From Oceanibacterium hippocampi (GTDB lineage Bacteria; Pseudomonadota; Alphaproteobacteria; Sneathiellales; Sneathiellaceae), in contig NZ_FWFR01000001.1 in assembly GCF_900172325.1 (NCBI RefSeq), positions 682,001-746,000 of the forward strand: a stretch of DNA of 64,000 nucleotides, written 5' to 3'. Shown in pieces: positions 1 through 64,000 of the stretch. The position numbers were made by a program, and so were the translations under genes. Each line of letters begins with the position of its first letter. Positions within the stretch are counted from its first letter, which is position 1. Under the pieces are notes generated by a model. It did no database searches. It was not told the DNA's origin and was given only the letters and a program-made list of their open reading frames with translations.

Positions 1-3000
1 CTCGAGGATCTCGAGATGATTCTCCAGCCGATGGTCGAGGAGGGCAAGGAGGCGGTCGGCTCGATGGGCGACGACACCCCGGTCGCCGTGCTCTCGAACC
101 ACTTCCGCGGCCTGCAGGACTATTTCCGCCAGCGCTTCAGCCAGGTGACCAATCCGCCGATCGACAGCCTTCGCGAATCGCGGGTGATGAGCCTGAAGAC
201 CCGGCTGCTCAACCTCAACAACGTTCTCGACGAGGATCCGAGCCAGACCCAGGTGCTGCAGCTCGAATCGCCGCTGCTGACCACCGGCGAGTTCGAGGCC
301 ATGCTCGATTATGTCGGCAAGGCGGTCGCGCGGATCGACTGCACCTTCCGCAAGGACGGGCCGAACGCGCTCAATCAGGCGATCAACCGGATCCGCGAGG
401 AGGCCGAGGATGCCGTTCGCGGCGGCGCCACGCAGCTCGTCCTGACCGACCGCGCGATCGGCCCGGATCAGATCCCGGTTCCGTCGATTCTCGCGGCCGG
501 CGGCGTGCACAGCCATCTGGTTCGGCGCGGCCTGCGGACCTTCACCTCGATCAACGTGCAGGCCGGAGACGTGCTCGACGTTCATCATGTCGCGGTGCTG
601 ATCGGCGTCGGCGCAACGACCGTGAACACCTATCTGGCGCAGGAGACAGTTCTCGACCGTCATGCCCGCGGGCTGTTCCCCGGCATGGACGCGAAGACCT
701 GCCTGCAGCGCTACAAGAAGGCGGTCGACCAGGGCCTTCTCAAGATCATGTCGAAGATGGGCATCTCGGTCATTTCGTCCTATCGCGGCGGCTACAATTT
801 CGAGGCGCTCGGGCTCAGCCGGGCGATGGTCGAGGACCTGTTCCCGGGGATGCCGTCGCGGATTTCCGGAATTGGCCTGAACGGCATCGAGAAGAAGGTC
901 GTCGATCAGCACGAAACCGCCTATCGCGAGGGCGTCGTGGCGCTGCCGGTCGGCGGGCTCTACAAGTCGCGCGCCAACGGCGAGGCGCATGCCTTCGATG
1001 GCCAGCTCGTGCACATGCTGCAGCACGCGGTCGCAACCGACGCCTATTCGCTCTACCGGAAATATTCCGAGGGCGTGCGCTCGATGGCGCCGGTCAACCT
1101 GCGCGATCTGATCGACTTCCAGTCCGACCGTGAGGCGATCCCGATCGAGGAAGTCGAGAGCATCACCCAGATCCGCAAACGCTTCGTGACCGGCGCGATG
1201 TCGCTCGGCGCGCTCGGCAAGGAGGCGCACGAGACGCTGGCCATCGCGATGAACCGGATCGGCGCGAAGTCCGATTGCGGCGAGGGCGGCGAGGCCCAGG
1301 AACGCTATCGTCCGCGCGCCAACGGCGACAACGCCAACTCGGCGATCAAGCAGATCGCCTCGGGCCGCTTCGGCGTGACGGCGGAGTATCTGAACAACTG
1401 CGAAGAGATCGAGATCAAGATCGCGCAGGGGGCGAAGCCCGGCGAGGGCGGCCAGCTTCCGGGCTTCAAGGTCTCGGAGATGATCGCCACGCTGCGCCAT
1501 TCGACGCCGGGCGTGACGCTCATTTCGCCGCCGCCGCATCACGACATCTATTCGATCGAGGATCTCGCGCAGCTCATCTACGATCTGAAGCAGATCAATC
1601 CGGACGCCCGGGTCTGCGTGAAGCTGGTGGCTGAATCGGGCATCGGCACGGTCGCCGCCGGCGTCGCCAAGGCGAAGGCCGACGTGATCATGATCTCCGG
1701 GCATTCCGGCGGCACCGGCGCGAGCCCGCAGACATCGGTGAAATATGCCGGCGTTCCGTGGGAAATGGGCCTGTCCGAGGTCAACCAGGTGCTGACCCTG
1801 AACCGGCTCCGGCACCGGGTCCTGCTGCGCACCGACGGCGGCCTGAAGACCGGGCGCGACATCGTCATCGCGGCCATGCTGGGCGCCGAGGAATACGGCA
1901 TCGGCACGCTCGGCCTGATCGTCATGGGCTGCATCATGGTCCGGCAATGCCATTCCAACACCTGCCCGGTCGGGGTCTGTACGCAGGACGAGGAACTGCG
2001 CAGAAAATTCACCGGCACGCCGGAGAAGGTCGTCAACCTGATGAGCTTCATCGCCGAGGAAGTGCGCGAGATCCTGGCCTCGCTCGGCTATCGCTCGATC
2101 GAGGAGATCGTCGGCCGTTCCGACCTGCTGCACCAGGTCGGCCGTGGTTCCGAGTATCTCGACGATCTCGACCTCAATCCGCTGCTGACCCAGGCCGACG
2201 CCGGCGGACATCCGCGGGTCAACCAGGTGGTCGGTCCGAACCCGGTCCCGGAAACCCTCGACGCGCAGATGATCCGCGATGCCGAAACGGTTTTCGCCAA
2301 GGGCGGCGGCCGCATGCAGCTCGCCTACTCGATCCGCAATACCCATCGGGCGATCGGCACCAAGCTGTCGTCCAAGATCGCCCGCCTGCACGGCAATTCG
2401 GGCCTGGCGCCGGGCCATATCACGGTGCGCCTGCGCGGTTCGGCCGGCCAGTCGCTCGGCGCCTTCGCGGTGCAGGGCCTCAAGCTCGAGGTCTTCGGCG
2501 ACGCCAACGACTATGTCGGCAAGGGATTGTGCGGCGGGACCATCGTGGTGCGGCCGATGCCGTCCTCGACGCTGGTCTGGCACGAGAACACGATCGTCGG
2601 CAATACGGTGCTCTACGGGGCCACGGCGGGCCAGCTCTTTGCCGCCGGACAGGGCGGCGAACGCTTCGCCGTGCGCAATTCCGGCGCGATCGCCGTGATC
2701 GAGGGCTGCGGCGCCAACGGCTGCGAATACATGACCGGCGGGACGGTGGTGATCCTCGGCTCGATCGGCGACAACTTCGCGGCCGGAATGACCGGGGGGA
2801 TGGCCTATATCTACGATCCGGCGGGCACCATGGGGCACCATATCAACGGTGATTCGGTGGTCTACCAGCGTATCGCCTCGTCCCATTGGGAAAACGATCT
2901 GCGCTCGATCGTCGAACATCACCATCAGGAAACGCAGTCGCCGCTGGCGGAATCCCTGCTGACCAACTGGGATCGCGCGGTCGGCAAGTTCTGGCAGGTC

Positions 3001-3069
3001 TGCCCGAAGGAGATGCTGGCGTTGATCCCCTATCCGTTGAGCGAAACCGCCGGCGCGGAAAGCGCCTGA
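1..3069 (+). CDS. gltB: Glutamate synthase (GOGAT) large subunit, 3' part
   Basis: C-terminal about 1,022 residues of the roughly 1,500-residue large subunit; the reading frame is open from base 1, so the amidotransferase domain lies outside the window. The visible part covers the central domain, the FMN-binding synthase domain (HSGGTGASPQ near residue 570), the 3Fe-4S cluster cysteines in C-x5-C-x4-C form (CIMVRQCHSNTC, from residue 644) and the C-terminal GXGXG beta-helix. The family transfers ammonia from glutamine to 2-oxoglutarate with electrons from the GltD small subunit. No gltD follows, so it must lie elsewhere. A GC-rich stem follows the stop codon. Confidence 0.97.
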   Translation, partial: LEDLEMILQPMVEEGKEAVGSMGDDTPVAVLSNHFRGLQDYFRQRFSQVTNPPIDSLRESRVMSLKTRLLNLNNVLDEDPSQTQVLQLESPLLTTGEFEAMLDYVGKAVARIDCTFRKDGPNALNQAINRIREEAEDAVRGGATQLVLTDRAIGPDQIPVPSILAAGGVHSHLVRRGLRTFTSINVQAGDVLDVHHVAVLIGVGATTVNTYLAQETVLDRHARGLFPGMDAKTCLQRYKKAVDQGLLKIMSKMGISVISSYRGGYNFEALGLSRAMVEDLFPGMPSRISGIGLNGIEKKVVDQHETAYREGVVALPVGGLYKSRANGEAHAFDGQLVHMLQHAVATDAYSLYRKYSEGVRSMAPVNLRDLIDFQSDREAIPIEEVESITQIRKRFVTGAMSLGALGKEAHETLAIAMNRIGAKSDCGEGGEAQERYRPRANGDNANSAIKQIASGRFGVTAEYLNNCEEIEIKIAQGAKPGEGGQLPGFKVSEMIATLRHSTPGVTLISPPPHHDIYSIEDLAQLIYDLKQINPDARVCVKLVAESGIGTVAAGVAKAKADVIMISGHSGGTGASPQTSVKYAGVPWEMGLSEVNQVLTLNRLRHRVLLRTDGGLKTGRDIVIAAMLGAEEYGIGTLGLIVMGCIMVRQCHSNTCPVGVCTQDEELRRKFTGTPEKVVNLMSFIAEEVREILASLGYRSIEEIVGRSDLLHQVGRGSEYLDDLDLNPLLTQADAGGHPRVNQVVGPNPVPETLDAQMIRDAETVFAKGGGRMQLAYSIRNTHRAIGTKLSSKIARLHGNSGLAPGHITVRLRGSAGQSLGAFAVQGLKLEVFGDANDYVGKGLCGGTIVVRPMPSSTLVWHENTIVGNTVLYGATAGQLFAAGQGGERFAVRNSGAIAVIEGCGANGCEYMTGGTVVILGSIGDNFAAGMTGGMAYIYDPAGTMGHHINGDSVVYQRIASSHWENDLRSIVEHHHQETQSPLAESLLTNWDRAVGKFWQVCPKEMLALIPYPLSETAGAESA

Positions 3070-3086
3070 CCGGCGAATGCTGCCGA

Positions 3087-3117
3087 CCGCCGCCCGGCGA
3101 ATCTTGCCGGGTGGCGG
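3087..3117 (+). terminator. GC-rich hairpin downstream of gltB
   Basis: A 12-bp stem with one G-U pair (3087-3098 with 3106-3117) and a 7-nt loop, 17 nt after the gltB stop. No T-run follows, so it is not a textbook intrinsic terminator; it may protect the 3' end of the gltB transcript or act with Rho. Confidence 0.4.
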
Positions 3118-3232
3118 GGGCGCTTCGCTGCGATGGACGAAACAATCTAATAAAATCAGGATGTTAGGGCGGCGCCCTGACTGGCGCGCTCCTTGCGAGG
3201 TTGATAGTCGAACCTGCACAAGGATGCCACCG

Positions 3233-3508
3233 ATGCAACGCACCGCCCCCCGTACCGACTTCGCCCTCCCGGGCCTCGAGATGTGGACCGACCCGTCGCT
3301 GATTGCCGCCGGCACGCTCGACTGGGCCGCCGAACTGGTCGTTGACGCCTATGGCGTCGATTCGATCGCGATCGTCGAGGACAAGGCCCGCCGTCTCGAC
3401 TGGGCCGGCAAGAGCGAACTGGCGGCTGCCTTCCGCCATGTCGCCCGGGCCGCCCGCGTCCTCCTTGGCGATGCCGCGCCGCCGGCCTCGCGCCGCATGC
3501 TCAACTGA
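3233..3508 (+). CDS. Small conserved-type hypothetical protein
   Basis: 91 residues, no signal peptide or membrane segment. The composition is that of a real soluble protein: an acidic N-terminal half (LDWAAELVVDAYGVDSIAIV) and a basic, Ala/Arg-rich helical C-terminus. I do not recognise a domain. The start at 3233 is preferred because AAGG (3220-3223) is spaced 9 nt from it; the in-frame ATG at 3224 sits directly on that sequence. It stands alone between gltB and the glutathione transferase. The 160-bp gap before it contains an A/T-rich stretch (3142-3160) that could hold its promoter. Confidence 0.6.
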   Translation: MQRTAPRTDFALPGLEMWTDPSLIAAGTLDWAAELVVDAYGVDSIAIVEDKARRLDWAGKSELAAAFRHVARAARVLLGDAAPPASRRMLN

Positions 3509-3627
3509 CTTCCGGCGCTGTCGTGGCGTTCCCCGGCTCCTGGGACACGGCCGGCCGGGCCCGCAGGCCTTGACCGCCGCCGACCCCACCTTTATGTGAC
3601 GAGGCTGTCTTCATCCTCGTCCGCGAC

Positions 3628-4296
3628 ATGCGCCGTCTCTATCATTTTGCGTTATCGCCCCATTGCCGGAAGGTCAGGCTAGCGCTCAAGGAAAAGGCGC
3701 TGGATTTCGAGCTTGCGCCGATCGAGCCCTGGGCTGCCGATCCCGACTTCCTGGTCCTCAACCCGGCCGGCGAGGTGCCCGTGCTTGTGGAGGACGACGG
3801 CACGGTTCTGGCCGAGAGCCAGGCCATCTGCGAGTATCTCGACGAAGCCTACCCGGATCGCCCGCTGATCGGCTTCGACCCGGTTCACCGGGCCGAGACC
3901 CGACGCCTCGTGGCCTGGTTCGACCTCCGCTTCCACGCCGACGTGACGAACTATCTGGTCGGCGAGAAGGTGATCAAGCGGCTCAAGGGCGAGGGCTATC
4001 CGGAAAGCGCGGTGATCCGCGCCGGCCAGCACAACATCCGCTATCATCTCGACTATGTCAGCTTCCTCAGCGAACGGCGCAACTGGCTCGCAGGCGAGGA
4101 ATTCTCGCTCGCCGATATCGCCGCCTCGGCACAGATCGCCTGCGTCGACTATCTGGGGGCCATTCCCTGGGACGACTTCCCGCTCGCCCGGGACTGGTAC
4201 GCGCGAATCAAGTCACGGCCGACCTTCCGCTCGCTGCTTGCCGACCAGGTGCGCGGCCTGCCGCCGCCCAAGCACTACGCGGACCTCGATTTCTGA
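3628..4296 (+). CDS. Glutathione S-transferase family protein
   Basis: 222 residues with the two-domain GST layout: an N-terminal thioredoxin fold (residues 1-78, SPHCRK near the catalytic position, cis-Pro loop in GEVPVL, and ESQAIC for glutathione gamma-glutamyl binding) and an all-helical C-terminal domain ending with the FSLADIAAS N-capping box typical of GSTs. Substrate cannot be told from sequence. It lies 9 nt upstream of queG in the same direction and probably shares its transcript. Confidence 0.9.
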   Translation: MRRLYHFALSPHCRKVRLALKEKALDFELAPIEPWAADPDFLVLNPAGEVPVLVEDDGTVLAESQAICEYLDEAYPDRPLIGFDPVHRAETRRLVAWFDLRFHADVTNYLVGEKVIKRLKGEGYPESAVIRAGQHNIRYHLDYVSFLSERRNWLAGEEFSLADIAASAQIACVDYLGAIPWDDFPLARDWYARIKSRPTFRSLLADQVRGLPPPKHYADLDF

Positions 4297-4305
4297 GGCC
4301 GGGCG

Positions 4306-5454
4306 ATGAGCGGGGCCGAGGCGACAACGGACGGCGTGACGCCGTCCGACCGGTCCGAGGCGATCCGGGTTGAGGCGCGCCGGCTCGGCTTCGATGCGGT
4401 CGGCGTCACCGACGCGGACGCCATTCCCGATGCCCGGGCCCGTCTCGACGCCTACATCGCCCTTGGCCGCCACGGCGGCATGGACTGGCTGGCCCGCGAT
4501 CCCGATCGACGGGGCTCGCCGAGAGGGCTCTGGCCGGACGCCCGCAGCGTCGTCGCGGTCGCGCTCAACTACGGGCCGGCGGGCGATCCGATGGCGCTGC
4601 TCGACCATCCCGACCGCGGCATCGTCTCGGTCTATGCCCGCAACCGTGACTATCACGACATCCTGAAGCGTCGCCTCAAGGAACTCGCCCGCTGGATGGT
4701 GGGGCGGTTCGGCGGCGAGCTGAAGGTCTTTGTCGATACGGCGCCGGTAATGGAGAAGCCGCTTGCCGCCGCCGCCGGCCTCGGCTGGCAGGGCAAGCAC
4801 AGCAACCTGCTGAGCCGGGAGCACGGGTCCTGGCTGTTCCTCGGGACCCTCTACACGAGCCTCGAACTGGCCCCGGACCAGCCCTCGGACGGTCATTGCG
4901 GGAGCTGCCGGGCCTGCCTCGACATCTGTCCGACGAAGGCCTTTCCGGCGCCCTTCCAGGTCGATGCCCGGCGTTGCATTTCCTATCTCACGATCGAGCA
5001 CAAGGGCCATATCGAGGTCGAGTTCCGTGCCGCGATGGGCAACCGGATCTATGGCTGCGACGATTGCCTCGCCGTCTGCCCGTGGAACAAGTTCGCCCGG
5101 TCGACGAAGGAGCCCGGCTTCCTGCCGAGGGCGGAGCTGACGGCGCCGAGGCTCCGCGATCTGGCCGAACTCGACGATGCGTCCTTCCGGGCGCTGTTCG
5201 CCGGTTCCCCAATCAAGCGCACCGGGCGTGACCGCTTCGTCCGGAACGTCCTCATCGCGCTCGGAAACAGCGGCGATATCGACGCCGTTCCGCTGCTGGA
5301 ACGATTGACCGGAGACGCCTCGCCACTGGTCCGGGCGATGGCCGTCTGGGCATTGTCGAGATTGCTTCCGGCCGACGCCTTCGCGGCCCGGCGGGACGAT
5401 CTGATGGTTCGCGAGACCGACCCGGAGGTTCGCCGCGAATGGCGAGACGGTTAG
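4306..5454 (+). CDS. queG: Epoxyqueuosine reductase
   Basis: 382 residues. QueG carries out the last step of queuosine biosynthesis, a cobalamin- and 2x[4Fe-4S]-dependent reduction of epoxyqueuosine in tRNA. Both ferredoxin-like clusters are visible: CGSCRACLDICP near residue 200 and the YGCDDCLAVCPWN segment, with the family-typical EKPLAAAAGLGWQGKH stretch between residues 147 and 165. The C-terminus (VRNVLIALGNSGD to WALSRL) is the HEAT-like repeat found in this family. It lies just downstream of the GST gene; its stop overlaps the end of the convergent TPR gene by 4 bp. Confidence 0.96.
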   Translation: MSGAEATTDGVTPSDRSEAIRVEARRLGFDAVGVTDADAIPDARARLDAYIALGRHGGMDWLARDPDRRGSPRGLWPDARSVVAVALNYGPAGDPMALLDHPDRGIVSVYARNRDYHDILKRRLKELARWMVGRFGGELKVFVDTAPVMEKPLAAAAGLGWQGKHSNLLSREHGSWLFLGTLYTSLELAPDQPSDGHCGSCRACLDICPTKAFPAPFQVDARRCISYLTIEHKGHIEVEFRAAMGNRIYGCDDCLAVCPWNKFARSTKEPGFLPRAELTAPRLRDLAELDDASFRALFAGSPIKRTGRDRFVRNVLIALGNSGDIDAVPLLERLTGDASPLVRAMAVWALSRLLPADAFAARRDDLMVRETDPEVRREWRDG

Positions 5455-6218
5455 TCCGCCCTGACGTCCATCTGTTCGATATTGGCGCGGGCCAAGTCGC
5501 TCGCCGGCGTGTTCGCCGCGATCTCGATGATCGTCATCCAGTCGTGCCGGGCGCCGTCGCGGTCGCCTTCCATGCGGCGCAGGATGCCGCGTTCGAGCAG
5601 GGCGTCGACCGAGCCAGGATTGATCACGAGTGCCGTTTCGACATCTTCGAGCGCCAGTTCTGTCTGCCCGAGATGGCGTCGCGCCGCGGCCCGGAAGGCG
5701 AGCGCGTCTGCCCGTGTCGGGTCGAGGGAGAGGACAAGGTCGAGGTCCGAGACCGCCTCGTCGAGAATGCCCAGTTCGGCGCGGGCGCGCGCCCGATCGA
5801 TGAGCAGTTCCGGATCTTCCGGTGCCCGCTCCAGGGCCGCCGTCAGAACCGCCTCGGCGCGGCCGGAGGCGTCGGCCAGCATCCAGGCATTGGCCGCCTG
5901 GGCCAGGGTCTGGGCGACTAGGTCCGGATTGCTCCGGACCATTTCGTCGGCCAGCGCCTCGAGCCGGGTCGCCGCCTCGCCGTATTCGCCGAGCGCGACG
6001 AGGGCCATCGCGGCGCAATGATCGGCCGGCGTTCCGCCGCCTTCGTCGTGCCAGGCAAGGGCGGATTCGAAGGCGTTCTCGGGGTCGCGCTGGGTCAGGT
6101 TGATGCAGGCGGCATACTGATGCGCCGAATCGTCGACCTCGGCCTGCACGGGGAGTGCGGCCGTGACCGCGAGGGCCGCGATCGCGATCGCGGCGCCGGG
6201 ACGATGTTTCCGTGGCAT
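5451..6218 (-). CDS. Secreted tetratricopeptide-repeat protein
   Basis: 255 residues from the chosen start. That start gives a clean Sec signal peptide (PRKH basic end, an Ala/Ile/Leu core, cleavage after VQA near residue 26), while the upstream in-frame ATG at 6293 would bury it behind a 25-residue tail. At least three TPR-type helical pairs follow (LALEDVETALVINPGSVDAL is the clearest). Probably a periplasmic scaffold or assembly protein. It is convergent with queG and overlaps its end. No strong Shine-Dalgarno is visible. Confidence 0.75.
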   Translation of the reverse strand: MPRKHRPGAAIAIAALAVTAALPVQAEVDDSAHQYAACINLTQRDPENAFESALAWHDEGGGTPADHCAAMALVALGEYGEAATRLEALADEMVRSNPDLVAQTLAQAANAWMLADASGRAEAVLTAALERAPEDPELLIDRARARAELGILDEAVSDLDLVLSLDPTRADALAFRAAARRHLGQTELALEDVETALVINPGSVDALLERGILRRMEGDRDGARHDWMTIIEIAANTPASDLARANIEQMDVRAD

Positions 6219-6379
6219 GGCCGGAAAGTGTCCATTTCCGCGTCGCGATGCAAGTGACAACTTTCGGGCGCCCGCTGTTGCGTGCCATGACATATTGTTG
6301 CCGCGTTCCGTACCTAAGTGGCAGGACTGTATGCGGCCGGCATGACCGGCGATGTGCGGTAACGAACGAGAGGACGACG

Positions 6380-7066
6380 ATGCGCTATCTCACGCCCCTT
6401 GCAGCCCTGATGCTGATACTCACTGCCGCCGTCGCGACGGCGCAGCCCGCCGGTTCCCCGAACCCGCCCCCGTCCGATGAAATCGTGCTCCGGATGGTGT
6501 CGGAACGCTGGGTGGAATCGACGGACGCAACGGTCCGGGTGGCGATCGCCGCCGCCTTCCAGGCGAGCGACAGCAGCGACGTGCGGGGCCGGGCGCTTGC
6601 CGCGCTCGACGCCATGGCGCCGCAGGCGAACTGGACGATCACAAGTTTCGACCAGAGCGAAGACAGCTCCGGGCTGGAGCGCTGGAACATCCTCGCCGAG
6701 GCGCGGATCGCGGAGAATGCCCTCGGCGGCATGCGGGACCGCGCCACGAAGGCGAGCGAGCCCGGCCTGAAGCTGACGCTGGCCGGGATCGAGTTCACGC
6801 CCACGCTGGCCGAGCGTGAGGCGGCGACGGCCGCCGTCCGACGCGAGATCTACGGTCGCGTGACGCAGGAGATCGCTGCTCTGAACGAGACCTTCAAGGA
6901 TCGCTCCTTCACGGTATCCAGGGTCAATTTCGTACCCGAAACGAGCTATGCCGCGCAGCCGCGCATGGCCCTGATGAAGGAAAGCGACGGCGCAATGGCG
7001 GTGTCGGCCAAGCTGGTCGTCAATGCCGAGGTGGTGATCCGGGCGCGGCCGCTGGCGGTCGAATGA
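6380..7066 (+). CDS. Secreted hypothetical protein
   Basis: 228 residues. The start at 6380 follows GAGAGGA with 5-6 nt spacing and gives a standard signal peptide (MRYLTPLAALMLILTAAVATA, cut near residue 22). The mature part is soluble and helical, with a heptad-like segment near EREAATAAVRREIYGRVTQE. I do not recognise the family; the overall shape resembles small periplasmic proteins of the SIMPL type, a weak guess. Its stop overlaps the start of the next gene (ATGA), so the two are translationally coupled. Confidence 0.7.
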   Translation: MRYLTPLAALMLILTAAVATAQPAGSPNPPPSDEIVLRMVSERWVESTDATVRVAIAAAFQASDSSDVRGRALAALDAMAPQANWTITSFDQSEDSSGLERWNILAEARIAENALGGMRDRATKASEPGLKLTLAGIEFTPTLAEREAATAAVRREIYGRVTQEIAALNETFKDRSFTVSRVNFVPETSYAAQPRMALMKESDGAMAVSAKLVVNAEVVIRARPLAVE

Positions 7067-7953
7067 CCCGGTCGCCGACCAAGCGCGGTCCGGGGCTTTT
7101 CGTCTTCGGGCTCGGCTTCTCGGCCCTGGTTCTCGTCAGACGCGTGGCCACACGCGGCTGGCGCGTCGGCGGAACCTGTCGGGACGCGGAGAAGGCTGCC
7201 GCACTCCGGGACCGGGGCATCGCGGCATCCTGTTTCGGCCCCGGTATCGCGCCGCCGCCGCTCGCCGATCTGGCCGGCTACAGTCACCTGCTGCTCTCGA
7301 TCCCGCCGGTGGCGGAGGGCGACCCGGTGCTTGACGCCTATGGCGATTCCCTTGCCGGTCTTCCGGACGTCTCCTGGGTCGGATACCTCTCGACGACCGG
7401 GGTCTACGGCGACACGGGTGGCGCCTGGGTCGACGAAACCGCGCCCTGCGATCCCGGACCGGGCCGAAGCCTGCGCCGGCTCGAGGCCGAAACGGCGTGG
7501 CGCGACTTTCACCGTCGTCTCGGGCTGCCGGTCCATGTCTTCCGGCTGGCCGGGATCTACGGCCCCGGACGGAACCAGCTCGAAAGCCTGCGGAACGGCA
7601 CGGCGAAACGGATCGAGAAGCCGGGACAGGTATTTTCCCGCATTCACGTCGACGATATCGCCGAGGTGCTGGAAGCCTCGATCGCGCGGCCGGATCCCGG
7701 CGCTGTCTACAATGTCTGCGATGACGAACCGGCGCCGCCCGGCGAGGTCATCGTCTATGCCGCGAGCCTTCTCGGCCTCGAGCCGCCGCCCGCGATCCCC
7801 TTCGAGGCTGCCGATCTGAGCCCGATGGCCCGGAGTTTCTACGCCGACAACCGGCGGGTCCGGAATACCCGGATCAGGAAGGAACTTTGCGTCGACCTCC
7901 GGTACCCGACCTATCGCGAGGGATTGAAGGCATTGCTGCGGTCCCTAGATTGA
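7063..7953 (+). CDS. NAD(P)-dependent epimerase/dehydratase-like (SDR family) protein
   Basis: 296 residues, extended-SDR-like. The N-terminus carries a Rossmann glycine motif (FGLGFSALVLVRR), the middle holds STTGVYGD, where the family places its Ser and Tyr, and FRLAGIYGPGRN and FSRIHVDDIAEV are typical of YeeZ-like nucleotide-sugar epimerase relatives. The usual YxxxK is not plain, so the catalytic activity is uncertain. It is coupled by a 4-bp overlap to the secreted protein upstream. Confidence 0.85.
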   Translation: MTRSPTKRGPGLFVFGLGFSALVLVRRVATRGWRVGGTCRDAEKAAALRDRGIAASCFGPGIAPPPLADLAGYSHLLLSIPPVAEGDPVLDAYGDSLAGLPDVSWVGYLSTTGVYGDTGGAWVDETAPCDPGPGRSLRRLEAETAWRDFHRRLGLPVHVFRLAGIYGPGRNQLESLRNGTAKRIEKPGQVFSRIHVDDIAEVLEASIARPDPGAVYNVCDDEPAPPGEVIVYAASLLGLEPPPAIPFEAADLSPMARSFYADNRRVRNTRIRKELCVDLRYPTYREGLKALLRSLD

Positions 7954-7984
7954 ACAGACATTCCAAATCAAGGAGACGGCAAGA

Positions 7985-8494
7985 ATGGTCAAACCCCGCC
8001 AGCAGGCCCCCGCGCTCGATCTGGCTCTCGTCTCCGGTGGCCGCTGGTCGCTTGCCGAGCAGTCCCCCGAAGCCTTCACCCTGATCGTCTTCTATCGCGG
8101 GCTGCATTGCCCGATCTGCTCGCGCCAGCTTGCCGAGCTGACGCGCAAGCTGCCGGAGTTCGAGAAGCGCGGCATCGGCGTGATCGCGGTGAGCGGCGAC
8201 AGCCGCGAGCGGGCCGAGAAGACGGTCGCCGACTGGGATATCGATGGCCTGACGCTCGGCTACGGGCAGAGCGAGACGTCGATGCGGGAATGGGGCCTGT
8301 TCGTCTCGAACGCGATCAGCGACAAGGAGCCCGCCCGCTTCGGCGAACCCGGCCTGTTTCTCGTGCGTCCGGACGGCGAGATCTATTTCGCCCAGATCGC
8401 CTCGATGCCCTTCGCCCGACCGAAGCTCGACGAGATCCTGTCCGCGATCGACTTCGTGACGGCCAGGGACTATCCGCCGCGCGGCGAGGCCTGA
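7985..8494 (+). CDS. Peroxiredoxin-like (AhpC/TSA) protein
   Basis: 169 residues with a thioredoxin fold. YRGLHCPICSRQ carries a CxxC at the peroxidatic position, and GVIAVSGDSRERAEKTVADW matches the peroxiredoxin core. This points to thiol-dependent reduction of peroxides in the cytoplasm. AAGGAGA sits 8 nt before the start. It lies 31 nt after the epimerase gene and is convergent with the alpha/beta hydrolase, 4 nt from its end. Confidence 0.88.
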   Translation: MVKPRQQAPALDLALVSGGRWSLAEQSPEAFTLIVFYRGLHCPICSRQLAELTRKLPEFEKRGIGVIAVSGDSRERAEKTVADWDIDGLTLGYGQSETSMREWGLFVSNAISDKEPARFGEPGLFLVRPDGEIYFAQIASMPFARPKLDEILSAIDFVTARDYPPRGEA

Positions 8495-8498
8495 GGGA

Positions 8499-9263
8499 TT
8501 ATTCCGCCAGTCCCTGGGCGAGCGATTCCACCTCGCTGATCAGGCGGGACAGGTCCTCGTCCCGGGACAACCGGTGATCGCCGTCCTTGATGAAGGTGAC
8601 GACGACGTCGTCGGATTCGAGCCGATCGACCAGTTCGAGCGAGCGCCGCCAGGGCACGTCCGGATCCGCCATCCCGTGCAGGATCCGGACCGGCCCGCCG
8701 AACGGCACGGCGCGATCGAGGACCCGGTTCCGCCGCCCGTCGCGGAACAGCTTCTCGGTGAAGACGTAGGGTTCGTCGGCATACTGGGAAGGCTGTTCGA
8801 GGCGGCCGTCGCGGGTGATCGCGGCCTGTTCCTCGGGCGCCAGGTCCTCCCACATCCAGTCGGTGAAATCCGGCGCGGGCGCGATCCCGACGAGGCCGGC
8901 GACGCGCTCGGGTCGCGTCATGGCGGCCAGCAGCATGATCCAGCCGCCCATCGACGAGCCGACCAGGATCTGCGGCCCGGACGTCGCCTCGTCGAGGATC
9001 GAGATCGCGTCGTCGGTCCAGCGGCTGATAGTTCCGTCGGCGAAGTCGCCGGTCGACTGGCCGTGCCCGAGATAGTCGAAACGGGTGAAGGCGCGACCGA
9101 AGCGACGGCAGCATTCCTCGAGCGCGGTCGCCTTGGTCCCGGTCATGTCCGAGCGGAAGCCGCCGAGGAAGATCACGCCGGGTGACAAGCCCGGAAGATG
9201 GTGATAGGCGATAGCCTGGCCGTCCGGGCGCGGAAGGTAGTCTGGGGCGGTCGCGTCGTTCAT
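8499..9263 (-). CDS. Alpha/beta hydrolase
   Basis: 254 residues. The nucleophile elbow GSSMGG (Ser104), the acid in MADPDVPW and the His in KDGDHRLS form a full Ser-Asp-His triad; FDYLGHGQSTG is the usual oxyanion-side segment. It resembles the ABHD10-type serine hydrolases (thioesterase/esterase); the substrate is unknown. Several ATGs compete (9263, 9275, 9284); 9263 begins the conserved domain without leaving the 5' end inside the divergent gene. None has a clear Shine-Dalgarno. Confidence 0.88.
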   Translation of the reverse strand: MNDATAPDYLPRPDGQAIAYHHLPGLSPGVIFLGGFRSDMTGTKATALEECCRRFGRAFTRFDYLGHGQSTGDFADGTISRWTDDAISILDEATSGPQILVGSSMGGWIMLLAAMTRPERVAGLVGIAPAPDFTDWMWEDLAPEEQAAITRDGRLEQPSQYADEPYVFTEKLFRDGRRNRVLDRAVPFGGPVRILHGMADPDVPWRRSLELVDRLESDDVVVTFIKDGDHRLSRDEDLSRLISEVESLAQGLAE

Positions 9264-9288
9264 CTGGCCAGCCATCACAATCATCATC

Positions 9289-10476
9289 ATGGAAAACGAG
9301 CCGCAGTCTAGCACCGGGCAGTCGGCCGGCAAACGCCGTGCGCCGACCGTGCTGCAGGTGGTGCCGGCGCTCGATGCGGCCGGCGGCGGAGTCGAGCGCG
9401 GCACCGTCGAGATTGCGCGTGCGCTCGCGGCCGGCGGATGGCGGGCGATCGTGGCCTCGGCCGGCGGAGAGATGGCCTACCAGATCGAGCGCGCGGGCGG
9501 TGAACATGTCACCCTGCCGGTCGACAGCAAGCAGCCCTGGACGATGTGGCGCAACGTGGCGCGGCTGGCCGACCTCGCCGCCGCCCGCCAGGTCGATCTG
9601 ATCCATGCACGGAGCCGGGCGCCGGCCTGGAGCGCCCGTCAGGCGGCGCGCCAGGTCAAGGCCCCCTTCGTGACCACGGTTCATGCGCCGTATCCGGCGA
9701 ACAGCGGTTTGAAGCGCCTCTACAACGGGATCATGGGCAAGGGCGATCGGGTGATCGCGATCTCCGACTTCGTCGCCGATTATGCCCGCACGGCGCTGCA
9801 TGTCCCAGCCGAGAACCTGGCGACGATCCATCGCGGCGTCGACACGGGTTATTTCAACCCGGCGGCGGTAAGCGCCGAGCGGTTGTTCGCCCTGGCGCGC
9901 CGCTGGCGCCTCCCTGACGGCCTGCCGACGGTCCTGATGCCGGGCCGCCTGACCCGGCTCAAGGGCCACCATGTGCTCATCGAGGCGCTTTCCAGCCTGC
10001 AGGGCATGGATATCCTGACCCTGATCGTCGGCGGCGACCAGGGACGGCGGCAATATCGCGAGGAACTGGAGGCGGCGATCCGCAGTCATGGCCTCGAGGG
10101 GTCGGTGCGCCTGCTCGACGCCTGCAACGACATGCCGGCCGCGTACATGCTGGCCGACGTGGTGGTTTCGCCCTCGACCGTGCCGGAAGGCTTCGGGCGG
10201 GTCGCGGCAGAGGCGCAGGCGATGGGACGGCCGGTGATCGCCAGCAACCATGGCGGGGCGCGGGAGACCGTACTGGAAGGCGAAACCGGCTGGCTGGTGC
10301 GGCCGGGCGACGCGGCCGACCTGGCGGCGGCGCTCTCGGTGGCGATTACCCTGTCGGCCGGCGAGCGGGCCGCGGTTGCCGAACGGGCGCGGCGGCATGT
10401 CGCCGAGAATTTCACGGTCGAACGGATGTGTGCCCGGACGCTGGAAGTCTACGCCTCGCTGATCTGGCCGTCATGA
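9289..10476 (+). CDS. Glycosyltransferase family 4
   Basis: 395 residues, GT-B fold. The N-terminal domain has the acceptor-site glycine loop (AAGGGVERG), the C-terminal domain the retaining GT4 signature E-x7-E (Glu300 and Glu308 in PEGFGRVAAEAQAMG) and the LMPGRLTRLKGH hinge segment. It transfers a sugar from a nucleotide donor, most likely in lipopolysaccharide core or capsule synthesis. Its stop overlaps the ATG of the GT9 gene (ATGA). It is divergent from the alpha/beta hydrolase with only about 25 bp between starts. Confidence 0.93.
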   Translation: MENEPQSSTGQSAGKRRAPTVLQVVPALDAAGGGVERGTVEIARALAAGGWRAIVASAGGEMAYQIERAGGEHVTLPVDSKQPWTMWRNVARLADLAAARQVDLIHARSRAPAWSARQAARQVKAPFVTTVHAPYPANSGLKRLYNGIMGKGDRVIAISDFVADYARTALHVPAENLATIHRGVDTGYFNPAAVSAERLFALARRWRLPDGLPTVLMPGRLTRLKGHHVLIEALSSLQGMDILTLIVGGDQGRRQYREELEAAIRSHGLEGSVRLLDACNDMPAAYMLADVVVSPSTVPEGFGRVAAEAQAMGRPVIASNHGGARETVLEGETGWLVRPGDAADLAAALSVAITLSAGERAAVAERARRHVAENFTVERMCARTLEVYASLIWPS

Positions 10477-11408
10477 GCGGCAGAACGCGGATCCTGGTCA
10501 TCCGGCACGGCGCGCTCGGCGATGTCGTGATGGCGCTCTGGCCGGCGACGGCGATCCGCCGCGCCCATCCGGATGCCCATATCACGCTGCTGACCAGTTC
10601 GCCCTACCGCGCGCTCGCCGAGCGGTCGGGCCTGTTCGATGCCGTCTGGATCGACGACCGTCTGCGGCCGTGGCATGTCGCCAGCCACCTGAGGCTCGCG
10701 CGGCGTCTCCGCCAGGGCGGGTTCGCCCGGGTCTACGACCTGCAATGCTCCGGCCGCACCGATTTCTATTACCGTTTCTTCATGGCCGGTCGCCGGCCGG
10801 AATGGTGCGGCACCGCCGCCGGCGCCTCGCACCGGCACGACAATCCGCAGCGAAAGCGCCTGCATGCCCTCGACCGCTTTGCCGAGCAGCTCGCGGTCGC
10901 CGGGATCGGTCTCGGCGAGCGGCCGGCGCTTGCCTGGCTGGATGACGACGTGAGCGCCCTCGACCTGCCATCCCGTTACGCCGCGCTGATCCCGGGCGCG
11001 GCGCCGCACCGCCCGGAGAAGCGCTGGCCGGCGCCGCGCTTTGCCGAACTCGCGCGGGCGCTGGCCAAGAGTGGTCTGGCGACCGTGATTCTCGGCGCCT
11101 CCGCCGACCGGCCGCTGGCGGCCGAGATCGCCGGTATGGTGCCCGGTGCGCGCGACCTGGCGGGACGGACCGACCTCTTCGCCCTTGCCGGCATCTTGCG
11201 CCGGGCAGCCTTCGCCGTCGGCAACGATACCGGGCCGATGCATCTCGCGGCGGCGGTCGGAACGCGCTCGCTGGTGCTTTTCTCGGCCGCCTCCGATCCG
11301 GCCCTCTCGGCCCCGCGCGGGGCCGCGGTCGAGCTGCTGAGGGAGGACGATCTCGGCGATCTGGACAGCCAAAGGGTGCGGGCCCGGCTTTCCGTCTGGG
11401 CGCCATGA
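10473..11408 (+). CDS. Glycosyltransferase family 9 (heptosyltransferase-like)
   Basis: 311 residues. IRHGALGDVVMALW at the N-terminus and GNDTGPMHLAAAVG near residue 250 are hallmarks of the ADP-heptose:LPS heptosyltransferase family (GT9). Translation is coupled to the GT4 gene through ATGA, which supports the start chosen here over the upstream in-frame ATG. Together the two genes suggest a step in assembling the inner LPS core; the exact acceptor cannot be assigned. Confidence 0.92.
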   Translation: MSGRTRILVIRHGALGDVVMALWPATAIRRAHPDAHITLLTSSPYRALAERSGLFDAVWIDDRLRPWHVASHLRLARRLRQGGFARVYDLQCSGRTDFYYRFFMAGRRPEWCGTAAGASHRHDNPQRKRLHALDRFAEQLAVAGIGLGERPALAWLDDDVSALDLPSRYAALIPGAAPHRPEKRWPAPRFAELARALAKSGLATVILGASADRPLAAEIAGMVPGARDLAGRTDLFALAGILRRAAFAVGNDTGPMHLAAAVGTRSLVLFSAASDPALSAPRGAAVELLREDDLGDLDSQRVRARLSVWAP

Positions 11409-11502
11409 GGGGACCCCGGAAAGCGACGGAAAGCGCCACCCTTGCGGCCCGGTTCCAGCGAATTATCCTTTCTGAATCGGGGCTTTGGTGATTAATATTT
11501 CA

Positions 11503-11525
11503 TTGACTGCCGATATGTTATCGGC
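11503..11525 (+). promoter_or_regulatory. Possible infC promoter and small dyad
   Basis: In the 208-bp gap before infC, TTGACT (11503-11508) could be a -35 box, followed at once by an inverted repeat GCCGAT-N5-ATCGGC (11509-11525). The -10 box is not clear. The gap is otherwise featureless apart from A/T-rich bases at 11488-11503. Confidence 0.3.
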
Positions 11526-11602
11526 TAACCGCCAACGTCCCGCGGTCCGCCGCCGATTCGCCCTGTCAGGCGCAATTCCGGCACGGCCGCAATGGAAATG
11601 CG

Positions 11603-11619
11603 AAAGGAGGTTCTAAATA
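11603..11619 (+). promoter_or_regulatory. Shine-Dalgarno and AUA start codon of infC
   Basis: AAAGGAGG (11603-11610) lies 6 nt before ATA at 11617-11619. An in-frame TAA (11614-11616) directly precedes the ATA, so translation of infC cannot begin further upstream. Confidence 0.85.
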
Positions 11620-12156
11620 GCACGTCCACCTAGGGTTCTGACTCCCCCGTCCCGCGAGGGGCCGAGGGTTAACGACGAGATCGACGTCCCGAGCGTCCGC
11701 CTTATCGACGACAAAGGCGACAACCACGGTGTTGTGACCAAAGTGAAGGCCATGGCGATGGCCGAGGAGGCCGGTCTCGACCTCGTCGAGGTATCGCCGA
11801 ACGCCGCACCGCCGGTCTGCAAGCTCATGGACTACGGCCGCTTCAAATACGAGGAACAGAAGAAGGCGAACGAGGCGCGCAAGAAGCAGAAGACCATCGA
11901 GATCAAGGAGATCAAGATGCGTCCGAACATCGATCAGCACGACTACGACGTGAAGATGCGCGCGATCGACCGCTTTCTGTCCGAGGGCGACAAGGTCAAG
12001 GTCACGCTGCGCTTTCGCGGTCGCGAAATGGCGCATCAGGATCTCGGCATGCGCGTTCTCGACCGGGTCCGCAACGATACCGAGGAACAGGCCAAGGTCG
12101 AGCAGCTTCCGAAGATGGAAGGCCGCCAGATGACCATGGTGATCGCCCCTCGCTGA
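11617..12156 (+). CDS. infC: Translation initiation factor IF-3 (AUA start)
   Basis: 179 residues when begun at ATA. The conserved N-terminus (RVNDEI at residues 17-22) lies well upstream of the first GTG (11734) or ATG in frame, so a shorter start would delete an essential part of the N-domain. The remainder is canonical IF-3: the [15 protein letters not shown] linker helix and the C-domain ending [15 protein letters not shown]-3 binds the 30S subunit and rejects non-canonical start codons; rare start codons in infC (AUU in E. coli) underlie its autorepression, and AUA would serve the same purpose here. rpmI and rplT follow, as in most bacteria. Confidence 0.96.
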
Positions 12157-12172
12157 GCCGCGTTCCGCGGCT
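12157..12172 (+). other. Short perfect hairpin after infC
   Basis: GCCGCG-TTC-CGCGGC (12157-12171), 6-7 bp, directly after the infC stop. No T-run follows, so it is more likely a processing or stability stem within the infC-rpmI transcript than a terminator. Confidence 0.35.
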
Positions 12173-12227
12173 CTTGCGGGGGACCGGGCAGACCGACCTG
12201 GCGGATGTCTCCGCGCCTTGCGCAGGC

Positions 12228-12256
12228 TTGCATTCGCCAATACAGACAGCTATAAG
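12228..12256 (+). promoter_or_regulatory. Possible internal promoter for rpmI-rplT
   Basis: TTGCAT (12228-12233), a 17-bp spacer and TATAAG (12251-12256) lie in the 197-bp infC-rpmI gap. The -10 matches 5 of 6 consensus bases, the -35 only 3 of 6. Confidence 0.35.
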
Positions 12257-12353
12257 CATCGCCTTCATCGGGCGGTCCGGCCAGCACAGGGCATGCCGTG
12301 GCCGCCCCGAATGCTTCGCGTTGCGATGCGATGTGACAGACCAAGGAAGCAAA

Positions 12354-12551
12354 ATGCCCAAAATGAAGACGAAGAGCGGCGCCAAGAAGCGATTCCGCCT
12401 CACCGCGACGGGTAAGGTTCGCCGTCAGCTTGCCGGCAAGCGCCATGGCATGATCAAGCGAACCAACGACCAGATCCGCAATCTGCGCGGAACGACGATC
12501 ATGGCCGATGCAGACGCCAAGATCGTCAAACGCTACATGCCCTACGGTTGA
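12354..12551 (+). CDS. rpmI: 50S ribosomal protein L35
   Basis: 65 residues, very basic, with the family start [14 protein letters not shown] and the C-terminal KRYMPYG. The start follows AAGGA with 6-7 nt spacing. It sits between infC and rplT in the conserved order; 12 nt separate it from rplT. In E. coli L20 represses rpmI translation through the leader RNA; the 197-nt leader here could allow that, but I cannot show a pseudoknot. Confidence 0.97.
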
Positions 12552-12563
12552 GGAGAATAGACA

Positions 12564-12926
12564 ATGGCCCGCGTTAAGGGAGGTCCGCGCGCGCACGCCC
12601 GGCACCTCAAGGTCATCAAGGCCGCCAAGGGTTACCGTGGCCGCCGCAAGAACACGTTCCGCACGGCGGTACAGGCGGTCGAGCGCGCCGGGCAATACGC
12701 CTATCGCGACCGTCGCGTCCGCAAGCGCAATTTCCGCGCCCTGTGGATCCAGCGCATCAACGCCGCGAGCCGCCTGCACGGCGTGACCTACGGCCGATTT
12801 ATGTGCGGCCTCAAGGCCGCCGGCATCGAGCTTGACCGAAAGGTCCTCGCCGATATCGCCGTTCACGAGCCCGAGGCCTTCAAGTCCCTGGTCGACCAGG
12901 CGGAAAAGGCCATGGTCGCCGCCTGA
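12564..12926 (+). CDS. rplT: 50S ribosomal protein L20
   Basis: 120 residues, the usual length. The basic N-terminal extension and the globular part ([20 protein letters not shown]) are canonical. L20 nucleates early 50S assembly on 23S rRNA. It is the last gene before a strong intrinsic terminator. Confidence 0.98.
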
Positions 12927-12967
12927 CCGGATCAGGCCCGAACCGGATAGCCACAGACGGAATAGAG

Positions 12968-12999
12968 AAAGGGGCCTGATCGTTCGGCCCCTTTTTTTT
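12968..12999 (+). terminator. Intrinsic terminator between rplT and pheS
   Basis: Stem AAAGGGGCC (12968-12976) pairs with GGCCCCTTT (12986-12994) around a 9-nt loop, and the T-run extends to 12999. This is the clearest Rho-independent terminator in the window. It ends 11 nt before the pheS ATG, so the spacing to pheS leaves little room for a separate promoter. Confidence 0.9.
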
Positions 13000-13010
13000 G
13001 GTGAGATGCC

Positions 13011-14087
13011 ATGGCGGATTTGCAGCAGCTAGAAGTCGAACTGATTGCCGATATCGACGGCGCCGAGAACCTCGAGGCCCTGGAAGCCGTGCGCGTCGCC
13101 GCGCTCGGCAAGAAGGGCCGGCTCAGCCAGATGATGCGCGGCCTCGGATCGCTGTCGCCGGAGGAGCGGAAGGCCGTTGCCCCGGGTCTCAACCGGATCA
13201 AGGACGAGGTCAACGAGGCGCTGCTGCGCCGCCGCGCCGCGCTCGGACGGGCGGCGCTCGACGCCCGCCTGGCGAGCGAGCGGGTCGATGTCACGTTGCC
13301 GGTACGGCCGGAGCGCAGCGGGCGCATCCACCCGGTCAGCCAGGTGATGGACGAGATCGCCGAGATCTTCGCCGACATGGGCTTCAACATCGCCGAGGGT
13401 CCGGACATCGAGGACGATTTCCACAATTTCACGGCGCTCAACATCCCGCCCGAGCATCCCGCCCGGCAGATGCATGACACGTTCTATTTCAACGAGAAGG
13501 CGGACGGCGAGCGGATGGTCCTCAGGACCCACACCTCGCCGGTGCAGATCCGCACCATGCAGTCCGAGAAGCCGCCGCACCGCATCGTCGCGCCCGGCCG
13601 TACCTATCGGAGCGATTCGGACCAGACGCACACCCCGATGTTCCACCAGATCGAGGGCCTGGTCATCGATCGCGGCATCCACATGGGCCATCTCAAGGGC
13701 ACGCTGCAGGAATTCGCCCGGGCCTTCTTCGAGCTCGACGATGTCGAGATGCGCTTCCGCCCCTCGCATTTCCCGTTCACGGAACCCTCGGCCGAGGTCG
13801 ACATCCGGTGCCGCTTCGAGGGCGACAGCATCGCCATCGGCGAGGGTGACGACTGGCTCGAGATCCTCGGCTGCGGCATGGTGCATCCCCGCGTGCTCGA
13901 ACATGTCGGCCTCGACCCCGAGGAATACCAGGGCTTCGCCTGGGGCATGGGGATCGACCGGATCGCGATGCTGAAATACGGCATTCCCGACCTGCGCGCC
14001 TTCTTCGACAGCGATTTGCGCTGGCTTCGCCACTACGGCTTCCTGCCGCTCGACATGCCGACGCTCGGTGGAGGGCTCAGCCGATGA
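13011..14087 (+). CDS. pheS: Phenylalanyl-tRNA synthetase alpha subunit
   Basis: 358 residues. An N-terminal helical (coiled-coil) tRNA-binding part (1-100) is followed by the class II catalytic core: motif 2 region ([19 protein letters not shown], near 200-220) and motif 3 ([17 protein letters not shown], near 305-322). It works as an alpha2-beta2 tetramer with PheT to charge tRNA-Phe. Its stop overlaps the pheT start (ATGA). The start lies 11 nt behind the terminator; GGTGAG (13000-13005) can serve as ribosome binding site. Confidence 0.98.
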
Positions 14088-16489
14088 AATTCACCCTTGG
14101 CTGGCTGAAGAGCCATCTGGAAACCGATGCGACCCTCGACGAGATCGTTCTCAAGCTGACGGAACTCGGCCTCGAGGTCGAGGATGTGCGCGATCCCGGC
14201 GCCGAACTGGCGCCCTTCACGATCGCCCATGTGATCGAGGCGAAGCAGCACCCCGATGCCGACCGCCTGCGTGTCTGCACGGTTGATACAGGGTCCGGAA
14301 CGGTCCAGGTCGTGTGCGGCGCACCGAACGCGCGGACCGGCATGAAGGGGGTCTTCGCGGCGAGCGGCCTGACGATCCCGGGGACCGGGCTGCTGCTCAA
14401 GCCGAGCAAGATTCGCGGCGTCGAATCGAACGGCATGCTGGTCTCCGAGCGCGAGATGGGCATGTCGGACGAGCATGATGGGATCATCGAACTTGCCGAC
14501 GACGCCCCGGTCGGACAGCCCTTCGCCGCCTATGCCGGGCTGGACGACCCGGTCATCGATGTCGCGATCACGCCGAACCGGCAGGATGCGCTCGGCGTGC
14601 ACGGGATCGCCCGCGATCTCGCCGCCGCCGGTCTCGGCCGCCTGAAGCCGGTCGAGGCGACGCCGATCCCCGGCCGCTATCAGAGCCCGGTTTCGGTTCG
14701 CCACGAGCTCGCGCCCGGCCAGGCCGACGTCTCGCCGCTCTTCGTCGGCCGCCATGTGCGCGGCGTGAAGAACGGGCCGAGCCCGAAATGGCTGCAGGAC
14801 CGGCTGCGCGCGATCGGTCTCCGGCCGATCTCGGCGCTGGTCGACATCACCAATTTCGTGACCTTCGACCTCGGCCGGCCGCTGCATGTCTTCGACGCCG
14901 ACCGGCTGAGCGGCGGCATCCATGTCCGCCTCGGACGCGCCGGCGAGCGCTTCCTGGCGCTCAACGGCGAGGAATATGCCGTCGACGGGACGATGTGCGT
15001 GATCGCCGACGACAGCGGCGCGCTCGGTCTCGGCGGTATCATCGGCGGCGAATCGACCGGCTGCACCGAGGGCACCGTCAACGTGTTCATCGAGTCCGCC
15101 CTGTTCGATCCGATCCGCACGGCGATGACCGGCCGCAAGCTCGGCATCGAATCGGACGCCCGCTACCGCTTCGAGCGCGGCGTCGATCCGGCCTTCGCCC
15201 GTCCCGGCATGGAAGTCGCGACCCGGCTGGTCATGGAGCTCTGCGGCGGCGAACCGAGCGAGCTGGTGATATCGGGCGCCGAGCCGGACTGGCAGCGTCG
15301 GGTGACGCTGCGGCCGGAACGGCTCGCCGCGCTGACCGGCATCGCCATGTCCGAAAGCGAGATGGTCGCGATCCTCGGAAAACTCGGCTTCACCGTCGCC
15401 GCCGACGGCGGCGCTCTGCTGGTCGACGTCCCGTCATGGCGCCAGGACGTCTCGATCGAGGCGGACCTGATCGAGGACCTGGCCCGCGTCAGGGGCTACG
15501 ACGCGATACCCGCGGCACCGCTGCCGCGCCTGTCGGTGGTTGCCCGGCCGGCGCTCAGCCTTGCGCAGCGCCGGGTCCGTATCGCGCGTCGCGCGCTGGC
15601 CGCGCGCGGCCTGATGGAGGCGGTCACCTGGTCCTTCCTGCCGCGCGCCCAGGCGGCCCTGTTCGGCGGCGGCGGCGACGATCTGTTGCTGGCCAACCCG
15701 ATTTCCAGCGACCTCGACTGCATGCGCCCCTCGCTGTTGCCGAACCTGCTGACCGCGGCCGGGCGGAACGCCGATCGGGGCTTTGCCGATACCGCGCTGT
15801 TCGAGATCGCGGCCGACTACCAGGGCGACCGTCCCGAGGACCAGCGGCGGGTCGCCGCCGGCATGCGGCGCGGTCGCGAGGGCGAGCGTCACTGGGCGGA
15901 AGCGGCGCGGGCCGTCGATGCCTTCGATGCCCAGGCCGATGCGCTGGCCGTGCTGGAGGCCGCCGGCGCTCCGGTCGGCAACCTGCGGATCGTCGCCGAC
16001 GCGCCCGACTGGTACCACCCGGGCCGTTCGGGGCGGATCATGCTCGGACCGAAGACCTGCCTCGGCCAGTTCGGCGAGATCCATCCTGGCGTCCTCGAGG
16101 CGCTCGACGTGAAGGGTCCGGCGGTCGGCTTCGAGGTTTTCCTCGACCAGATCCCGGTGCCCAAGGCCAAGGGCAAGACCCGGCGGCCGCCGCTTCGGGT
16201 GTCCGATTTCCAGCCTGTGGAGCGGGACTTCGCCTTCCTGGTCGACCGCGACGTCGCGTCCGGCGATTTGGTGCGCGCGGCGGCCGGGGCCGACAAGGCG
16301 CTGATCGAGGATGTCCGCGTCTTCGACCTGTACCAGGGCGACAGGATGCCCGACGGCAAGAAGTCGCTGGCCATCGCCGTTCGCCTTGCGCCGAAGGATC
16401 GCACCCTGACCGACGCGGAGATCGACGCGGTCGGGCAGAAGATCGTCGACGCGGTGGCGAAAGCGACCGGCGCGACGTTGCGCGGCTGA
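14084..16489 (+). CDS. pheT: Phenylalanyl-tRNA synthetase beta subunit
   Basis: 801 residues. Domains in order: N-terminal EMAP-like tRNA-binding domain (about 40-150), B3/B4 editing domain (about 210-380), B5 (about 400-470), the inactive synthetase core and the ferredoxin-fold anticodon-binding domain (about 705-800, beginning at [15 protein letters not shown]). It is translationally coupled to pheS by a 4-bp overlap. Confidence 0.98.
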
Positions 16490-16497
16490 GGACGGGA

Positions 16498-16983
16498 ATG
16501 AGTAACGGGGAAGCGGCCATGTCGGACCTGGCGAGAACAGATGCGATCCCGGTGCCGGAGGGATTCGTACCCTTCGCGCTCTACGAGGGTTTCCTGGAGA
16601 CGGTCGGACCGCTCTTCTGGAGCACCGAGGGTGGCCGGGGCCGGATGGGAATCCGCATCGAGAAGCGCCATTGCAACGTCGCCGGGATCTGCCACGGCGG
16701 CATGCTGATGACCATCGCCGACATGCAGCTCGGCATGGGGACGCGGGTGCAGGCGGGCATCGACAAGTTCCTGCCGACGATCAATATGAGCTGCGATTTT
16801 GTCCGCGGCGCGCCGCTCGGCTCCTGGGTCGAGGGCGAGACCGACGTCATACGAACGACCCGCAACCTCGCCTTCGCGCGCTGCATCCTGCGTGCCGACG
16901 GCGAAGAGGTCTTCGCTGGCAACGGGATCATGAAGATCCCCTCGCGCGACGATCACGTGCGGATCAATCTTGCCGACCTCTGA
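16498..16983 (+). CDS. PaaI-type hotdog thioesterase
   Basis: 161 residues. NVAGICHGGMLMTIADMQLGMG is the hotdog-fold helix and active-site region of PaaI/YiiD-type acyl-CoA thioesterases. It begins 8 nt after pheT, with GAGGA spaced 5 nt from the chosen ATG; a second ATG at 16519 is also possible. Substrate unknown; it likely hydrolyses a CoA thioester in the cytoplasm and is carried on the pheST transcript. Confidence 0.85.
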   Translation: MSNGEAAMSDLARTDAIPVPEGFVPFALYEGFLETVGPLFWSTEGGRGRMGIRIEKRHCNVAGICHGGMLMTIADMQLGMGTRVQAGIDKFLPTINMSCDFVRGAPLGSWVEGETDVIRTTRNLAFARCILRADGEEVFAGNGIMKIPSRDDHVRINLADL

Positions 16984-17051
16984 GCGACCGATGTCGTCGG
17001 AGGCGGAATTCTCCGGGCCGGGAATCGGACCGCGCTGACAGGTAGCATGTG

Positions 17052-18857
17052 ATGAACGAACAGTCGTTGATCCGCAATTTCGCGATCATCGCCCATATCG
17101 ACCACGGAAAATCGACGCTCGCCGACCGGCTGATCCAGCTGTGCGGCGGCCTCGACCAGCGCGAAATGCATGCGCAGGTGCTCGATTCCATGGATATCGA
17201 GCGCGAGCGCGGGATCACCATCAAGGCGCAGACCGTGCGGCTTCGTTACACCGCGAAGGACGGCCAGACCTATACGCTGAACCTGATCGACACGCCGGGC
17301 CACGTCGACTTCGCCTACGAGGTCAACCGCTCGCTCTCGGCCTGCGAGGGTTCGCTGCTGGTTGTCGATGCGAGCCAGGGGGTCGAGGCGCAGACGCTCG
17401 CCAACGTCTACCAGGCGATCGAGGTCAACCACGAGATCGTCGTGGTCCTGAACAAGATGGACCTGCCTGCCTCCGAGCCTGAGCGGGTCAAGGAGCAGAT
17501 CGAGGACGTGATCGGGATCGACGCCTCCGAGGCAGTCGGGATCTCGGCCAAGACCGGCGAGGGCGTTCCGGAGGTGCTCGAGGCGCTGGTCCGCCGGGTG
17601 CCGCCGCCGACCGGCGATCGCGAGGCGCCGCTGAAGGCGCTGCTCATCGATTCGCGCTACGACCCCTATCTCGGCGTCGTCGTTCTGTTCCGCGTGCGCG
17701 AGGGCGTGATCCGCAAGGGCCAGCGCATCCGCATGATGCAGACCGGGGCCGCCTACCAGGTCGAGCGGGTCGGCGTCTTCACGCCGAAGCCGCTGCTCGT
17801 CGATCAGCTCGGCCCGGGCGAGATCGGCTTCTTCACCGCCTCGATCAAGGCGGTCGCCGATACCAACGTCGGCGACACGCTGACCGACGACCGCAAGCCG
17901 GCGAGCGCGCCTCTGTCTGGCTTCAAGCCGAACCAGCCGGTGGTCTTCTGCGGCCTGTTCCCGATCGACGCCGCCAATTTCGAGGAACTGCGCGACAGCC
18001 TGGGCAAGCTACGGCTGAACGACGCGAGTTTCAGTTTCGAGGCGGAAAGCTCGGCCGCGCTCGGCTTCGGCTTCCGCTGCGGCTTCCTCGGCCTCCTGCA
18101 CCTGGAGATCATCCAGGAGCGGCTGGAGCGGGAGTTCAACCTCGACCTGATCACCACCGCGCCCTCGGTCGTCTACCGGCTCCATCGCCGCGACGGCACG
18201 ATGGTCGAACTGCACAATCCCGCCGACATGCCCGACCCGATGCAGATCGAGCGGATGGAGGAGCCGTGGATCAAGGCGACGATCCTGGTTCCCGACCAGC
18301 ACCTGGGCTCGGTGCTCAAGCTCTGCGAGGAGCGCCGCGGCCGCCAGGAGACCCTGACCTATGCGGGCAGCCGGGCGATGGTGGTCTACAAGCTGCCGCT
18401 CAACGAGGTGGTGTTCGATTTCTACGACCGCCTGAAGTCGGTGACCCGGGGCTATGCGAGCTTCGACTACGAGATCGTCGGCTACGAGGAGGCGCCGCTG
18501 GTCAAGCTCGGCATCCTCGTCAACAGCGAGCCGGTCGACGCGCTTGCCATGGTCGTCCATTCCAGCCGGGCCGAGCAGCGCGGCCGCCAGCTTTGCGAGC
18601 GGCTGAAGGACCTGATCCCGCGCCAGCTGTTCAAGATCGCTATCCAGGCGGCGATCGGCGGCCGCGTGGTCGCGCGTGAAACGATCTCGGCGCTGCGCAA
18701 GGACGTGACCGCCAAATGCTACGGTGGCGACGTCTCCCGGAAGCGCAAGCTGCTGGAGGCGCAGAAGCGCGGCAAGAAGCGGATGCGCTCGATCGGTAAC
18801 GTGGAGATCCCGCAGGAAGCCTTCCTCGCCGCCCTCAAGATGGGCGACGACCGCTAG
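17052..18857 (+). CDS. lepA: Elongation factor 4 (LepA), back-translocase GTPase
   Basis: 601 residues, typical length. G-domain motifs: AHIDHGKST (G1), DTPGH (G3) and NKMD (G4), then the EF-G-like domains and the LepA-only C-terminal domain ([19 protein letters not shown]). LepA binds the ribosome and affects translation under stress. A GTG (17049) and an ATG (17052) stand side by side; the ATG is chosen. Nothing in the 65-bp gap before it looks like a terminator. Confidence 0.97.
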
Positions 18858-18877
18858 CACCGGTCAGGGTCGTTCCG

Positions 18878-19192
18878 TCAGCGGAATGAGCGCCGGCGTT
18901 CGCCATCGCGGCGCCGGCAGACGACCAGCAGCAAGATCCCGGGCACCAGGAAGACCAGCCAGGCCGGCTTCAGCAGGATCCAGGTGATCCCCGGATCCCA
19001 GAGCTCCGGAAGCAGGAAGCGCTGGACCACAGCCTGGGTGACATTGAGGCTGTCGGGGGCGAATTCGTACCACAGCAGGCCGAGCGCCTGGGGCGCCCAT
19101 GCGCCCGCCTCGAGCGAGCGCAGCGCCTCCAGCCCCATGGCGACAAGCGCGACGGCAATCCACAGCCAGCCGATCAGACGTCCGACGAACAT
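18878..19192 (-). CDS. Small two-helix membrane protein
   Basis: 104 residues. Two hydrophobic segments are predicted: one at residues 1-25 (FVGRLIGWLWIAVALVAMGL) and one at about 72-92 (AWLVFLVPGILLLVV), with a loop of about 45 residues and a basic tail. The start at 19192 follows GAGGGGGAAG at 8 nt, a much stronger site than the upstream ATGs at 19243 and 19270. It is convergent with lepA. I do not recognise a family. Confidence 0.6.
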   Translation of the reverse strand: MFVGRLIGWLWIAVALVAMGLEALRSLEAGAWAPQALGLLWYEFAPDSLNVTQAVVQRFLLPELWDPGITWILLKPAWLVFLVPGILLLVVCRRRDGERRRSFR

Positions 19193-19309
19193 CCGCGGAC
19201 TTCCCCCTCGATACGGCGGCACCGGATGCCGCGTCCGGGCCATTTGACGGATTTCCCGGGGCCCTGTCAAACCGCTGCCGGGGACGCCCGGGTCCAGATG
19301 CCGGGGGCG

Positions 19310-19972
19310 TCAGTCCGGGCAGAAGATCTCGATGAAATACTCGACGATCTCGTCGAGATTGGTGCGGCCGTCGTCCGAATACCATTGCGGCATCCAGTTG
19401 AAGGCGCCGAACAGTGCGAAGGTGAAGAGGCGCGGATCCTTGACCGGTATCGTTCCGTCGTCGAGCCCCGCCTCGATGATCCGGCGAACCCGCAGCTCGA
19501 ATTCCTTCTTGTACCGGCGCAGTTCCGCCCGGGTGGCCGGCTTCAGGACATTGTCGGACACCAGCGCCATGCAATTGCCGAAGTCGCTGTTGATGATCCG
19601 GCCATAGATCCAGAAGAACAGCTTGAGCCGCTGGCGGGCGGTGAAATCGTCGGTCTGGCTCTCGGCGATCTTCCGGTCAAGATCGTCGAGCGCGGTCTGA
19701 ACGATCTGGAAGAGGATCTCGTCCTTGTTCTTCACATAGTAGTAGATGGTCGGTTTCGTCACCTGCAGCAGCGACGCGATCCGGTCGATCGAGGTCTGGT
19801 GGTAGCCGTTCCGGGCGAAGGCGCGGGCGGCGGTCTCGAGAATCAGCCGCCGCTTGCGGGCATGCAGTTCCTCCCGCTCGTCGGCCAGGCGCCAGGCTTC
19901 GTCCGACGGCTGTCCGGGGTTCCTGTCCTGCGGTGCGTCCGGCGGAGGTTTCATGGAGCGGGGTGTTCGCAT
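19310..19972 (-). CDS. TetR/AcrR family transcriptional regulator
   Basis: 220 residues. An N-terminal helix-turn-helix (TSIDRIASLLQVTKPTIYYYVKNKDEIL) is followed by a ligand domain of TetR_C type. The length and layout match regulators of fatty acid or CoA-thioester metabolism, but the ligand is unknown. GAGG lies about 12 nt before the ATG at 19972; an earlier in-frame ATG (20053) and a later one (19954) are also possible. It is divergent from the liv-type operon, its likely target. Confidence 0.85.
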   Translation of the reverse strand: MRTPRSMKPPPDAPQDRNPGQPSDEAWRLADEREELHARKRRLILETAARAFARNGYHQTSIDRIASLLQVTKPTIYYYVKNKDEILFQIVQTALDDLDRKIAESQTDDFTARQRLKLFFWIYGRIINSDFGNCMALVSDNVLKPATRAELRRYKKEFELRVRRIIEAGLDDGTIPVKDPRLFTFALFGAFNWMPQWYSDDGRTNLDEIVEYFIEIFCPD

Positions 19973-20066
19973 GTCTGTCGAGACCTCGGCTGCATCAACT
20001 GGCTGAAACCGGCCGTTCCCGGCCGGGGGAACGATACCGATCGAAACCGCCAACCCGTTGCATGCG

Positions 20067-20087
20067 CCCGGGAATCCTATTCCCGGG
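20067..20087. promoter_or_regulatory. Perfect 9-bp dyad, possible TetR operator
   Basis: CCCGGGAAT and ATTCCCGGG are separated by CCT. The 21-bp symmetric site has the size of a TetR-family operator and lies about 95 bp upstream of the regulator start. A hairpin in a transcript is the alternative. Confidence 0.4.
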
Positions 20088-20273
20088 GGACAGCCACCAC
20101 CATTCTTTTGTCAGGATACTCATTACGCCAGCGCCTCTGTTCGTCTCGTCAATTGGTATTCAAATCGAACTCTACATACAACCGAAAGACTGAAGGCGCG
20201 GGCTCTCTTGCGGTTCGCCCGGCTCGGTACAACGCGTCAGGACAGAGAATTTCATCCCGCCTCATGATTCTAG

Positions 20274-20300
20274 TTGGATAAACCTACTGTTCGGTATATG
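20274..20300 (+). promoter_or_regulatory. Possible promoter with embedded palindrome for the liv-type operon
   Basis: TTGGAT (20274-20279) and TATATG (20295-20300) lie 15 bp apart, shorter than ideal. The imperfect palindrome TACTGTTCGGTA (20285-20296) fills the spacer, as expected of a repressor site. Weak by itself. Confidence 0.3.
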
Positions 20301-20362
20301 CAACATACTCTGTGAAGTAACGGCGTGCTTGTCGGCCGCCGAAGTTTGCCCTGGGAGGGATC

Positions 20363-21553
20363 ATGAACCGCCTTCGCACGACTATCCTCGGCCTCGCCTG
20401 CGCTACCAGTTTCGGTGCCGCCGCGATGCTGCCGGCCCATGCCGATGAGCCGGATGCCTTCAAGATCGGTGCCGTCATTTCGTTCTCCGGACCCTACGGG
20501 ATCATCGGCGAAGGGATGAAGCGCGGCGCCGAACTCGCCATCGAGCACCGTGGCGGAACGGTGCTCGGCAAGCCGATCGAGGTCACCTGGGAAGACAGCG
20601 AGACCAAGCCGCAACCGGCCGTCCAGAAGGCGTCGCGCCTGCTGGCGAACGGCGCGCACATGATCTTCGGCGCCGTCAGTTCGGCCTCCACGGTGGCCCT
20701 TCAGGGGCTCACCGACCAGCGCAAGGTGCCGCTGCTGGTCACCATCTCGGCGGATGACCGGATCACCCGCCCGAACGGCTCGCGCTACACGTTCCGGACG
20801 TCGAACACGCTCGGCATGGAAATGCGCATGGCGCTCGAATTCACCAAGGCGCGCGGCCTGAAGAAGATCTACGGCGTCGGCGCCGACTATGCCGTGACTC
20901 GCGAGGGCTGGGATTTCTACCGCGCCGAGGCCGAGAAGATGGGCGTCGAGATCGTCGGCATCGACTATCCCCCGCTCGGCAACCGCGACTACTCGGTCAT
21001 CATCGACAAGATCTCGAAGACCGACGCCGAGGGCGTGATTCTCGTGGTCACCGGCAGTGACGGCGTGACCTTCCTCAAGCAGGCAGGCCAGGCCGGTCTC
21101 GGCAAGGACAAGCTGCTGTTCGGCCCGGTCCTGCAGGACGAGTTGCTGGCGGCCGCGGTTGGCCCCGCCGCGATCGGCGCCAACTCCGGCGTCCGCTATC
21201 ACTTCTCCTACGATTCGCCGGCCAACCGGAAGTTCGTCGAGGCCTATCGCGCCAAGTATGGCGAATGGCCGAACAGCTTCGCCGGCGAAGCCTATGACGG
21301 CATGAGCTGGTTCCTCGACGTGGTCGACGGCACCAAGTCCTGGGACAAGGAGAAGTGGGTCGACGCCTTCGCCGGCAGCACCCGCGAGAACTCGGTGGAA
21401 GGCACCAAGGTGATGCGCGCCTGCGACCACCAAGCGATGCAGGTCGGCCTCTGGGGCGTTGTCGAGAAGGGCGAGGCTCCGCTGCCCGAACTGACCATGA
21501 AGATCACCGACGTGTTCCAGCCGGAGGCGCTGTTCCCGCCCTGCGCGGAATAG
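20363..21553 (+). CDS. Branched-chain-amino-acid-type ABC transporter substrate-binding protein
   Basis: 396 residues. Signal peptide of about 27 residues (hydrophobic Leu/Ala core, cleavage near AHA-DEPD), then a Peripla_BP_6 domain (FKIGAVISFSGPYGIIGEGMKRGAELA is the family start). LivK-like proteins bind amino acids, but the same fold also binds aromatic and aliphatic acids. With CoA ligases and thiolases downstream, an organic acid is more likely here than leucine (inference). A 12-bp hairpin follows the gene. Confidence 0.93.
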   Translation: MNRLRTTILGLACATSFGAAAMLPAHADEPDAFKIGAVISFSGPYGIIGEGMKRGAELAIEHRGGTVLGKPIEVTWEDSETKPQPAVQKASRLLANGAHMIFGAVSSASTVALQGLTDQRKVPLLVTISADDRITRPNGSRYTFRTSNTLGMEMRMALEFTKARGLKKIYGVGADYAVTREGWDFYRAEAEKMGVEIVGIDYPPLGNRDYSVIIDKISKTDAEGVILVVTGSDGVTFLKQAGQAGLGKDKLLFGPVLQDELLAAAVGPAAIGANSGVRYHFSYDSPANRKFVEAYRAKYGEWPNSFAGEAYDGMSWFLDVVDGTKSWDKEKWVDAFAGSTRENSVEGTKVMRACDHQAMQVGLWGVVEKGEAPLPELTMKITDVFQPEALFPPCAE

Positions 21554-21563
21554 CTGTTCCATC

Positions 21564-21598
21564 GCGTGGCGGCCGTTGCCCGGCTTCGGCCGCCACGC
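21564..21598 (+). other. 12-bp perfect intergenic hairpin after the binding-protein gene
   Basis: GCGTGGCGGCCG (21564-21575) pairs with CGGCCGCCACGC (21587-21598), loop 11 nt, 10 nt after the stop. Only a weak pyrimidine run follows. Such stems commonly keep the binding-protein mRNA stable while less permease message is made. Confidence 0.7.
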
Positions 21599-21632
21599 CT
21601 TCCTGTCGTAACGAAATCAGGCGGATAGCCCT

Positions 21633-22490
21633 GTGTCCACGATCGTCATCGGTCTTTCGATGGGACTGCTGCTGTTTCTGCTGGCGGCGGGACTGACCCT
21701 CATATTCGGCATGCTGCGGGTGATCAACTTCGCCCACGGCTCGCTCTACATGCTGGGCGCATACTGCGCCTACCAGATCGTCCAGACGACCGGGAGCTTC
21801 TGGCTCGGGCTGCTCGTCGCGCCGTTCCTCGCGGCCGCCATCGGGGCCCTGATGGAGCGCGTGGCGCTCCGCCCGGTCTATGCCCGCGACCATGTCTACC
21901 AGCTGCTGCTGACCTTCGGTTTCATCCTTGTCATCGACGAGGCGGTGCGGCTGTTCTGGGGCCTGGAGTACAAGCAGATCGCGCCGCCGGACCTGTTTTC
22001 CGAGCCGGTCGCCATTCTCGGCAGCCAGGTGCCGACATATCGCCTGTTCATCATCGGTTTCGGAGCGCTGATCGCCGCCGGCCTGTTCTTCATGCTGGAG
22101 CGCAGCCGCTACGGAATGGTCATCCGGGCCGCCAGCGGCGACCCGGAGATGGTCCAGACGCTCGGTATCAGCGTCTCGCGCATCCGGACCTTCGTGTTCG
22201 CCTTCGGCTCCGGGCTCGCGGCGCTCGGCGGGGTCGTCGCCGCGCCGCTGCTGCCGATCGAGCTCGGGATGGGCTTCAGCGTGATCATCGACTGCTTCAT
22301 CGTCGTGGTCATCGGTGGGCTGGGCAACATTCGCGGCGCCGTCCTCGGGGCGCTGCTGATCGGCATGACCCGGGCACTCGGCTATACCTATGCGCCGAGC
22401 TGGGTCGAGTTCCTCACCTTCGTGCTGCTCATCGCGACGCTCGTGCTGCGCCCCGAGGGTCTCTTCAGTCGCAAGGGTCGTGCCGCATGA
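21633..22490 (+). CDS. Branched-chain-type ABC transporter permease (LivH-like)
   Basis: 285 residues with about eight hydrophobic segments, GTG start. FGMLRVINFAHGSLYMLGAY at the N-terminus and VIGGLGNIRGAVLGALLIG near the C-terminus are the LivH/BPD_transp_2 signatures. It forms the membrane pore with the LivM-like partner, whose start overlaps its stop (ATGA). Confidence 0.93.
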   Translation: MSTIVIGLSMGLLLFLLAAGLTLIFGMLRVINFAHGSLYMLGAYCAYQIVQTTGSFWLGLLVAPFLAAAIGALMERVALRPVYARDHVYQLLLTFGFILVIDEAVRLFWGLEYKQIAPPDLFSEPVAILGSQVPTYRLFIIGFGALIAAGLFFMLERSRYGMVIRAASGDPEMVQTLGISVSRIRTFVFAFGSGLAALGGVVAAPLLPIELGMGFSVIIDCFIVVVIGGLGNIRGAVLGALLIGMTRALGYTYAPSWVEFLTFVLLIATLVLRPEGLFSRKGRAA

Positions 22491-23446
22491 GCAAGCTCCA
22501 GCCATATTCGGTCGCGCTGGCGCTGATCGTCACCGCCATCGCGCTCTCGCCGCTGGTGCTGTCCGGCGGCAACGCGCTGAACCTGGTCAACCTGATCCTG
22601 ATCTGGTCGATCTTCGCGATCGGCTACGACCTGGTGTTCGGGGTCGCGGGCATGCTGTCGTTCGGCCATGCCGCCTTCTTCGGTGTTGGCGCCTATGTGT
22701 TGACCCTGCTTACCACCCGCCTCGGCTGGGATTTCCTGCCGGCGCTTGGCGCAGCCGGCCTGGCCGGCGGCGTGCTGGCGCTGCTGTTCAGCTTCTTCGC
22801 GATGCGGGTTGCCGGGCTGTTCTTCGCCCTCCTCACGCTCGCGCTGGCCCAGCTCATCTACATCCTGGCCGGCAGCAAGCTGCGCGACCTGACCGGCGGC
22901 GTCGACGGGCTTTCCGGCGTGCCGCGCCCCGACCTCTTCGGCATCGATTTCTTCAGCGACGCCAACTACTACTATTTCCTGCTGGCGATGTTCGTGCTCG
23001 CGATTGCGATCGCCGGGCTGCTGCGGGTCTCGCCCTTCGGCCAGGCTCTGAAGGCGATCAAGGGCAACGAGCTCCGGGCCGAGCAGATCGGCTTCAACGT
23101 GCAACGGCTGCGCAAGTCGATCTTCTTCGTCTCGGGTATCTATGCCGGGATGAGCGGCGCCCTGCTCGCCTCGCTGATCTTCTATGTCAGCCCGCAGATG
23201 CTGCACTGGACCACGTCCGGCGACGTCGTGATCATGGTCCTGCTGGGCGGCATGGGGACACTGTTCGGCCCGGTGCTCGGCGTCGCCCTGTTCGAGGTGC
23301 TGCGCGAATGGCTCTCGACCGTGACCTCGCACTGGTACGGGATCCTCGGGCTGATCTTCATCGTCTGCACGATCTTCATGCCGAACGGCCTTGCCGGGAT
23401 CGTGCAGCAAATCTGGCAGCGTTTCTCGCGGGAGGACAGGCGATGA
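22487..23446 (+). CDS. Branched-chain-type ABC transporter permease (LivM-like)
   Basis: 319 residues, about nine membrane segments. IGYDLVFGVAGMLSFGHAAFFGVGAY and GNELRAEQIGFNVQRLRKSIF (coupling-helix region) are typical LivM features. Start and stop both overlap neighbours by 4 bp, so the permeases and first ATPase are translationally coupled. Confidence 0.93.
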   Translation: MSKLQPYSVALALIVTAIALSPLVLSGGNALNLVNLILIWSIFAIGYDLVFGVAGMLSFGHAAFFGVGAYVLTLLTTRLGWDFLPALGAAGLAGGVLALLFSFFAMRVAGLFFALLTLALAQLIYILAGSKLRDLTGGVDGLSGVPRPDLFGIDFFSDANYYYFLLAMFVLAIAIAGLLRVSPFGQALKAIKGNELRAEQIGFNVQRLRKSIFFVSGIYAGMSGALLASLIFYVSPQMLHWTTSGDVVIMVLLGGMGTLFGPVLGVALFEVLREWLSTVTSHWYGILGLIFIVCTIFMPNGLAGIVQQIWQRFSREDRR

Positions 23447-24207
23447 CGGCGGAGGCAACTGTCGGCGCCGCGCTGAGCTGCCGCGACATCGAGGTCTCGT
23501 ACGGCGCCTTCAAGGCCGTCGCAGGGGTCACGTACGACTTCCGCCCGGGACGGCTTTACAGCCTGATCGGCCCCAACGGTGCCGGCAAGACGACCCTGAT
23601 GAATGCCCTCTCGGGCGGCGTCCCGCTCAGTCGTGGACAGGTCACCCTGGGCGGGAAAGACATCACCGGGCTCGCGCCCCACGCCCGCACCCGGGCCGGT
23701 CTCGGGCGCAGTTTCCAGATCACCCAGATCTTTCCCGGCATGACCGTGTTCGAGAACCTGCGCTTGGCAGCGCAGGCCCACCGCTACCGGCTGCAGCCGT
23801 TCTGGAATGCGGTCGGCGGTTTCCGGGAAATCGCCCGCGAGGCCGAGCGGGTCCTCGCCGAGGTCGGCCTGGAGCAATTCGCCTCGGTCAATGCGGGCAA
23901 CCTCTCGCACGGCGACCAGCGCGCGCTCGATGTTGGGCTGACGATGCTGGGCGATCCCGGGGTCGTGCTGCTCGACGAGCCGCTGGCGGGCGTCGGCCAT
24001 GGTGACGCGGCGAAGGCCGTGGCGCTGATCCGGCGCCTGGCGGAGGGCCGCACGGTGCTCCTGATCGAACACAACATGGACGTCGTGATGGACATCTCCG
24101 ACGAGATCATCGTGATGCTCGCCGGGAAGATACTGGCGGCCGGGCCGCCGGAGGAGATCCGGCACGATCAGCGCGTCCGCAACGCCTATCTGGGGGAAGA
24201 CGAATGA
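23443..24207 (+). CDS. Branched-chain-type ABC transporter ATPase (LivG-like)
   Basis: 254 residues. Walker A GPNGAGKTT, signature LSHGDQR in place of the usual LSYGQQR, Walker B VVLLDEPLAG and switch His in LLIEHNMD. The ATG at 23443 overlaps the LivM-like stop; upstream frame extension is a shadow of the permease. It powers the transporter together with the LivF-like subunit. Confidence 0.93.
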   Translation: MTAEATVGAALSCRDIEVSYGAFKAVAGVTYDFRPGRLYSLIGPNGAGKTTLMNALSGGVPLSRGQVTLGGKDITGLAPHARTRAGLGRSFQITQIFPGMTVFENLRLAAQAHRYRLQPFWNAVGGFREIAREAERVLAEVGLEQFASVNAGNLSHGDQRALDVGLTMLGDPGVVLLDEPLAGVGHGDAAKAVALIRRLAEGRTVLLIEHNMDVVMDISDEIIVMLAGKILAAGPPEEIRHDQRVRNAYLGEDE

Positions 24208-24905
24208 GCCTTCTGCAGATGCGCAACTGCGATGTCTATTACGGCAAGGCCAAGACCCTGCACGACATCTCCCTGGACGTGGAAGAAGGCGAGATCGTCT
24301 CGCTGATCGGCCGCAACGGCGCCGGCAAGAGCACGCTGATCAAGGCGATCATCGGCCTGATGGGACTCGAGCGTGGTGAGCGGCTGTTCGACGGCCGGGA
24401 CGTCACCGGTCTCGCGCCCGAGGCGCTCAGCCGGCTCGGCATCGCCTTCGTGCCCGAGAACCGCCGCATCTTCGCCGCCCTGAATGTCGACGAGAATCTC
24501 CGTATCGCGACCGTCATGGGGCGGACCGGGGCCTGGGATCTGCGGCGCATCTACAGGCTGTTCCCCCGCCTCGAGGAGCGCAAGGACACCCCCGGCGACG
24601 CTCTGTCCGGCGGCGAGCAGCAGATGCTCGCGGTCGGACGCGGCCTGCTGACCAATCCGCGCCTGCTGCTGCTCGACGAGCCGACCGAGGGGCTGGCCCC
24701 GCTGATCGTCCAGGACCTGGTCGCGGCGATGGCGGCGATCAATGCCGAGGGGGTGGCGATCCTGCTGGTCGAGCAGAATCTCAAGGTCCCGCTCAAGCTG
24801 GCGCAGCGCCAGTATGTCATCGACAACGGCCGGATCCAGTGGCACGGCCAGACCGGCGAGCTGCTGGAAAACCAGGAAAAGATCGAGGCCCTCATCAGCC
24901 TCTAG
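24204..24905 (+). CDS. Branched-chain-type ABC transporter ATPase (LivF-like)
   Basis: 233 residues. Walker A GRNGAGKST, signature LSGGEQQ, Walker B LLLLDEPTEGL and the LivF-type H-loop replacement LLVEQN (Gln instead of His, usual for LivF). Overlaps the LivG-like gene by 4 bp and is 14 bp before the first thiolase, which suggests one transcript. Confidence 0.93.
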   Translation: MSLLQMRNCDVYYGKAKTLHDISLDVEEGEIVSLIGRNGAGKSTLIKAIIGLMGLERGERLFDGRDVTGLAPEALSRLGIAFVPENRRIFAALNVDENLRIATVMGRTGAWDLRRIYRLFPRLEERKDTPGDALSGGEQQMLAVGRGLLTNPRLLLLDEPTEGLAPLIVQDLVAAMAAINAEGVAILLVEQNLKVPLKLAQRQYVIDNGRIQWHGQTGELLENQEKIEALISL

Positions 24906-24919
24906 CCGCGGAGTAGCGT

Positions 24920-26158
24920 ATGTCTAACGTCTATATCATCGGGGTCGGGATGACCCGCTTCGGGAAGTTTCCCGATCGTTCCGTAAAGGACCTGACCCGG
25001 CAGGCGGTCGAGGCGGCACTGGACGATTGCGGACTGGCCCGGAAGGACGTTGAGGCGGCCTACTTTGCCAACGCGGCTCAGGCGGCGGTCGAGGGGCAAT
25101 ATCTCGTGCCCGGCCAGATCGCGCTCCGCGCCGCGGGATTCGAGGGCATCCCGGTGACCAACGTGGAGAATGCCTGCGCCAGCGCCAGCACGGCGCTGAA
25201 CGCCGCCTGCGCCTATATCGGCTCCGGCCAGGGCGACATCGTGCTGGCGATCGGCGCCGACAAGATGAATGCCGAGGAGCGGGCGCGTTCCTTCGCGGTG
25301 TTCGACGGCGCCTGGGATGTCCACGAGGCCGAGCGGGCGGCGGCGCAACTGCTGTCGATGGGGCAGGATCTGCCGCGGCCGCCCGGCGCCGGCAGGAATT
25401 CCGGCCAGCGCAGCGTCTTCATGGATATCTATGCCGCGCTCGCCCGCCATCACATGGAGACCTTCGGCCTGACCCAGACCGAGATCGCCATCGCCTCGGC
25501 GAAGAACCACACCAATTCCCAGCACAACCCGAACGCCCAGTACCAGCGCCCGATGTCGGTCGAGGAGGTGCTCGCCGATCGCGAGGTCGCGTGGCCGCTG
25601 ACGCTTGCCATGTGCGCCCCGATCAGCGACGGCGCCGCCGTCGCGATCGTCTGTTCCGAACGCAAGGCGCGCGAACTGGGCCTGGGTCGGGCCGTGCGGG
25701 TCGCGGCGTCGGTACTGCGCTCCGGCAGCGGGCGGGGGCCGGACGAGTTCGACCGGCAGGTCACCCATCTGGCCGCCAACAGCGCCTACGAGAAGGCCGG
25801 CCTCGGCCCGGAGGACATGGATGTCGCCGAGGTTCACGACGCCAGCGCCTTCGCCGAGATCCTGCAGACCGAGGCGCTCGGCTTCTGTGCGTTCGGCGAC
25901 GGCGGGCGCTGCGCCGCCGACGGCGACACGGCGATCGGCGGCCGCATTCCGATCAATCCGTCCGGCGGGCTGGAATCGCGCGGCCACCCGATCGGGGCGA
26001 CGGGCCTCGCCCAGGTCCACGAACTGGTGACCCAGCTTCGCGGCGAGGCGGGGGCGCGGCAGGTCGACAACGCCCGTGTCGCGATCGCCGAGAACGGTGG
26101 CGGCTTCGCCGGCTACGAAGAGGCGGCCGCCTGCATTACCATCCTGCAGCGGGCGTAG
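24920..26158 (+). CDS. Thiolase family protein (SCP-x/lipid-transfer type), first copy
   Basis: 412 residues. The acylated nucleophile is probably Cys86 in VENACASAS; the catalytic His lies in RGHPIGATG near 355. The C-terminal end lacks the classical third-site Cys-Gly-Gly, as in SCP-x-type thiolases, which cleave or condense acyl-CoA thioesters. Many of these work with a small DUF35/OB-fold partner; none is present nearby. Follows livF and precedes a CoA ligase. Confidence 0.9.
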   Translation: MSNVYIIGVGMTRFGKFPDRSVKDLTRQAVEAALDDCGLARKDVEAAYFANAAQAAVEGQYLVPGQIALRAAGFEGIPVTNVENACASASTALNAACAYIGSGQGDIVLAIGADKMNAEERARSFAVFDGAWDVHEAERAAAQLLSMGQDLPRPPGAGRNSGQRSVFMDIYAALARHHMETFGLTQTEIAIASAKNHTNSQHNPNAQYQRPMSVEEVLADREVAWPLTLAMCAPISDGAAVAIVCSERKARELGLGRAVRVAASVLRSGSGRGPDEFDRQVTHLAANSAYEKAGLGPEDMDVAEVHDASAFAEILQTEALGFCAFGDGGRCAADGDTAIGGRIPINPSGGLESRGHPIGATGLAQVHELVTQLRGEAGARQVDNARVAIAENGGGFAGYEEAAACITILQRA

Positions 26159-26180
26159 GACGCACGAGGGGGAGACGATC

Positions 26181-27731
26181 ATGCGCGTTATCGACTTTTT
26201 TGACCGCGGCGTGGCACTGGATCCGGAGCGGATCTGTCTGAAGGATGCGTCGGTGACGCGCACCTATGCCGAGGTGCACCGGCAGTCCTGCCTGATCGCC
26301 AACGCCCTCATTCGCGACGGGCTGGCGCCGGAAGCCAAGGCCGCGGTCTACAGCCCGAACGCGGCGGCGCCCTTCGAATGCGTGCTCGGGATCTTTCGCG
26401 CCGGCGGCGCCTGGGTTCCGATCAACGCCCGGAACGCGGTGCCGGAGAATGCCTATATCCTCGACAATTGCGACGTCGAGGTGCTGTTCTATCACAGCGA
26501 ATTCGAGGCCAATGTCGCACGCTTCGCCGAGCAGTGCCCGACGATCCGCCAGTATGTCTGCATCGACAGGGCCGGCGGCCGTGGCACCTGGCTGGACGAT
26601 CTGATCCGCGACGTCCCGGCGACCGATCCGGACGTGCCGGGGGGCCGGGACAGCCTCGCCTCGATCTTCTCCTCCGGCGGCACTACCGGGCGGCCGAAAG
26701 GCGTGATGTGGACCAACCTGGTCTGGGAAATCATGCTCGCCAACTTCTACACCAGCATGCCGCGCCGCAAGCCGCCGGTGCATCTGGTCGTGGCGCCGAT
26801 GACGCACGCCGCCGGCGGCCTCGCCATCCTGATGATGGCGCAGGGCACGACGCACGTTATCCTGCCGCAGTTCCACGCTCAGGCGGTGGCCGAGACGATC
26901 CAGAACGAGGGCGTGACGCACCTGTTCCTGCCGCCGACCGCGATCTACGTCCTGCTGGCGCACAAGGAGGTGGCGAAATACGACTACAGCAGCCTCGAGC
27001 ATTTCATCTATGCCGCGGCGCCGATGTCGGTCGAGAAGCTCAAGGAATGCCTGGCGGTGTTCGGCCCGGTCATGAGCCAGACCTTCGGCCAGGCCGAGGC
27101 GCCGATGCTCTGTACCTTCCTGTCGCCCGAAGGGCACCAGGTGATCGGCGATCCGGAGAAGGAGAAGCGGCTGGCGAGCTGCGGCCGGCCGACGCTCCAT
27201 ACCGCCGTCGCGATCATGGACGACGACGGCCACCTGCTGGGGCCGGACGAGCGCGGCGAGATCGTCGTGCGCGGCAATCTCGTGATGCCCGGCTATTACA
27301 GGAACCAGGCCGCCACCGACGAGGTCTCGACCTTCGGATGGCACCATACCGGCGACATCGGCTACCGCGACCGCGACGGCTACGTCTATATCGTCGACCG
27401 CAAGAAGGACATGATCATCTCCGGCGGCTTCAACATCTATCCGAGCGAGATCGAGCAGGTGATCTGGAGCCATCCGGCGGTCCAGGATTGCGCGGTCGTC
27501 GGCGTCCCGGACGAGAAATGGGGCGAGGCGGTCAAGGCGGTGATCGAGCTCAAGCCCGGCGCCAGTCTCGGCGAGGATGAGGTCATCCGGCTCTGCAAGG
27601 AAACGCTCGGCAGCGTGAAGGCGCCGAAATCGGCCGAGTTCTGGCCGGCGCTGCCGCGCAGCCCGGTCGGCAAGGTGCGCAAGAAGGACATCCGCGAATC
27701 CTTCTGGGCCGGTCGCGACCGGGCAATATGA
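26181..27731 (+). CDS. AMP-dependent acyl-CoA synthetase, first copy
   Basis: 516 residues. SSGGTTGRPKGVM (ATP/AMP-binding motif), SQTFGQAEAP (substrate region), DRKKDMIISGGFNIYPSEIEQV (hinge) and the C-terminal Lys in SPVGKVRKKD are all present, so it should be active. It activates a carboxylic acid to its CoA thioester. GAGGGGGAGA is spaced well from the ATG at 26181. Next to a second ligase of about 510 residues. Confidence 0.93.
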   Translation: MRVIDFFDRGVALDPERICLKDASVTRTYAEVHRQSCLIANALIRDGLAPEAKAAVYSPNAAAPFECVLGIFRAGGAWVPINARNAVPENAYILDNCDVEVLFYHSEFEANVARFAEQCPTIRQYVCIDRAGGRGTWLDDLIRDVPATDPDVPGGRDSLASIFSSGGTTGRPKGVMWTNLVWEIMLANFYTSMPRRKPPVHLVVAPMTHAAGGLAILMMAQGTTHVILPQFHAQAVAETIQNEGVTHLFLPPTAIYVLLAHKEVAKYDYSSLEHFIYAAAPMSVEKLKECLAVFGPVMSQTFGQAEAPMLCTFLSPEGHQVIGDPEKEKRLASCGRPTLHTAVAIMDDDGHLLGPDERGEIVVRGNLVMPGYYRNQAATDEVSTFGWHHTGDIGYRDRDGYVYIVDRKKDMIISGGFNIYPSEIEQVIWSHPAVQDCAVVGVPDEKWGEAVKAVIELKPGASLGEDEVIRLCKETLGSVKAPKSAEFWPALPRSPVGKVRKKDIRESFWAGRDRAI

Positions 27732-27738
27732 GGCAGCC

Positions 27739-29268
27739 ATGAATATCGCCACGCTTCTTACGAACGCCGCGAAACCGTTCGCCGACAGGCCGGCGATCTT
27801 CAGCGGCGAACGCCAGCTCGCGACCTATGCCGAACTGCTCCGCAATGCCGACGGCATCGGTGGTTGGCTGCGCCGCCAGGGCGTCCGGCCGGGCGACCGC
27901 GTCGGCCTGTTCATGAGCAACGTGCCGGAGTATTTCGAGGCGCTGTTCGGCATCTGGATGGCCGGCGCCTGCGCCGTGCCGGTCAATGCCAAGCTGCATG
28001 CGAAGGAGATCGCCTACATCCTCGGCAATTGCCAGGCCGGGATCCTGTTCGCGACCGGGGACAGGCTGGAGACGGTCGCCGCCGCCGGCGAGGGCGCCGA
28101 GGCCTATGTGCCGCGGCAGGTGCTGGTGCCGGGCACCGACGCCTGGCAGGAGGCGGTTGCCGGCCCGGCGGCCGGCATGGCCGAGGTCGCGCCGGACGAT
28201 ATCGCCTGGCTGTTCTACACCTCCGGCACCACCGGCCGGCCGAAGGGAGCGATGCTGACCCATCGCAATCTCTTCAACATGACGCTCAGTTTCCTTGCCG
28301 ACCTCGATCCGATCGACCAGTTCGACTGCTGTCTTCACCCGGCCCCGATCTCACACGCCGGCGGTCTCCTGAGCCTGTCGTACCTGGCGCGCGGCGCGGC
28401 CAACGTGGTCCCGGTTTCGGGCGGGTTCGAACCGCCGGAGATCGTCTCGCTGGTCAACCGGTTCCCGGGCAGCTCGCTGTTCGCGGCGCCGACCATGGTC
28501 AAGCGCCTGCTGCTCTCGCCGGCCATCGCGGATCTCGATCTCGAGCATCTGGACAGCATCATCTACGGCGGCGCGCCGATGTATGTCGAGGAGCTGAAGC
28601 AGGCGCTGGCGGCGTTCGGGCCGCGGCTCTGGCAGGCCTTCGGCCAGGGCGAGGCGCCGTGCACCATCACCTACCTGCCGAAGAAGCTGCATCTCGATAT
28701 CGGCGACGGCCGGCTGGAACAGCGGCTGGCCTCGGTCGGGATCGCCCGCACCGGCGTCGAGGTCCGTGTCGTCGACGGCGATGACAACGATGTGCCGCCC
28801 GGCGAGACGGGCGAGGTGATCGTTCGCGGCGACGTGGTGATGGTCGGCTACTGGAACAATCCGGAGGCGACGGCGGCGGCCTTGCGGAACGGCTGGCTGC
28901 ATACCGGCGATGTCGGCAGCTTCGACGAATGCGGTTATCTGACGCTCAAGGATCGCGCCAAGGACATGATCATCTCCGGCGGCTCGAACATCTATCCGCG
29001 CGAGGTGGAAGAGGTGCTGCTCACCCATCCGGGCATCGTCGAGGCGAGCGTCATCGGCCGCCGACACGAGGAATGGGGCGAGGAAGTCGTCGCCATCGTC
29101 GTCCGGCGCGACGGCCACGAGGTGACCGAGGCCGATCTCGACAAGCTCTGCATCGACAACATCGCCCGGTTCAAGCGGCCGAAGCGCTACCACTTCGTCG
29201 ACGGGCTGCCGAAGAACAACTACGGCAAGATTCTGAAGACCGAGCTCCGCAAGACGTTCGGCAAATAG
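27739..29268 (+). CDS. AMP-dependent acyl-CoA synthetase, second copy
   Basis: 509 residues with SGTTGRPKGAM, WQAFGQGEAP, DRAKDMIISGGSNIYPREVEEV and the catalytic Lys in NNYGKILKTE. Similar in layout to the preceding ligase, so the two probably arose by duplication, but they differ clearly in the substrate-binding region. It begins 7 nt after the first ligase stop and ends 15 nt before the second thiolase. Confidence 0.93.
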   Translation: MNIATLLTNAAKPFADRPAIFSGERQLATYAELLRNADGIGGWLRRQGVRPGDRVGLFMSNVPEYFEALFGIWMAGACAVPVNAKLHAKEIAYILGNCQAGILFATGDRLETVAAAGEGAEAYVPRQVLVPGTDAWQEAVAGPAAGMAEVAPDDIAWLFYTSGTTGRPKGAMLTHRNLFNMTLSFLADLDPIDQFDCCLHPAPISHAGGLLSLSYLARGAANVVPVSGGFEPPEIVSLVNRFPGSSLFAAPTMVKRLLLSPAIADLDLEHLDSIIYGGAPMYVEELKQALAAFGPRLWQAFGQGEAPCTITYLPKKLHLDIGDGRLEQRLASVGIARTGVEVRVVDGDDNDVPPGETGEVIVRGDVVMVGYWNNPEATAAALRNGWLHTGDVGSFDECGYLTLKDRAKDMIISGGSNIYPREVEEVLLTHPGIVEASVIGRRHEEWGEEVVAIVVRRDGHEVTEADLDKLCIDNIARFKRPKRYHFVDGLPKNNYGKILKTELRKTFGK

Positions 29269-29283
29269 GGAAGGGAAAACCCG

Positions 29284-30465
29284 ATGAGCAAGGTTCTGGT
29301 CGCTGGCGTCGGCATGATTCCGTTCGTCAAGCCGGGCGCCTCCGACAGCTACCCGGTCATGGGCGCCCGCGCGGCGCGGCTGGCGCTGGACGATTCCGGC
29401 CTCGATTACGATGCCGTCCAGCAGGCCTACGCGGGCTATGTCTACGGCGATTCCACGGCCGGCCAGCGGGCGCTCTACGACGTCGGCCTGTCGGGTATCC
29501 CGATCGTCAACGTGAACAACAACTGCTCGACCGGCTCGACGGCGCTCTACTTGGCCCGCCAGGCGGTCGAGGCGGGCATCGTCGACTGCGCGCTGGCGCT
29601 CGGCTTCGAGCAGATGGTCCCGGGCGCGCTCGGCACCGTGTTCACCGACCGGCCGTCGCCGCTTGAGCGTTTCGACGCGGTGACCGACGAACTCGCCGGC
29701 CATCCCGAGGTCCCCATGGCGATCCGCTATTTCGGCGGCGCCGGCCAGGAATACATGGACCGTCACGGCGTCGGCTTGGAGCTGTTCGCGGAGGTTCGCG
29801 CGAAGGCCAGCCGCCATGCCGCCCGCAACCCGCTCGCCGTGTTCCGCAAGGAAGTCACGGCGGGCGAGGTCCTACAATCCCCGGTGCTGTGGCCGGGCGC
29901 GATGACCCGCCTGATGGCCTGCCCGCCGACCTGCGGGGCGGCGGCCGCGCTGCTCGTCTCCGAGGCCTTCGCCCGGCGGCACGGTCTCCGGACCGATGTC
30001 GCGATCCTCGCGCAGGCCATGACCACCGATACCCGCAGCAGCTTCGAAAGCGGCGAGATGCGCCATGTCGCGGGCTACGACATGACGGTTGCGGCCGCCG
30101 GCCAGGTCTATGAGGCGGCCGGCATCGGGCCCGGGGATATCGGCGTTGTCGAACTCCACGACTGCTTCGCGCAGAACGAGGTCCTGACCTACGAGGCGCT
30201 CGGGCTCTGCCCGGAAGGCGGGGCCGCCGGCTTTGTCGCGGGCGGCGACAACAGCTTCGGCGGGCGCTGCGTCACCAATCCGTCCGGCGGGCTGCTGTCC
30301 AAGGGCCACCCGCTCGGCGCGACCGGGCTCGCGCAATGCTACGAACTGGTCTCGCAACTTCGCGGGCGGGCCGAGCAGCGCCAGGTCGAGGGCGTGGACA
30401 TCGCCCTGCAGCACAATGTCGGCCTCGGCGGGGCCTGCGTCGTGACGCTTTACGGCAGGGCCTGA
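29284..30465 (+). CDS. Thiolase family protein (SCP-x type), second copy
   Basis: 393 residues. Nucleophile Cys81 in VNNNCSTGS, His in KGHPLGATG, and the C-terminal HNVGLGGACVVTLYGRA typical of SCP-x thiolases. Differs from the first copy throughout, so the two may act on different chain lengths or bonds. Last gene of the transport/CoA cluster. Confidence 0.92.
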   Translation: MSKVLVAGVGMIPFVKPGASDSYPVMGARAARLALDDSGLDYDAVQQAYAGYVYGDSTAGQRALYDVGLSGIPIVNVNNNCSTGSTALYLARQAVEAGIVDCALALGFEQMVPGALGTVFTDRPSPLERFDAVTDELAGHPEVPMAIRYFGGAGQEYMDRHGVGLELFAEVRAKASRHAARNPLAVFRKEVTAGEVLQSPVLWPGAMTRLMACPPTCGAAAALLVSEAFARRHGLRTDVAILAQAMTTDTRSSFESGEMRHVAGYDMTVAAAGQVYEAAGIGPGDIGVVELHDCFAQNEVLTYEALGLCPEGGAAGFVAGGDNSFGGRCVTNPSGGLLSKGHPLGATGLAQCYELVSQLRGRAEQRQVEGVDIALQHNVGLGGACVVTLYGRA

Positions 30466-30563
30466 CGGCATACGGCAGCGGGCAGGCGCGGGGCCGCTCC
30501 CGGGTCGCGCCACGGGCCGGAAACGCGGTGCCGAAATCTTGCGCAGGTCGCGCTTTCCGGTGG

Positions 30564-30592
30564 TTGCCCAGGCCGGTCAGTTCGATTATCTT
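30564..30592 (+). promoter_or_regulatory. Possible promoter of tRNA-Ser
   Basis: TTGCCC (30564-30569), 17-bp spacer, TATCTT (30587-30592); each box matches 4 of 6 consensus bases. The end of the -10 box is 10 bp before the first tRNA base. Confidence 0.5.
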
Positions 30593-30602
30593 GCGCGGCT
30601 CC

Positions 30603-30690
30603 GGAGGGGTGGCCGAGTGGTCGATGGCGCACGCTTGGAAAGCGTGTATACCGAAAGGTATCGTGGGTTCGAATCCCACTCCCTCCGCCA
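30603..30690 (+). tRNA. tRNA-Ser(GGA)
   Basis: Acceptor stem GGAGGGG pairs with TCCCTCC; anticodon stem CACGC/GCGTG encloses TTGGAAA, giving anticodon GGA (30637-30639), reading UCC and UCU. A long variable arm (TATACCGAAAGGTATC region) marks a class II tRNA. The T arm GTGGG-TTCGAAT-CCCAC is intact and CCA is encoded (30688-30690). It is convergent with the EamA transporter gene, whose stop lies 18 nt downstream. Confidence 0.97.
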
Positions 30691-30708
30691 TCTTCCCCCG
30701 ATCACGCC

Positions 30709-31578
30709 TCACGCATGGCGCCGGGCGAAGGCGACGCAGACCACGATCAGCGCCGTTGCCACGATCATCGTCCAGGCGACCGGTTCGCCCAGCAGCAGGC
30801 CGGCGAGAGCGAGACCGAAGAACGGCTGCAGCAGCTGCAGCTGTCCGACGCTGGCGATGCCGCCGACAGCCAGGCCCCGGTACCAGAAGATGAAGCCCAC
30901 CAGCATGCTGAAGACCGAGATATAGGCGAGTCCGAGCCAGGCCGGCAGGTCGATGCCGGTGAGCGTCGACGGAAAGGTCGCGACCGTGAGCAGCAGCATC
31001 GGCGCGGCCGCCAGGACCAGCGCCCAGGAGATGACCTGCCAGCCGCCGAGCCGGCGGGAAAGCGCCGCCCCTTCCGCGTAGCCGAGCCCGCAGACGACGA
31101 TTGCCGCGACCATCAGCGCGTCGCCGGCGAGCGAGCCCGACTCGCCGGCAGATAGGGCGAAGACGACGACCGCGGCGCTGCCCAGGCAGGAGAATAGCCA
31201 GAACAGCGGCCGGGGCCGTTCGCCGCCGCGGAGGACGCCGAACAGCGCGGTCGCAAGCGGAAGCAGGCCGATGAAGACCAGCGAATGGGCGGAGGTGATG
31301 GACTGCAACGCCAGCGCGGTCAGCAGCGGGAAACCCAGCACGACGCCGAGCGCGACGATCCCCAGCGAGAACAGGTCTCCGCGCCCCGGCCGCGCCTGCT
31401 TCAGCAGCAGGAGCATGGCCGCCCCGAGCAGGGCGGCGATTAGCGCCCGTGCCGAGGTCAGGAAGAGCGGCGGAAACCCGGCCACGGCAACCCGCGTCGC
31501 CGGCAGGGAACCGCTGAAGATGACGACGCCGAGGAGACCGCTGCCCCAGCCTTCGATCGATGTTTTCACGTCCCGCAT
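30709..31578 (-). CDS. EamA/DMT-family exporter
   Basis: 289 residues, about ten membrane segments in two EamA repeats. The chosen ATG starts the hydrophobic core (SGLLGVVIFSGSLPATRVAVAGFPPLF) without the 140-residue polar tail of the longer frame. DMT family members export amino acids or other small metabolites. Divergent from a MocR-type regulator, which likely controls it. Confidence 0.9.
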   Translation of the reverse strand: MRDVKTSIEGWGSGLLGVVIFSGSLPATRVAVAGFPPLFLTSARALIAALLGAAMLLLLKQARPGRGDLFSLGIVALGVVLGFPLLTALALQSITSAHSLVFIGLLPLATALFGVLRGGERPRPLFWLFSCLGSAAVVVFALSAGESGSLAGDALMVAAIVVCGLGYAEGAALSRRLGGWQVISWALVLAAAPMLLLTVATFPSTLTGIDLPAWLGLAYISVFSMLVGFIFWYRGLAVGGIASVGQLQLLQPFFGLALAGLLLGEPVAWTMIVATALIVVCVAFARRHA

Positions 31579-31632
31579 GGCACCTCGCTTTCGGGGCGCG
31601 AGGATAGCCCGGTGCCTCTGGCCAGGGCAGTT

Positions 31633-31684
31633 ACAGTTCCATACAATAATGCGGAACTGTATTGATAATGGTGGCGATACAATA
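31633..31684. promoter_or_regulatory. Operator-like repeats between eamA and mocR
   Basis: Perfect inverted repeat ACAGTTCC / GGAACTGT (31633-31640 and 31653-31660), centres 20 bp apart, plus direct repeats of ATACAATA at 31641-31648 and 31677-31684, the second running into the mocR start codon. MocR proteins such as GabR bind direct repeats; this is the likely control site of both divergent genes. Confidence 0.65.
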
Positions 31685-33165
31685 TGGCTGACACCGCGTT
31701 GCCGAGCCGGCGGAAGGAGACCCGCACCGATGCCGTCATGCAGGCGGTGCGCGCCAAGCTGGCGAGCCGCGCGCTGGCTGCCGGCGACCGATTGCCGTCG
31801 ATCCGCCGTTTCGCGGCGACCATGGGGGTTTCGCCCTCGACCGTGGTCGAGGCATATGACCGGCTCGCCGCCGAGGGATTGATCCGGGCCCGGCGCGGCT
31901 CCGGCTTCTATGTCGCGTCGGCGGCCCTGCCGCCGCTCGCACTGGCCGACGACCGCCCGCGGCGCGATCGCGCGGTCGATCCCTTCTGGGTCTCGCGGCA
32001 ATCGCTTGACGCCGGTCCGGAGGCGCTGAAACCCGGCTGCGGCTGGCTGCCAGCCGACTGGATGCCGATCGCGGCGTTGCGTCGGGAATTCCGCGCGCTG
32101 TCGCGCGCCGGGGACGCGGTTCTCGCGGATTACGGCAGCGCGCGCGGCTCGCTGCCGCTCCGCCGTCTCCTCATGGGCCGGTTCGCGGAGGAAGGTCTAG
32201 AGGTATCCTCCGACCAGCTCCTGCTGACGCCGTCGGGCACGCAGGCGATCGACCTGATCTGCCGCTTCCTGCTCCGACCCGGCGACACGGTCCTGGTCGA
32301 TGATCCCTGCTACTTCAATTTCCGGGCCCTGCTGCGCGCGCACCAGGTGAAGCTCGTCGGCGTGCCCTACCGGGCGTCCGGGCCGGATGTCGGGATATTC
32401 GAGGCGGCTCTCTCCGCCGAACGACCGCGGCTCTACATCACCAACTCGGCGCTGCACAATCCGACCGGCGCGACGTTGTCGGCGCATACCGCGCATCGCC
32501 TGCTGAACGCGGCCGCGGCGCATGACCTGACCGTGGTCGAGGACGACATCTTCGCCGATTTCGAGCCGGAGGCCTCCGCGCGGCTCGCCGCCCTCGACGG
32601 GTTCGAGCGAGTCATCCGGATCGGCAGCTTTTCCAAGACACTGTCGGCCTCGGTCCGGTGCGGCTATATCGCGGCCCGCGCCGACTGGATCGAGGACCTG
32701 GTGGACCTTCAGATCGCGACCGGGTTCGGCGGCCCGGGCCCGGTTGCCGCCGGTCTGGTTGCCGGGGTGCTGTCCGGCGGCGGCTATCGCAAGAATATGG
32801 AGGAAATGCGTCGGCGGCTGGCGCGCGCCCGGAGGGAGGTCGCCGCGAAGCTCCGCGAGCTCGGAATTGAGCCCTGGCTGATGCCGCGCGGGGGCTTCTA
32901 CCTCTGGTGCCGCCTGCCGGACGGATGCGATTCCGCCGAGGTGGCACGCACGGCGCTTGCCGACAACTTGGTGCTCGCGCCCGGCGACGTCTTCAGTGTC
33001 TCGCAATCGGCCGCCGCATTCATGCGCTTCAATGTCGCGCAATGCGGCGATCCGCGTGTCATGGCGGCACTCGGGCGGGCGCTTGAGCGAGGTGGGGAGA
33101 GCCGCCGCGCGAGGGCGCGCGGAAAAGCGGCATTCCCCGATCCGACACCCGGCGATAACCTGTGA
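31684..33165 (+). CDS. MocR-type (GntR/aminotransferase) transcriptional regulator
   Basis: 493 residues. A GntR winged helix (about 10-80, GVSPSTVVEAYDRLAAEGLI) is fused to a class I aminotransferase-like domain (about 110-470). PLP-binding Lys318 lies in GSFSKTL; NPTGATLS and DDIFADF are the other PLP-site segments. Such proteins sense PLP or an amino compound. Its neighbours are an EamA exporter (divergent) and a glutathione transferase. Confidence 0.93.
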   Translation: MADTALPSRRKETRTDAVMQAVRAKLASRALAAGDRLPSIRRFAATMGVSPSTVVEAYDRLAAEGLIRARRGSGFYVASAALPPLALADDRPRRDRAVDPFWVSRQSLDAGPEALKPGCGWLPADWMPIAALRREFRALSRAGDAVLADYGSARGSLPLRRLLMGRFAEEGLEVSSDQLLLTPSGTQAIDLICRFLLRPGDTVLVDDPCYFNFRALLRAHQVKLVGVPYRASGPDVGIFEAALSAERPRLYITNSALHNPTGATLSAHTAHRLLNAAAAHDLTVVEDDIFADFEPEASARLAALDGFERVIRIGSFSKTLSASVRCGYIAARADWIEDLVDLQIATGFGGPGPVAAGLVAGVLSGGGYRKNMEEMRRRLARARREVAAKLRELGIEPWLMPRGGFYLWCRLPDGCDSAEVARTALADNLVLAPGDVFSVSQSAAAFMRFNVAQCGDPRVMAALGRALERGGESRRARARGKAAFPDPTPGDNL

Positions 33166-33220
33166 TGGCGCGGCCCGCGCGGCCAGCATTGGTGACAGAA
33201 CCGACGGAAGGCACAGGATC

Positions 33221-34018
33221 ATGACAGGACGACCGATCGTCTACCACATCCCGGTCTGCCCGTTCTCGCAGCGGCTGGAAATCCTGCTCGCGCTGAAGGG
33301 CCGGCCCGATGCGGTCGAGTTCCGCGTCGTCGACATCACCCGGCCGCGCGATCCCGATCTGCTGCGGAAGACGCGGGGGACGACGGCGCTCCCGGTCCTC
33401 GAGACGGCCGACGGACGGATCCTGAAGGAAAGCCTGGTGATCCTCGAGTATCTCGACGAGACGGTGCCGGGTGGACGGCAGCGCCGCGCCGACCCGTTCG
33501 AGCACGCGGTCGAACAGATGCTGATCGCGAAAGAGGGCCCGTTCACCATGGCGGGGTATCTCTTCGTCATGAACCGCGATCCGGACCAGCGCGAGCGCCA
33601 TCGCGAGAAGATGCTCGGCCTTTACCGGGACCTGTCCGGGTTCCTGGACGAAAACAATCCCGACGGAACCTGGCTGTTCGACGATTTCGGCCTCGCCGAG
33701 GCGGTCTTCACGCCGATGTTCATGCGGTTCTGGTTCCTCGGCTATTACGAGGGCTTCGAATTGCCGGAGGGGGCGGAATTCGACCGGGTGCGGCGTTGGC
33801 GAGAGGCCTGCCTGGAGCATGCGGCCACCCGGCAGGTCAGCCGGGAAGAGATCGTGAAGCTCTATTACGACTACGCGCTCGGCGCCGGCAACGGCGCGCT
33901 GCCGCCCGGGCGAACGAAATCGAGCTTCGCCTTCGAGCCGCCCTGGCAGGACCGGCCCTGGCCGCCGGCCGACAAGTACCGGCACGCCGCCTCCGACGCC
34001 GAACTCGGCCTGGTCTGA
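33221..34018 (+). CDS. Glutathione S-transferase family protein
   Basis: 265 residues. The N-terminal thioredoxin-like domain contains CPFSQRLEILLALK, a possible catalytic Cys, and ESLVILEYLDE for glutathione binding; the C-terminal domain is helical (GTWLFDDFGLAEAVFTPMFMRFWFL) with a long C-terminal extension. Resembles omega/beta-type GSTs. Begins 55 nt after the MocR gene and is convergent with the TPP enzyme. The Shine-Dalgarno (CAGGA) is weak. Confidence 0.88.
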   Translation: MTGRPIVYHIPVCPFSQRLEILLALKGRPDAVEFRVVDITRPRDPDLLRKTRGTTALPVLETADGRILKESLVILEYLDETVPGGRQRRADPFEHAVEQMLIAKEGPFTMAGYLFVMNRDPDQRERHREKMLGLYRDLSGFLDENNPDGTWLFDDFGLAEAVFTPMFMRFWFLGYYEGFELPEGAEFDRVRRWREACLEHAATRQVSREEIVKLYYDYALGAGNGALPPGRTKSSFAFEPPWQDRPWPPADKYRHAASDAELGLV

Positions 34019-34073
34019 CGGCGAGCGGGTCCGATTGACCCAATGCGGCAGTTCGCGGTCGTCGCGATGCGCG

Positions 34074-35630
34074 TCAGAGCATGACCTCGATCAGCTTCGG
34101 CCCGGACGAGGCGACGGCGTTCTCGAGTGCCTGGTTCAGTTCCTCCAGCGTGGTGGCCTTGCGCGCGGGCACGCCCATGGCGCGGGCCAGGCCGGCGATG
34201 TCGAGGTCCGGCCGGTCGAGCTCCAGCATGTCGAGCGCGTTCCGACCCGGATTGCCGGCGCCGACCATCGCGAGCTCGTGCTTCAGGATGTTGTAGCTGC
34301 GATTGGCGAAGACGATCGTGGTGACGTCGAGATTCTCGCGCGCCTGGGTCCACAGGCTCTGCGGCGTATACATGAAGGAGCCGTCGCCCTCGAGGCAGAA
34401 CACCTTGCGGTCCGGTGCCGCGACCGCCGCGCCGGTCCCGACCGGGGGGCCGAAGCCGATCGAGCCGCCGAGATTGCTGAGCCAGCTATGCGGTGCGGCG
34501 CCGGCCATGGCGGCGTAGAAGCCGCGCCCGGTGGTGATCGCCTCGTCCACGACAATGGCATTCTCGGGCAGGGCGGCGGCGAGTGCCTGGGCGATTCCGT
34601 CCGGCGTGATCGGCCCCCGCGGCGCGGCGGGCCGCTCCGGTGCTTGCAGCCTCGCCGCTGACGGATCGGCGCCGAGCCGGTCGATCAGCCGCGCGAGGGC
34701 GTCACCCGCATCCTCGCCGGTGGCGACCATGCGGTGGAGGGTGCAGCCGGGCGGGTGCAGCTCGCTCGGGCTCTCCGGATAGCCGAAGAAGGAGACCGGC
34801 GGCGGCGCGCCGACCAGGATGATCGTCCGGTAGGGGGCGAGCGCCGGCAGGGCCTGCGCGACCGGGTAGGGCAGCCGCGGTATCGACACCCGGCCCGCCC
34901 CGCGAGCCATGTTCCGCATGTAGGTGGTGGCCATCAGGTCGGCCCCGCTATGGGCCGCGATCGCGCCGGCCGCACGGAGATTCTCCTCTGTAAGCGCGTC
35001 GCCGCCGAGCAGCAGAAGGGTGCCGGCGCCGCGCCGAAGCAGCCGGGCGCTTTCCGCCACGACGCTGTCGTCGACCTTGCGCGGCGGGTCCACGAGGGGT
35101 GGCCTGCCGATCGCCCGGGCCGGGTTCCAGGCCGTGTCGGCGGGCAGGATCAGGGTCGCGATCTGACCCGGCGCGGCGCGCGCCGCGGCCACGGCGTCGG
35201 CGCCGTCCTGGGCCACGGACGCCGCGTCCCGGCTGGTCCGGACCCAGTGCGACATCGGCCTTGCCACGCCCTCGATATCGGAGGTCAGCGGGGCGTCGTA
35301 ACGCAGGTGAAAGCTGGCATGTTCGCCGACGATATTGACCACCGGCGAGCCGGCGCGCCGGGCGTTATGCAGGTTTGCAAGACCGTTGGCGAGGCCGGGA
35401 CCGAGATGGAGGAGCGTCGCCGCCGGCTTGCCGGAGAGCCGCGAATAGCCGTCCGCGGCGCCCGTGACCACCCCCTCGAACAGGCCGAGGACGCAGCGCA
35501 TGCCTGCCACGCGGTCAAGCGCCGCGACAAAATGCATCTCGGACGTTCCGGGATTGGCGAAACAGGTGTCGACGCCACAGGCAAGCAGCGTCTGGACCAG
35601 GCTCTCCGCGCCGTTCATTTCTGTCACCAT
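34074..35630 (-). CDS. TPP-dependent decarboxylase/acetolactate-synthase-like enzyme
   Basis: 518 residues. TPP_enzyme N, M and C domains: cofactor-activating Glu52 in LFEGVVTGAADG, the GDGSFMYTPQ motif with downstream Asn for Mg-diphosphate binding, and His75 in LLHLGPG. The Glu-His spacing (23) equals that of Glu47 and His70 of Pseudomonas benzoylformate decarboxylase, while acetolactate synthases lack that His, so a 2-oxoacid decarboxylase is as likely as an IlvB role. No small regulatory subunit is present. The ATG at 35630 follows GAGGAACGGGA. It is divergent from the Rieske gene. Confidence 0.85.
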   Translation of the reverse strand: MVTEMNGAESLVQTLLACGVDTCFANPGTSEMHFVAALDRVAGMRCVLGLFEGVVTGAADGYSRLSGKPAATLLHLGPGLANGLANLHNARRAGSPVVNIVGEHASFHLRYDAPLTSDIEGVARPMSHWVRTSRDAASVAQDGADAVAAARAAPGQIATLILPADTAWNPARAIGRPPLVDPPRKVDDSVVAESARLLRRGAGTLLLLGGDALTEENLRAAGAIAAHSGADLMATTYMRNMARGAGRVSIPRLPYPVAQALPALAPYRTIILVGAPPPVSFFGYPESPSELHPPGCTLHRMVATGEDAGDALARLIDRLGADPSAARLQAPERPAAPRGPITPDGIAQALAAALPENAIVVDEAITTGRGFYAAMAGAAPHSWLSNLGGSIGFGPPVGTGAAVAAPDRKVFCLEGDGSFMYTPQSLWTQARENLDVTTIVFANRSYNILKHELAMVGAGNPGRNALDMLELDRPDLDIAGLARAMGVPARKATTLEELNQALENAVASSGPKLIEVML

Positions 35631-36091
35631 TCCCGTTCCTCGAGCCTTTCGTCCGACGCCGGCGGTGGCGGCGGCATTCGCCACGCCTGCAATGCGCCCG
35701 AACGTAAGGCCGTGGCCGAATCGGTCAAGTTCGGAAAGACCGGGTGCCGCCGGTATCGTCCCGCGCCCGTCCGGGTTTCTCGGCCGCGGCCGACCGGAAT
35801 GCGCGATAAAAGGGAGAAAATGGGAGAAGACATCGCCTTTCTGTCGACTATCGGGAACGACATCAATCGGGTGGAGATGATTATCCGTTGTTCGCTACCA
35901 TTGCTTCCGATAAATATCGAAATTATTATCGAAAAACCGGATATTTGATATTAGACGACCCTCCGATATTGCCTGAAGCTATACGTGTGACAGGCGAGTT
36001 GCCGAACCCGTGATCCTGTCGCCGCAGCGGATCCCCGACGGTTTCCCTGTGTGTTTCGCCAGCGATTTCCTGGCTCAACGGAGGAATTCTG
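35631..36091. other. A/T-rich divergent control region
   Basis: 461 bp without a gene, between the TPP enzyme and the Rieske oxygenase. Bases 35880-35960 are strikingly A/T-rich against the local background and contain repeats (listed separately). CGGAGGAATTCTG directly before 36092 is the Rieske ribosome binding site. Confidence 0.7.
35912..35970. promoter_or_regulatory. Repeats in the divergent control region
   Basis: TATCGAAA occurs twice (35915-35922, 35927-35934), and GATATT occurs at 35940, 35947 and 35965, with its inverse AAATATC at 35912. Regular, A/T-rich elements of this kind suit a regulator site; the LysR-type protein encoded in the same cluster is a candidate. Confidence 0.45.
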
Positions 36092-37348
36092 ATGTCCGAT
36101 GAAGCTCTGACGCGCGGCGCGGAAGATGCCCGTTCGCTGCCGACCGACGACAGCGCGGGATCTGCGTATTCGCCCGACAAATCCGATACGAACGGCGCCG
36201 CCGGTTCGCGCATCGAAGCGAGCCTTGCCGATATCGAACAGATCGGACCCGGCACGCTGAACGGCCGCTACATGCGCCGCTTCTGGCATCCGGTCTATCA
36301 TGCCGACGACATCAAGCCCGGCGAGATCAAGCCGCTGCGGATCCTCGGCGAGGATTTCGTCCTGTTCCGCGGCGAGAGCGGCCGTCCGCAGGTGCTGGCG
36401 CCGCGTTGCATGCATCGCGGCATGTCGCTGGTCCCCGGCTGGATCGAAGGCGATACCATTCGCTGCTTCTATCACGGCTGGCGTTTCGACCAGACCGGCC
36501 AGTGCGTCGAGCAGCCGTCGGAGAAGAACTCCTTCTGCGACAAGATCAAGACGCCGGCCTATCCGACCGAGGAATATCTCGGCCTGATCTTCGCCTATTT
36601 CGGCGAAGGCGAAGCGCCGCCGCTGCCCCGCTACCCGGCGTTCGAGGACGAGAATGTCGTCCTGCATACCGATTCCTACACGCGTGCCTGCGGCTTCTTC
36701 AACAACATGGAGAATGCCGGCGATCTCAGCCACATCGCCTTCGCCCATCGGGACGCGGCGGTTTCCTGGGACGAGACGGTCGATGGGCCGGTGCTGACCC
36801 CGGTCGAAACGGAATGGGGCGTCGAGAACCGGGCGATCCGTCCGAGCGGGCGGCGCAATGTCGGCCAGGTCGGCTTCCCGAACATCTATCATGTGCGCGG
36901 CGTCCCGGACGACGAGGAGGTCGAATATCGTGAGTTCATCGGCTGGTGGGTGCCGCATGACAATGACCGGCATACCCAGTTCACGGTCGTCATGAAGGAC
37001 CGCTCGGCACCGAATCTGGAGGCCTACCACCAGCGGCGAATCGAGGCGTACAAGCGTCACGATCTCGACCGGGAGGCGGTCGCACGTGAGATTCTTGCCG
37101 GCCGCATGCGCCTTGAGGACGTCGATCCGAAGCGCGCCCACATGATCTTCCTGCAGGACGATATCGCGCAGGCCGGCGTTGGCCCGATCGCCGAACGCCC
37201 GAAGGAGCATCTCGGTCGCGGCGATGCGGCGGTCATCCTGTTCCGCCGGATCTGGCTGCGCGAGCTGACGAAATTCGCCAACAACGAGCCGGTGAAGGAG
37301 TGGCATTACGATCCGGCGAAGATCCGGGTCCACTCCGACTTCCGCTAA
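36092..37348 (+). CDS. Rieske non-heme iron oxygenase, large (alpha) subunit
   Basis: 418 residues. Rieske ligands are Cys106, His108, Cys125 and His128; mononuclear iron ligands are the Asp-His-His of NAGDLSHIAFAH. The family hydroxylates aromatic rings or demethylates methoxy or N-methyl groups. It belongs near phthalate 4,5-dioxygenase/vanillate demethylase types, whose partner is a class IA reductase, found here at 44054. Translation start is set by CGGAGGAATTCTG. The ABC transporter genes follow in the same direction. Confidence 0.95.
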   Translation: MSDEALTRGAEDARSLPTDDSAGSAYSPDKSDTNGAAGSRIEASLADIEQIGPGTLNGRYMRRFWHPVYHADDIKPGEIKPLRILGEDFVLFRGESGRPQVLAPRCMHRGMSLVPGWIEGDTIRCFYHGWRFDQTGQCVEQPSEKNSFCDKIKTPAYPTEEYLGLIFAYFGEGEAPPLPRYPAFEDENVVLHTDSYTRACGFFNNMENAGDLSHIAFAHRDAAVSWDETVDGPVLTPVETEWGVENRAIRPSGRRNVGQVGFPNIYHVRGVPDDEEVEYREFIGWWVPHDNDRHTQFTVVMKDRSAPNLEAYHQRRIEAYKRHDLDREAVAREILAGRMRLEDVDPKRAHMIFLQDDIAQAGVGPIAERPKEHLGRGDAAVILFRRIWLRELTKFANNEPVKEWHYDPAKIRVHSDFR

Positions 37349-37350
37349 TC

Positions 37351-37420
37351 GCCCGCACGACGGGCGGCACGAACGGCCCGGCGACCCTCGGATGCGTAAC
37401 TGAGTTGATCCGAGGGTCGC
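37351..37420 (+). other. Two hairpins between the Rieske and binding-protein genes
   Basis: A 5-bp stem (GCCCG/CGGGC, 37351-37365) and then a perfect 13-bp stem, GCGACCCTCGGAT (37381-37393) with ATCCGAGGGTCGC (37408-37420), loop 14 nt. No T-run follows. They could protect the 3' end of the Rieske mRNA or separate expression of the two genes. Confidence 0.7.
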
Positions 37421-37499
37421 CACCAACAAGAAACGACGTCCCGCACCACTACGAGGACGATCCTTTATCAGTAATGGCCAATATCAGGGGGCTGACATC

Positions 37500-39125
37500 A
37501 TGACGAAAATCTCAAATCGCGACCGGCTGCGCCTTATCGGCGGCCTGGGCGCTTTCTCGGCGATGAATGCGATCGCCGTGCCGGCGGCAGTTCTGGGCGG
37601 CTCTTCCGCTGCCAGCGCCCAGGGCCAGCGGACGCTCTCCTGGTCAGTCAATCCCGAGCCGCCGTCACTCAATGCAGCCTTCACGAGCGCCTCCATCGTG
37701 CAGCAGGTTTCCTCGAAGATGATGGAAGGCCTCTGCACGTACGACCATGAGCTCAATCCGTTGCCGGGCCTGGCCAAGTCGTGGGAGATTTCCCCGAACG
37801 GCGAAACCATCGTCTTCAAGCTTCGTGAGGGCGTGAAATGGCACGACGGCAAGCCCTTCACGTCGGCTGACGTGAAATTCACCTTCGAGGAGATCCTCAA
37901 GAAGCGCCATCCGCGCGGGCGCGCCACCTACGCCAACCTCGAGGCCGTGGAAACGCCGGACGCGATGACGGCGGTCTTCAAGCTGTCCGGCCCGTCGCCC
38001 TATATCATGTCATCGCTCGCGGGCGCGGAATCGCCGATTCTCCCGAAACATATCTATGACAAGGCCGATCCCTCGAAGGTTCGCGAGGTCAATGCCCCGA
38101 TCGGCACGGGACCGTTTAAGTTCGTCAACTGGGAACGCGGCAGCCACCTGATGCTCGAGCGCAATCCCGACTACTGGGATGCCGGCAAGCCGGGTATCGA
38201 TCAGCTGATCGTGCGGTTCATTCCCGACACCGGCGCCCGCGTCGTCGCCTTCGAGACCGGCGAACTCGATCTCGCCGGCGGATTCCCGGTCGGCCTCGAC
38301 GATATCGTCCGCTTGTCCAAGGAACCGAATATCGGCGTCACCAGTTTCGGTTTCGCGATGCTGGGCGCGATGCATTATTTCGAATTCAACATGCGCGACC
38401 CGCAGTTCCAGGATGTCCGGGTGCGCCAGGCGATGGCCCATGCCATCGATCGTGACTTCCTGATCAAGAACGTGTGGTTCGGTTTCGCCAGTGCCGCGAC
38501 CGGTCCGGTCTCGCAGAAACTGGCGAATTCCTACTCCGCCGATGTGCCGGCCTATCCGTTCGATCCGGCCAGGGCGGAAGCGTTGCTCGACGAGGCGGGC
38601 TTCCCCCGGAAGGACGACGGCATCCGCTTCCGGATTACCCACGATCCGTCGCCCTACAACGACCGCTTCAAGCGCTTCGGCGAGTATTTCAAGCAGGCCA
38701 TGGCGACGATCGGCGTCGCGGTCGACTTGCGGATCGGCGATGTCGGTACCTGGCTCAGGCGGGTCTGGACCGACAACGATTACCAGACGACGTCCTACGG
38801 TATCTACAACACCACGGATCCGTCGATCGGCGTCCAGCGCATGTACTGGTCGAAGAACATCCGGAAGGGCGTGCCATACACCAACGGGTCGGGCTACAGC
38901 AATCCCGAAATGGATCGCATCATGGAGGCCGCGCAGGTCGAGCCCGACCCGATGAAGCGCAAGGCGCTGTTTGCCGACATGCAGCGCAAGGCGATGACCG
39001 ACCTGCCGATCATTCCCATCCTCAACGAGGATTACGTCACCGTTTACAACAAGCGCGTCCAGAATGTCGAAGGCGACGTCGCCGGCGTGTACGGTACCTT
39101 CGCCGATATCAGTATCGCTTCGTAA
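37500..39125 (+). CDS. Dipeptide-type ABC transporter substrate-binding protein
   Basis: 541 residues, SBP_bac_5 family. An N-terminal export signal (Ala-rich core, cleavage near SSAASA-QG) precedes the mature protein; LPGLAKSWEISPNGETIVFKLREGVKWHDG is the classic family segment. Relatives bind di- and oligopeptides, opines or other solutes. In this cluster an aromatic or N-containing substrate for the oxygenase is likely (inference). AGGGGGC lies just before the start. Hairpins lie on both sides of the gene. Confidence 0.94.
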   Translation: MTKISNRDRLRLIGGLGAFSAMNAIAVPAAVLGGSSAASAQGQRTLSWSVNPEPPSLNAAFTSASIVQQVSSKMMEGLCTYDHELNPLPGLAKSWEISPNGETIVFKLREGVKWHDGKPFTSADVKFTFEEILKKRHPRGRATYANLEAVETPDAMTAVFKLSGPSPYIMSSLAGAESPILPKHIYDKADPSKVREVNAPIGTGPFKFVNWERGSHLMLERNPDYWDAGKPGIDQLIVRFIPDTGARVVAFETGELDLAGGFPVGLDDIVRLSKEPNIGVTSFGFAMLGAMHYFEFNMRDPQFQDVRVRQAMAHAIDRDFLIKNVWFGFASAATGPVSQKLANSYSADVPAYPFDPARAEALLDEAGFPRKDDGIRFRITHDPSPYNDRFKRFGEYFKQAMATIGVAVDLRIGDVGTWLRRVWTDNDYQTTSYGIYNTTDPSIGVQRMYWSKNIRKGVPYTNGSGYSNPEMDRIMEAAQVEPDPMKRKALFADMQRKAMTDLPIIPILNEDYVTVYNKRVQNVEGDVAGVYGTFADISIAS

Positions 39126-39132
39126 GGGCGAG

Positions 39133-39164
39133 GGCGTACGGTCGGCGCGCGCCGGCCGTACGCC
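39133..39164 (+). other. 14-bp hairpin after the binding-protein gene
   Basis: GGCGTACGG-T-CGGC (39133-39146) pairs with GCCG-G-CCGTACGCC (39151-39164) through one G-U pair; loop of 4 nt. It begins 8 nt after the stop. Lacks a T-run, so a stabilising or processing stem is likelier than a terminator. Confidence 0.7.
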
Positions 39165-39217
39165 TCAGCTTTCAGTGCGGACCGGGGCCGGCCGCCTGCC
39201 CGCTACGGGGATGTTAG

Positions 39218-40198
39218 ATGAACAGTCTGGTACGCTATCTGGGATGGCGCACCACCCAGTCTATTGGGGTGGTGATCGCGATCGCCTGCATCAATTTCCT
39301 GATTCTGCATATCGCGCCGGGTGATGCCGTCGATATCATGGCCGGCGAAGCCGGTGCGGGCGATCCGGAATATATGGAGGCGCTGCGAAAATCGTTCGGT
39401 CTTGACCAGCCAGTCCATATTCAGCTTTTCCACTATCTGTGGAACCTGTTCCAGTTCAACCTGGGATATTCGTTCCATTACGGCATTCCGGTCTCGGAAC
39501 TGATCTTCGACAAGCTGCCGGCGACGCTTCTCCTGATGGTCGCCAGCCTGCTCATCGCCCTGCTCGGCGGGATCGTGCTCGGCGTTACCGCCTCCCGGCG
39601 GCCCGGTTCGATTTACGACACCACGATTTCCCTCGTCTCCCTGCTCGGCTATGCCACGCCGCTCTTCTGGCTCGGCCTGATGCTGATCGTCGTCTTCTCG
39701 CTGAAACTCGGGCTGCTGCCCAGCAACGGCATGTACACGATCGGCAAGAACTATTCGGTGTGGGGCGCCGCACTCGACGTGCTGCATCACCTGATCCTCC
39801 CGGCCGTGACCCTGGCCCTGTTCTTCATGGCAACCTACACCCGGATCATGCGGGCCCAGATGCTGCAGGTGTTCGGCCAGGAATTCGTCCGCACGGCCCG
39901 TTCCAAGGGCATCTCGGAACGCCGGGTCGTGTATCGCCACGTCCTGCGCAACGCGGTATTGCCGCTGGTCAGCCTGTTCGGCGTCCAGGTCGGCGGCGTG
40001 CTCGGCGGCGCGGTGGTCGTCGAGGTGGTCTTCGGCTGGCCCGGTCTCGGACGCCTGGCGTTCGATTCGATATTCCAGCGGGACTTCAACCTGCTGATGG
40101 GAATCCTGTTCTTCAGTTCGGTGCTCGTGGTGATCGTCAATCTTCTGGTCGATTTCCTCTACGCGCTGCTGGATCCGAGGATCGAGGTCGTGGCATGA
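39218..40198 (+). CDS. Dipeptide-type ABC transporter permease (DppB-like)
   Basis: 326 residues, about six membrane segments. N-terminal IACINFLILHIAPGDAVDIM and the BPD_transp_1 loop (RTARSKGISERRVVYRHVLRNA, EAA-like) are typical of DppB/OppB. GGGG lies 8 nt before the ATG at 39218. Its stop overlaps the next permease (ATGA). Confidence 0.94.
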   Translation: MNSLVRYLGWRTTQSIGVVIAIACINFLILHIAPGDAVDIMAGEAGAGDPEYMEALRKSFGLDQPVHIQLFHYLWNLFQFNLGYSFHYGIPVSELIFDKLPATLLLMVASLLIALLGGIVLGVTASRRPGSIYDTTISLVSLLGYATPLFWLGLMLIVVFSLKLGLLPSNGMYTIGKNYSVWGAALDVLHHLILPAVTLALFFMATYTRIMRAQMLQVFGQEFVRTARSKGISERRVVYRHVLRNAVLPLVSLFGVQVGGVLGGAVVVEVVFGWPGLGRLAFDSIFQRDFNLLMGILFFSSVLVVIVNLLVDFLYALLDPRIEVVA

Positions 40199-41037
40199 CG
40201 CAGAAGCCTTCCTTCCTGTCGCTGCTGTTGCGCAACAAGGCTGCCGCCATGGGACTGGTCGTGCTCGCGGTGGTTCTGCTGACGGCGATCATCGGTCCGT
40301 TCCTCTACCAGGTCGATCCCTGGGCGATCACCGGCCAGACTCTGCTCTGGCCCGGTGTCGATCCGGCCCATCCACTGGGTACCGATGTCCTCGGCCGAGA
40401 CGTGCTGAGCGGCCTCATCAGCGGCGCGCGTATCTCGCTCCTGATCGGCGTGTCGGCAACCGCCGCCTCGGTCATGGTCGGGATCGTGATCGGCGGCCTG
40501 GCGGGCTATTTCCGGGGCCAGGTCGACAACGTCCTGATGCGCCTGACCGAGATCTTCCAGACGATCCCGAGCTTCATCTTCGTCATCATGCTGGTCGCGG
40601 TCTTTCACCCCTCGATCACGGTGGTGGTCCTCTCCATCGCCACCGTGTCATGGCCGCCGGTCGCCCGCCTCGTGCGCGGCGAGTTCCTGTCGCTTCGCCA
40701 GCGGCCCTACGTGCAGTCCTGCATCGTCGTCGGGATGGGCGAACTGCGGATCATCTTCACGCAGATCCTGCCGAACGCGATGGCACCGATCGTCGTGACG
40801 GCGTCGATCATGGTCGCCTCGGCGATCCTGATCGAGGCGGGTCTGGCGTTTCTCGGCCTGCAGGATCCGAACGTCATGAGTTGGGGGGCGATGATCGGCT
40901 TCGGCCGCACGGTGCTTCGAACCGCGTGGTATCTGTCGGCCATTCCGGGCATCGTCATCTTCTTTACCGTTCTCGCCATCAGCCTGGTCGGGGAAGGCCT
41001 CAACGACGCGCTCAACCCGCGCGGCACCGGTCAATAG
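40195..41037 (+). CDS. Dipeptide-type ABC transporter permease (DppC-like)
   Basis: 280 residues. AAAMGLVVLAVVLLTAIIGPF begins the first membrane segment and HPLGTDVLGRDVLSGLISGARISL is the DppC signature; VASAILIEAGLAFLGLQDPN closes the EAA loop region. The start overlaps the DppB-like stop; the longer open frame upstream is a shadow of dppB. Confidence 0.94.
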   Translation: MTQKPSFLSLLLRNKAAAMGLVVLAVVLLTAIIGPFLYQVDPWAITGQTLLWPGVDPAHPLGTDVLGRDVLSGLISGARISLLIGVSATAASVMVGIVIGGLAGYFRGQVDNVLMRLTEIFQTIPSFIFVIMLVAVFHPSITVVVLSIATVSWPPVARLVRGEFLSLRQRPYVQSCIVVGMGELRIIFTQILPNAMAPIVVTASIMVASAILIEAGLAFLGLQDPNVMSWGAMIGFGRTVLRTAWYLSAIPGIVIFFTVLAISLVGEGLNDALNPRGTGQ

Positions 41038-41046
41038 GAGGGGCGG

Positions 41047-42033
41047 ATGTCCATTCTGAAAGTCGACTCGCTCGTGACCGAACTGCGCATCGCCGATCGC
41101 CATTTTCCGGTCGTGAACGATGTCAGCTTCACGCTGGAGAAGGGCGAGACGCTTGCCATCGTGGGCGAATCCGGTTGCGGCAAGTCGATGCTGGCGATGT
41201 CGTTGCTCCGGATCCTGCCGGAGCCGTTGGCGCGGATCGGCTCGGGCCGGATCCTGTTCGACGATCGCGACCTGGCCGAGGCCGGCGTCGACGAGATGCG
41301 GACGATCCGCGGCAAACGGATGTCGATCATCTTCCAGGACCCGATGGCGTCGCTCAATCCGGTCGAGACCATCGGCAACCAGATCGCCGAGATGATTTGC
41401 GAGCATGAGGACATATCCCGACGCGATGCCCGGAAGAAGGCGATAGAGCTCCTGCGCATGGTGCGCCTGCCCGACGCCGAGAAACGCGTCGACGAGTATC
41501 CGCACCGGCTGTCGGGCGGCATGTGCCAGCGGGTGATGATCGCGATGGCGCTGGCCTGCCGGCCGGAAATCCTCATCGCCGACGAGCCGACCACGGCACT
41601 CGACGTCACGATCCAGGCGCAGATCCTGGCCCTTCTGAGCAATCTGCAGTCGGAGACCGGCGCGGCCGTGATCCTGATTACCCATAACCTGGCGATCGTC
41701 GCGCAGATCGCCGACAGGCTGCTGGTCATGTATGCAGGCGAGATCGTCGAATCCGGAACCGTCGCCAGTGTCTTCGGGAATCCGCGCCATCCCTATACGC
41801 GGCAGCTGATCGATGCGATTCCGAAAGGAACCGGCCCGATCGAAGGCGAGATCGGGCGCCTCGCGGAAATCCGCGGCAGCGTTCCCGCCCTCGACCAGCG
41901 CGAACGGGGTTGCAATTTCTCGCAGCGATGCGATTGCGCGGTCGCCCGTTGCCGGACCGACAAGCCGGTCCTGAAGCAATCTTCCGGCGATCATTCGGTC
42001 GCCTGTTTCGTCGCGCAAAGCGAGGCAGCATGA
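41047..42033 (+). CDS. Dipeptide-type ABC transporter ATPase (DppD-like)
   Basis: 328 residues. Walker A GESGCGKSM, signature LSGGMCQR, Walker B EILIADEPTTALD, H-loop ITHNLA, and the C-terminal oligopeptide domain with a 4Fe-4S-type or Cys-rich stretch (CNFSQRCDCAVARC). 10 nt after dppC; overlaps the second ATPase gene by 4 bp. Confidence 0.94.
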   Translation: MSILKVDSLVTELRIADRHFPVVNDVSFTLEKGETLAIVGESGCGKSMLAMSLLRILPEPLARIGSGRILFDDRDLAEAGVDEMRTIRGKRMSIIFQDPMASLNPVETIGNQIAEMICEHEDISRRDARKKAIELLRMVRLPDAEKRVDEYPHRLSGGMCQRVMIAMALACRPEILIADEPTTALDVTIQAQILALLSNLQSETGAAVILITHNLAIVAQIADRLLVMYAGEIVESGTVASVFGNPRHPYTRQLIDAIPKGTGPIEGEIGRLAEIRGSVPALDQRERGCNFSQRCDCAVARCRTDKPVLKQSSGDHSVACFVAQSEAA

Positions 42034-43058
42034 TGGGAGCGCCGTTGCTTTCCTGCAAGGACGTGGTGGTCGAGTACAAGACCCGGCGTGGCGCCCTGCG
42101 CGCGGTCGACACGGTCAGCCTGGACATCCGCGAAGGCGAGACGGTTGCCCTGGTCGGCGAGTCGGGCTCGGGCAAATCGACGCTCGGCAAGGCCATCGTC
42201 GGGCTGGAGCCGATCCGCAGCGGCTCGATCAAGCTCAACGGAACGGAACTCGGCGGCCTCTCGCGCCGTGCCATGCGGCCCTATCGCCAGGCGTTGCAGA
42301 TGGTTTTCCAGGACCCGTTCGGGTCTCTCAACCCGCGCCTGTCGATCGGTCGCATCATCGAGGAGCCGATGCTCGTTCACCGGATCGGGACGGCGGAGGA
42401 GCGCAGGCGGCGGGTCGCCGAACTGCTTGAGCGGGTTGGCCTCAGCGCCGAGATGATGACGCGCTATCCGCACGAATTCTCCGGCGGACAGCGTCAGCGC
42501 ATCGTCATCGCCCGGGCGCTCACCCTCAACCCGAAACTCATCATCTGCGACGAACCGGTCTCGGCCCTCGACGTATCCGTCCAGGCGCAGGTTCTCAACC
42601 TGCTGGCCGATCTGCAGCGCGACCTCGGCCTGTCCTATCTCTTCGTGTCGCACGACCTTTCGGTGGTCCGCCATATCGCGCACCGGGTCGTGGTCATGTA
42701 TCTGGGCAAGTTCGTGTCGACCGGCGAGCGGGCGAACTTCTGGGACAGCCCGATTCACCCCTACACCCGGCGCCTGCTTGAATCGACGCCGAGCGTGGAC
42801 GCGGTCGGGGCGCCGCTCGTCATCGGTGCCGGCGACAACGACGAGATCCCGAGCGCGATGAATCCGCCGTCCGGCTGCCGCTTCCGCACCCGGTGCGACT
42901 TTGCCGCCGATATCTGCGCGCAGTCGGAGCCCGCTCTCCGGCCGGTCGGGGCCTACGGCATGTCCGCCTGTCATCGCGTCGAGACCCTGGCCTCCGGCGC
43001 CGTTCGCTACGGCGCCGACGAGAACGAGAACATCGTACCGATCAGAACCGTGGCATGA
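42030..43058 (+). CDS. Dipeptide-type ABC transporter ATPase (DppF-like)
   Basis: 342 residues. Walker A GESGSGKST, signature FSGGQRQR, Walker B LIICDEPVSALD, H-loop VSHDLS and the C-terminal Cys segment (CRFRTRCDFAADIC). Paired with the DppD-like ATPase by a 4-bp overlap. Completes a five-component transporter (binding protein, two permeases, two ATPases). Confidence 0.94.
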   Translation: MMGAPLLSCKDVVVEYKTRRGALRAVDTVSLDIREGETVALVGESGSGKSTLGKAIVGLEPIRSGSIKLNGTELGGLSRRAMRPYRQALQMVFQDPFGSLNPRLSIGRIIEEPMLVHRIGTAEERRRRVAELLERVGLSAEMMTRYPHEFSGGQRQRIVIARALTLNPKLIICDEPVSALDVSVQAQVLNLLADLQRDLGLSYLFVSHDLSVVRHIAHRVVVMYLGKFVSTGERANFWDSPIHPYTRRLLESTPSVDAVGAPLVIGAGDNDEIPSAMNPPSGCRFRTRCDFAADICAQSEPALRPVGAYGMSACHRVETLASGAVRYGADENENIVPIRTVA

Positions 43059-43110
43059 GCCCGTGCCGGCGCCGCTCGCGGGCGCCGCGGAGCGGGCCCG
43101 AAAGACGCCG

Positions 43111-44025
43111 ATGCGCATAAACCTGCATCATATCCGCTATTTCATCGTCGTCGCCGAGGAGCTGCATTTCGGCCGCGCCGCGGCCCGCCTGAACATGGCT
43201 CAACCTGCCCTCAGCCAGCGGATCCAGTCGCTCGAGGCCGAGCTCGAAGTGAAGCTCATCGACCGTTCGAAACGCCAGATCGAGCTGACCCGGGCCGGCC
43301 AGGTCTTTCTCAAGCGGTCGCGGCAGATGCTGATCGATTTCGACGAATCCGTGCTGGTGACCCAGCGCACCCATCGCGGCGAAACCGATCAGCTCGTCGT
43401 CGGGACGATCCCGGCCGGGATGGGCGGCACGCTGTTCCGGGAAATCCTGCCGGCGTTTCAGCGCTCGCATCCCCAGGTCAGCGTGATCGTCCGCAGTCTC
43501 AGCACCGCGCGGCAGATCGAGTTGCTGCATACCGGCCAGATCGATGTCGGGCTCTTGCGGCTGCCGGTGAGCGACCCGCGCCTTACCCTGCAGGCGATCT
43601 CCAGTGACACCCTGGTGGTGGCGATGCGGGAGGATCATCCGCTGGCAAGCCTCGACAAGGTCTCGCTCGCGGCGGTCGCGGAAGAACCTCAGATCATCTT
43701 CCCGCGCGTCCTGGCGCCCGACTTCTACGATTTCATCATCGGACTGCTGAAGGCGACGAGTGCGCCGTTCACGATCGCGCACGAGGCCGAGCATCTGGAA
43801 ATGCACCTGGGCCTGGTCGCCGGCGGCCTCGGCGTGGCGGTCGTCCCAGCCACGCGGGACACGTACTACAGGGGGGTGGTTTACCGACCCCTGGAAGAAC
43901 AGGACATCTACGTCGAAACCGCACTCGCCTTCCTGCGCGGGCGGGAGACGAAATTCATCCGGGCATTCGTCGATATTGCCGGTGACATCGTCCAGGCCCG
44001 GATGGCCGAAAACCCCGATTCGTAA
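43111..44025 (+). CDS. LysR family transcriptional regulator
   Basis: 304 residues. N-terminal LysR helix-turn-helix (HHIRYFIVVAEELHFGRAAA, then QPALSQRIQSLEAEL), followed by the periplasmic-binding-protein-like effector domain. HLHF-type spacing and the CbnR/BenM-like layout fit regulators of aromatic degradation. Lies in line with the transporter and the reductase; it probably controls the Rieske/transport operon and senses a pathway metabolite. Confidence 0.93.
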   Translation: MRINLHHIRYFIVVAEELHFGRAAARLNMAQPALSQRIQSLEAELEVKLIDRSKRQIELTRAGQVFLKRSRQMLIDFDESVLVTQRTHRGETDQLVVGTIPAGMGGTLFREILPAFQRSHPQVSVIVRSLSTARQIELLHTGQIDVGLLRLPVSDPRLTLQAISSDTLVVAMREDHPLASLDKVSLAAVAEEPQIIFPRVLAPDFYDFIIGLLKATSAPFTIAHEAEHLEMHLGLVAGGLGVAVVPATRDTYYRGVVYRPLEEQDIYVETALAFLRGRETKFIRAFVDIAGDIVQARMAENPDS

Positions 44026-44053
44026 CGCTTACCCCGACAAGACGACCTGTATC

Positions 44054-45013
44054 ATGACAGTATGGACTTCCGACGAGTGCGTGGATGTGGAAATCGCGTC
44101 CATCACGACTTCAGCCAACGATATCAAGTTGTTCGAGCTGGCCCCTGCGGGCGGCGACAGGCTGCCGGCCTATAATCCCGGGGCGCATGTCGACGTCCAC
44201 CTGCCGAACGGCATGCGCCGGCAATACTCGATGGCGGTGCCGGACGACAACGGCCGGCGCTATCTGATCGGGGTCAAGCGGGATCCGGCCAGCAGGGGCG
44301 GCTCCGCCTGCATGCATGACGATCTGCGGATCGGTCAGGCGCTTCGCATCAGCCGGCCGCGCAACCATTTCCCGCTGGTCGAAAGTGCGGAACGCTCGGT
44401 CCTGATCGCCGGCGGCATCGGCATCACGCCGATCTGGTGCATGGCCCAGCGACTGGCCGCGATCGGCCGGCCCTGGCGCCTGGTCTATGCCGCCCGCCGT
44501 CGGGCCGAGGCCGCCTTCCTCGACGATATCGCGGCGCTCGGCGGCGACGTGCGGCTTCACTTCGACGAACAGGCCGGCGGCCCGCTCGACATCGCCGAAG
44601 CTGTTGGCGAACTGCGCGGCGACACGCATGCCTATTGCTGCGGCCCCGCGGGCATGCTTTCGGCCTTCCGTCAGGCCTGTGCCGGTCATTACGACGACTG
44701 CGTCCATGTCGAGTATTTCAGTTCCGATTCCGCGCCCGACACCTCGGGCGGCTACGAGGTCGAGCTGGCCCGGAGCGGCCGCACCCTGCCGATTGCTGCC
44801 GGGCAGACCATTCTGCAGGCGGTCCTGGACGCCGGTATCGACCACCCCTATGCCTGCGAGCAGGGCATCTGCGGCGCCTGCGAGGTCCGTGTGATCGACG
44901 GGGAGCCGGATCACCGCGACATGGTCCTGACCCCGGACGAGCGCGCCGCCGGCCGGACCATGATGATCTGCTGTTCCGGCAGCCGGGGCCCGAAGATCGT
45001 CATCGATATCTGA
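44054..45013 (+). CDS. Class IA oxygenase reductase (FMN, NAD, [2Fe-2S])
   Basis: 319 residues. Order: flavin domain (about 1-105, RQYSMAV), NAD-binding domain (about 110-220, IAGGIGITPIWCM and CCGPAGM) and a C-terminal plant-type ferredoxin (CEQGICGAC plus a later Cys in MMICC). This order is that of phthalate dioxygenase reductase and VanB, which pass electrons from NADH to Rieske oxygenases. It is the natural partner of the oxygenase at 36092, eight kilobases upstream in the same direction. Confidence 0.95.
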   Translation: MTVWTSDECVDVEIASITTSANDIKLFELAPAGGDRLPAYNPGAHVDVHLPNGMRRQYSMAVPDDNGRRYLIGVKRDPASRGGSACMHDDLRIGQALRISRPRNHFPLVESAERSVLIAGGIGITPIWCMAQRLAAIGRPWRLVYAARRRAEAAFLDDIAALGGDVRLHFDEQAGGPLDIAEAVGELRGDTHAYCCGPAGMLSAFRQACAGHYDDCVHVEYFSSDSAPDTSGGYEVELARSGRTLPIAAGQTILQAVLDAGIDHPYACEQGICGACEVRVIDGEPDHRDMVLTPDERAAGRTMMICCSGSRGPKIVIDI

Positions 45014-45058
45014 ACGCGCGGACAGGCGTCAGCCGGCGGTCTGGCGGTTCCGATCATA

Positions 45059-45089
45059 TTGACAGTATACTGATAGACAGCATACTGTC
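45059..45089 (+). promoter_or_regulatory. Promoter with tandem MarR-type operators
   Basis: TTGACA (45059-45064) and CATACT (45081-45086), 16-bp spacer, are overlaid by GACAGTATACTG (45061-45072) and GACAGCATACTG (45076-45087), near-identical copies 15 bp apart. The first contains the perfect palindrome CAGTATACTG, the second extends to GACAGCATACTGTC. The arrangement is that of an autoregulated MarR gene. Confidence 0.7.
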
Positions 45090-45124
45090 GAAAACGTCGC
45101 GACCCATGGCATTGGAGTGTCCGG

Positions 45125-45604
45125 ATGAGTGCAACGACGGTCGGCGATCTCTACGGGATGCCCGGTCACCTCATCCGGCGGGCACAGCAGATCGCTGTCG
45201 CGATCTTCCTCAAGGCATGCGCGACCGTCGATCTCACGCCTGTGCAATATGCCGCGCTGGTGGCGATCCGCTCGACCCCGGCGCTCGATGCGACCCGTCT
45301 TTCCGCGCTCGTTGCCTTTGACCGCTCGACACTCGGTAACGTGCTCGACAGGCTGGAGGGCAAGGGGCTGATCGCGCGTGGACCGAGCCCCGACGACCGG
45401 CGCATCAAGCGGATAGCGCTGACGCCAGCAGGTGCACAGCTGCTCGACCGGGCCGAGCCGCTGGTGGCGGAGGCCCAGGCCCGCATTCTCGAACCCTTCT
45501 CGGACGGCGAGGCGGCCCTCTTCATGCGCCTGATGACCCGCTTCGTCGACAGCCATAACGCCGCCTCGCGAGCGCCGCTCCGGCGCGCCGGAGGAACGGA
45601 TTGA
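45125..45604 (+). CDS. MarR family transcriptional regulator
   Basis: 159 residues. Winged helix in the middle (DATRLSALVAFDRSTLGNVLDRLEGKGLIARGPSPDDRR) with long helices for dimerisation at both ends, the MarR plan. The operator-like repeats just upstream suggest autoregulation, probably relieved by an aromatic ligand. An aromatic hydroxylase gene follows after 20 nt. Confidence 0.93.
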   Translation: MSATTVGDLYGMPGHLIRRAQQIAVAIFLKACATVDLTPVQYAALVAIRSTPALDATRLSALVAFDRSTLGNVLDRLEGKGLIARGPSPDDRRIKRIALTPAGAQLLDRAEPLVAEAQARILEPFSDGEAALFMRLMTRFVDSHNAASRAPLRRAGGTD

Positions 45605-45624
45605 ACGGACAAGGGGGGAGCGCG

Positions 45625-46824
45625 ATGCAGCAACGGTTCGTGATTGCCGGTGGCGGGATCGGCGGCCTCGCCACCGCGCTCGGCCTGGCCCGCGCGGGCA
45701 TCGCCTCGGTTGTTCTGGAGAAGGCGGCGGCGCTTTCGGAAATCGGTGCCGGCATCCAGCTCGGCCCCAACGCCTTTCACGCCTTCGACCTTCTCGGCGT
45801 TGGCGAGGCGGCCCGCGCCATGGCGGTCTATATCGACAGACTGCGCCTGATGGATGCGATCAGCGCCGAGGAAATCGCCCATATCCCGCTTGACGAGGCC
45901 TTCCGGGCGCGTTTCGGCAATCCTTACGCGGTCGTGCACAGGGGAGACCTGTTCAAGGTCTTCCTCCGCGCCTGCGAAGCCAACCCTCTGGTCGAACTCC
46001 GCACGCATGCCGAGGTCACCGGTTATGTCCAGGACGGCCGCTCGGCCGGCGCCCGGCTTGCCGGGGGCGAGATCGTGCGTGGCGCCGCGCTGATCGGCGC
46101 CGACGGGCTCTGGTCGGCGATCCGCCAACAGCTTGTCGGTGACGGCCCGCCGCGCGTGTCCGGTCACACCACCTATCGCTCGGTGATCCCGACGGAACAG
46201 ATGCCGGAAGACCTGCGCTGGAACGCGGCGACGCTCTGGGCCGGGCCGAAATGCCATCTCGTGCATTACCCGTTATCCGACTGGAAGGCCTTCAACCTGG
46301 TCGTGACCTGCCACAACGACGCCCCCGAACCGGTCGCCGGAAAGCCGGTGGCCCATGAGGAAGTCATGCGGGGCTTCCGCCATATTCACGACCGGGCGCA
46401 GTCGATCATCCGGATCGGTGTCGACTGGAAGCTCTGGGTGCTGTGCGATCGCGACCCGGTTTCCGAGTGGGTCGACGGCCGGGTCGCGCTGCTCGGCGAT
46501 GCCGCCCATCCGATGATGCAATACATGGCCCAGGGCGCCTGCATGGCGATGGAGGACGCCGTCGCGCTCGCGCATATGGTCGCGCGCCATCCGGACGATA
46601 TCGAGGCGGCGCTCCGGGCCTACCGGGACCACCGTCTGCTTCGCACTGCCCGCGTCCAGCTGCAGTCCCGGGCGATAGGCGAGCATATCTACCATCCGTC
46701 CGGCCCGCACGCGGCGCTTCGCAACGCATTGGCGCGGGCGAAAACGGCCGAGGACTGGTACGAGACACTGGGCTGGCTCTATGGTGGCGACCGCCTGGAC
46801 GATTCCGGCGCGCCGACGGGCTGA
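45625..46824 (+). CDS. FAD-dependent aromatic hydroxylase (3-hydroxybenzoate 6-hydroxylase/salicylate hydroxylase type)
   Basis: 399 residues. FAD motif GGGIGGLATALGLARAG, the second flavin motif GDAAHPMMQYMAQGACMAMEDA and the FAD-binding Arg/Gly segment VVHRGDLFKVF. The family hydroxylates phenolic acids with NAD(P)H and O2; 3-hydroxybenzoate 6-hydroxylases are the nearest group I recognise, by layout only. The ATG at 45625 follows AAGGGGGGAG; an upstream TTG (45601) is unlikely. Cotranscribed with marR. Confidence 0.92.
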   Translation: MQQRFVIAGGGIGGLATALGLARAGIASVVLEKAAALSEIGAGIQLGPNAFHAFDLLGVGEAARAMAVYIDRLRLMDAISAEEIAHIPLDEAFRARFGNPYAVVHRGDLFKVFLRACEANPLVELRTHAEVTGYVQDGRSAGARLAGGEIVRGAALIGADGLWSAIRQQLVGDGPPRVSGHTTYRSVIPTEQMPEDLRWNAATLWAGPKCHLVHYPLSDWKAFNLVVTCHNDAPEPVAGKPVAHEEVMRGFRHIHDRAQSIIRIGVDWKLWVLCDRDPVSEWVDGRVALLGDAAHPMMQYMAQGACMAMEDAVALAHMVARHPDDIEAALRAYRDHRLLRTARVQLQSRAIGEHIYHPSGPHAALRNALARAKTAEDWYETLGWLYGGDRLDDSGAPTG

Positions 46825-46847
46825 GGGGATTCGTCCGGGGCCGTTCG

Positions 46848-47582
46848 TCAGCCGTCGGTGAGAATCAGGAACGGGCAGGGCGCGCGATCGGCCATCTCGG
46901 ACAGCGCTTTCAGCCGAGCCGGATCGCTGTCCACATGCACGACAAGGAGCGCCGCCCGCGCCATGGCCAGGTGGTGCAGCAGGCGCTCGTCGCCGGCCCG
47001 GCCCGCGCCGGGCACCGCCCAGGTCTCGAGACGCCGTCCGAGCTGCGCGGCAAGCGTCGCGGCGGTCTCGGCGATCGCCCGACGGTTTCGTTCCGCCACC
47101 AGAACGACAGGCCCGGCACCGAGCCTCTGTCCCCGACGTCCGTAAAGCAGTACGGCCGCCGAGGCTGGCAGTCGCTCGGGGAAGTCGCAAGTCAGCGCGA
47201 CCAGGTCGCCTTCCCGGCTGAGGGCCACGATGTCGGCCTCGCGCCGTATCCTGTGCGTCGTTAGTGTCCAGTGGAGCCGGGCGCCCTGCCCGAGCCGTTC
47301 GAGGGCGAGTCGGGCGGTCGCCTCGCGGTGACGGAGGGCCCGACCGAGAGTGCCGGAGGTGAACCGGGTGGTCGTCCCGCCGCTGCGGCTGACCTCGCTG
47401 GCAAACGGCAAGGCCGCGAGGTCGAACAGGGCCTGGTCCTCGCAGAGGATGGCGGCAAGTTCGGCCTTCAGGCTGATCGCCAGACCTGCCGCGACCTCGA
47501 GCTTCACGGCGGAGTCCCGTGGGTCCTCTATCGACAGCAGGATCCGGCGGATGGCCGGCGTCGACGCCTTTTCCGCCATCAT
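46848..47582 (-). CDS. Stress-protein-like hypothetical, coupled to Lon-type protease
   Basis: 244 residues. The start (RRILLSIEDPRDSAVKLEVAAGLA) and the alternating beta-alpha pattern resemble universal stress proteins, but the classic nucleotide motif (G-x2-G-x9-G-S/T) is not clear. Its start overlaps the stop of the protease gene by 4 bp, so the two are made together; a role alongside the protease is likely. Confidence 0.65.
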   Translation of the reverse strand: MMAEKASTPAIRRILLSIEDPRDSAVKLEVAAGLAISLKAELAAILCEDQALFDLAALPFASEVSRSGGTTTRFTSGTLGRALRHREATARLALERLGQGARLHWTLTTHRIRREADIVALSREGDLVALTCDFPERLPASAAVLLYGRRGQRLGAGPVVLVAERNRRAIAETAATLAAQLGRRLETWAVPGAGRAGDERLLHHLAMARAALLVVHVDSDPARLKALSEMADRAPCPFLILTDG

Positions 47583-50017
47583 TCGCTCCCGGGCTTCCCG
47601 GTTCCGGCCGCCGCACTGGCCCCGAAGTGGCGGCGCGCATCCGCGAAGCGGCGCAGGCGGTCCTCGACCAGCCGGTTGACGCTGCCTTCCGGGTAGGCCC
47701 CGTCGGGCCCGCGGGCGCCGGCCGGCCGGCCGGTCAGGATCTCGATGCCCTGGTCGATGCTGGCGACCGGATAGATCCGGAACCTGTCCTTACGGACCGC
47801 CTCCACGACATCGTGACGGAGCATCAGGTGGGTGACGTTCGCCGCCGGGATCAACACGCCCTGTTCACCGGTCAGGCCGCGCGCCTTGCAGATGTCGAAG
47901 AAGCCCTCGATCTTCTCATTGACGCCGCCGATCGCCTGGACATGGCCATGCTGGTTGACCGAACCGGTTACCGCGAGCGACTGGCGGATCGGCAATTCGG
48001 CGAGCGCCGAGAGCAGCGCGTAGAGTTCGGCCGAGGAAGCGCTGTCGCCGTCTACGCCGCCGTAGGATTGCTCGAAAACCAGGCTGGCGCCAAGCGAGAG
48101 CGGCATGGCGCCGCCATAGCGCTGGCCGAGAAAACCGGACAGGATCAGGACGCCCTTCGAATGCAGGGGACCGCCCAGATCGACTTCGCGCTCGATATCG
48201 ACCACCTTGCCGGTGCCGAGCCAGACCCGGGCAGTGATCCGCGTCGGCTTGCCGAAGGCATGGGCGCCGAGCTGGTAGACGCTGAGGCCGTTGACCTGGC
48301 CGACCGCGTCGCCTTCGGTATCGACCAGCACGATGTTGCGCTCGATCGATTCATGCATCCGTTCCCGCAGCTTGTCGGCGCGGCGGATCTGGCCGGCGAT
48401 GGCAGCGCGCACATGGCTTGCCCGGACCGCCGGGGAGCGTTCCTCCCGGGCGATGAAATCGGCTTCCCGCAACAGGTCGGTGACCCGCTGCAGGTCGAGC
48501 GACAGTTTCTCGCTGTCGCCGGCGAGGCGGGTCGCGCGCTCGATCACCGCGGCCACGCCCGAGCGGTCGAACGGGCGAAGCCGCGCGCGGATGATCATGC
48601 CGGCGAGCAGCCGCGCATAGGCGGTCATGCCGATCGTGCCGCGCTTGCCCTCGGCGTCGAAATCGGCGGCGATCTTGAACAAGGTTTCGAATTCCGGGTC
48701 GGCCTGGCTTAGCAGGTAATAGATCCGCGGCTCGCCGATCAGGACGACCTTGGTCGCAAGTGGAATCGGCTCCGGCGTCAGCGAGACCGTGTTGATCAGG
48801 GCCAGGCCCTCGCCTGGCGTCTCGAGGCGGATCTCGCGGGCCCGAAGGACACGTTTCAGGGCCTCCCAGGCGAAGGGCTCGGTCAGGAGCTTGCGGGCGT
48901 CGAGGACCAGGTAGCCGCCGTTCGCCCGGTGCAGCGCGCCCGGCTTGATGAGCGAGAAATCGGTGACCAGGGCACCCATCCGCGAGACATGCTCGACCCG
49001 GCCGATCAGGTTGCCGTGCGTCGGGTGGTCCTCGTAGACAACCGGCGCGTTGGCGGTGTCGCCGTTGTCGACGATCAGGTTGACCGCGTAGCGGGCGAAG
49101 CCGTTCGCCTCGTGCCGGCTGCCCTCGCCGGGCGTCGCCGCGCCGGACGCTGCCGCCGCCTCCTGGCCGAGCAGGCCGTGGACATTCTCGACGAGATCCT
49201 GGCGAATAACCTCGAGATGCTCCTGTACCGCCGGCAGATCGCCGAAGGCGGCCTTCATCTCGTCGATCGGGTGGCCGATCGCGAAGGCGATTGTTTCCTG
49301 GCCGATCTCGCGGAGCGCCTGGCGGCGCTCCTTGTCCCATTTCGGCATCTGCTGGAGGGAGGCCTGCAGCTTCTTCTGCTGTTCCTCGATCGCCTTCTCG
49401 ATTTCCTTGCGACGTTCCTCGGGCAATTCGTTGAACGCCTCGGGCTTGATGATCTCGCCATCGGCGACCGGCGCGAAGGCGAAACCCGACGGCGTGCGAA
49501 GGATGGTGAGCCCGTGTCCCTCGGCTTCCGCCTGGGCCGCCTCGAGCACCTTCTGCTGGCGTTCGCGGAACGCTTCCTCGATCGCCTCGACCCGGTTGCG
49601 GAAGTCATCGGTGTCGAAGGCGGCCGGTATCGCCTGCCGGATATCCTCGATCAGCGCATCCATCGCCGTGGCCAGGGCCCGCCCGCGCCCGGCCGGCAGG
49701 GCCATTGCCTTCGGGCAGTAGGGGTCTCGGAAATTGTTGAGATAGACCCAATCGTCGGGCACCGGTTCCTTGCCGGCACGTTCGCGGAGCAGCGATTCGA
49801 CCACCGTGTGTCGGCCGGTGCCGCTCGGCCCGTGCACGAAGATGTTGTAACCGTTGTGCTTCATGGCGGCGCCGAAGCGGATCGCCTCCAGCGCGCGTTC
49901 CTGGCCGAGCACGCCCTCGAGTGGCTGGAGGTCCGCGGTGGTTTCGAAATCGAGGCTGTCGGGATCGCAATCCCGGCATAGCTGGTCGGCGCTGAGATAG
50001 GGCAGGCTACTGGTCAC
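47579..50017 (-). CDS. Lon-type ATP-dependent protease (AAA_32 / LonB-like)
   Basis: 812 residues, GTG start behind AGGAGA. Nucleotide site HGPSGTGRHTVV, where the usual Walker A Lys is Arg; a long helical insertion (about 140-270) and C-terminal Lon protease domain with catalytic Ser in DGDSASSAE and Lys in GGVNEKIEG. This subfamily is related to E. coli YcbZ rather than to the housekeeping Lon. A perfect FNR-type site lies 52 bp upstream. A small stress-like gene is coupled downstream. Confidence 0.92.
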   Translation of the reverse strand: MTSSLPYLSADQLCRDCDPDSLDFETTADLQPLEGVLGQERALEAIRFGAAMKHNGYNIFVHGPSGTGRHTVVESLLRERAGKEPVPDDWVYLNNFRDPYCPKAMALPAGRGRALATAMDALIEDIRQAIPAAFDTDDFRNRVEAIEEAFRERQQKVLEAAQAEAEGHGLTILRTPSGFAFAPVADGEIIKPEAFNELPEERRKEIEKAIEEQQKKLQASLQQMPKWDKERRQALREIGQETIAFAIGHPIDEMKAAFGDLPAVQEHLEVIRQDLVENVHGLLGQEAAAASGAATPGEGSRHEANGFARYAVNLIVDNGDTANAPVVYEDHPTHGNLIGRVEHVSRMGALVTDFSLIKPGALHRANGGYLVLDARKLLTEPFAWEALKRVLRAREIRLETPGEGLALINTVSLTPEPIPLATKVVLIGEPRIYYLLSQADPEFETLFKIAADFDAEGKRGTIGMTAYARLLAGMIIRARLRPFDRSGVAAVIERATRLAGDSEKLSLDLQRVTDLLREADFIAREERSPAVRASHVRAAIAGQIRRADKLRERMHESIERNIVLVDTEGDAVGQVNGLSVYQLGAHAFGKPTRITARVWLGTGKVVDIEREVDLGGPLHSKGVLILSGFLGQRYGGAMPLSLGASLVFEQSYGGVDGDSASSAELYALLSALAELPIRQSLAVTGSVNQHGHVQAIGGVNEKIEGFFDICKARGLTGEQGVLIPAANVTHLMLRHDVVEAVRKDRFRIYPVASIDQGIEILTGRPAGARGPDGAYPEGSVNRLVEDRLRRFADARRHFGASAAAGTGKPGSE

Positions 50018-50068
50018 GATGCTCTCCTGGGCGATGCCCGAAAGTGACGGTCCGTCGAGGCCGGCGCC

Positions 50069-50082
50069 TTGATCCCGATCAA
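50069..50082. promoter_or_regulatory. FNR-type (FnrL/FixK) binding site
   Basis: TTGAT-CCCG-ATCAA matches the FNR/CRP-family consensus TTGAT-N4-ATCAA exactly, and the symmetry extends to CCTTGATC/GATCAAGG. It is centred 58 bp before the protease start codon, a position that allows activation from -41.5 if transcription begins near 50034. Confidence 0.75.
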
Positions 50083-50192
50083 GGATCCGCCGGCGGCCCG
50101 GTCGCTCCGGCGCGCCGCATGGCCGTCATCCCTATCTTTGTCGTTGCGTTGTCGAAATCAATCGCCGGTGGGTCGGCCGGCCTTCCCCGCGA

Positions 50193-51743
50193 TCAGTCGG
50201 TGGCGGCCGTGGTGGTCGCAGCGACGGAGCGTTTTCGCGTGATTTCCGGTCGGCGCATCAGGAGCAGGAGCGGGGCCGCGCCCAGCATCACCCACATCAT
50301 CAGGGTGAAATCGCCGAGGAAGGCGATGGTCGCGGCCTGGCGGGTGACCTCGCCGTTCAAGGCCATCACACCTTCGGTCGTGTGCCAGTTCCAGGCCCGC
50401 GGCGTGAAGGGATAAAGCATCGCGTCCCGGAACGGCGTCATCAGCGCGGCAAAGCCGGCATGGTTCGCCTGGGTATTCTGCGACAGGAGCGTGAAGACGA
50501 TCGAGATGCCGATGGAGGAGCCGATATTCCGCATCAGGCTGAACATCGCCGTGCCCTCGGTGCGGTAGCGTTGTTCCAGGGTCGTGAAGGCGGTCGTGGT
50601 CAGCGGCACGAAGATGAAGCCGAGGCCGAAGCCCTGGATGATCCCGGTCCAGACGATAAGGTGCACGGGAACGTCGATGGTGAAGCGCGACATCTCGGCC
50701 AGCGAGAGCGCCGTCAGTCCGATCCCGAGCAGGATCATCAGGCGGGGGTCGACCCGTCCGATCAGCCGGCCGACCAGCATCATCGCGACCATCGTGCCGA
50801 AGCCGCGCGGCGCGAGGACATAGCCCGTGGTCAGCACCGGGAAGCCGATCAGGTTCTGCAGGAAGGGCGGCAGGAGGGCCAGGGTCGCCAGCAGGACGAT
50901 GCCGACAACGAAAATCAGCAACAGCCCGACGGTGAAGTTACGATCCCGAAACAAGCCTGGTTCTATGAAGGGATTGCGGGCTGTGTACATCTGGACGATG
51001 AACATGTAGAGGAACAACCCGGCCAGCACCGCCTCGATGACGATCTCCGGCGACGAGAACCAGTCCTGTGATTCGCCGCGGTCGAGCATCATCTGCAGGG
51101 CGCCGATGGCGAGGCTGAGCAGGGCGAAGCCGAAGAGGTCGAAGCGGCGCGAGCTGTCCTTCGGCGTCGCCGGCACGAAGGCGAAGATGCCGAGCAGGGC
51201 GAGGATGCCGAACGGCAGGTTGATGTAGAAGACCCAGCGCCAGTTGTAATATTCGGTCAGGTAGCCGCCGAGGGTCGGACCGAGGATCGGTCCGATCATC
51301 ACGCCGATGCCCCAGATCGCCATCGCCCCGCCGTGCTTCTCGCGCGGATAGGTGTCGAGCAGGATCGATTGCGACAGCGGCACGAGGGCCGCGCCGAACG
51401 CCCCCTGCAGCATGCGGAAAAGGACGATCTCGGACAGCGAGGCCGCCGCGCCGCAGAGCATGGACGCGACCGTGAAACCGGCGACGGCGATCAGGAACAA
51501 TCGCTTCCGGCCGAGCCGTGCGGCCAGCACGCCGGTCGGCGGCGTCATGATCGCGGCAACGACGATGTAGGAGGTCAGCACCCAGGCGATCTGGTCCTGG
51601 GTCGCCGACATCGAGCCCTGCATGTGCGGCAGCGCCACGTTGGCGATGGTCGTGTCGAGGGTCTGCATGACCGTCGCCAGCATGACCGACACGGTGATCA
51701 GGCCGCGCCCGAGAGGCGTGCTCCCGGCGCCCGCGTCGCTCAT
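50193..51743 (-). CDS. emrB: MFS multidrug efflux pump, DHA2 (EmrB/QacA) family
   Basis: 516 residues, fourteen hydrophobic segments. Motif A LAARLGRKRLF and the DHA2 motif near QAWVLTSYIV-type helix 1-2 (QDQIAWVLTSYIVVAAIMTPPTG) are clear. Exports toxic hydrophobic compounds with the HlyD-type partner and an outer-membrane channel encoded elsewhere. Overlaps emrA by 4 bp; the third gene of a marR-emrA-emrB operon. Confidence 0.93.
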   Translation of the reverse strand: MSDAGAGSTPLGRGLITVSVMLATVMQTLDTTIANVALPHMQGSMSATQDQIAWVLTSYIVVAAIMTPPTGVLAARLGRKRLFLIAVAGFTVASMLCGAAASLSEIVLFRMLQGAFGAALVPLSQSILLDTYPREKHGGAMAIWGIGVMIGPILGPTLGGYLTEYYNWRWVFYINLPFGILALLGIFAFVPATPKDSSRRFDLFGFALLSLAIGALQMMLDRGESQDWFSSPEIVIEAVLAGLFLYMFIVQMYTARNPFIEPGLFRDRNFTVGLLLIFVVGIVLLATLALLPPFLQNLIGFPVLTTGYVLAPRGFGTMVAMMLVGRLIGRVDPRLMILLGIGLTALSLAEMSRFTIDVPVHLIVWTGIIQGFGLGFIFVPLTTTAFTTLEQRYRTEGTAMFSLMRNIGSSIGISIVFTLLSQNTQANHAGFAALMTPFRDAMLYPFTPRAWNWHTTEGVMALNGEVTRQAATIAFLGDFTLMMWVMLGAAPLLLLMRRPEITRKRSVAATTTAATD

Positions 51744-52972
51744 TTCAGGTCACCGGCCCCGGCCCCGGCCCCTGATGCGGCAGCGGCCTTGCCCGAGCTG
51801 GCAGCGAGCGCCCTCGGCGCGATGCCGATCCAGGACAGCGCGGTCCTGAGGAACCCCGGCATCTCGCGCTCGTGGCCGGTATCGATCTCGACGATGGCGC
51901 TCATTCCGGCACGCAGCGGATGCGCGGCGTCGGCGCCGGGCAGGGCGATGCGAACCGGAATGCGCTGCACCACCTTGATCCAGTTGCCGGTCGCGTTCTG
52001 CGGCGGAATGACCGAAAATTCGGCACCCGTCGCCTGGCTGATGCTGGCGACCGTGCCCTCCCAGACAGCGTCCGGATAGGTGTCGACCCGGATTTCGACC
52101 GGCTGGCCGGGCCGGACATGGGTCAGTTCGGTTTCCTTGAAATTGGCCTCGATCCAGAAGCCGTCATCGGCGACCACGCTCATGACCGGGCTGCTCATCG
52201 GGCCGCTGCCGACGACGACCTGGCCGGGATCGGGGGTGTTGCTGGCGATTCCGGCGAGCGGCGCCACGACGACGGTGCGCGCGAGTTCGAGCGCGGCGCG
52301 GTCGCGCTCGGCTACGGCTGCCCGATAGCTCGCATGCTGTTCGACCGGGCTCGCCGGGTCGCCGCCCAGCTGGGCGCGGATCTGCGCCAGTTGCTGGTCG
52401 ATGATCGGCAGCTGCAGGCGGGCGACATCGAGCGCGTGGCGGGCCGTGTCATACTTGCTCTCCGGCGTCGCCCGGCTCTTGAGCAGCGATGCCTGGCGCT
52501 CGAACTCGCGCTGCGCGAAGGCGATATTGGCTTTCGCGAGACCACGCTCCTCGACCTTCTGGCGATAGACCGCCTTCAGGTCGGCGATCTGGTCGCGAAC
52601 GCCGGCGAGCTTCGCCTCGGCCTCGTCGAGGGCGATCCGGTAGGAGCGGTCGTCGATCCGGAACAACACGTCGCCTTTCGCCACATGCTGGTTCTCGCGC
52701 ACCGCGACCTCGGTCAGAAGGCCGGTGACCTCGGCGCTGATCATCACCTTGTCCGCCTTCAGGTAGGCATTCTCGGTCCCAACGAAGCGGCTGCCCGTCA
52801 GATAGACGTAACCCCCGGCGGCAATCACCAGCAGCGGACCGAGCAGAAGCATGAGCGGGCGCAGCCAGCGACGCCGCCGCCGGCGCGGCGGATCGGCGAG
52901 CGCCGGGGTCATCGATGGTTTCGATTCGATGGGGCGATCCGGCCCGGCCGGGCCTGTCACTTCCTGTTCCAT
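51740..52972 (-). CDS. emrA: Membrane fusion protein, HlyD/EmrA family
   Basis: 410 residues. A single N-terminal membrane anchor (LMLLLGPLLVIAAGGYVYL), a lipoyl/coiled-coil hairpin (about 75-230) and a beta-barrel domain. It bridges the inner-membrane pump EmrB to the outer membrane. Starts 3 nt after marR and overlaps emrB. Confidence 0.94.
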   Translation of the reverse strand: MEQEVTGPAGPDRPIESKPSMTPALADPPRRRRRRWLRPLMLLLGPLLVIAAGGYVYLTGSRFVGTENAYLKADKVMISAEVTGLLTEVAVRENQHVAKGDVLFRIDDRSYRIALDEAEAKLAGVRDQIADLKAVYRQKVEERGLAKANIAFAQREFERQASLLKSRATPESKYDTARHALDVARLQLPIIDQQLAQIRAQLGGDPASPVEQHASYRAAVAERDRAALELARTVVVAPLAGIASNTPDPGQVVVGSGPMSSPVMSVVADDGFWIEANFKETELTHVRPGQPVEIRVDTYPDAVWEGTVASISQATGAEFSVIPPQNATGNWIKVVQRIPVRIALPGADAAHPLRAGMSAIVEIDTGHEREMPGFLRTALSWIGIAPRALAASSGKAAAASGAGAGAGDLK

Positions 52973-52975
52973 GGT

Positions 52976-53455
52976 TCACGCAGACCGGTTGTACCTGCTG
53001 GGCGGGCAGCCCGCGCCGCGCCCCTCGGCGTCGAGCAGCCGCTCCTTCATATGTTCGAGGCCGGAAACGAGTGCCTTCCGCTCCGCCTCGGACAATCCCT
53101 CCATGGCCTCCTCGCGGCTTTCGCGGGCGAGCGTCCACATCTGATCGAGCAGCGGTTTCGCCTTGGCCGTCAGGAACAGGCGGAAGGCGCGCCGGTCGGC
53201 GGGATCGGGGCGCCGTTCGACCAGTTCCGCCTCGGCCAGCTTGTCGATGAGCCGGGCCAGCGTGATCGGCTGCACCTCCATGCTCTCGGCGAGCGTCGCC
53301 TGATTGACCCCTTCCTGCCGCGCCAGGTGGAAGAGCGCCTTCCACTGGGCCTGGGTCAGGCCATGCTCCTGCGCGCGGCGGAGGAAATTGCGGCGCAACA
53401 GGCGGGAAACATCGCTCAGCATGAAACCGACGGGCGGTTGCTCTCTTGCGGTCAT
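52976..53455 (-). CDS. MarR family regulator of the efflux operon
   Basis: 159 residues. Winged helix with VNQATLAESMEVQPITLARLIDKLAEAELVERRPDPADRR. Direct linkage to emrAB suggests an EmrR-like repressor that senses the efflux substrates. Confidence 0.93.
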   Translation of the reverse strand: MTAREQPPVGFMLSDVSRLLRRNFLRRAQEHGLTQAQWKALFHLARQEGVNQATLAESMEVQPITLARLIDKLAEAELVERRPDPADRRAFRLFLTAKAKPLLDQMWTLARESREEAMEGLSEAERKALVSGLEHMKERLLDAEGRGAGCPPSRYNRSA

Positions 53456-53499
53456 TCGACGGGGCGTCCGGCCATGAGACTGTGGAGTAGTATGTGTTC

Positions 53500-53530
53500 A
53501 ATATAGTAAGCTATGCGTATCAATTTTCAA
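53500..53530 (-). promoter_or_regulatory. Possible marR-emrAB promoter
   Basis: Read on the minus strand: TTGAAA (53530-53525), 19-bp spacer, TATATT (53505-53500). Each box matches 5 of 6 consensus bases. The spacer contains ATAG-TAAG-CTAT (53503-53514), a small palindrome that could be the MarR site. Confidence 0.4.
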
Positions 53531-53591
53531 GAACGGTCGGACGGCCGGATTCACCCTCGGATTGATTCACCCGCCGGCCCATATGGGAATC

Positions 53592-54059
53592 ATGACTGAC
53601 AAGCTTCTGCTGATCGTTGCGCATGCCCCGTCCGAGAATACCCAGCGGCTGCGCGACGCCGTGCGGCGCGGCGCCGGCCATGCCGATATCGAAGGTGTCC
53701 GGGTCCGCGTGCTGAGCCCCTTCGAGGCCGGGCCCGAGGATGTCCGGGCAGCGGATGGAATCATCCTCGGGACAACCGAGAATCTCGGCTACATGAGCGG
53801 CGCGCTGAAGGACTTCTTCGACCGGATCTATTATCCCTGCCTCGAGGAGACCCAGGGGCGCCCCTACGCGCTCTATATCCGCGCCGGCCACGACGGTACC
53901 GGCACCCGCCGCGGCGTCGAGACCATCGTCACCGGCTTGCGCTGGCAGGCGATCCGCGAACCCCTGCTCTGCCGGGGTGAGTATCGCGAGGCCTTCGAGG
54001 GCGAATGCGAGGAACTCGGGACCCTGATGGCGGCCGGCCTGGAAGCCGGGGTCTTCTGA
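53592..54059 (+). CDS. Flavodoxin-like NAD(P)H oxidoreductase
   Basis: 155 residues. Flavodoxin fold: the phosphate loop HAPSENTQRL and GTTENLGYMSGALKDFFDR around the flavin ring. Probably binds FMN and reduces a quinone or nitro compound. Several starts compete (TTG 53562, ATG 53583, ATG 53592); 53592 best fits the fold's first strand. Confidence 0.82.
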   Translation: MTDKLLLIVAHAPSENTQRLRDAVRRGAGHADIEGVRVRVLSPFEAGPEDVRAADGIILGTTENLGYMSGALKDFFDRIYYPCLEETQGRPYALYIRAGHDGTGTRRGVETIVTGLRWQAIREPLLCRGEYREAFEGECEELGTLMAAGLEAGVF

Positions 54060-54127
54060 TCCCGCATCCCGTGACCAGCCCGCGTTCGGTGCTTGCGCCG
54101 ATGTTGCCGGCGGGTCAGCATGGCGAC

Positions 54128-54553
54128 ATGTTCACACTCGATCCCCGTCTTGAGGCCGACACGGTGCCGTTCGGCGCCTTCCCGGTTTCGCGCCTGTTGC
54201 TGATGCGCGATGCGCGCTATCGCTGGTTCATTCTGGTTCCGGAACGGGATGACCTGCGCGAGCTCCATCGCCTCTCGGTGGCGGATCGTCATGCCGTTTC
54301 CGACGAGACCGCGGCGGTCGCCGACATGCTGGAACGGCTCTGCGCGCCCGACAAGATCAACGTCGCGGCGCTCGGCAACATGGTGCCGCAGCTTCATGTT
54401 CACGTGATCGCCCGCCATGTCGGCGACCCGGCCTGGCCGGGGCCGGTCTGGGGCCGGGGCGAGGCCGTCCCCTATCGCGACGAGGAAGTCGAGGCCTTGC
54501 GGGAGCGGGTCACCGGGGCGCTCGCCGGCAGCGGCTTCACGCCGGTCGGCTGA
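54128..54553 (+). CDS. HIT-family hydrolase
   Basis: 141 residues. The histidine triad site is QLHVHVIAR; the nucleotide-binding beginning is FTLDPRLEADT and ILVPERDDLREL. The family hydrolyses dinucleoside polyphosphates or nucleoside phosphoramidates. The ATG at 54128 begins the domain; the open frame continues further upstream without homology. It overlaps the end of the frameshifted gene on the other strand. Confidence 0.88.
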   Translation: MFTLDPRLEADTVPFGAFPVSRLLLMRDARYRWFILVPERDDLRELHRLSVADRHAVSDETAAVADMLERLCAPDKINVAALGNMVPQLHVHVIARHVGDPAWPGPVWGRGEAVPYRDEEVEALRERVTGALAGSGFTPVG

Positions 54554-55020
54554 TCGCGATTTCCCGGCTGTCGAGACCGACTTCCAAGGCGACACCATAG
54601 GCGATTCCGTCGAGCGGCGGGGCGAGGATCTCGAGCAGCGAAGGCGGCGGCATCGCGGCATAGGCCGCCTTGGTTTCCGGGCGCGGGTAATAGACCAGTC
54701 CGTCATGCTCGCCTCAGGCGACAGGGCGAAAAGGAGAAATCCTCCGCCGGCATGTCCGGATGCCAGTCGATGCCGCGCAGGGTGAGGAGCGGATCGACGA
54801 AGGCGAAGGTGAGCGGCGAGGCGTCGACATTGATCGTCGCCCGGGCGAATCGGCGAAGGTCCAGTCCGCGCGCCAGGAAATGCGGAAACTGCGCGTTCAG
54901 GCTGCCGCCGAGTTCCCGGTACTCCCGCGCGCCCGAGGCGGCGCCGCGGCCCGCCACGACGCGCCCGGCAACCCAGTCCGGCGCATGGCGGAGGGCCGGC
55001 GGCGGCGTTTCAGCGGTCAT
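54537..55020 (-). pseudogene. Conserved-looking hypothetical gene broken by a frameshift
   Basis: The 5' part, 55020 to 54703, encodes about 105 residues (GRVVAGRGAASGAREYRELGG region). Its frame stops at 54703-54705, but the frame one base over continues for about 57 residues with normal coding composition (HDGLVYYPRPETKAAYAAM) to a stop at 54537. A one-base change near 54711-54716 joins both into a protein of about 160 residues. Either a true pseudogene or a sequencing error. I do not recognise the family. Its end overlaps the HIT gene by 17 bp. Confidence 0.6.
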
Positions 55021-55151
55021 GACCGTCTGTTCCGGCGGCCGGACATGTATCGATCATCATGGGAAACGAGGGTCGCGGACTCGACGCCGGCAGGCAAGCG
55101 GCTTATCCAGAGGCGGAACCCGAGCACCCGAACCATTCGAGGACCGTCCCG

Positions 55152-55616
55152 ATGCAGCCATTGACCGTCTATCTGTCCGGCGAGATCCACACCGACTGGC
55201 GCACGCAGGTCGCGCGCGGCGCCGAGGCCGAGGGCCTCGACATCGAGTTCACCATGCCCGTCACCGATCATGAGGCGAGCGACGATTGCGGGGTCGCCAT
55301 TCTCGGCGGCGAAGAGACGCCGTTCTGGAAGGACCACAAGGGCGCGAAGTTGAACGCGATCCGGACGCGCACGCTGATCGAATCGGCGGACATCGTCGTC
55401 GTCCGCTTCGGCGACAAGTACAAGCAGTGGAATGCCGCCTTCGACGCCGGCTACGCGGCGGCGCTCAACACGCCGCTGATCGTGCTGCACGATCCGGCGC
55501 TGACGCATGCGTTGAAGGAAGTCGACGCGGCATCGCTCGCGGTCGCCGAGACGCCGGCGCAAGTTGTCGAGATCCTGCGCTACGTCCAGCGGGGCGAGCT
55601 CCGCCGCGCCGGCTGA
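55152..55616 (+). CDS. YtoQ family protein
   Basis: 154 residues. The family signature VYLSGEIHTDWR at the N-terminus, DIEFTMPVTDHEASDDCG and FWKDHKGAKLNAIRTRTLIESADIVVVRFG are all present. The family is distantly related to nucleoside 2-deoxyribosyltransferases; the function is unknown. Stops 4 nt before the end of the convergent helicase gene. Confidence 0.9.
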   Translation: MQPLTVYLSGEIHTDWRTQVARGAEAEGLDIEFTMPVTDHEASDDCGVAILGGEETPFWKDHKGAKLNAIRTRTLIESADIVVVRFGDKYKQWNAAFDAGYAAALNTPLIVLHDPALTHALKEVDAASLAVAETPAQVVEILRYVQRGELRRAG

Positions 55617-55619
55617 TCC

Positions 55620-56933
55620 TCAGGCCGCGGCGCGATCCGGCCGGCGGTTGTTGCGACCGCCGTTGTTGCTGGACCGATTCGGCCGGGCACCGTTGCCGTA
55701 GGGCTTGTTGCCGCCCGGGCGTCCGCCGCCGCGGTTGTTCTTGCCGCGTCCCGGCGGCGGCGTGAAGACCTTCGAGGGCTCGCCGCTGGCCACCGCTACC
55801 GGCTGCTTCAGCAGCTTCTCGATGGCCCGGAGGTAACTTTCCTCCGACGGCTCGCAGAGCGAGATCGCGATGCCCCGGGCGCCGGCGCGCGCGGTGCGGC
55901 CGATCCGGTGGACATAGTTCTCCGGCTCGTTCGGAAGCTCGAAGTTGATGACATGGCTGACGTTCGGCACGTCGATGCCGCGGGCGGCGATGTCGGTCGC
56001 GACAAGGATCCGCGCGTCACCGTTCCGGAACCGCTGCAGCGCCCGCTGACGGGCATTCTGCGACTTGTTGCCGTGCAGCGAATCGGTGCTGATGCCATGC
56101 TTCTCGAGCTGCAGGGCCAGCCGGTCGGCGCGATGCTTGGTGCGGGTGAAAACGATCACCCGGTTCAGGCTCTCGTCGGCCAGGATCTCGCCGAGCAGGC
56201 TCTGCTTGCGCCCGGCATCGACGTAGTGAACGCTCTGGTCGATAAGGTCGACCGTGATCGCCTTCGGCGTCACCTCGACCCGCTCCGGGTTCTTCAGGAT
56301 GCGTGCGGCCAGTTCGGCGACGCTTGCCGGCATGGTGGCCGAGAAGAGCAGCGACTGGCGCCGCATCGGCAGGGCCTTCAGGATCTTCTGGACGTCCCGC
56401 TGGAAGCCCATGTCGAGCATCCGGTCGGCCTCGTCGAGGACCAGGTGGCTGACCTCGTCCAGACGCAGCGAACCATGCTCCATATGGTCGAGCAGACGGC
56501 CCGGCGTGGCGACCACGATGTCGACACCGCGCGACAGGCTGCGGTTCTGGTTCTTGTGCGGCACGCCGCCGAAGATCACCGCATGGCGGAGGCCGACATG
56601 ACGGCCATAGGCACGGATCTGTTCGCCGATCTGTACCGCGAGCTCGCGCGTCGGCGCCAGGATCAGTGCCCGCGTCGTTTTCGGCTGCGGGCGGGCCGGT
56701 TCGGTGATCAGGTGATGCAGCAGCGGCAGGGCGAAGGCCGCCGTCTTGCCGGTGCCGGTCTGGGCGATGCCCAGCATGTCCCGTCCTTCAAGAAGAAGCG
56801 GAATCGAGCGGGCCTGGATGGGGGTGGGTTCGGCGTAGCTGAGATCGTTAAGCGCACGCAACAGGGGCTCGGCGAGACCGAGCGCCGTAAAAGTCGTGGA
56901 ATCCAAAAAACTGTCCTTGTTCAGAAACGGCAT
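55620..56933 (-). CDS. rhlE: DEAD-box ATP-dependent RNA helicase (RhlE type)
   Basis: 437 residues. Q motif (GLAEPLLRALNDLSYAEPTPIQ), AQTGTGKT, PTRELA, TPGRLLDHM, DEAD in LVLDEADRMLDMGF, SAT, and HRIGRTARAGARG; the C-terminal tail is Gly/Asn/Arg-rich. RhlE proteins act in ribosome assembly and RNA remodelling, often in the cold. Three starts compete: ATG 56933, ATG 56966 with AAAAGG, and TTG at residue 10 with AAGGAC. Divergent from the acyl-CoA dehydrogenase. Confidence 0.95.
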   Translation of the reverse strand: MPFLNKDSFLDSTTFTALGLAEPLLRALNDLSYAEPTPIQARSIPLLLEGRDMLGIAQTGTGKTAAFALPLLHHLITEPARPQPKTTRALILAPTRELAVQIGEQIRAYGRHVGLRHAVIFGGVPHKNQNRSLSRGVDIVVATPGRLLDHMEHGSLRLDEVSHLVLDEADRMLDMGFQRDVQKILKALPMRRQSLLFSATMPASVAELAARILKNPERVEVTPKAITVDLIDQSVHYVDAGRKQSLLGEILADESLNRVIVFTRTKHRADRLALQLEKHGISTDSLHGNKSQNARQRALQRFRNGDARILVATDIAARGIDVPNVSHVINFELPNEPENYVHRIGRTARAGARGIAISLCEPSEESYLRAIEKLLKQPVAVASGEPSKVFTPPPGRGKNNRGGGRPGGNKPYGNGARPNRSSNNGGRNNRRPDRAAA

Positions 56934-57205
56934 GGGGCGGCGGCATACAAGCCGCAAACGCGCCATGTACCCAACCTTTTCACGCGCTTCTGAGCAGGCA
57001 GGTGTTCTAGGGGATGTGACGAGATGAAGGCACTGGAATGGGTCCGGCGCTCTTCGCGCGATCTCGAAGACCCTCGCTACATGCGCGTTCGCACCTGCAA
57101 TGTCAAGCTGCATCGCAGCGAAGCCCGGCCGCTCGCGCCGGCACGCTTGATCCGTTCGGGTTGTCGCGCCAGTGTGATGGAGACCAATTCCTGGAGCGAC
57201 GAACC
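56934..57205. other. Divergent intergenic region
   Basis: 272 bp between rhlE and the acyl-CoA dehydrogenase. It must carry both promoters; I see no clear boxes. An open frame starting at 57024 overlaps the dehydrogenase start and looks like a shadow. Confidence 0.4.
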
Positions 57206-58879
57206 ATGTCCGATGCCGCGCGCAAGGCCGTGTTCACCACCCACGAAGTCCTCAACCAGCCGCCTCCCTTCGAGGACGTCAATCTCTTCGATGGCGACCT
57301 CGCGCTCGGCGAGGCGCTGAGGCGGGAAGGCGGCGACTGGGCCTGGGCCGAGGCCTCCCGCTTCGGTGCCCGCTGCGGCAGCGCCGAGACGCGTGAACTG
57401 GCGCGGCTCGCCAACCGGCATGAACCGGAACTCAAGCTCTTCGACCGTTTCGGCCACCGCATCGACGAGGTCGAGTTCCATCCCGCCTATCACCGGCTGA
57501 TGCAGACGGGGATCGGCGCCGGCTGTTCGGCGCTGGCCTGGGATGCCGGCCGCGACGGCGCCCATGTCGCGCGGGCGGCGCGCTTCTATCTCCACAATCT
57601 CGCCGAGAACGGCACCGCCTGTCCGATCACCATGACGCATGCGGCGCTTCCGGCGCTCGAGAACCAGCCGGAGCTTGCCGCCGAATGGCGACCGGCGATC
57701 CTCTCCCGCGACTATGACCCGCGCTCCCTGCCGGTCGCCGAGAAGGCCGGCGCGACGATCGGCATGGCGATGACCGAGAAGCAGGGCGGTTCGGACGTGC
57801 GCGCCAATTCGACCCGGGCGGAGCGGGTGGCCGCCGGTGGTCCCGGCGGCGAGTATCTGCTGACCGGCCACAAGTGGTTCTGCTCGGCGCCGATGTGCGA
57901 CGCCTTCCTGACACTCGCCCATACCGAGCAGGGGCTGTCCTGTTTCCTGGTGCCGCGCTGGCTGCCGGACGGCAACCGCAACCGATTCCTCATCCAGCGC
58001 CTCAAGGACAAGCTCGGCAACCGCTCCAACGCGTCGAGCGAGATCGAGTACGACCGGACCTGGTGCCGCATGATCGGCGAGGAGGGCCGCGGCGTCGCGA
58101 CCATCATCAACATGGTCCATCATACCCGGCTCGACTGCATCATCGGGTCGGCCGCGATTATGCGCGGGGCGGTCGCAGAGGCGCTGCATCACACCGCCTA
58201 CCGGAGCGCCTTCCAGCGTCACCTCATCGAACAGCCGCTGATGCGCAACGTGCTTGCCGACCTGGCGCTCGAGCAGGAGGCAGCGGTTCAGCTCTTCATG
58301 CGTCTCGCCCGCGCCTACGATCAAGGGACCGCGGCCGGGCCGGAGCGGCTGTTCGCTCGGATCGCCACCGCCGTCGGGAAATACTGGGTCTGCAAGCGGA
58401 CCCCGGCGGTCGCCAACGAGGCGCTCGAATGCCTGGGCGGGGCCGGCTATGTCGAGGAGGGTCCGATGGCACGGCTCTACCGGGAAGCGCCGCTCAACGC
58501 GATCTGGGAAGGCTCGGGCAACGTGATCTGCCTCGACGTGCTGCGTGCGATCCAGCGCGAGCCGGAAAGCCTCGAGGTATTGCTCGGCGAGATCGCCTCT
58601 GCCGCGGGCGCCGACCGGCGCTTCGATGCGGCGCTTGCCGCACTGAAGGAAGAGTTCGCCGACCTGGCCGGCCTGGAAGGACGCGCCCGCCGGGTCGTCG
58701 AGAGGCTTGCCGTGACCCTGCAGGCATCGTTGCTGATCCGGAACGGCCCGCCGGCGGTTGCCGACGGGTTCGTCGCGTCGCGTCTTTCGGGTGATGGGGG
58801 GGCGCTGTTCGGGTCGCTCCCACCGGGCCTGGATATCGATGCGATCGTCGAGCGCGCCCGCCCGCAGGCGGTCGATTGA
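57206..58879 (+). CDS. Acyl-CoA dehydrogenase family protein, AidB-like
   Basis: 557 residues, longer than the usual 380-400, as in AidB. MTEKQGGSDVRANST (flavin/substrate segment), LTGHKWFCSAPMCDAFL and the C-terminal ECLGGAGYVEEGPMARLYREAPLNAIWEGSGNV, close to E. coli AidB. AidB-type proteins bind FAD and DNA and protect against alkylating agents, but many act as ordinary acyl-CoA dehydrogenases. The start is at 57206; the upstream frame is a shadow. Confidence 0.92.
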   Translation: MSDAARKAVFTTHEVLNQPPPFEDVNLFDGDLALGEALRREGGDWAWAEASRFGARCGSAETRELARLANRHEPELKLFDRFGHRIDEVEFHPAYHRLMQTGIGAGCSALAWDAGRDGAHVARAARFYLHNLAENGTACPITMTHAALPALENQPELAAEWRPAILSRDYDPRSLPVAEKAGATIGMAMTEKQGGSDVRANSTRAERVAAGGPGGEYLLTGHKWFCSAPMCDAFLTLAHTEQGLSCFLVPRWLPDGNRNRFLIQRLKDKLGNRSNASSEIEYDRTWCRMIGEEGRGVATIINMVHHTRLDCIIGSAAIMRGAVAEALHHTAYRSAFQRHLIEQPLMRNVLADLALEQEAAVQLFMRLARAYDQGTAAGPERLFARIATAVGKYWVCKRTPAVANEALECLGGAGYVEEGPMARLYREAPLNAIWEGSGNVICLDVLRAIQREPESLEVLLGEIASAAGADRRFDAALAALKEEFADLAGLEGRARRVVERLAVTLQASLLIRNGPPAVADGFVASRLSGDGGALFGSLPPGLDIDAIVERARPQAVD

Positions 58880-58919
58880 GACGCCTCGCGTCAGGCGACC
58901 GTCGGTCCCGTCCTGTCGG

Positions 58920-59450
58920 TCAGAGCGAGGTCGCCGCGCGCGCCGCCTGATCGTAGAGCCCGGAGAGTGCCCGGAGCCGGTCGGCGAGATCGCCGATCGA
59001 TTCGTTCTCCAGCCCGATCGCGCTGAGCGAGGCGATCAGGCAGTTCTCGCGGATATCCCGGTAGCGCAGGCAAAGCTCCCGGCCGAGTTCCGAGGAGATG
59101 TAATAGACTTCCTTGCCGCTTCGCCGCCGGTCGACGAGGCCGGCCTTCACGAGCTTCTTCAGCGAGTAGGTGATCGTGTGGCTGTCCTCGATATGCAGCA
59201 CGAAGCAGATGTCGTTCAGGCGCTTCTCCCGCTCCCGGTGGTTGACCGAGTGCAGGACGAGGATATCGAGGGAACTTAGTTCCTTGTTGCCCGACGCCTC
59301 CATGCAGCGTTGAACCCACCGCATGAAGGCGTTCGAGGCGACGATCAGTCCATACTCGAACTCGGACAGCTCCGCCGATTCCTCGGACATCAGATGCGCC
59401 GAGGACACGATCGGTTGCTTTCGGGCGCTGGCCGCTTTCTCAACACTCAT
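58920..59450 (-). CDS. MarR-type winged-helix regulator
   Basis: 176 residues. The winged helix (LNDICFVLHIEDSHTITYSLKKLVKAGLVDRRRSGKEVYY) follows a long N-terminal helix. GGGAGAA stands 8 nt before the start. Located 17 nt downstream of the hyuA-hyuB fusion and in the same direction, so it is cotranscribed and probably controls that gene and the divergent TRAP gene. Confidence 0.88.
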   Translation of the reverse strand: MSVEKAASARKQPIVSSAHLMSEESAELSEFEYGLIVASNAFMRWVQRCMEASGNKELSSLDILVLHSVNHREREKRLNDICFVLHIEDSHTITYSLKKLVKAGLVDRRRSGKEVYYISSELGRELCLRYRDIRENCLIASLSAIGLENESIGDLADRLRALSGLYDQAARAATSL

Positions 59451-59467
59451 GGGATGTCGTTCTCCCG

Positions 59468-62400
59468 TTATTCTCCCGACGGGGCGCCATAGCCGCCGCC
59501 TCCCGGCGTTTCTATCACAAAGACATCCCCTTCATTGACCCGTATTTCGGCGGTGGGGCCAAGTTCCTCCACCGTGCCGTCAACGCGGACGACGTAGTTC
59601 CGGCCGGCGCTGCCCGCCGCGCCGCCCTCCAGGCCGAACGGCGCCACGGTCCGGTGCGACGACAGGATCGCCGCCGTCATCGGCGCGCGGAAGAGGATCC
59701 GCCGCACCGTGCCGTCGCCGCCGCGATGGGCGCCATCACCGCCCGAGTTGCGGCGGATCCGGAAATCGTCGACCAGCACCGGGTAGCGCCATTCCAGGAC
59801 CTCCGGATCGGTCAGCCGGGAGTTTGTCATGTGGCATTGCACGGCGCTGGCGCCCGGATGGTCGGGGCCGGCCCCGGTACCGCCGGCGATGGTCTCGTAA
59901 TACTGGTAGGTCTCGTTGCCGAAGGTGAAGTTGTTCATCGTGCCCTGCGCCCCCGCCATCCGGCCGAGCGCGCCGTAAAGCGCGTTGGTCACCCATTGCG
60001 AGGTCTCGACATTGCCGGCGACGACCGCCGCCGGATAGCGCGGCTTCAGCATCGAGCCGTCCGGGACTACGAGGGTGAGCGGCTTCATGCAGCCTTCGTT
60101 GAGCGGGATGTCGTCGTCGACGAGGGTGCGGAAGACGTAGAGCACCGCGGCCCGGGTAATCGCCTCCGGCGCGTTCGTGTTGCCGGGACGCTGGTCGGAG
60201 GTCCCGGTGAAGTCGATGATCGCGCCGCGCGCCGCGTGATCGATGGTCACGGCGACGCGGATGACGCTGCCGTCGTCGACACGAAGCTCGAAGCGCCCGT
60301 CCCGCAGCCTGTCGATGACCCGGCGAACCTGCTCCTCCGCATTGTCCTGGACATGCTGCATGTAGGCCTGGACCGTGGCGAGGCCGAACTGGCGGATCAT
60401 GCGTTGCAATTCGCGCATGCCCTTTTCGTTGGCGGCCACCTGGGCCTTCATGTCGGCGATGTTCTGGTCCGGGTTGCGGGCCGGGTAGCGCCCGCTCTTC
60501 AGCAGCTTCCGCATGCTTGCTTCCTGGAAGATTCCGGCCGCGACCAGGGTCAGGTTGTCGATCAGCACGCCCTCCTCCTCGACGCTGGTCGAGAGCGGCG
60601 GCATCGAGCCCGGCGTCGTGCCGCCGATATCGGCGTGATGGCCGCGGCTGGCGACATAGAAGAGCACGTTCTCCCGGCCGCGCGCCTCGGTTCCGGCGCC
60701 GAAGACCGGGGTGATCGCGGTGACGTCCGGCAGGTGCGTGCCGCCGGCATAGGGGGCGTTGGTGACAAAGACGTCACCCGGCCCCATCTCCGCGCCGTGC
60801 CGCTCGATGACCGCGTGCACGCTCTGGCTCATCGAGCCGAGATGGACCGGAACATGCGGCGCGTTGGCGACGAGCTGGCCGTCCCGGTCGAAGATGGCGC
60901 AGGAGAAGTCGAGCCGTTCCTTCACGTTGACCGAGTAGCTGGTGTTTTCCAGCGTCGAGCCCATTTGCTCGGCGATCGACATGAAGAGATTGTTGAAGAT
61001 CTCGAGCATCACCGGGTCGACCTCGGTGCCGACTGCCATGTCGCGGCGAAGCGGGGTGACGCGGGTCAGCACGAGATCGCGGGTGGCCGTCATTTCCGCC
61101 GCCCAGCCGGGCTCGACCACGTTCGTGCCGGTCGCCTCGACGATCACCGCCGGGCCGGAGACGCGGGCCCTGGAGGGAAGCGTCTCCCGCCGATAGACCG
61201 GGGCGTCGTGATCGGCGCCGCCGGAATGGAAGCGGATCAGCGCCGCCGGCGCGACGTCGTCCTCGGGCTTCTCCCCGCCGATGACCGCGCCCTGCGGCCC
61301 TTCGTTGCCGCCGACGACCTCGACCGAGATCGCCTCGACGACCAGCTCGGTATCGGCAACGACGAAGCCGAAGCGCTGGCGATGGGCTTCCTCGAAATTC
61401 CGCCGGGTGCCGTCGGCGCCGTCGAAATCGACCAGCAGCGGCGCATCGGTGCCTTCATATTTGACATGCGCCTTGCGGAGCACGGTGAGCGACCCGGCCT
61501 CGACGCCCTGGTCGAGGATCTCGCGGCGGCCGTCTTCCTCGAGCGCTGTATAGGACGGCTCGAGGGCCGCCGCCAGGCCCTTGTCTAGGCGTTCCTCGAC
61601 CGCCTGCTGGCGCATCGTCGAGAGATCGGCGAGACCCATGCCGTACGCCGACAGAACGCCGGCGAAGGGATGCAGGAAGATCCGCTTCATGCCGAGCGCG
61701 TCGGCGACCAGGCAGGCGTGCTGTCCGCCGGCGCCGCCGAAGCAGCAGAGCGTGTAGTCGGACACGTCGTAGCCGCGCTGGATCGAGATTTCCTTGATCG
61801 CGTTCGCCATATTCTCGACGCCGATGCGGAGGAAGCCCTCGGCGACCGCGCGCGGATCGCGGGTGTCGCCGGTCGTCTCGCGGATCTCCTCGGCCATGGC
61901 CGCGAACTTTGCCCGGACCGTTTCCAGGTCGAGCGGCTGGTCCGCGTCGGGGCCGAACACCTGCGGGAAGAAGGCCGGGTCAAGCTTGCCCAGCATGACG
62001 TTGCAGTCGGTCATGGTGAGCGGCCCGCCGCGCCGGTAGCAGGCGGGGCCGGGGTTGGCGCCGGCCGATTCCGGGCCGACCCGGTAGCGGCTTCCGTCAA
62101 AGCGCAGGATCGAGCCGCCGCCGGCTGCCACCGTGTGGATCTGCATCATCGGCGCCCGCATGCGGATGCCGGCGACCTCGGTTTCGAAGGCGCGCTCGTA
62201 CTCGCCGTCATAATGGGACACGTCTGTCGAGGTGCCGCCCATGTCGAAGCCGATGATCTTCCCGAAGCCGGCCATCGCGGCCGTCTGAACCGCGCCGACG
62301 ATGCCGCCGGCCGGCCCGGAGAGGATCGAATCCTTGCCCTGGAACAGCGAGGCATCGACGAGGCCGCCGTTTGATTGCATGAACATCAGCCGCGCCCCGC

Positions 62401-63115
62401 CGAGTTCGCTCGCAACCCGGTCCACGTAGCGCCGCAGGATCGGCGAGGTATAGGCGTCCACCACGGTGGTGTCGCCGCGGCTGACGAGCTTCATCAGCGG
62501 GCTGGTCCCGTGGCTCGTCGAGACCCGGGCAAAGCCGATTTCCTCGGCGATCGCGGCCACCTGGCGCTCGTGCTCCGGGTAGCGATAGCCATGGATGAAG
62601 ACAATGGCGACGGCCGGAATGCCGTCCTCGTGCGCCTCACGCAGGACCTTTCGCGCCGCGTCGAGATCGACGGGAACGAGCTCCTCGCCTTCGCTGCTCA
62701 TCCGGCCGCCGACCTCGGCGACCCGCTCGTAGAGCATTTCGGGCAGCAGGATATGCCGGTCGAAGATGCGCGGCCGGTGCTGGTAGCCGATCCGGAGCGA
62801 ATCGCGGAAGCCCGGCGTGGTCAGCAGCAGGGTCCGTTCGCCCTTGCGTTCGAGCAGGGCGTTGGTGGCGACGGTCGTACCCATCTTCACCGCCTCGATC
62901 CGCTCGGCCGGGATCGCCGCGGCGCCGTCCAGCCCGAGCAGCTCGCGGATCCCCTGGAGCGCCGAATCCCGGTAGCGCTCGGGATTCTCGCTCAACAGCT
63001 TGTGGGTCACCAGGACCCCGTCCGGACGCTTGGCGACGATATCCGTGAAGGTCCCGCCACGGTCGATCCAGAACTGCCATTTGCCATCGGATTTCAACGC
63101 CACCTGCTCGTTCAT
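59468..63115 (-). CDS. HyuA-HyuB fusion (5-oxoprolinase / hydantoinase)
   Basis: 1215 residues: an N-terminal hydantoinase A part (about 1-680, [12 protein letters not shown] and [11 protein letters not shown] nucleotide-site segments) and C-terminal hydantoinase B (about 700-1210, [28 protein letters not shown] and ending GGGGYG). Two separate genes in most bacteria; a fused form is typical of 5-oxoprolinases, which split 5-oxoproline to glutamate with ATP, but N-methylhydantoinases look the same. GGAGG precedes the start by 5 nt. Confidence 0.93.
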
Positions 63116-63355
63116 CGATCCCTCCGCCGTTTCTTGTGAGATAAACTGTCAATAAAGTGTTGTCAAATTAAGAACGTTATGTCAATAAAATGATATGGTG
63201 TGGAATCGAGTTGCGGGGCGGAGGCCTGCTTCCGGTTCCGAACGACAACCGCACCGGAGGGGGCGGCCGGGCACGAGATGCGAGGAGAAGCAGGGGTCCG
63301 GACGTCGAAACAGACCCGCTTGGCGGGCGTACAGGGAAAAGAGAGGAAACAAGAA
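63116..63355. promoter_or_regulatory. Divergent control region with TGTCAA repeats
   Basis: 240 bp between the hyuAB fusion and the TRAP gene. TGTCAA occurs three times (63147-63152, 63161-63166, 63180-63185); the first and third extend to TGTCAATAAA. On the minus strand these read TTGACA and could double as -35 boxes. GAGAGGAAAC (63341-63350) serves the TRAP gene. Confidence 0.5.
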
Positions 63356-64000
63356 ATGCTGCGTGAAATGGTGACCGGCATCCTGACTGCCGGACTGATG
63401 ACGGGTGCCGCGGCGGCTGCCAGCTGGGACATGCCGACCCCGTATCCGGACAACAACTTCCACACCATGAACATCAAGGAGTTTGCCGAGGACGTCGCGA
63501 AGGCGACCGATGGCGCGCTTGAGATCCGCGTGCACAGCGGCGGATCGCTGTTCAAGCATCCGGAGATCAAGAACGCGGTGCGGAGCGGGCAGGTCCCGAT
63601 CGGCGAGTTCCTGCTGTCGCGCCTGTCCAACGAGAATGCCGTCTTCCAGGTCGATTCCGTGCCCTTCCTGGCGACCTCCTACGCCGACGGCCGGCGGCTC
63701 TGGGCGGCGTCGCGCGAGAAGATCGAGGCGCTTCTCGAGAAGCAGAACATGATGGTTCTGTTCGCGGTGCCGTGGCCGCCGCAGGGGCTTTATGCGAACA
63801 AGCCGATCGAGGCGCTGGACGATCTGAAGGGCGTCAAGTTCCGTGCCTACAACACCGCCACCGAGCGGCTGGCCCAGCTCGCCGGCGCGGTGCCGACGCA
63901 GGTCGAGGCGGCTGATGTTCCGCAGGCCTTCGCCACGGGCCAGGTCCAGGCGATGATCACCTCACCCTCGACGGGCGCCAATTCCAAGGCCTGGGACTTC
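63356..64000 (+). CDS. TRAP transporter substrate-binding protein (DctP family), 5' part
   Basis: First 215 codons; cut by the window end. Signal peptide (MLREMVTGILTAGLMTGAAAA), then DctP features: NNFHTMNIKEFAEDVAKATDGALEIRVHSGGSLFKHPEIKNAVRSGQ, the conserved Arg in VKFRAYNTATERL that binds the substrate carboxylate, and FATGQVQAMITSPSTG. TRAP binding proteins deliver carboxylates to a Na-driven permease, whose genes should lie just downstream. Divergent from hyuAB, so 5-oxoproline (pyroglutamate) or a hydantoin is a plausible ligand (inference). Confidence 0.92.
   Translation, partial: MLREMVTGILTAGLMTGAAAAASWDMPTPYPDNNFHTMNIKEFAEDVAKATDGALEIRVHSGGSLFKHPEIKNAVRSGQVPIGEFLLSRLSNENAVFQVDSVPFLATSYADGRRLWAASREKIEALLEKQNMMVLFAVPWPPQGLYANKPIEALDDLKGVKFRAYNTATERLAQLAGAVPTQVEAADVPQAFATGQVQAMITSPSTGANSKAWDF

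Follow-up and report, generated by a model that had tools for sequence, protein, structure and literature searches.

A conserved terminator and a competing pairing between rplT and pheST in Oceanibacterium hippocampi suggest an attenuator without a dedicated leader peptide

The gap between rplT and pheS of Oceanibacterium hippocampi (84 nt) carries an intrinsic terminator and, directly behind the rplT stop codon, an arm that can pair with the terminator in a mutually exclusive manner. Judged by its anatomy and conservation, this element is no artefact and not fully ordinary, and it appears to be a transcription attenuator. The more specific reading, in which rplT itself replaces the leader peptide and a ribosome at its stop codon covers the upstream arm to control pheST, strikes us as an evenly balanced proposition. 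It builds on features computed from the window (64,000 nt of contig NZ_FWFR01000001.1, analysed as a whole) and from related genomes, namely the terminator, the exclusive pairing, its family-wide conservation, the distance from the stop codon, the missing leader peptide, and a promoter motif upstream. The element would count as a variant form of attenuator in that it lacks the leader peptide, for which an essential gene seems to be the stand-in.

The genes infC, rpmI, rplT, pheS, and pheT were named by NCBIfam profiles, all above cut-off, and the relevant features are collected in Table 1. An initial sequence-only reading had described a hairpin with a 9-bp stem and an 8-T tail ending 11 nt before pheS, which proved exact upon direct reading of the letters; the upstream arm, located outside the coordinates of that reading, was absent from it. 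As expected of a plain terminator, a G+C-rich stem is followed by a T-run. When both strands of the 64-kb window were searched for at least eight perfect pairs, a loop of 3-10 nt, and at least six subsequent T, this was the sole hairpin found, while no such hairpin arose in 20 dinucleotide shuffles of the window; when the 84-nt gap was shuffled 20000 times, one arose once. A simple terminator scan with a loop limit of 8 lacked the hairpin, the loop of which comprises 9 nt, and a search of the organism's own genome with the hairpin pattern returned one other site.

Table 1. Features of the rpmI-rplT-pheST region (positions within the window).
Feature	Position	Strand	Basis or remark
Putative sigma70-type promoter TTGCAT-17-TATAAG of the rpmI-rplT(-pheST) unit	12228-12256	+	Motif score
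rpmI, ribosomal protein L35	12354-12551	+	NCBIfam TIGR00001, E 8e-23
rplT, ribosomal protein L20 (stop 12924-12926)	12564-12926	+	NCBIfam TIGR01032, E 3e-46
Antiterminator 5' arm GATCAGGCCC, starts 3 nt 3' of the rplT stop	12930-12939	+	Perfect reverse complement of 12972-12981
Intrinsic terminator hairpin	12968-12994	+	Read directly in the sequence
Hairpin 5' arm AAAGGGGCC	12968-12976		Direct read
Antiterminator 3' arm GGGCCTGATC	12972-12981	+	Overlaps 12972-12976 of the terminator 5' arm and 12977-12981 of the loop
Hairpin loop TGATCGTTC, 9 nt	12977-12985		Direct read
Hairpin 3' arm GGCCCCTTT	12986-12994		Direct read
Run of 8 T of the terminator, its first three letters still part of the stem	12992-12999	+	Sequence
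T-run end to pheS ATG (13011), 11 nt, GGTGAGATGCC	13000-13010
Possible pheS ribosome-binding site GGTGAG, directly 3' of the T-run	13000-13005	+	Function inferred from position
pheS, phenylalanine-tRNA ligase alpha	13011-14087	+	NCBIfam TIGR00468, E 6e-105
pheT, phenylalanine-tRNA ligase beta (start overlaps pheS stop)	14084-16489	+	NCBIfam TIGR00472, E 1e-207

Since GATCAGGCCC perfectly complements GGGCCTGATC inside the 5' arm and loop of the hairpin, terminator and antiterminator exclude each other, with an overlap of 10 perfect base pairs in the window. When the upstream stretch was shuffled 50000 times, at least ten perfect pairs were reached in 82 cases, and the duplex energy beat that of shuffles with p 0.012 (0.006 in a stricter test), which places the window alone between p 0.012 and 0.0016. 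Folding of a window RNA that ends 5' of the terminator 3' arm gave the antiterminator (-22.8 kcal/mol), whereas an RNA including that arm folded into the terminator. The terminator state is the stabler of the two (by 7.4 kcal/mol for the window, by 2.2-13.2 kcal/mol across the 29 loci folded), so that antitermination must be kinetic or assisted; at equilibrium, the default outcome predicted by these folds is termination.

Among the genomes compared, that of O. hippocampi is the sole member of its genus within a family of two genera, and its closest named relatives belong to Sneathiella. The family sample encompassed 24 other genomes, 22 of which had an rplT match, and all 22 possess both the terminator and a significant competing pairing (p 0.002-0.042), albeit with sequences so akin that they are not independent of one another. 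Together with the window, the pairing thus reaches p <=0.05 against shuffles in 23/23 family members; in a stricter version of the test, whose pattern three of the 23 did not match and which therefore covered the other 20 rplT-pheS gaps, 20/20 were significant.

For a wider comparison, 80 of 564 relatives were kept from one search, and 30 + 75 loci were taken from 109 genomes with an rplT match (G051, G055, G069, and G097 were left out). After removal of seven loci for want of an rplT match (L044, L066, L088, L093, L099, L100, L108), four of 179 remaining gaps turned out to be exact duplicates, leaving 175 distinct gaps to be scanned. Terminators were called in 94 of these, distributed over the 23 family members, 56 loci elsewhere with pheS within 400 nt, and 15 without. 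At p <=0.05, the pairing was found in 23/23, 8/56 (L031, L035, L036, L037, L038, L077, L139, L149), and 1/15, respectively, with a median p of 0.52 over the 56, and the idea of the antiterminator as a general alphaproteobacterial trait was therefore rejected. The pairing of L056 stands at p 0.054 and its partial transcript does not adopt the antiterminator fold. In L035/L036/L038 and L037/L056, the arms mostly lie more distant from the stop codon.

To place these loci on a PheS tree of 108 rows, a label for the pairing was assigned to 31 rows, comprising the family, three named Sneathiella copies, L031, L035-L038, and L056; L077, L139, and L149 stayed unlabelled despite p <=0.05, and L077, the only one of the three present in the tree, lies far from the family. 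The label requires 2 changes as compared to a mean of 27.1 in shuffles, a clustering that is inflated by near-copies. The tree places L035/L036/L038 as the family's sister group (support 91/76), and L031 as well as L037/L056 fall into an unresolved fork.

As a control, 115 rows of same-shaped terminators were gathered from 25 genomes of the order, and 40 that do not belong to rplT-pheS were picked before their flanks were seen. A significant upstream complement accompanied 1/40 (median p 0.58), and an earlier small control taken from the flanks gave 1/12 terminators at p <=0.05. In the positive control, Escherichia coli K-12, both pheM and the antiterminator arm were recovered (arm p 0.034). 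Searches of plasmids returned merely chromosome-like pheS matches.

Pairwise identity, measured over ten stretches of the gap in the 22 Sneathiella-type loci, was highest for the upstream arm of the antiterminator, CGGGCCCTCGAAA (0.986); values of other stretches were 0.94 for the T-run, 0.86 for the arm shared by both structures, 0.79 for the terminator 3' arm, 0.61 for the loop of an inner hairpin, and 0.44 for the terminator loop. Third codon positions of rplT and pheS reached 0.63 and 0.55. A plain terminator would not need so tightly kept an upstream arm. The inner hairpin, UCGAAA..UUUCG, is enclosed by the antiterminator in the Sneathiella-type loci and accounts for both of the two pairs (of 12) with double changes in an RNAalifold analysis of the 22 relatives, none being located in the antiterminator stem, which is invariant across these loci. 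In a hand-anchored comparison, the sixth antiterminator pair (pair 6) changes between lineages, from A-U in the window to G-C in the Sneathiella-type loci and the sister loci and to C-G in L031; one alignment that misplaced the window's arm was excluded from the pair counts. Covariation hence lends the antiterminator weak support.

No dedicated Phe-rich leader peptide is present according to a scan of 146 gaps for short reading frames (ATG, GTG, or TTG start, 5-40 codons, at least three Phe and at least 12% Phe), which retrieved candidates in 11 gaps but in neither the window nor any other member of its family, and which recovered pheM in E. coli as positive control. The remark of the sequence-only reading that no such peptide is visible thus holds. 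What precedes the antiterminator arm instead is the rplT stop codon, at a distance of 3 nt in the window and 6-8 nt in the 22 relatives, that is, within 3-8 nt in 23/23. Judged by the size of a ribosome footprint, a ribosome at this stop codon would cover most of the arm. With the 12 nt directly behind the stop masked, the partial-transcript fold became weaker in 23/23 family members examined; for the window, its energy went from -22.8 to -4.9 kcal/mol. It is because of the lack of a Phe-rich reading frame, the proximity of the arm to the rplT stop, and the effect of this mask that rplT is proposed as the leader reading frame.

In the mechanism we propose, a polymerase from the rpmI promoter would transcribe rpmI-rplT and then enter the gap, where 12930-12939 would pair with 12972-12981 before the terminator 3' arm exists, and the resulting antiterminator would let it continue into pheST. 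If a ribosome kept pace and reached the rplT stop, its footprint would lie over most of 12930-12939, the antiterminator would be blocked, and the terminator would end transcription. If translation of rplT lagged, for instance at the Phe codon that precedes the stop by 15 codons, or through a general slow-down, the arm would be left free, the antiterminator would form, and PheRS would be made, with rplT taking the role that the leader peptide pheM has in E. coli. We infer from this architecture that termination is partial, that the antiterminator acts in vivo, that the rplT-translating ribosome is the input, and in which direction the system responds. Specificity for Phe is doubtful, since there is one Phe codon near the end of rplT (TTC, 12879-12881, 15 codons 5' of the stop; 16 in L003 and L004), and this is probably there for the structure of L20.

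The arrangement resembles E. coli pheST in its operon position between rplT and pheS and in the combination of a terminator with a competing upstream pairing. The geometry at the stop codon is similar as well: in E. coli, the arm starts 4 nt after the pheM stop (first paired base at 5) and would therefore be covered by a ribosome located there, as compared to 3-8 nt after the rplT stop here. In contrast, E. coli has a separate Phe-rich leader reading frame of 14 codons, and 214 nt lie between its hairpin and pheS, whereas the called hairpin ends 14-18 nt before pheS in the 22 relatives and 12 nt before it in the window. Attenuation of E. coli pheST is described in PMC4082710, with a promoter 368 nt before pheS and thus inside the 450-nt gap of E. 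coli, and PMC5371410 presents pheM as a leader that is rich in Phe and has alternative structures.

A ribosome at the end of a reading frame that would mask a downstream RNA element is furthermore reminiscent of tnaC, where the ribosome stalls over a Rho site, masks it, and thereby allows readthrough. Here, unlike in tnaC, masking would hit the antiterminator and lead to intrinsic termination, and there is no arrest peptide. PMC12218461 mentions tnaC-type control and describes an attenuator with an upstream reading frame in Sinorhizobium that acts by a different, presumably Rho-dependent mechanism. RNA termini have been mapped in Zymomonas (PMC7566282), in a study whose main text does not contain "pheS". 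No account of an alphaproteobacterial rplT-pheS attenuator was found in the literature searched, the coverage of which was partial.

Using scoring weights of our own, the 140 nt 5' of rpmI beat shuffles at 0.05 in 23/23 (the window and 22 relatives), and the best match there is TTGNNN-17-TATAA(C/A) in 22/22 Sneathiella-type loci. The simplest route to pheST would be readthrough from the rpmI promoter. Another scenario, which we regard as very improbable, is that pheST has its own promoter in rplT or the gap and is independent of rplT translation; with a start at or within the hairpin, the terminator would merely end the rplT message. Several promoter-like motifs speak in its favour: TTGACC-16-TATCGC at 12832 in the window's rplT (equalled by 6-7% of shuffles), TTGAAA-17-TA(T/C)CG(C/T) about 250 nt 5' of the stop, inside rplT, as best site of rplT and gap combined in 16/22 relatives (e.g., L005, L009), and a weak TAGACA/TAGACT-16-TATTAA in the gap of some loci. 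Sites inside rplT score 13.2-14.8 in the relatives as compared to 13.2-16.7 before rpmI and so overlap with the weaker rpmI promoters, and gap shuffle fractions of the 22 relatives range from 0.08 to 0.51 (14/22 below 0.2). Taken together, rplT and the gap score better than shuffles at 0.05 in 6/23. In addition, PMC4082710 reports an alternate E. coli promoter about 45 bp before pheS. However, the site before rpmI beats its shuffles in 23/23; the TAGACA part is not conserved across the genus; and a promoter in the window's gap was rejected, as that gap lacks such an element and scores at chance (shuffle fraction 0.91). A weak promoter inside rplT is conceivable, and the TTGAAA motif may be a by-product of coding sequence. 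An RNA starting there would carry no translated rplT and, like that from any start 5' of the hairpin, would still have to pass the terminator. The sequence-only reading had listed readthrough, a promoter in rplT or the hairpin, and attenuation as possible routes to pheST; among these is the best-supported answer, attenuation with partial readthrough, which is favoured by the conserved competing pairing.

Rather doubtful, but the most serious competitor, is a plain partial terminator that fixes PheRS output at a fraction of ribosomal-protein output, with an upstream complement that merely weakens it and without any regulation of the terminator. Internal partial terminators are found behind ribosomal-protein genes in the rplL-rpoB attenuator and in rpsU-dnaG, which share with the present case the succession of a ribosomal-protein gene, a terminator, and the gene of a less abundant enzyme; moreover, in 48 of the 56 non-family alphaproteobacterial loci with an rplT-pheS terminator the complement is non-significant. 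We know of no description of rplL-rpoB or rpsU-dnaG that includes a conserved competing antiterminator beside the stop codon. Against a plain terminator, the upstream sequence is constrained (identity of the arm 0.99 in the 22 Sneathiella-type loci, the best conserved of the stretches measured), 39/40 sampled terminators of the same genomes lack such an arm, and a terminator would suffice by itself to set a fixed leak. Less probable again, and in our view unlikely, is a folded domain of the gap RNA, closed by the antiterminator stem, to which a trans factor or ligand would bind; candidates are L20, PheRS, uncharged tRNA-Phe, and a metabolite. This would account for the inner hairpin of the Sneathiella-type gaps and for the stretch GACCACTTTATTAAAA 5' of the terminator (identity 0.91 in the gaps of L003-L027, e.g., L003:1414-1491), which has no clear role in either RNA state. 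This inner stretch, however, is missing from the window and from L031, and Rfam covariance models gave no relevant family in the window at gathering score, a T-box riboswitch or L20 leader included; the six matches obtained for 11400-13100 at E up to 10 comprise neither of the two and no other relevant family.

Combining both ideas, rplT could be the sensor reading frame while the Sneathiella antiterminator forms a conserved junction (the UCGAAA hairpin plus GACCACUUUAUUAAAA) that would also read a trans factor, be it L20, PheRS, or uncharged tRNA-Phe, and would couple ribosomal-protein output to aminoacylation capacity; we consider this a long shot. Returning to attenuation with rplT as leader, amino-acid attenuators are taught as requiring a dedicated leader peptide. 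That the position and the stop-codon geometry of the E. coli pheST attenuator are kept without one suggests that an ordinary upstream gene can substitute. If this is true, translation may be sensed by many of the terminators that separate ribosomal-protein genes from translation-enzyme genes in compact operons, with an antiterminator arm within ~10 nt of the upstream stop codon as searchable signature.

Some observations concern the neighbourhood of the element. The rpmI leader (12262-12354), which follows the conserved promoter, harbours a G+C-rich hairpin, GGGCGGTCCGGCC..GGCCGCCC, with counterparts AGCATTCCGGCCAA..GGGGCTGCCGAG..GCT in Sneathiella-type loci. It is a candidate L20 operator; in the window, its fold has a z of -1.9 (9/200 shuffles equally good), and no relevant Rfam family matched this leader. 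Further upstream, a terminator-like hairpin with a T-run was seen by eye after infC in several Sneathiella-type loci (L006, L008, L012, L020, L023), and other loci had no infC match 5' of rpmI within the stretch examined. When the infC reading frame of the window is taken from its first ATG/GTG/TTG (11734), it falls short of the profile by about 28 residues at the N-terminus. In the stretch upstream and in frame (11617-11733), AGGAGG (11605-11610) is followed by ATA at 11617, and infC may accordingly start at the rare codon AUA.
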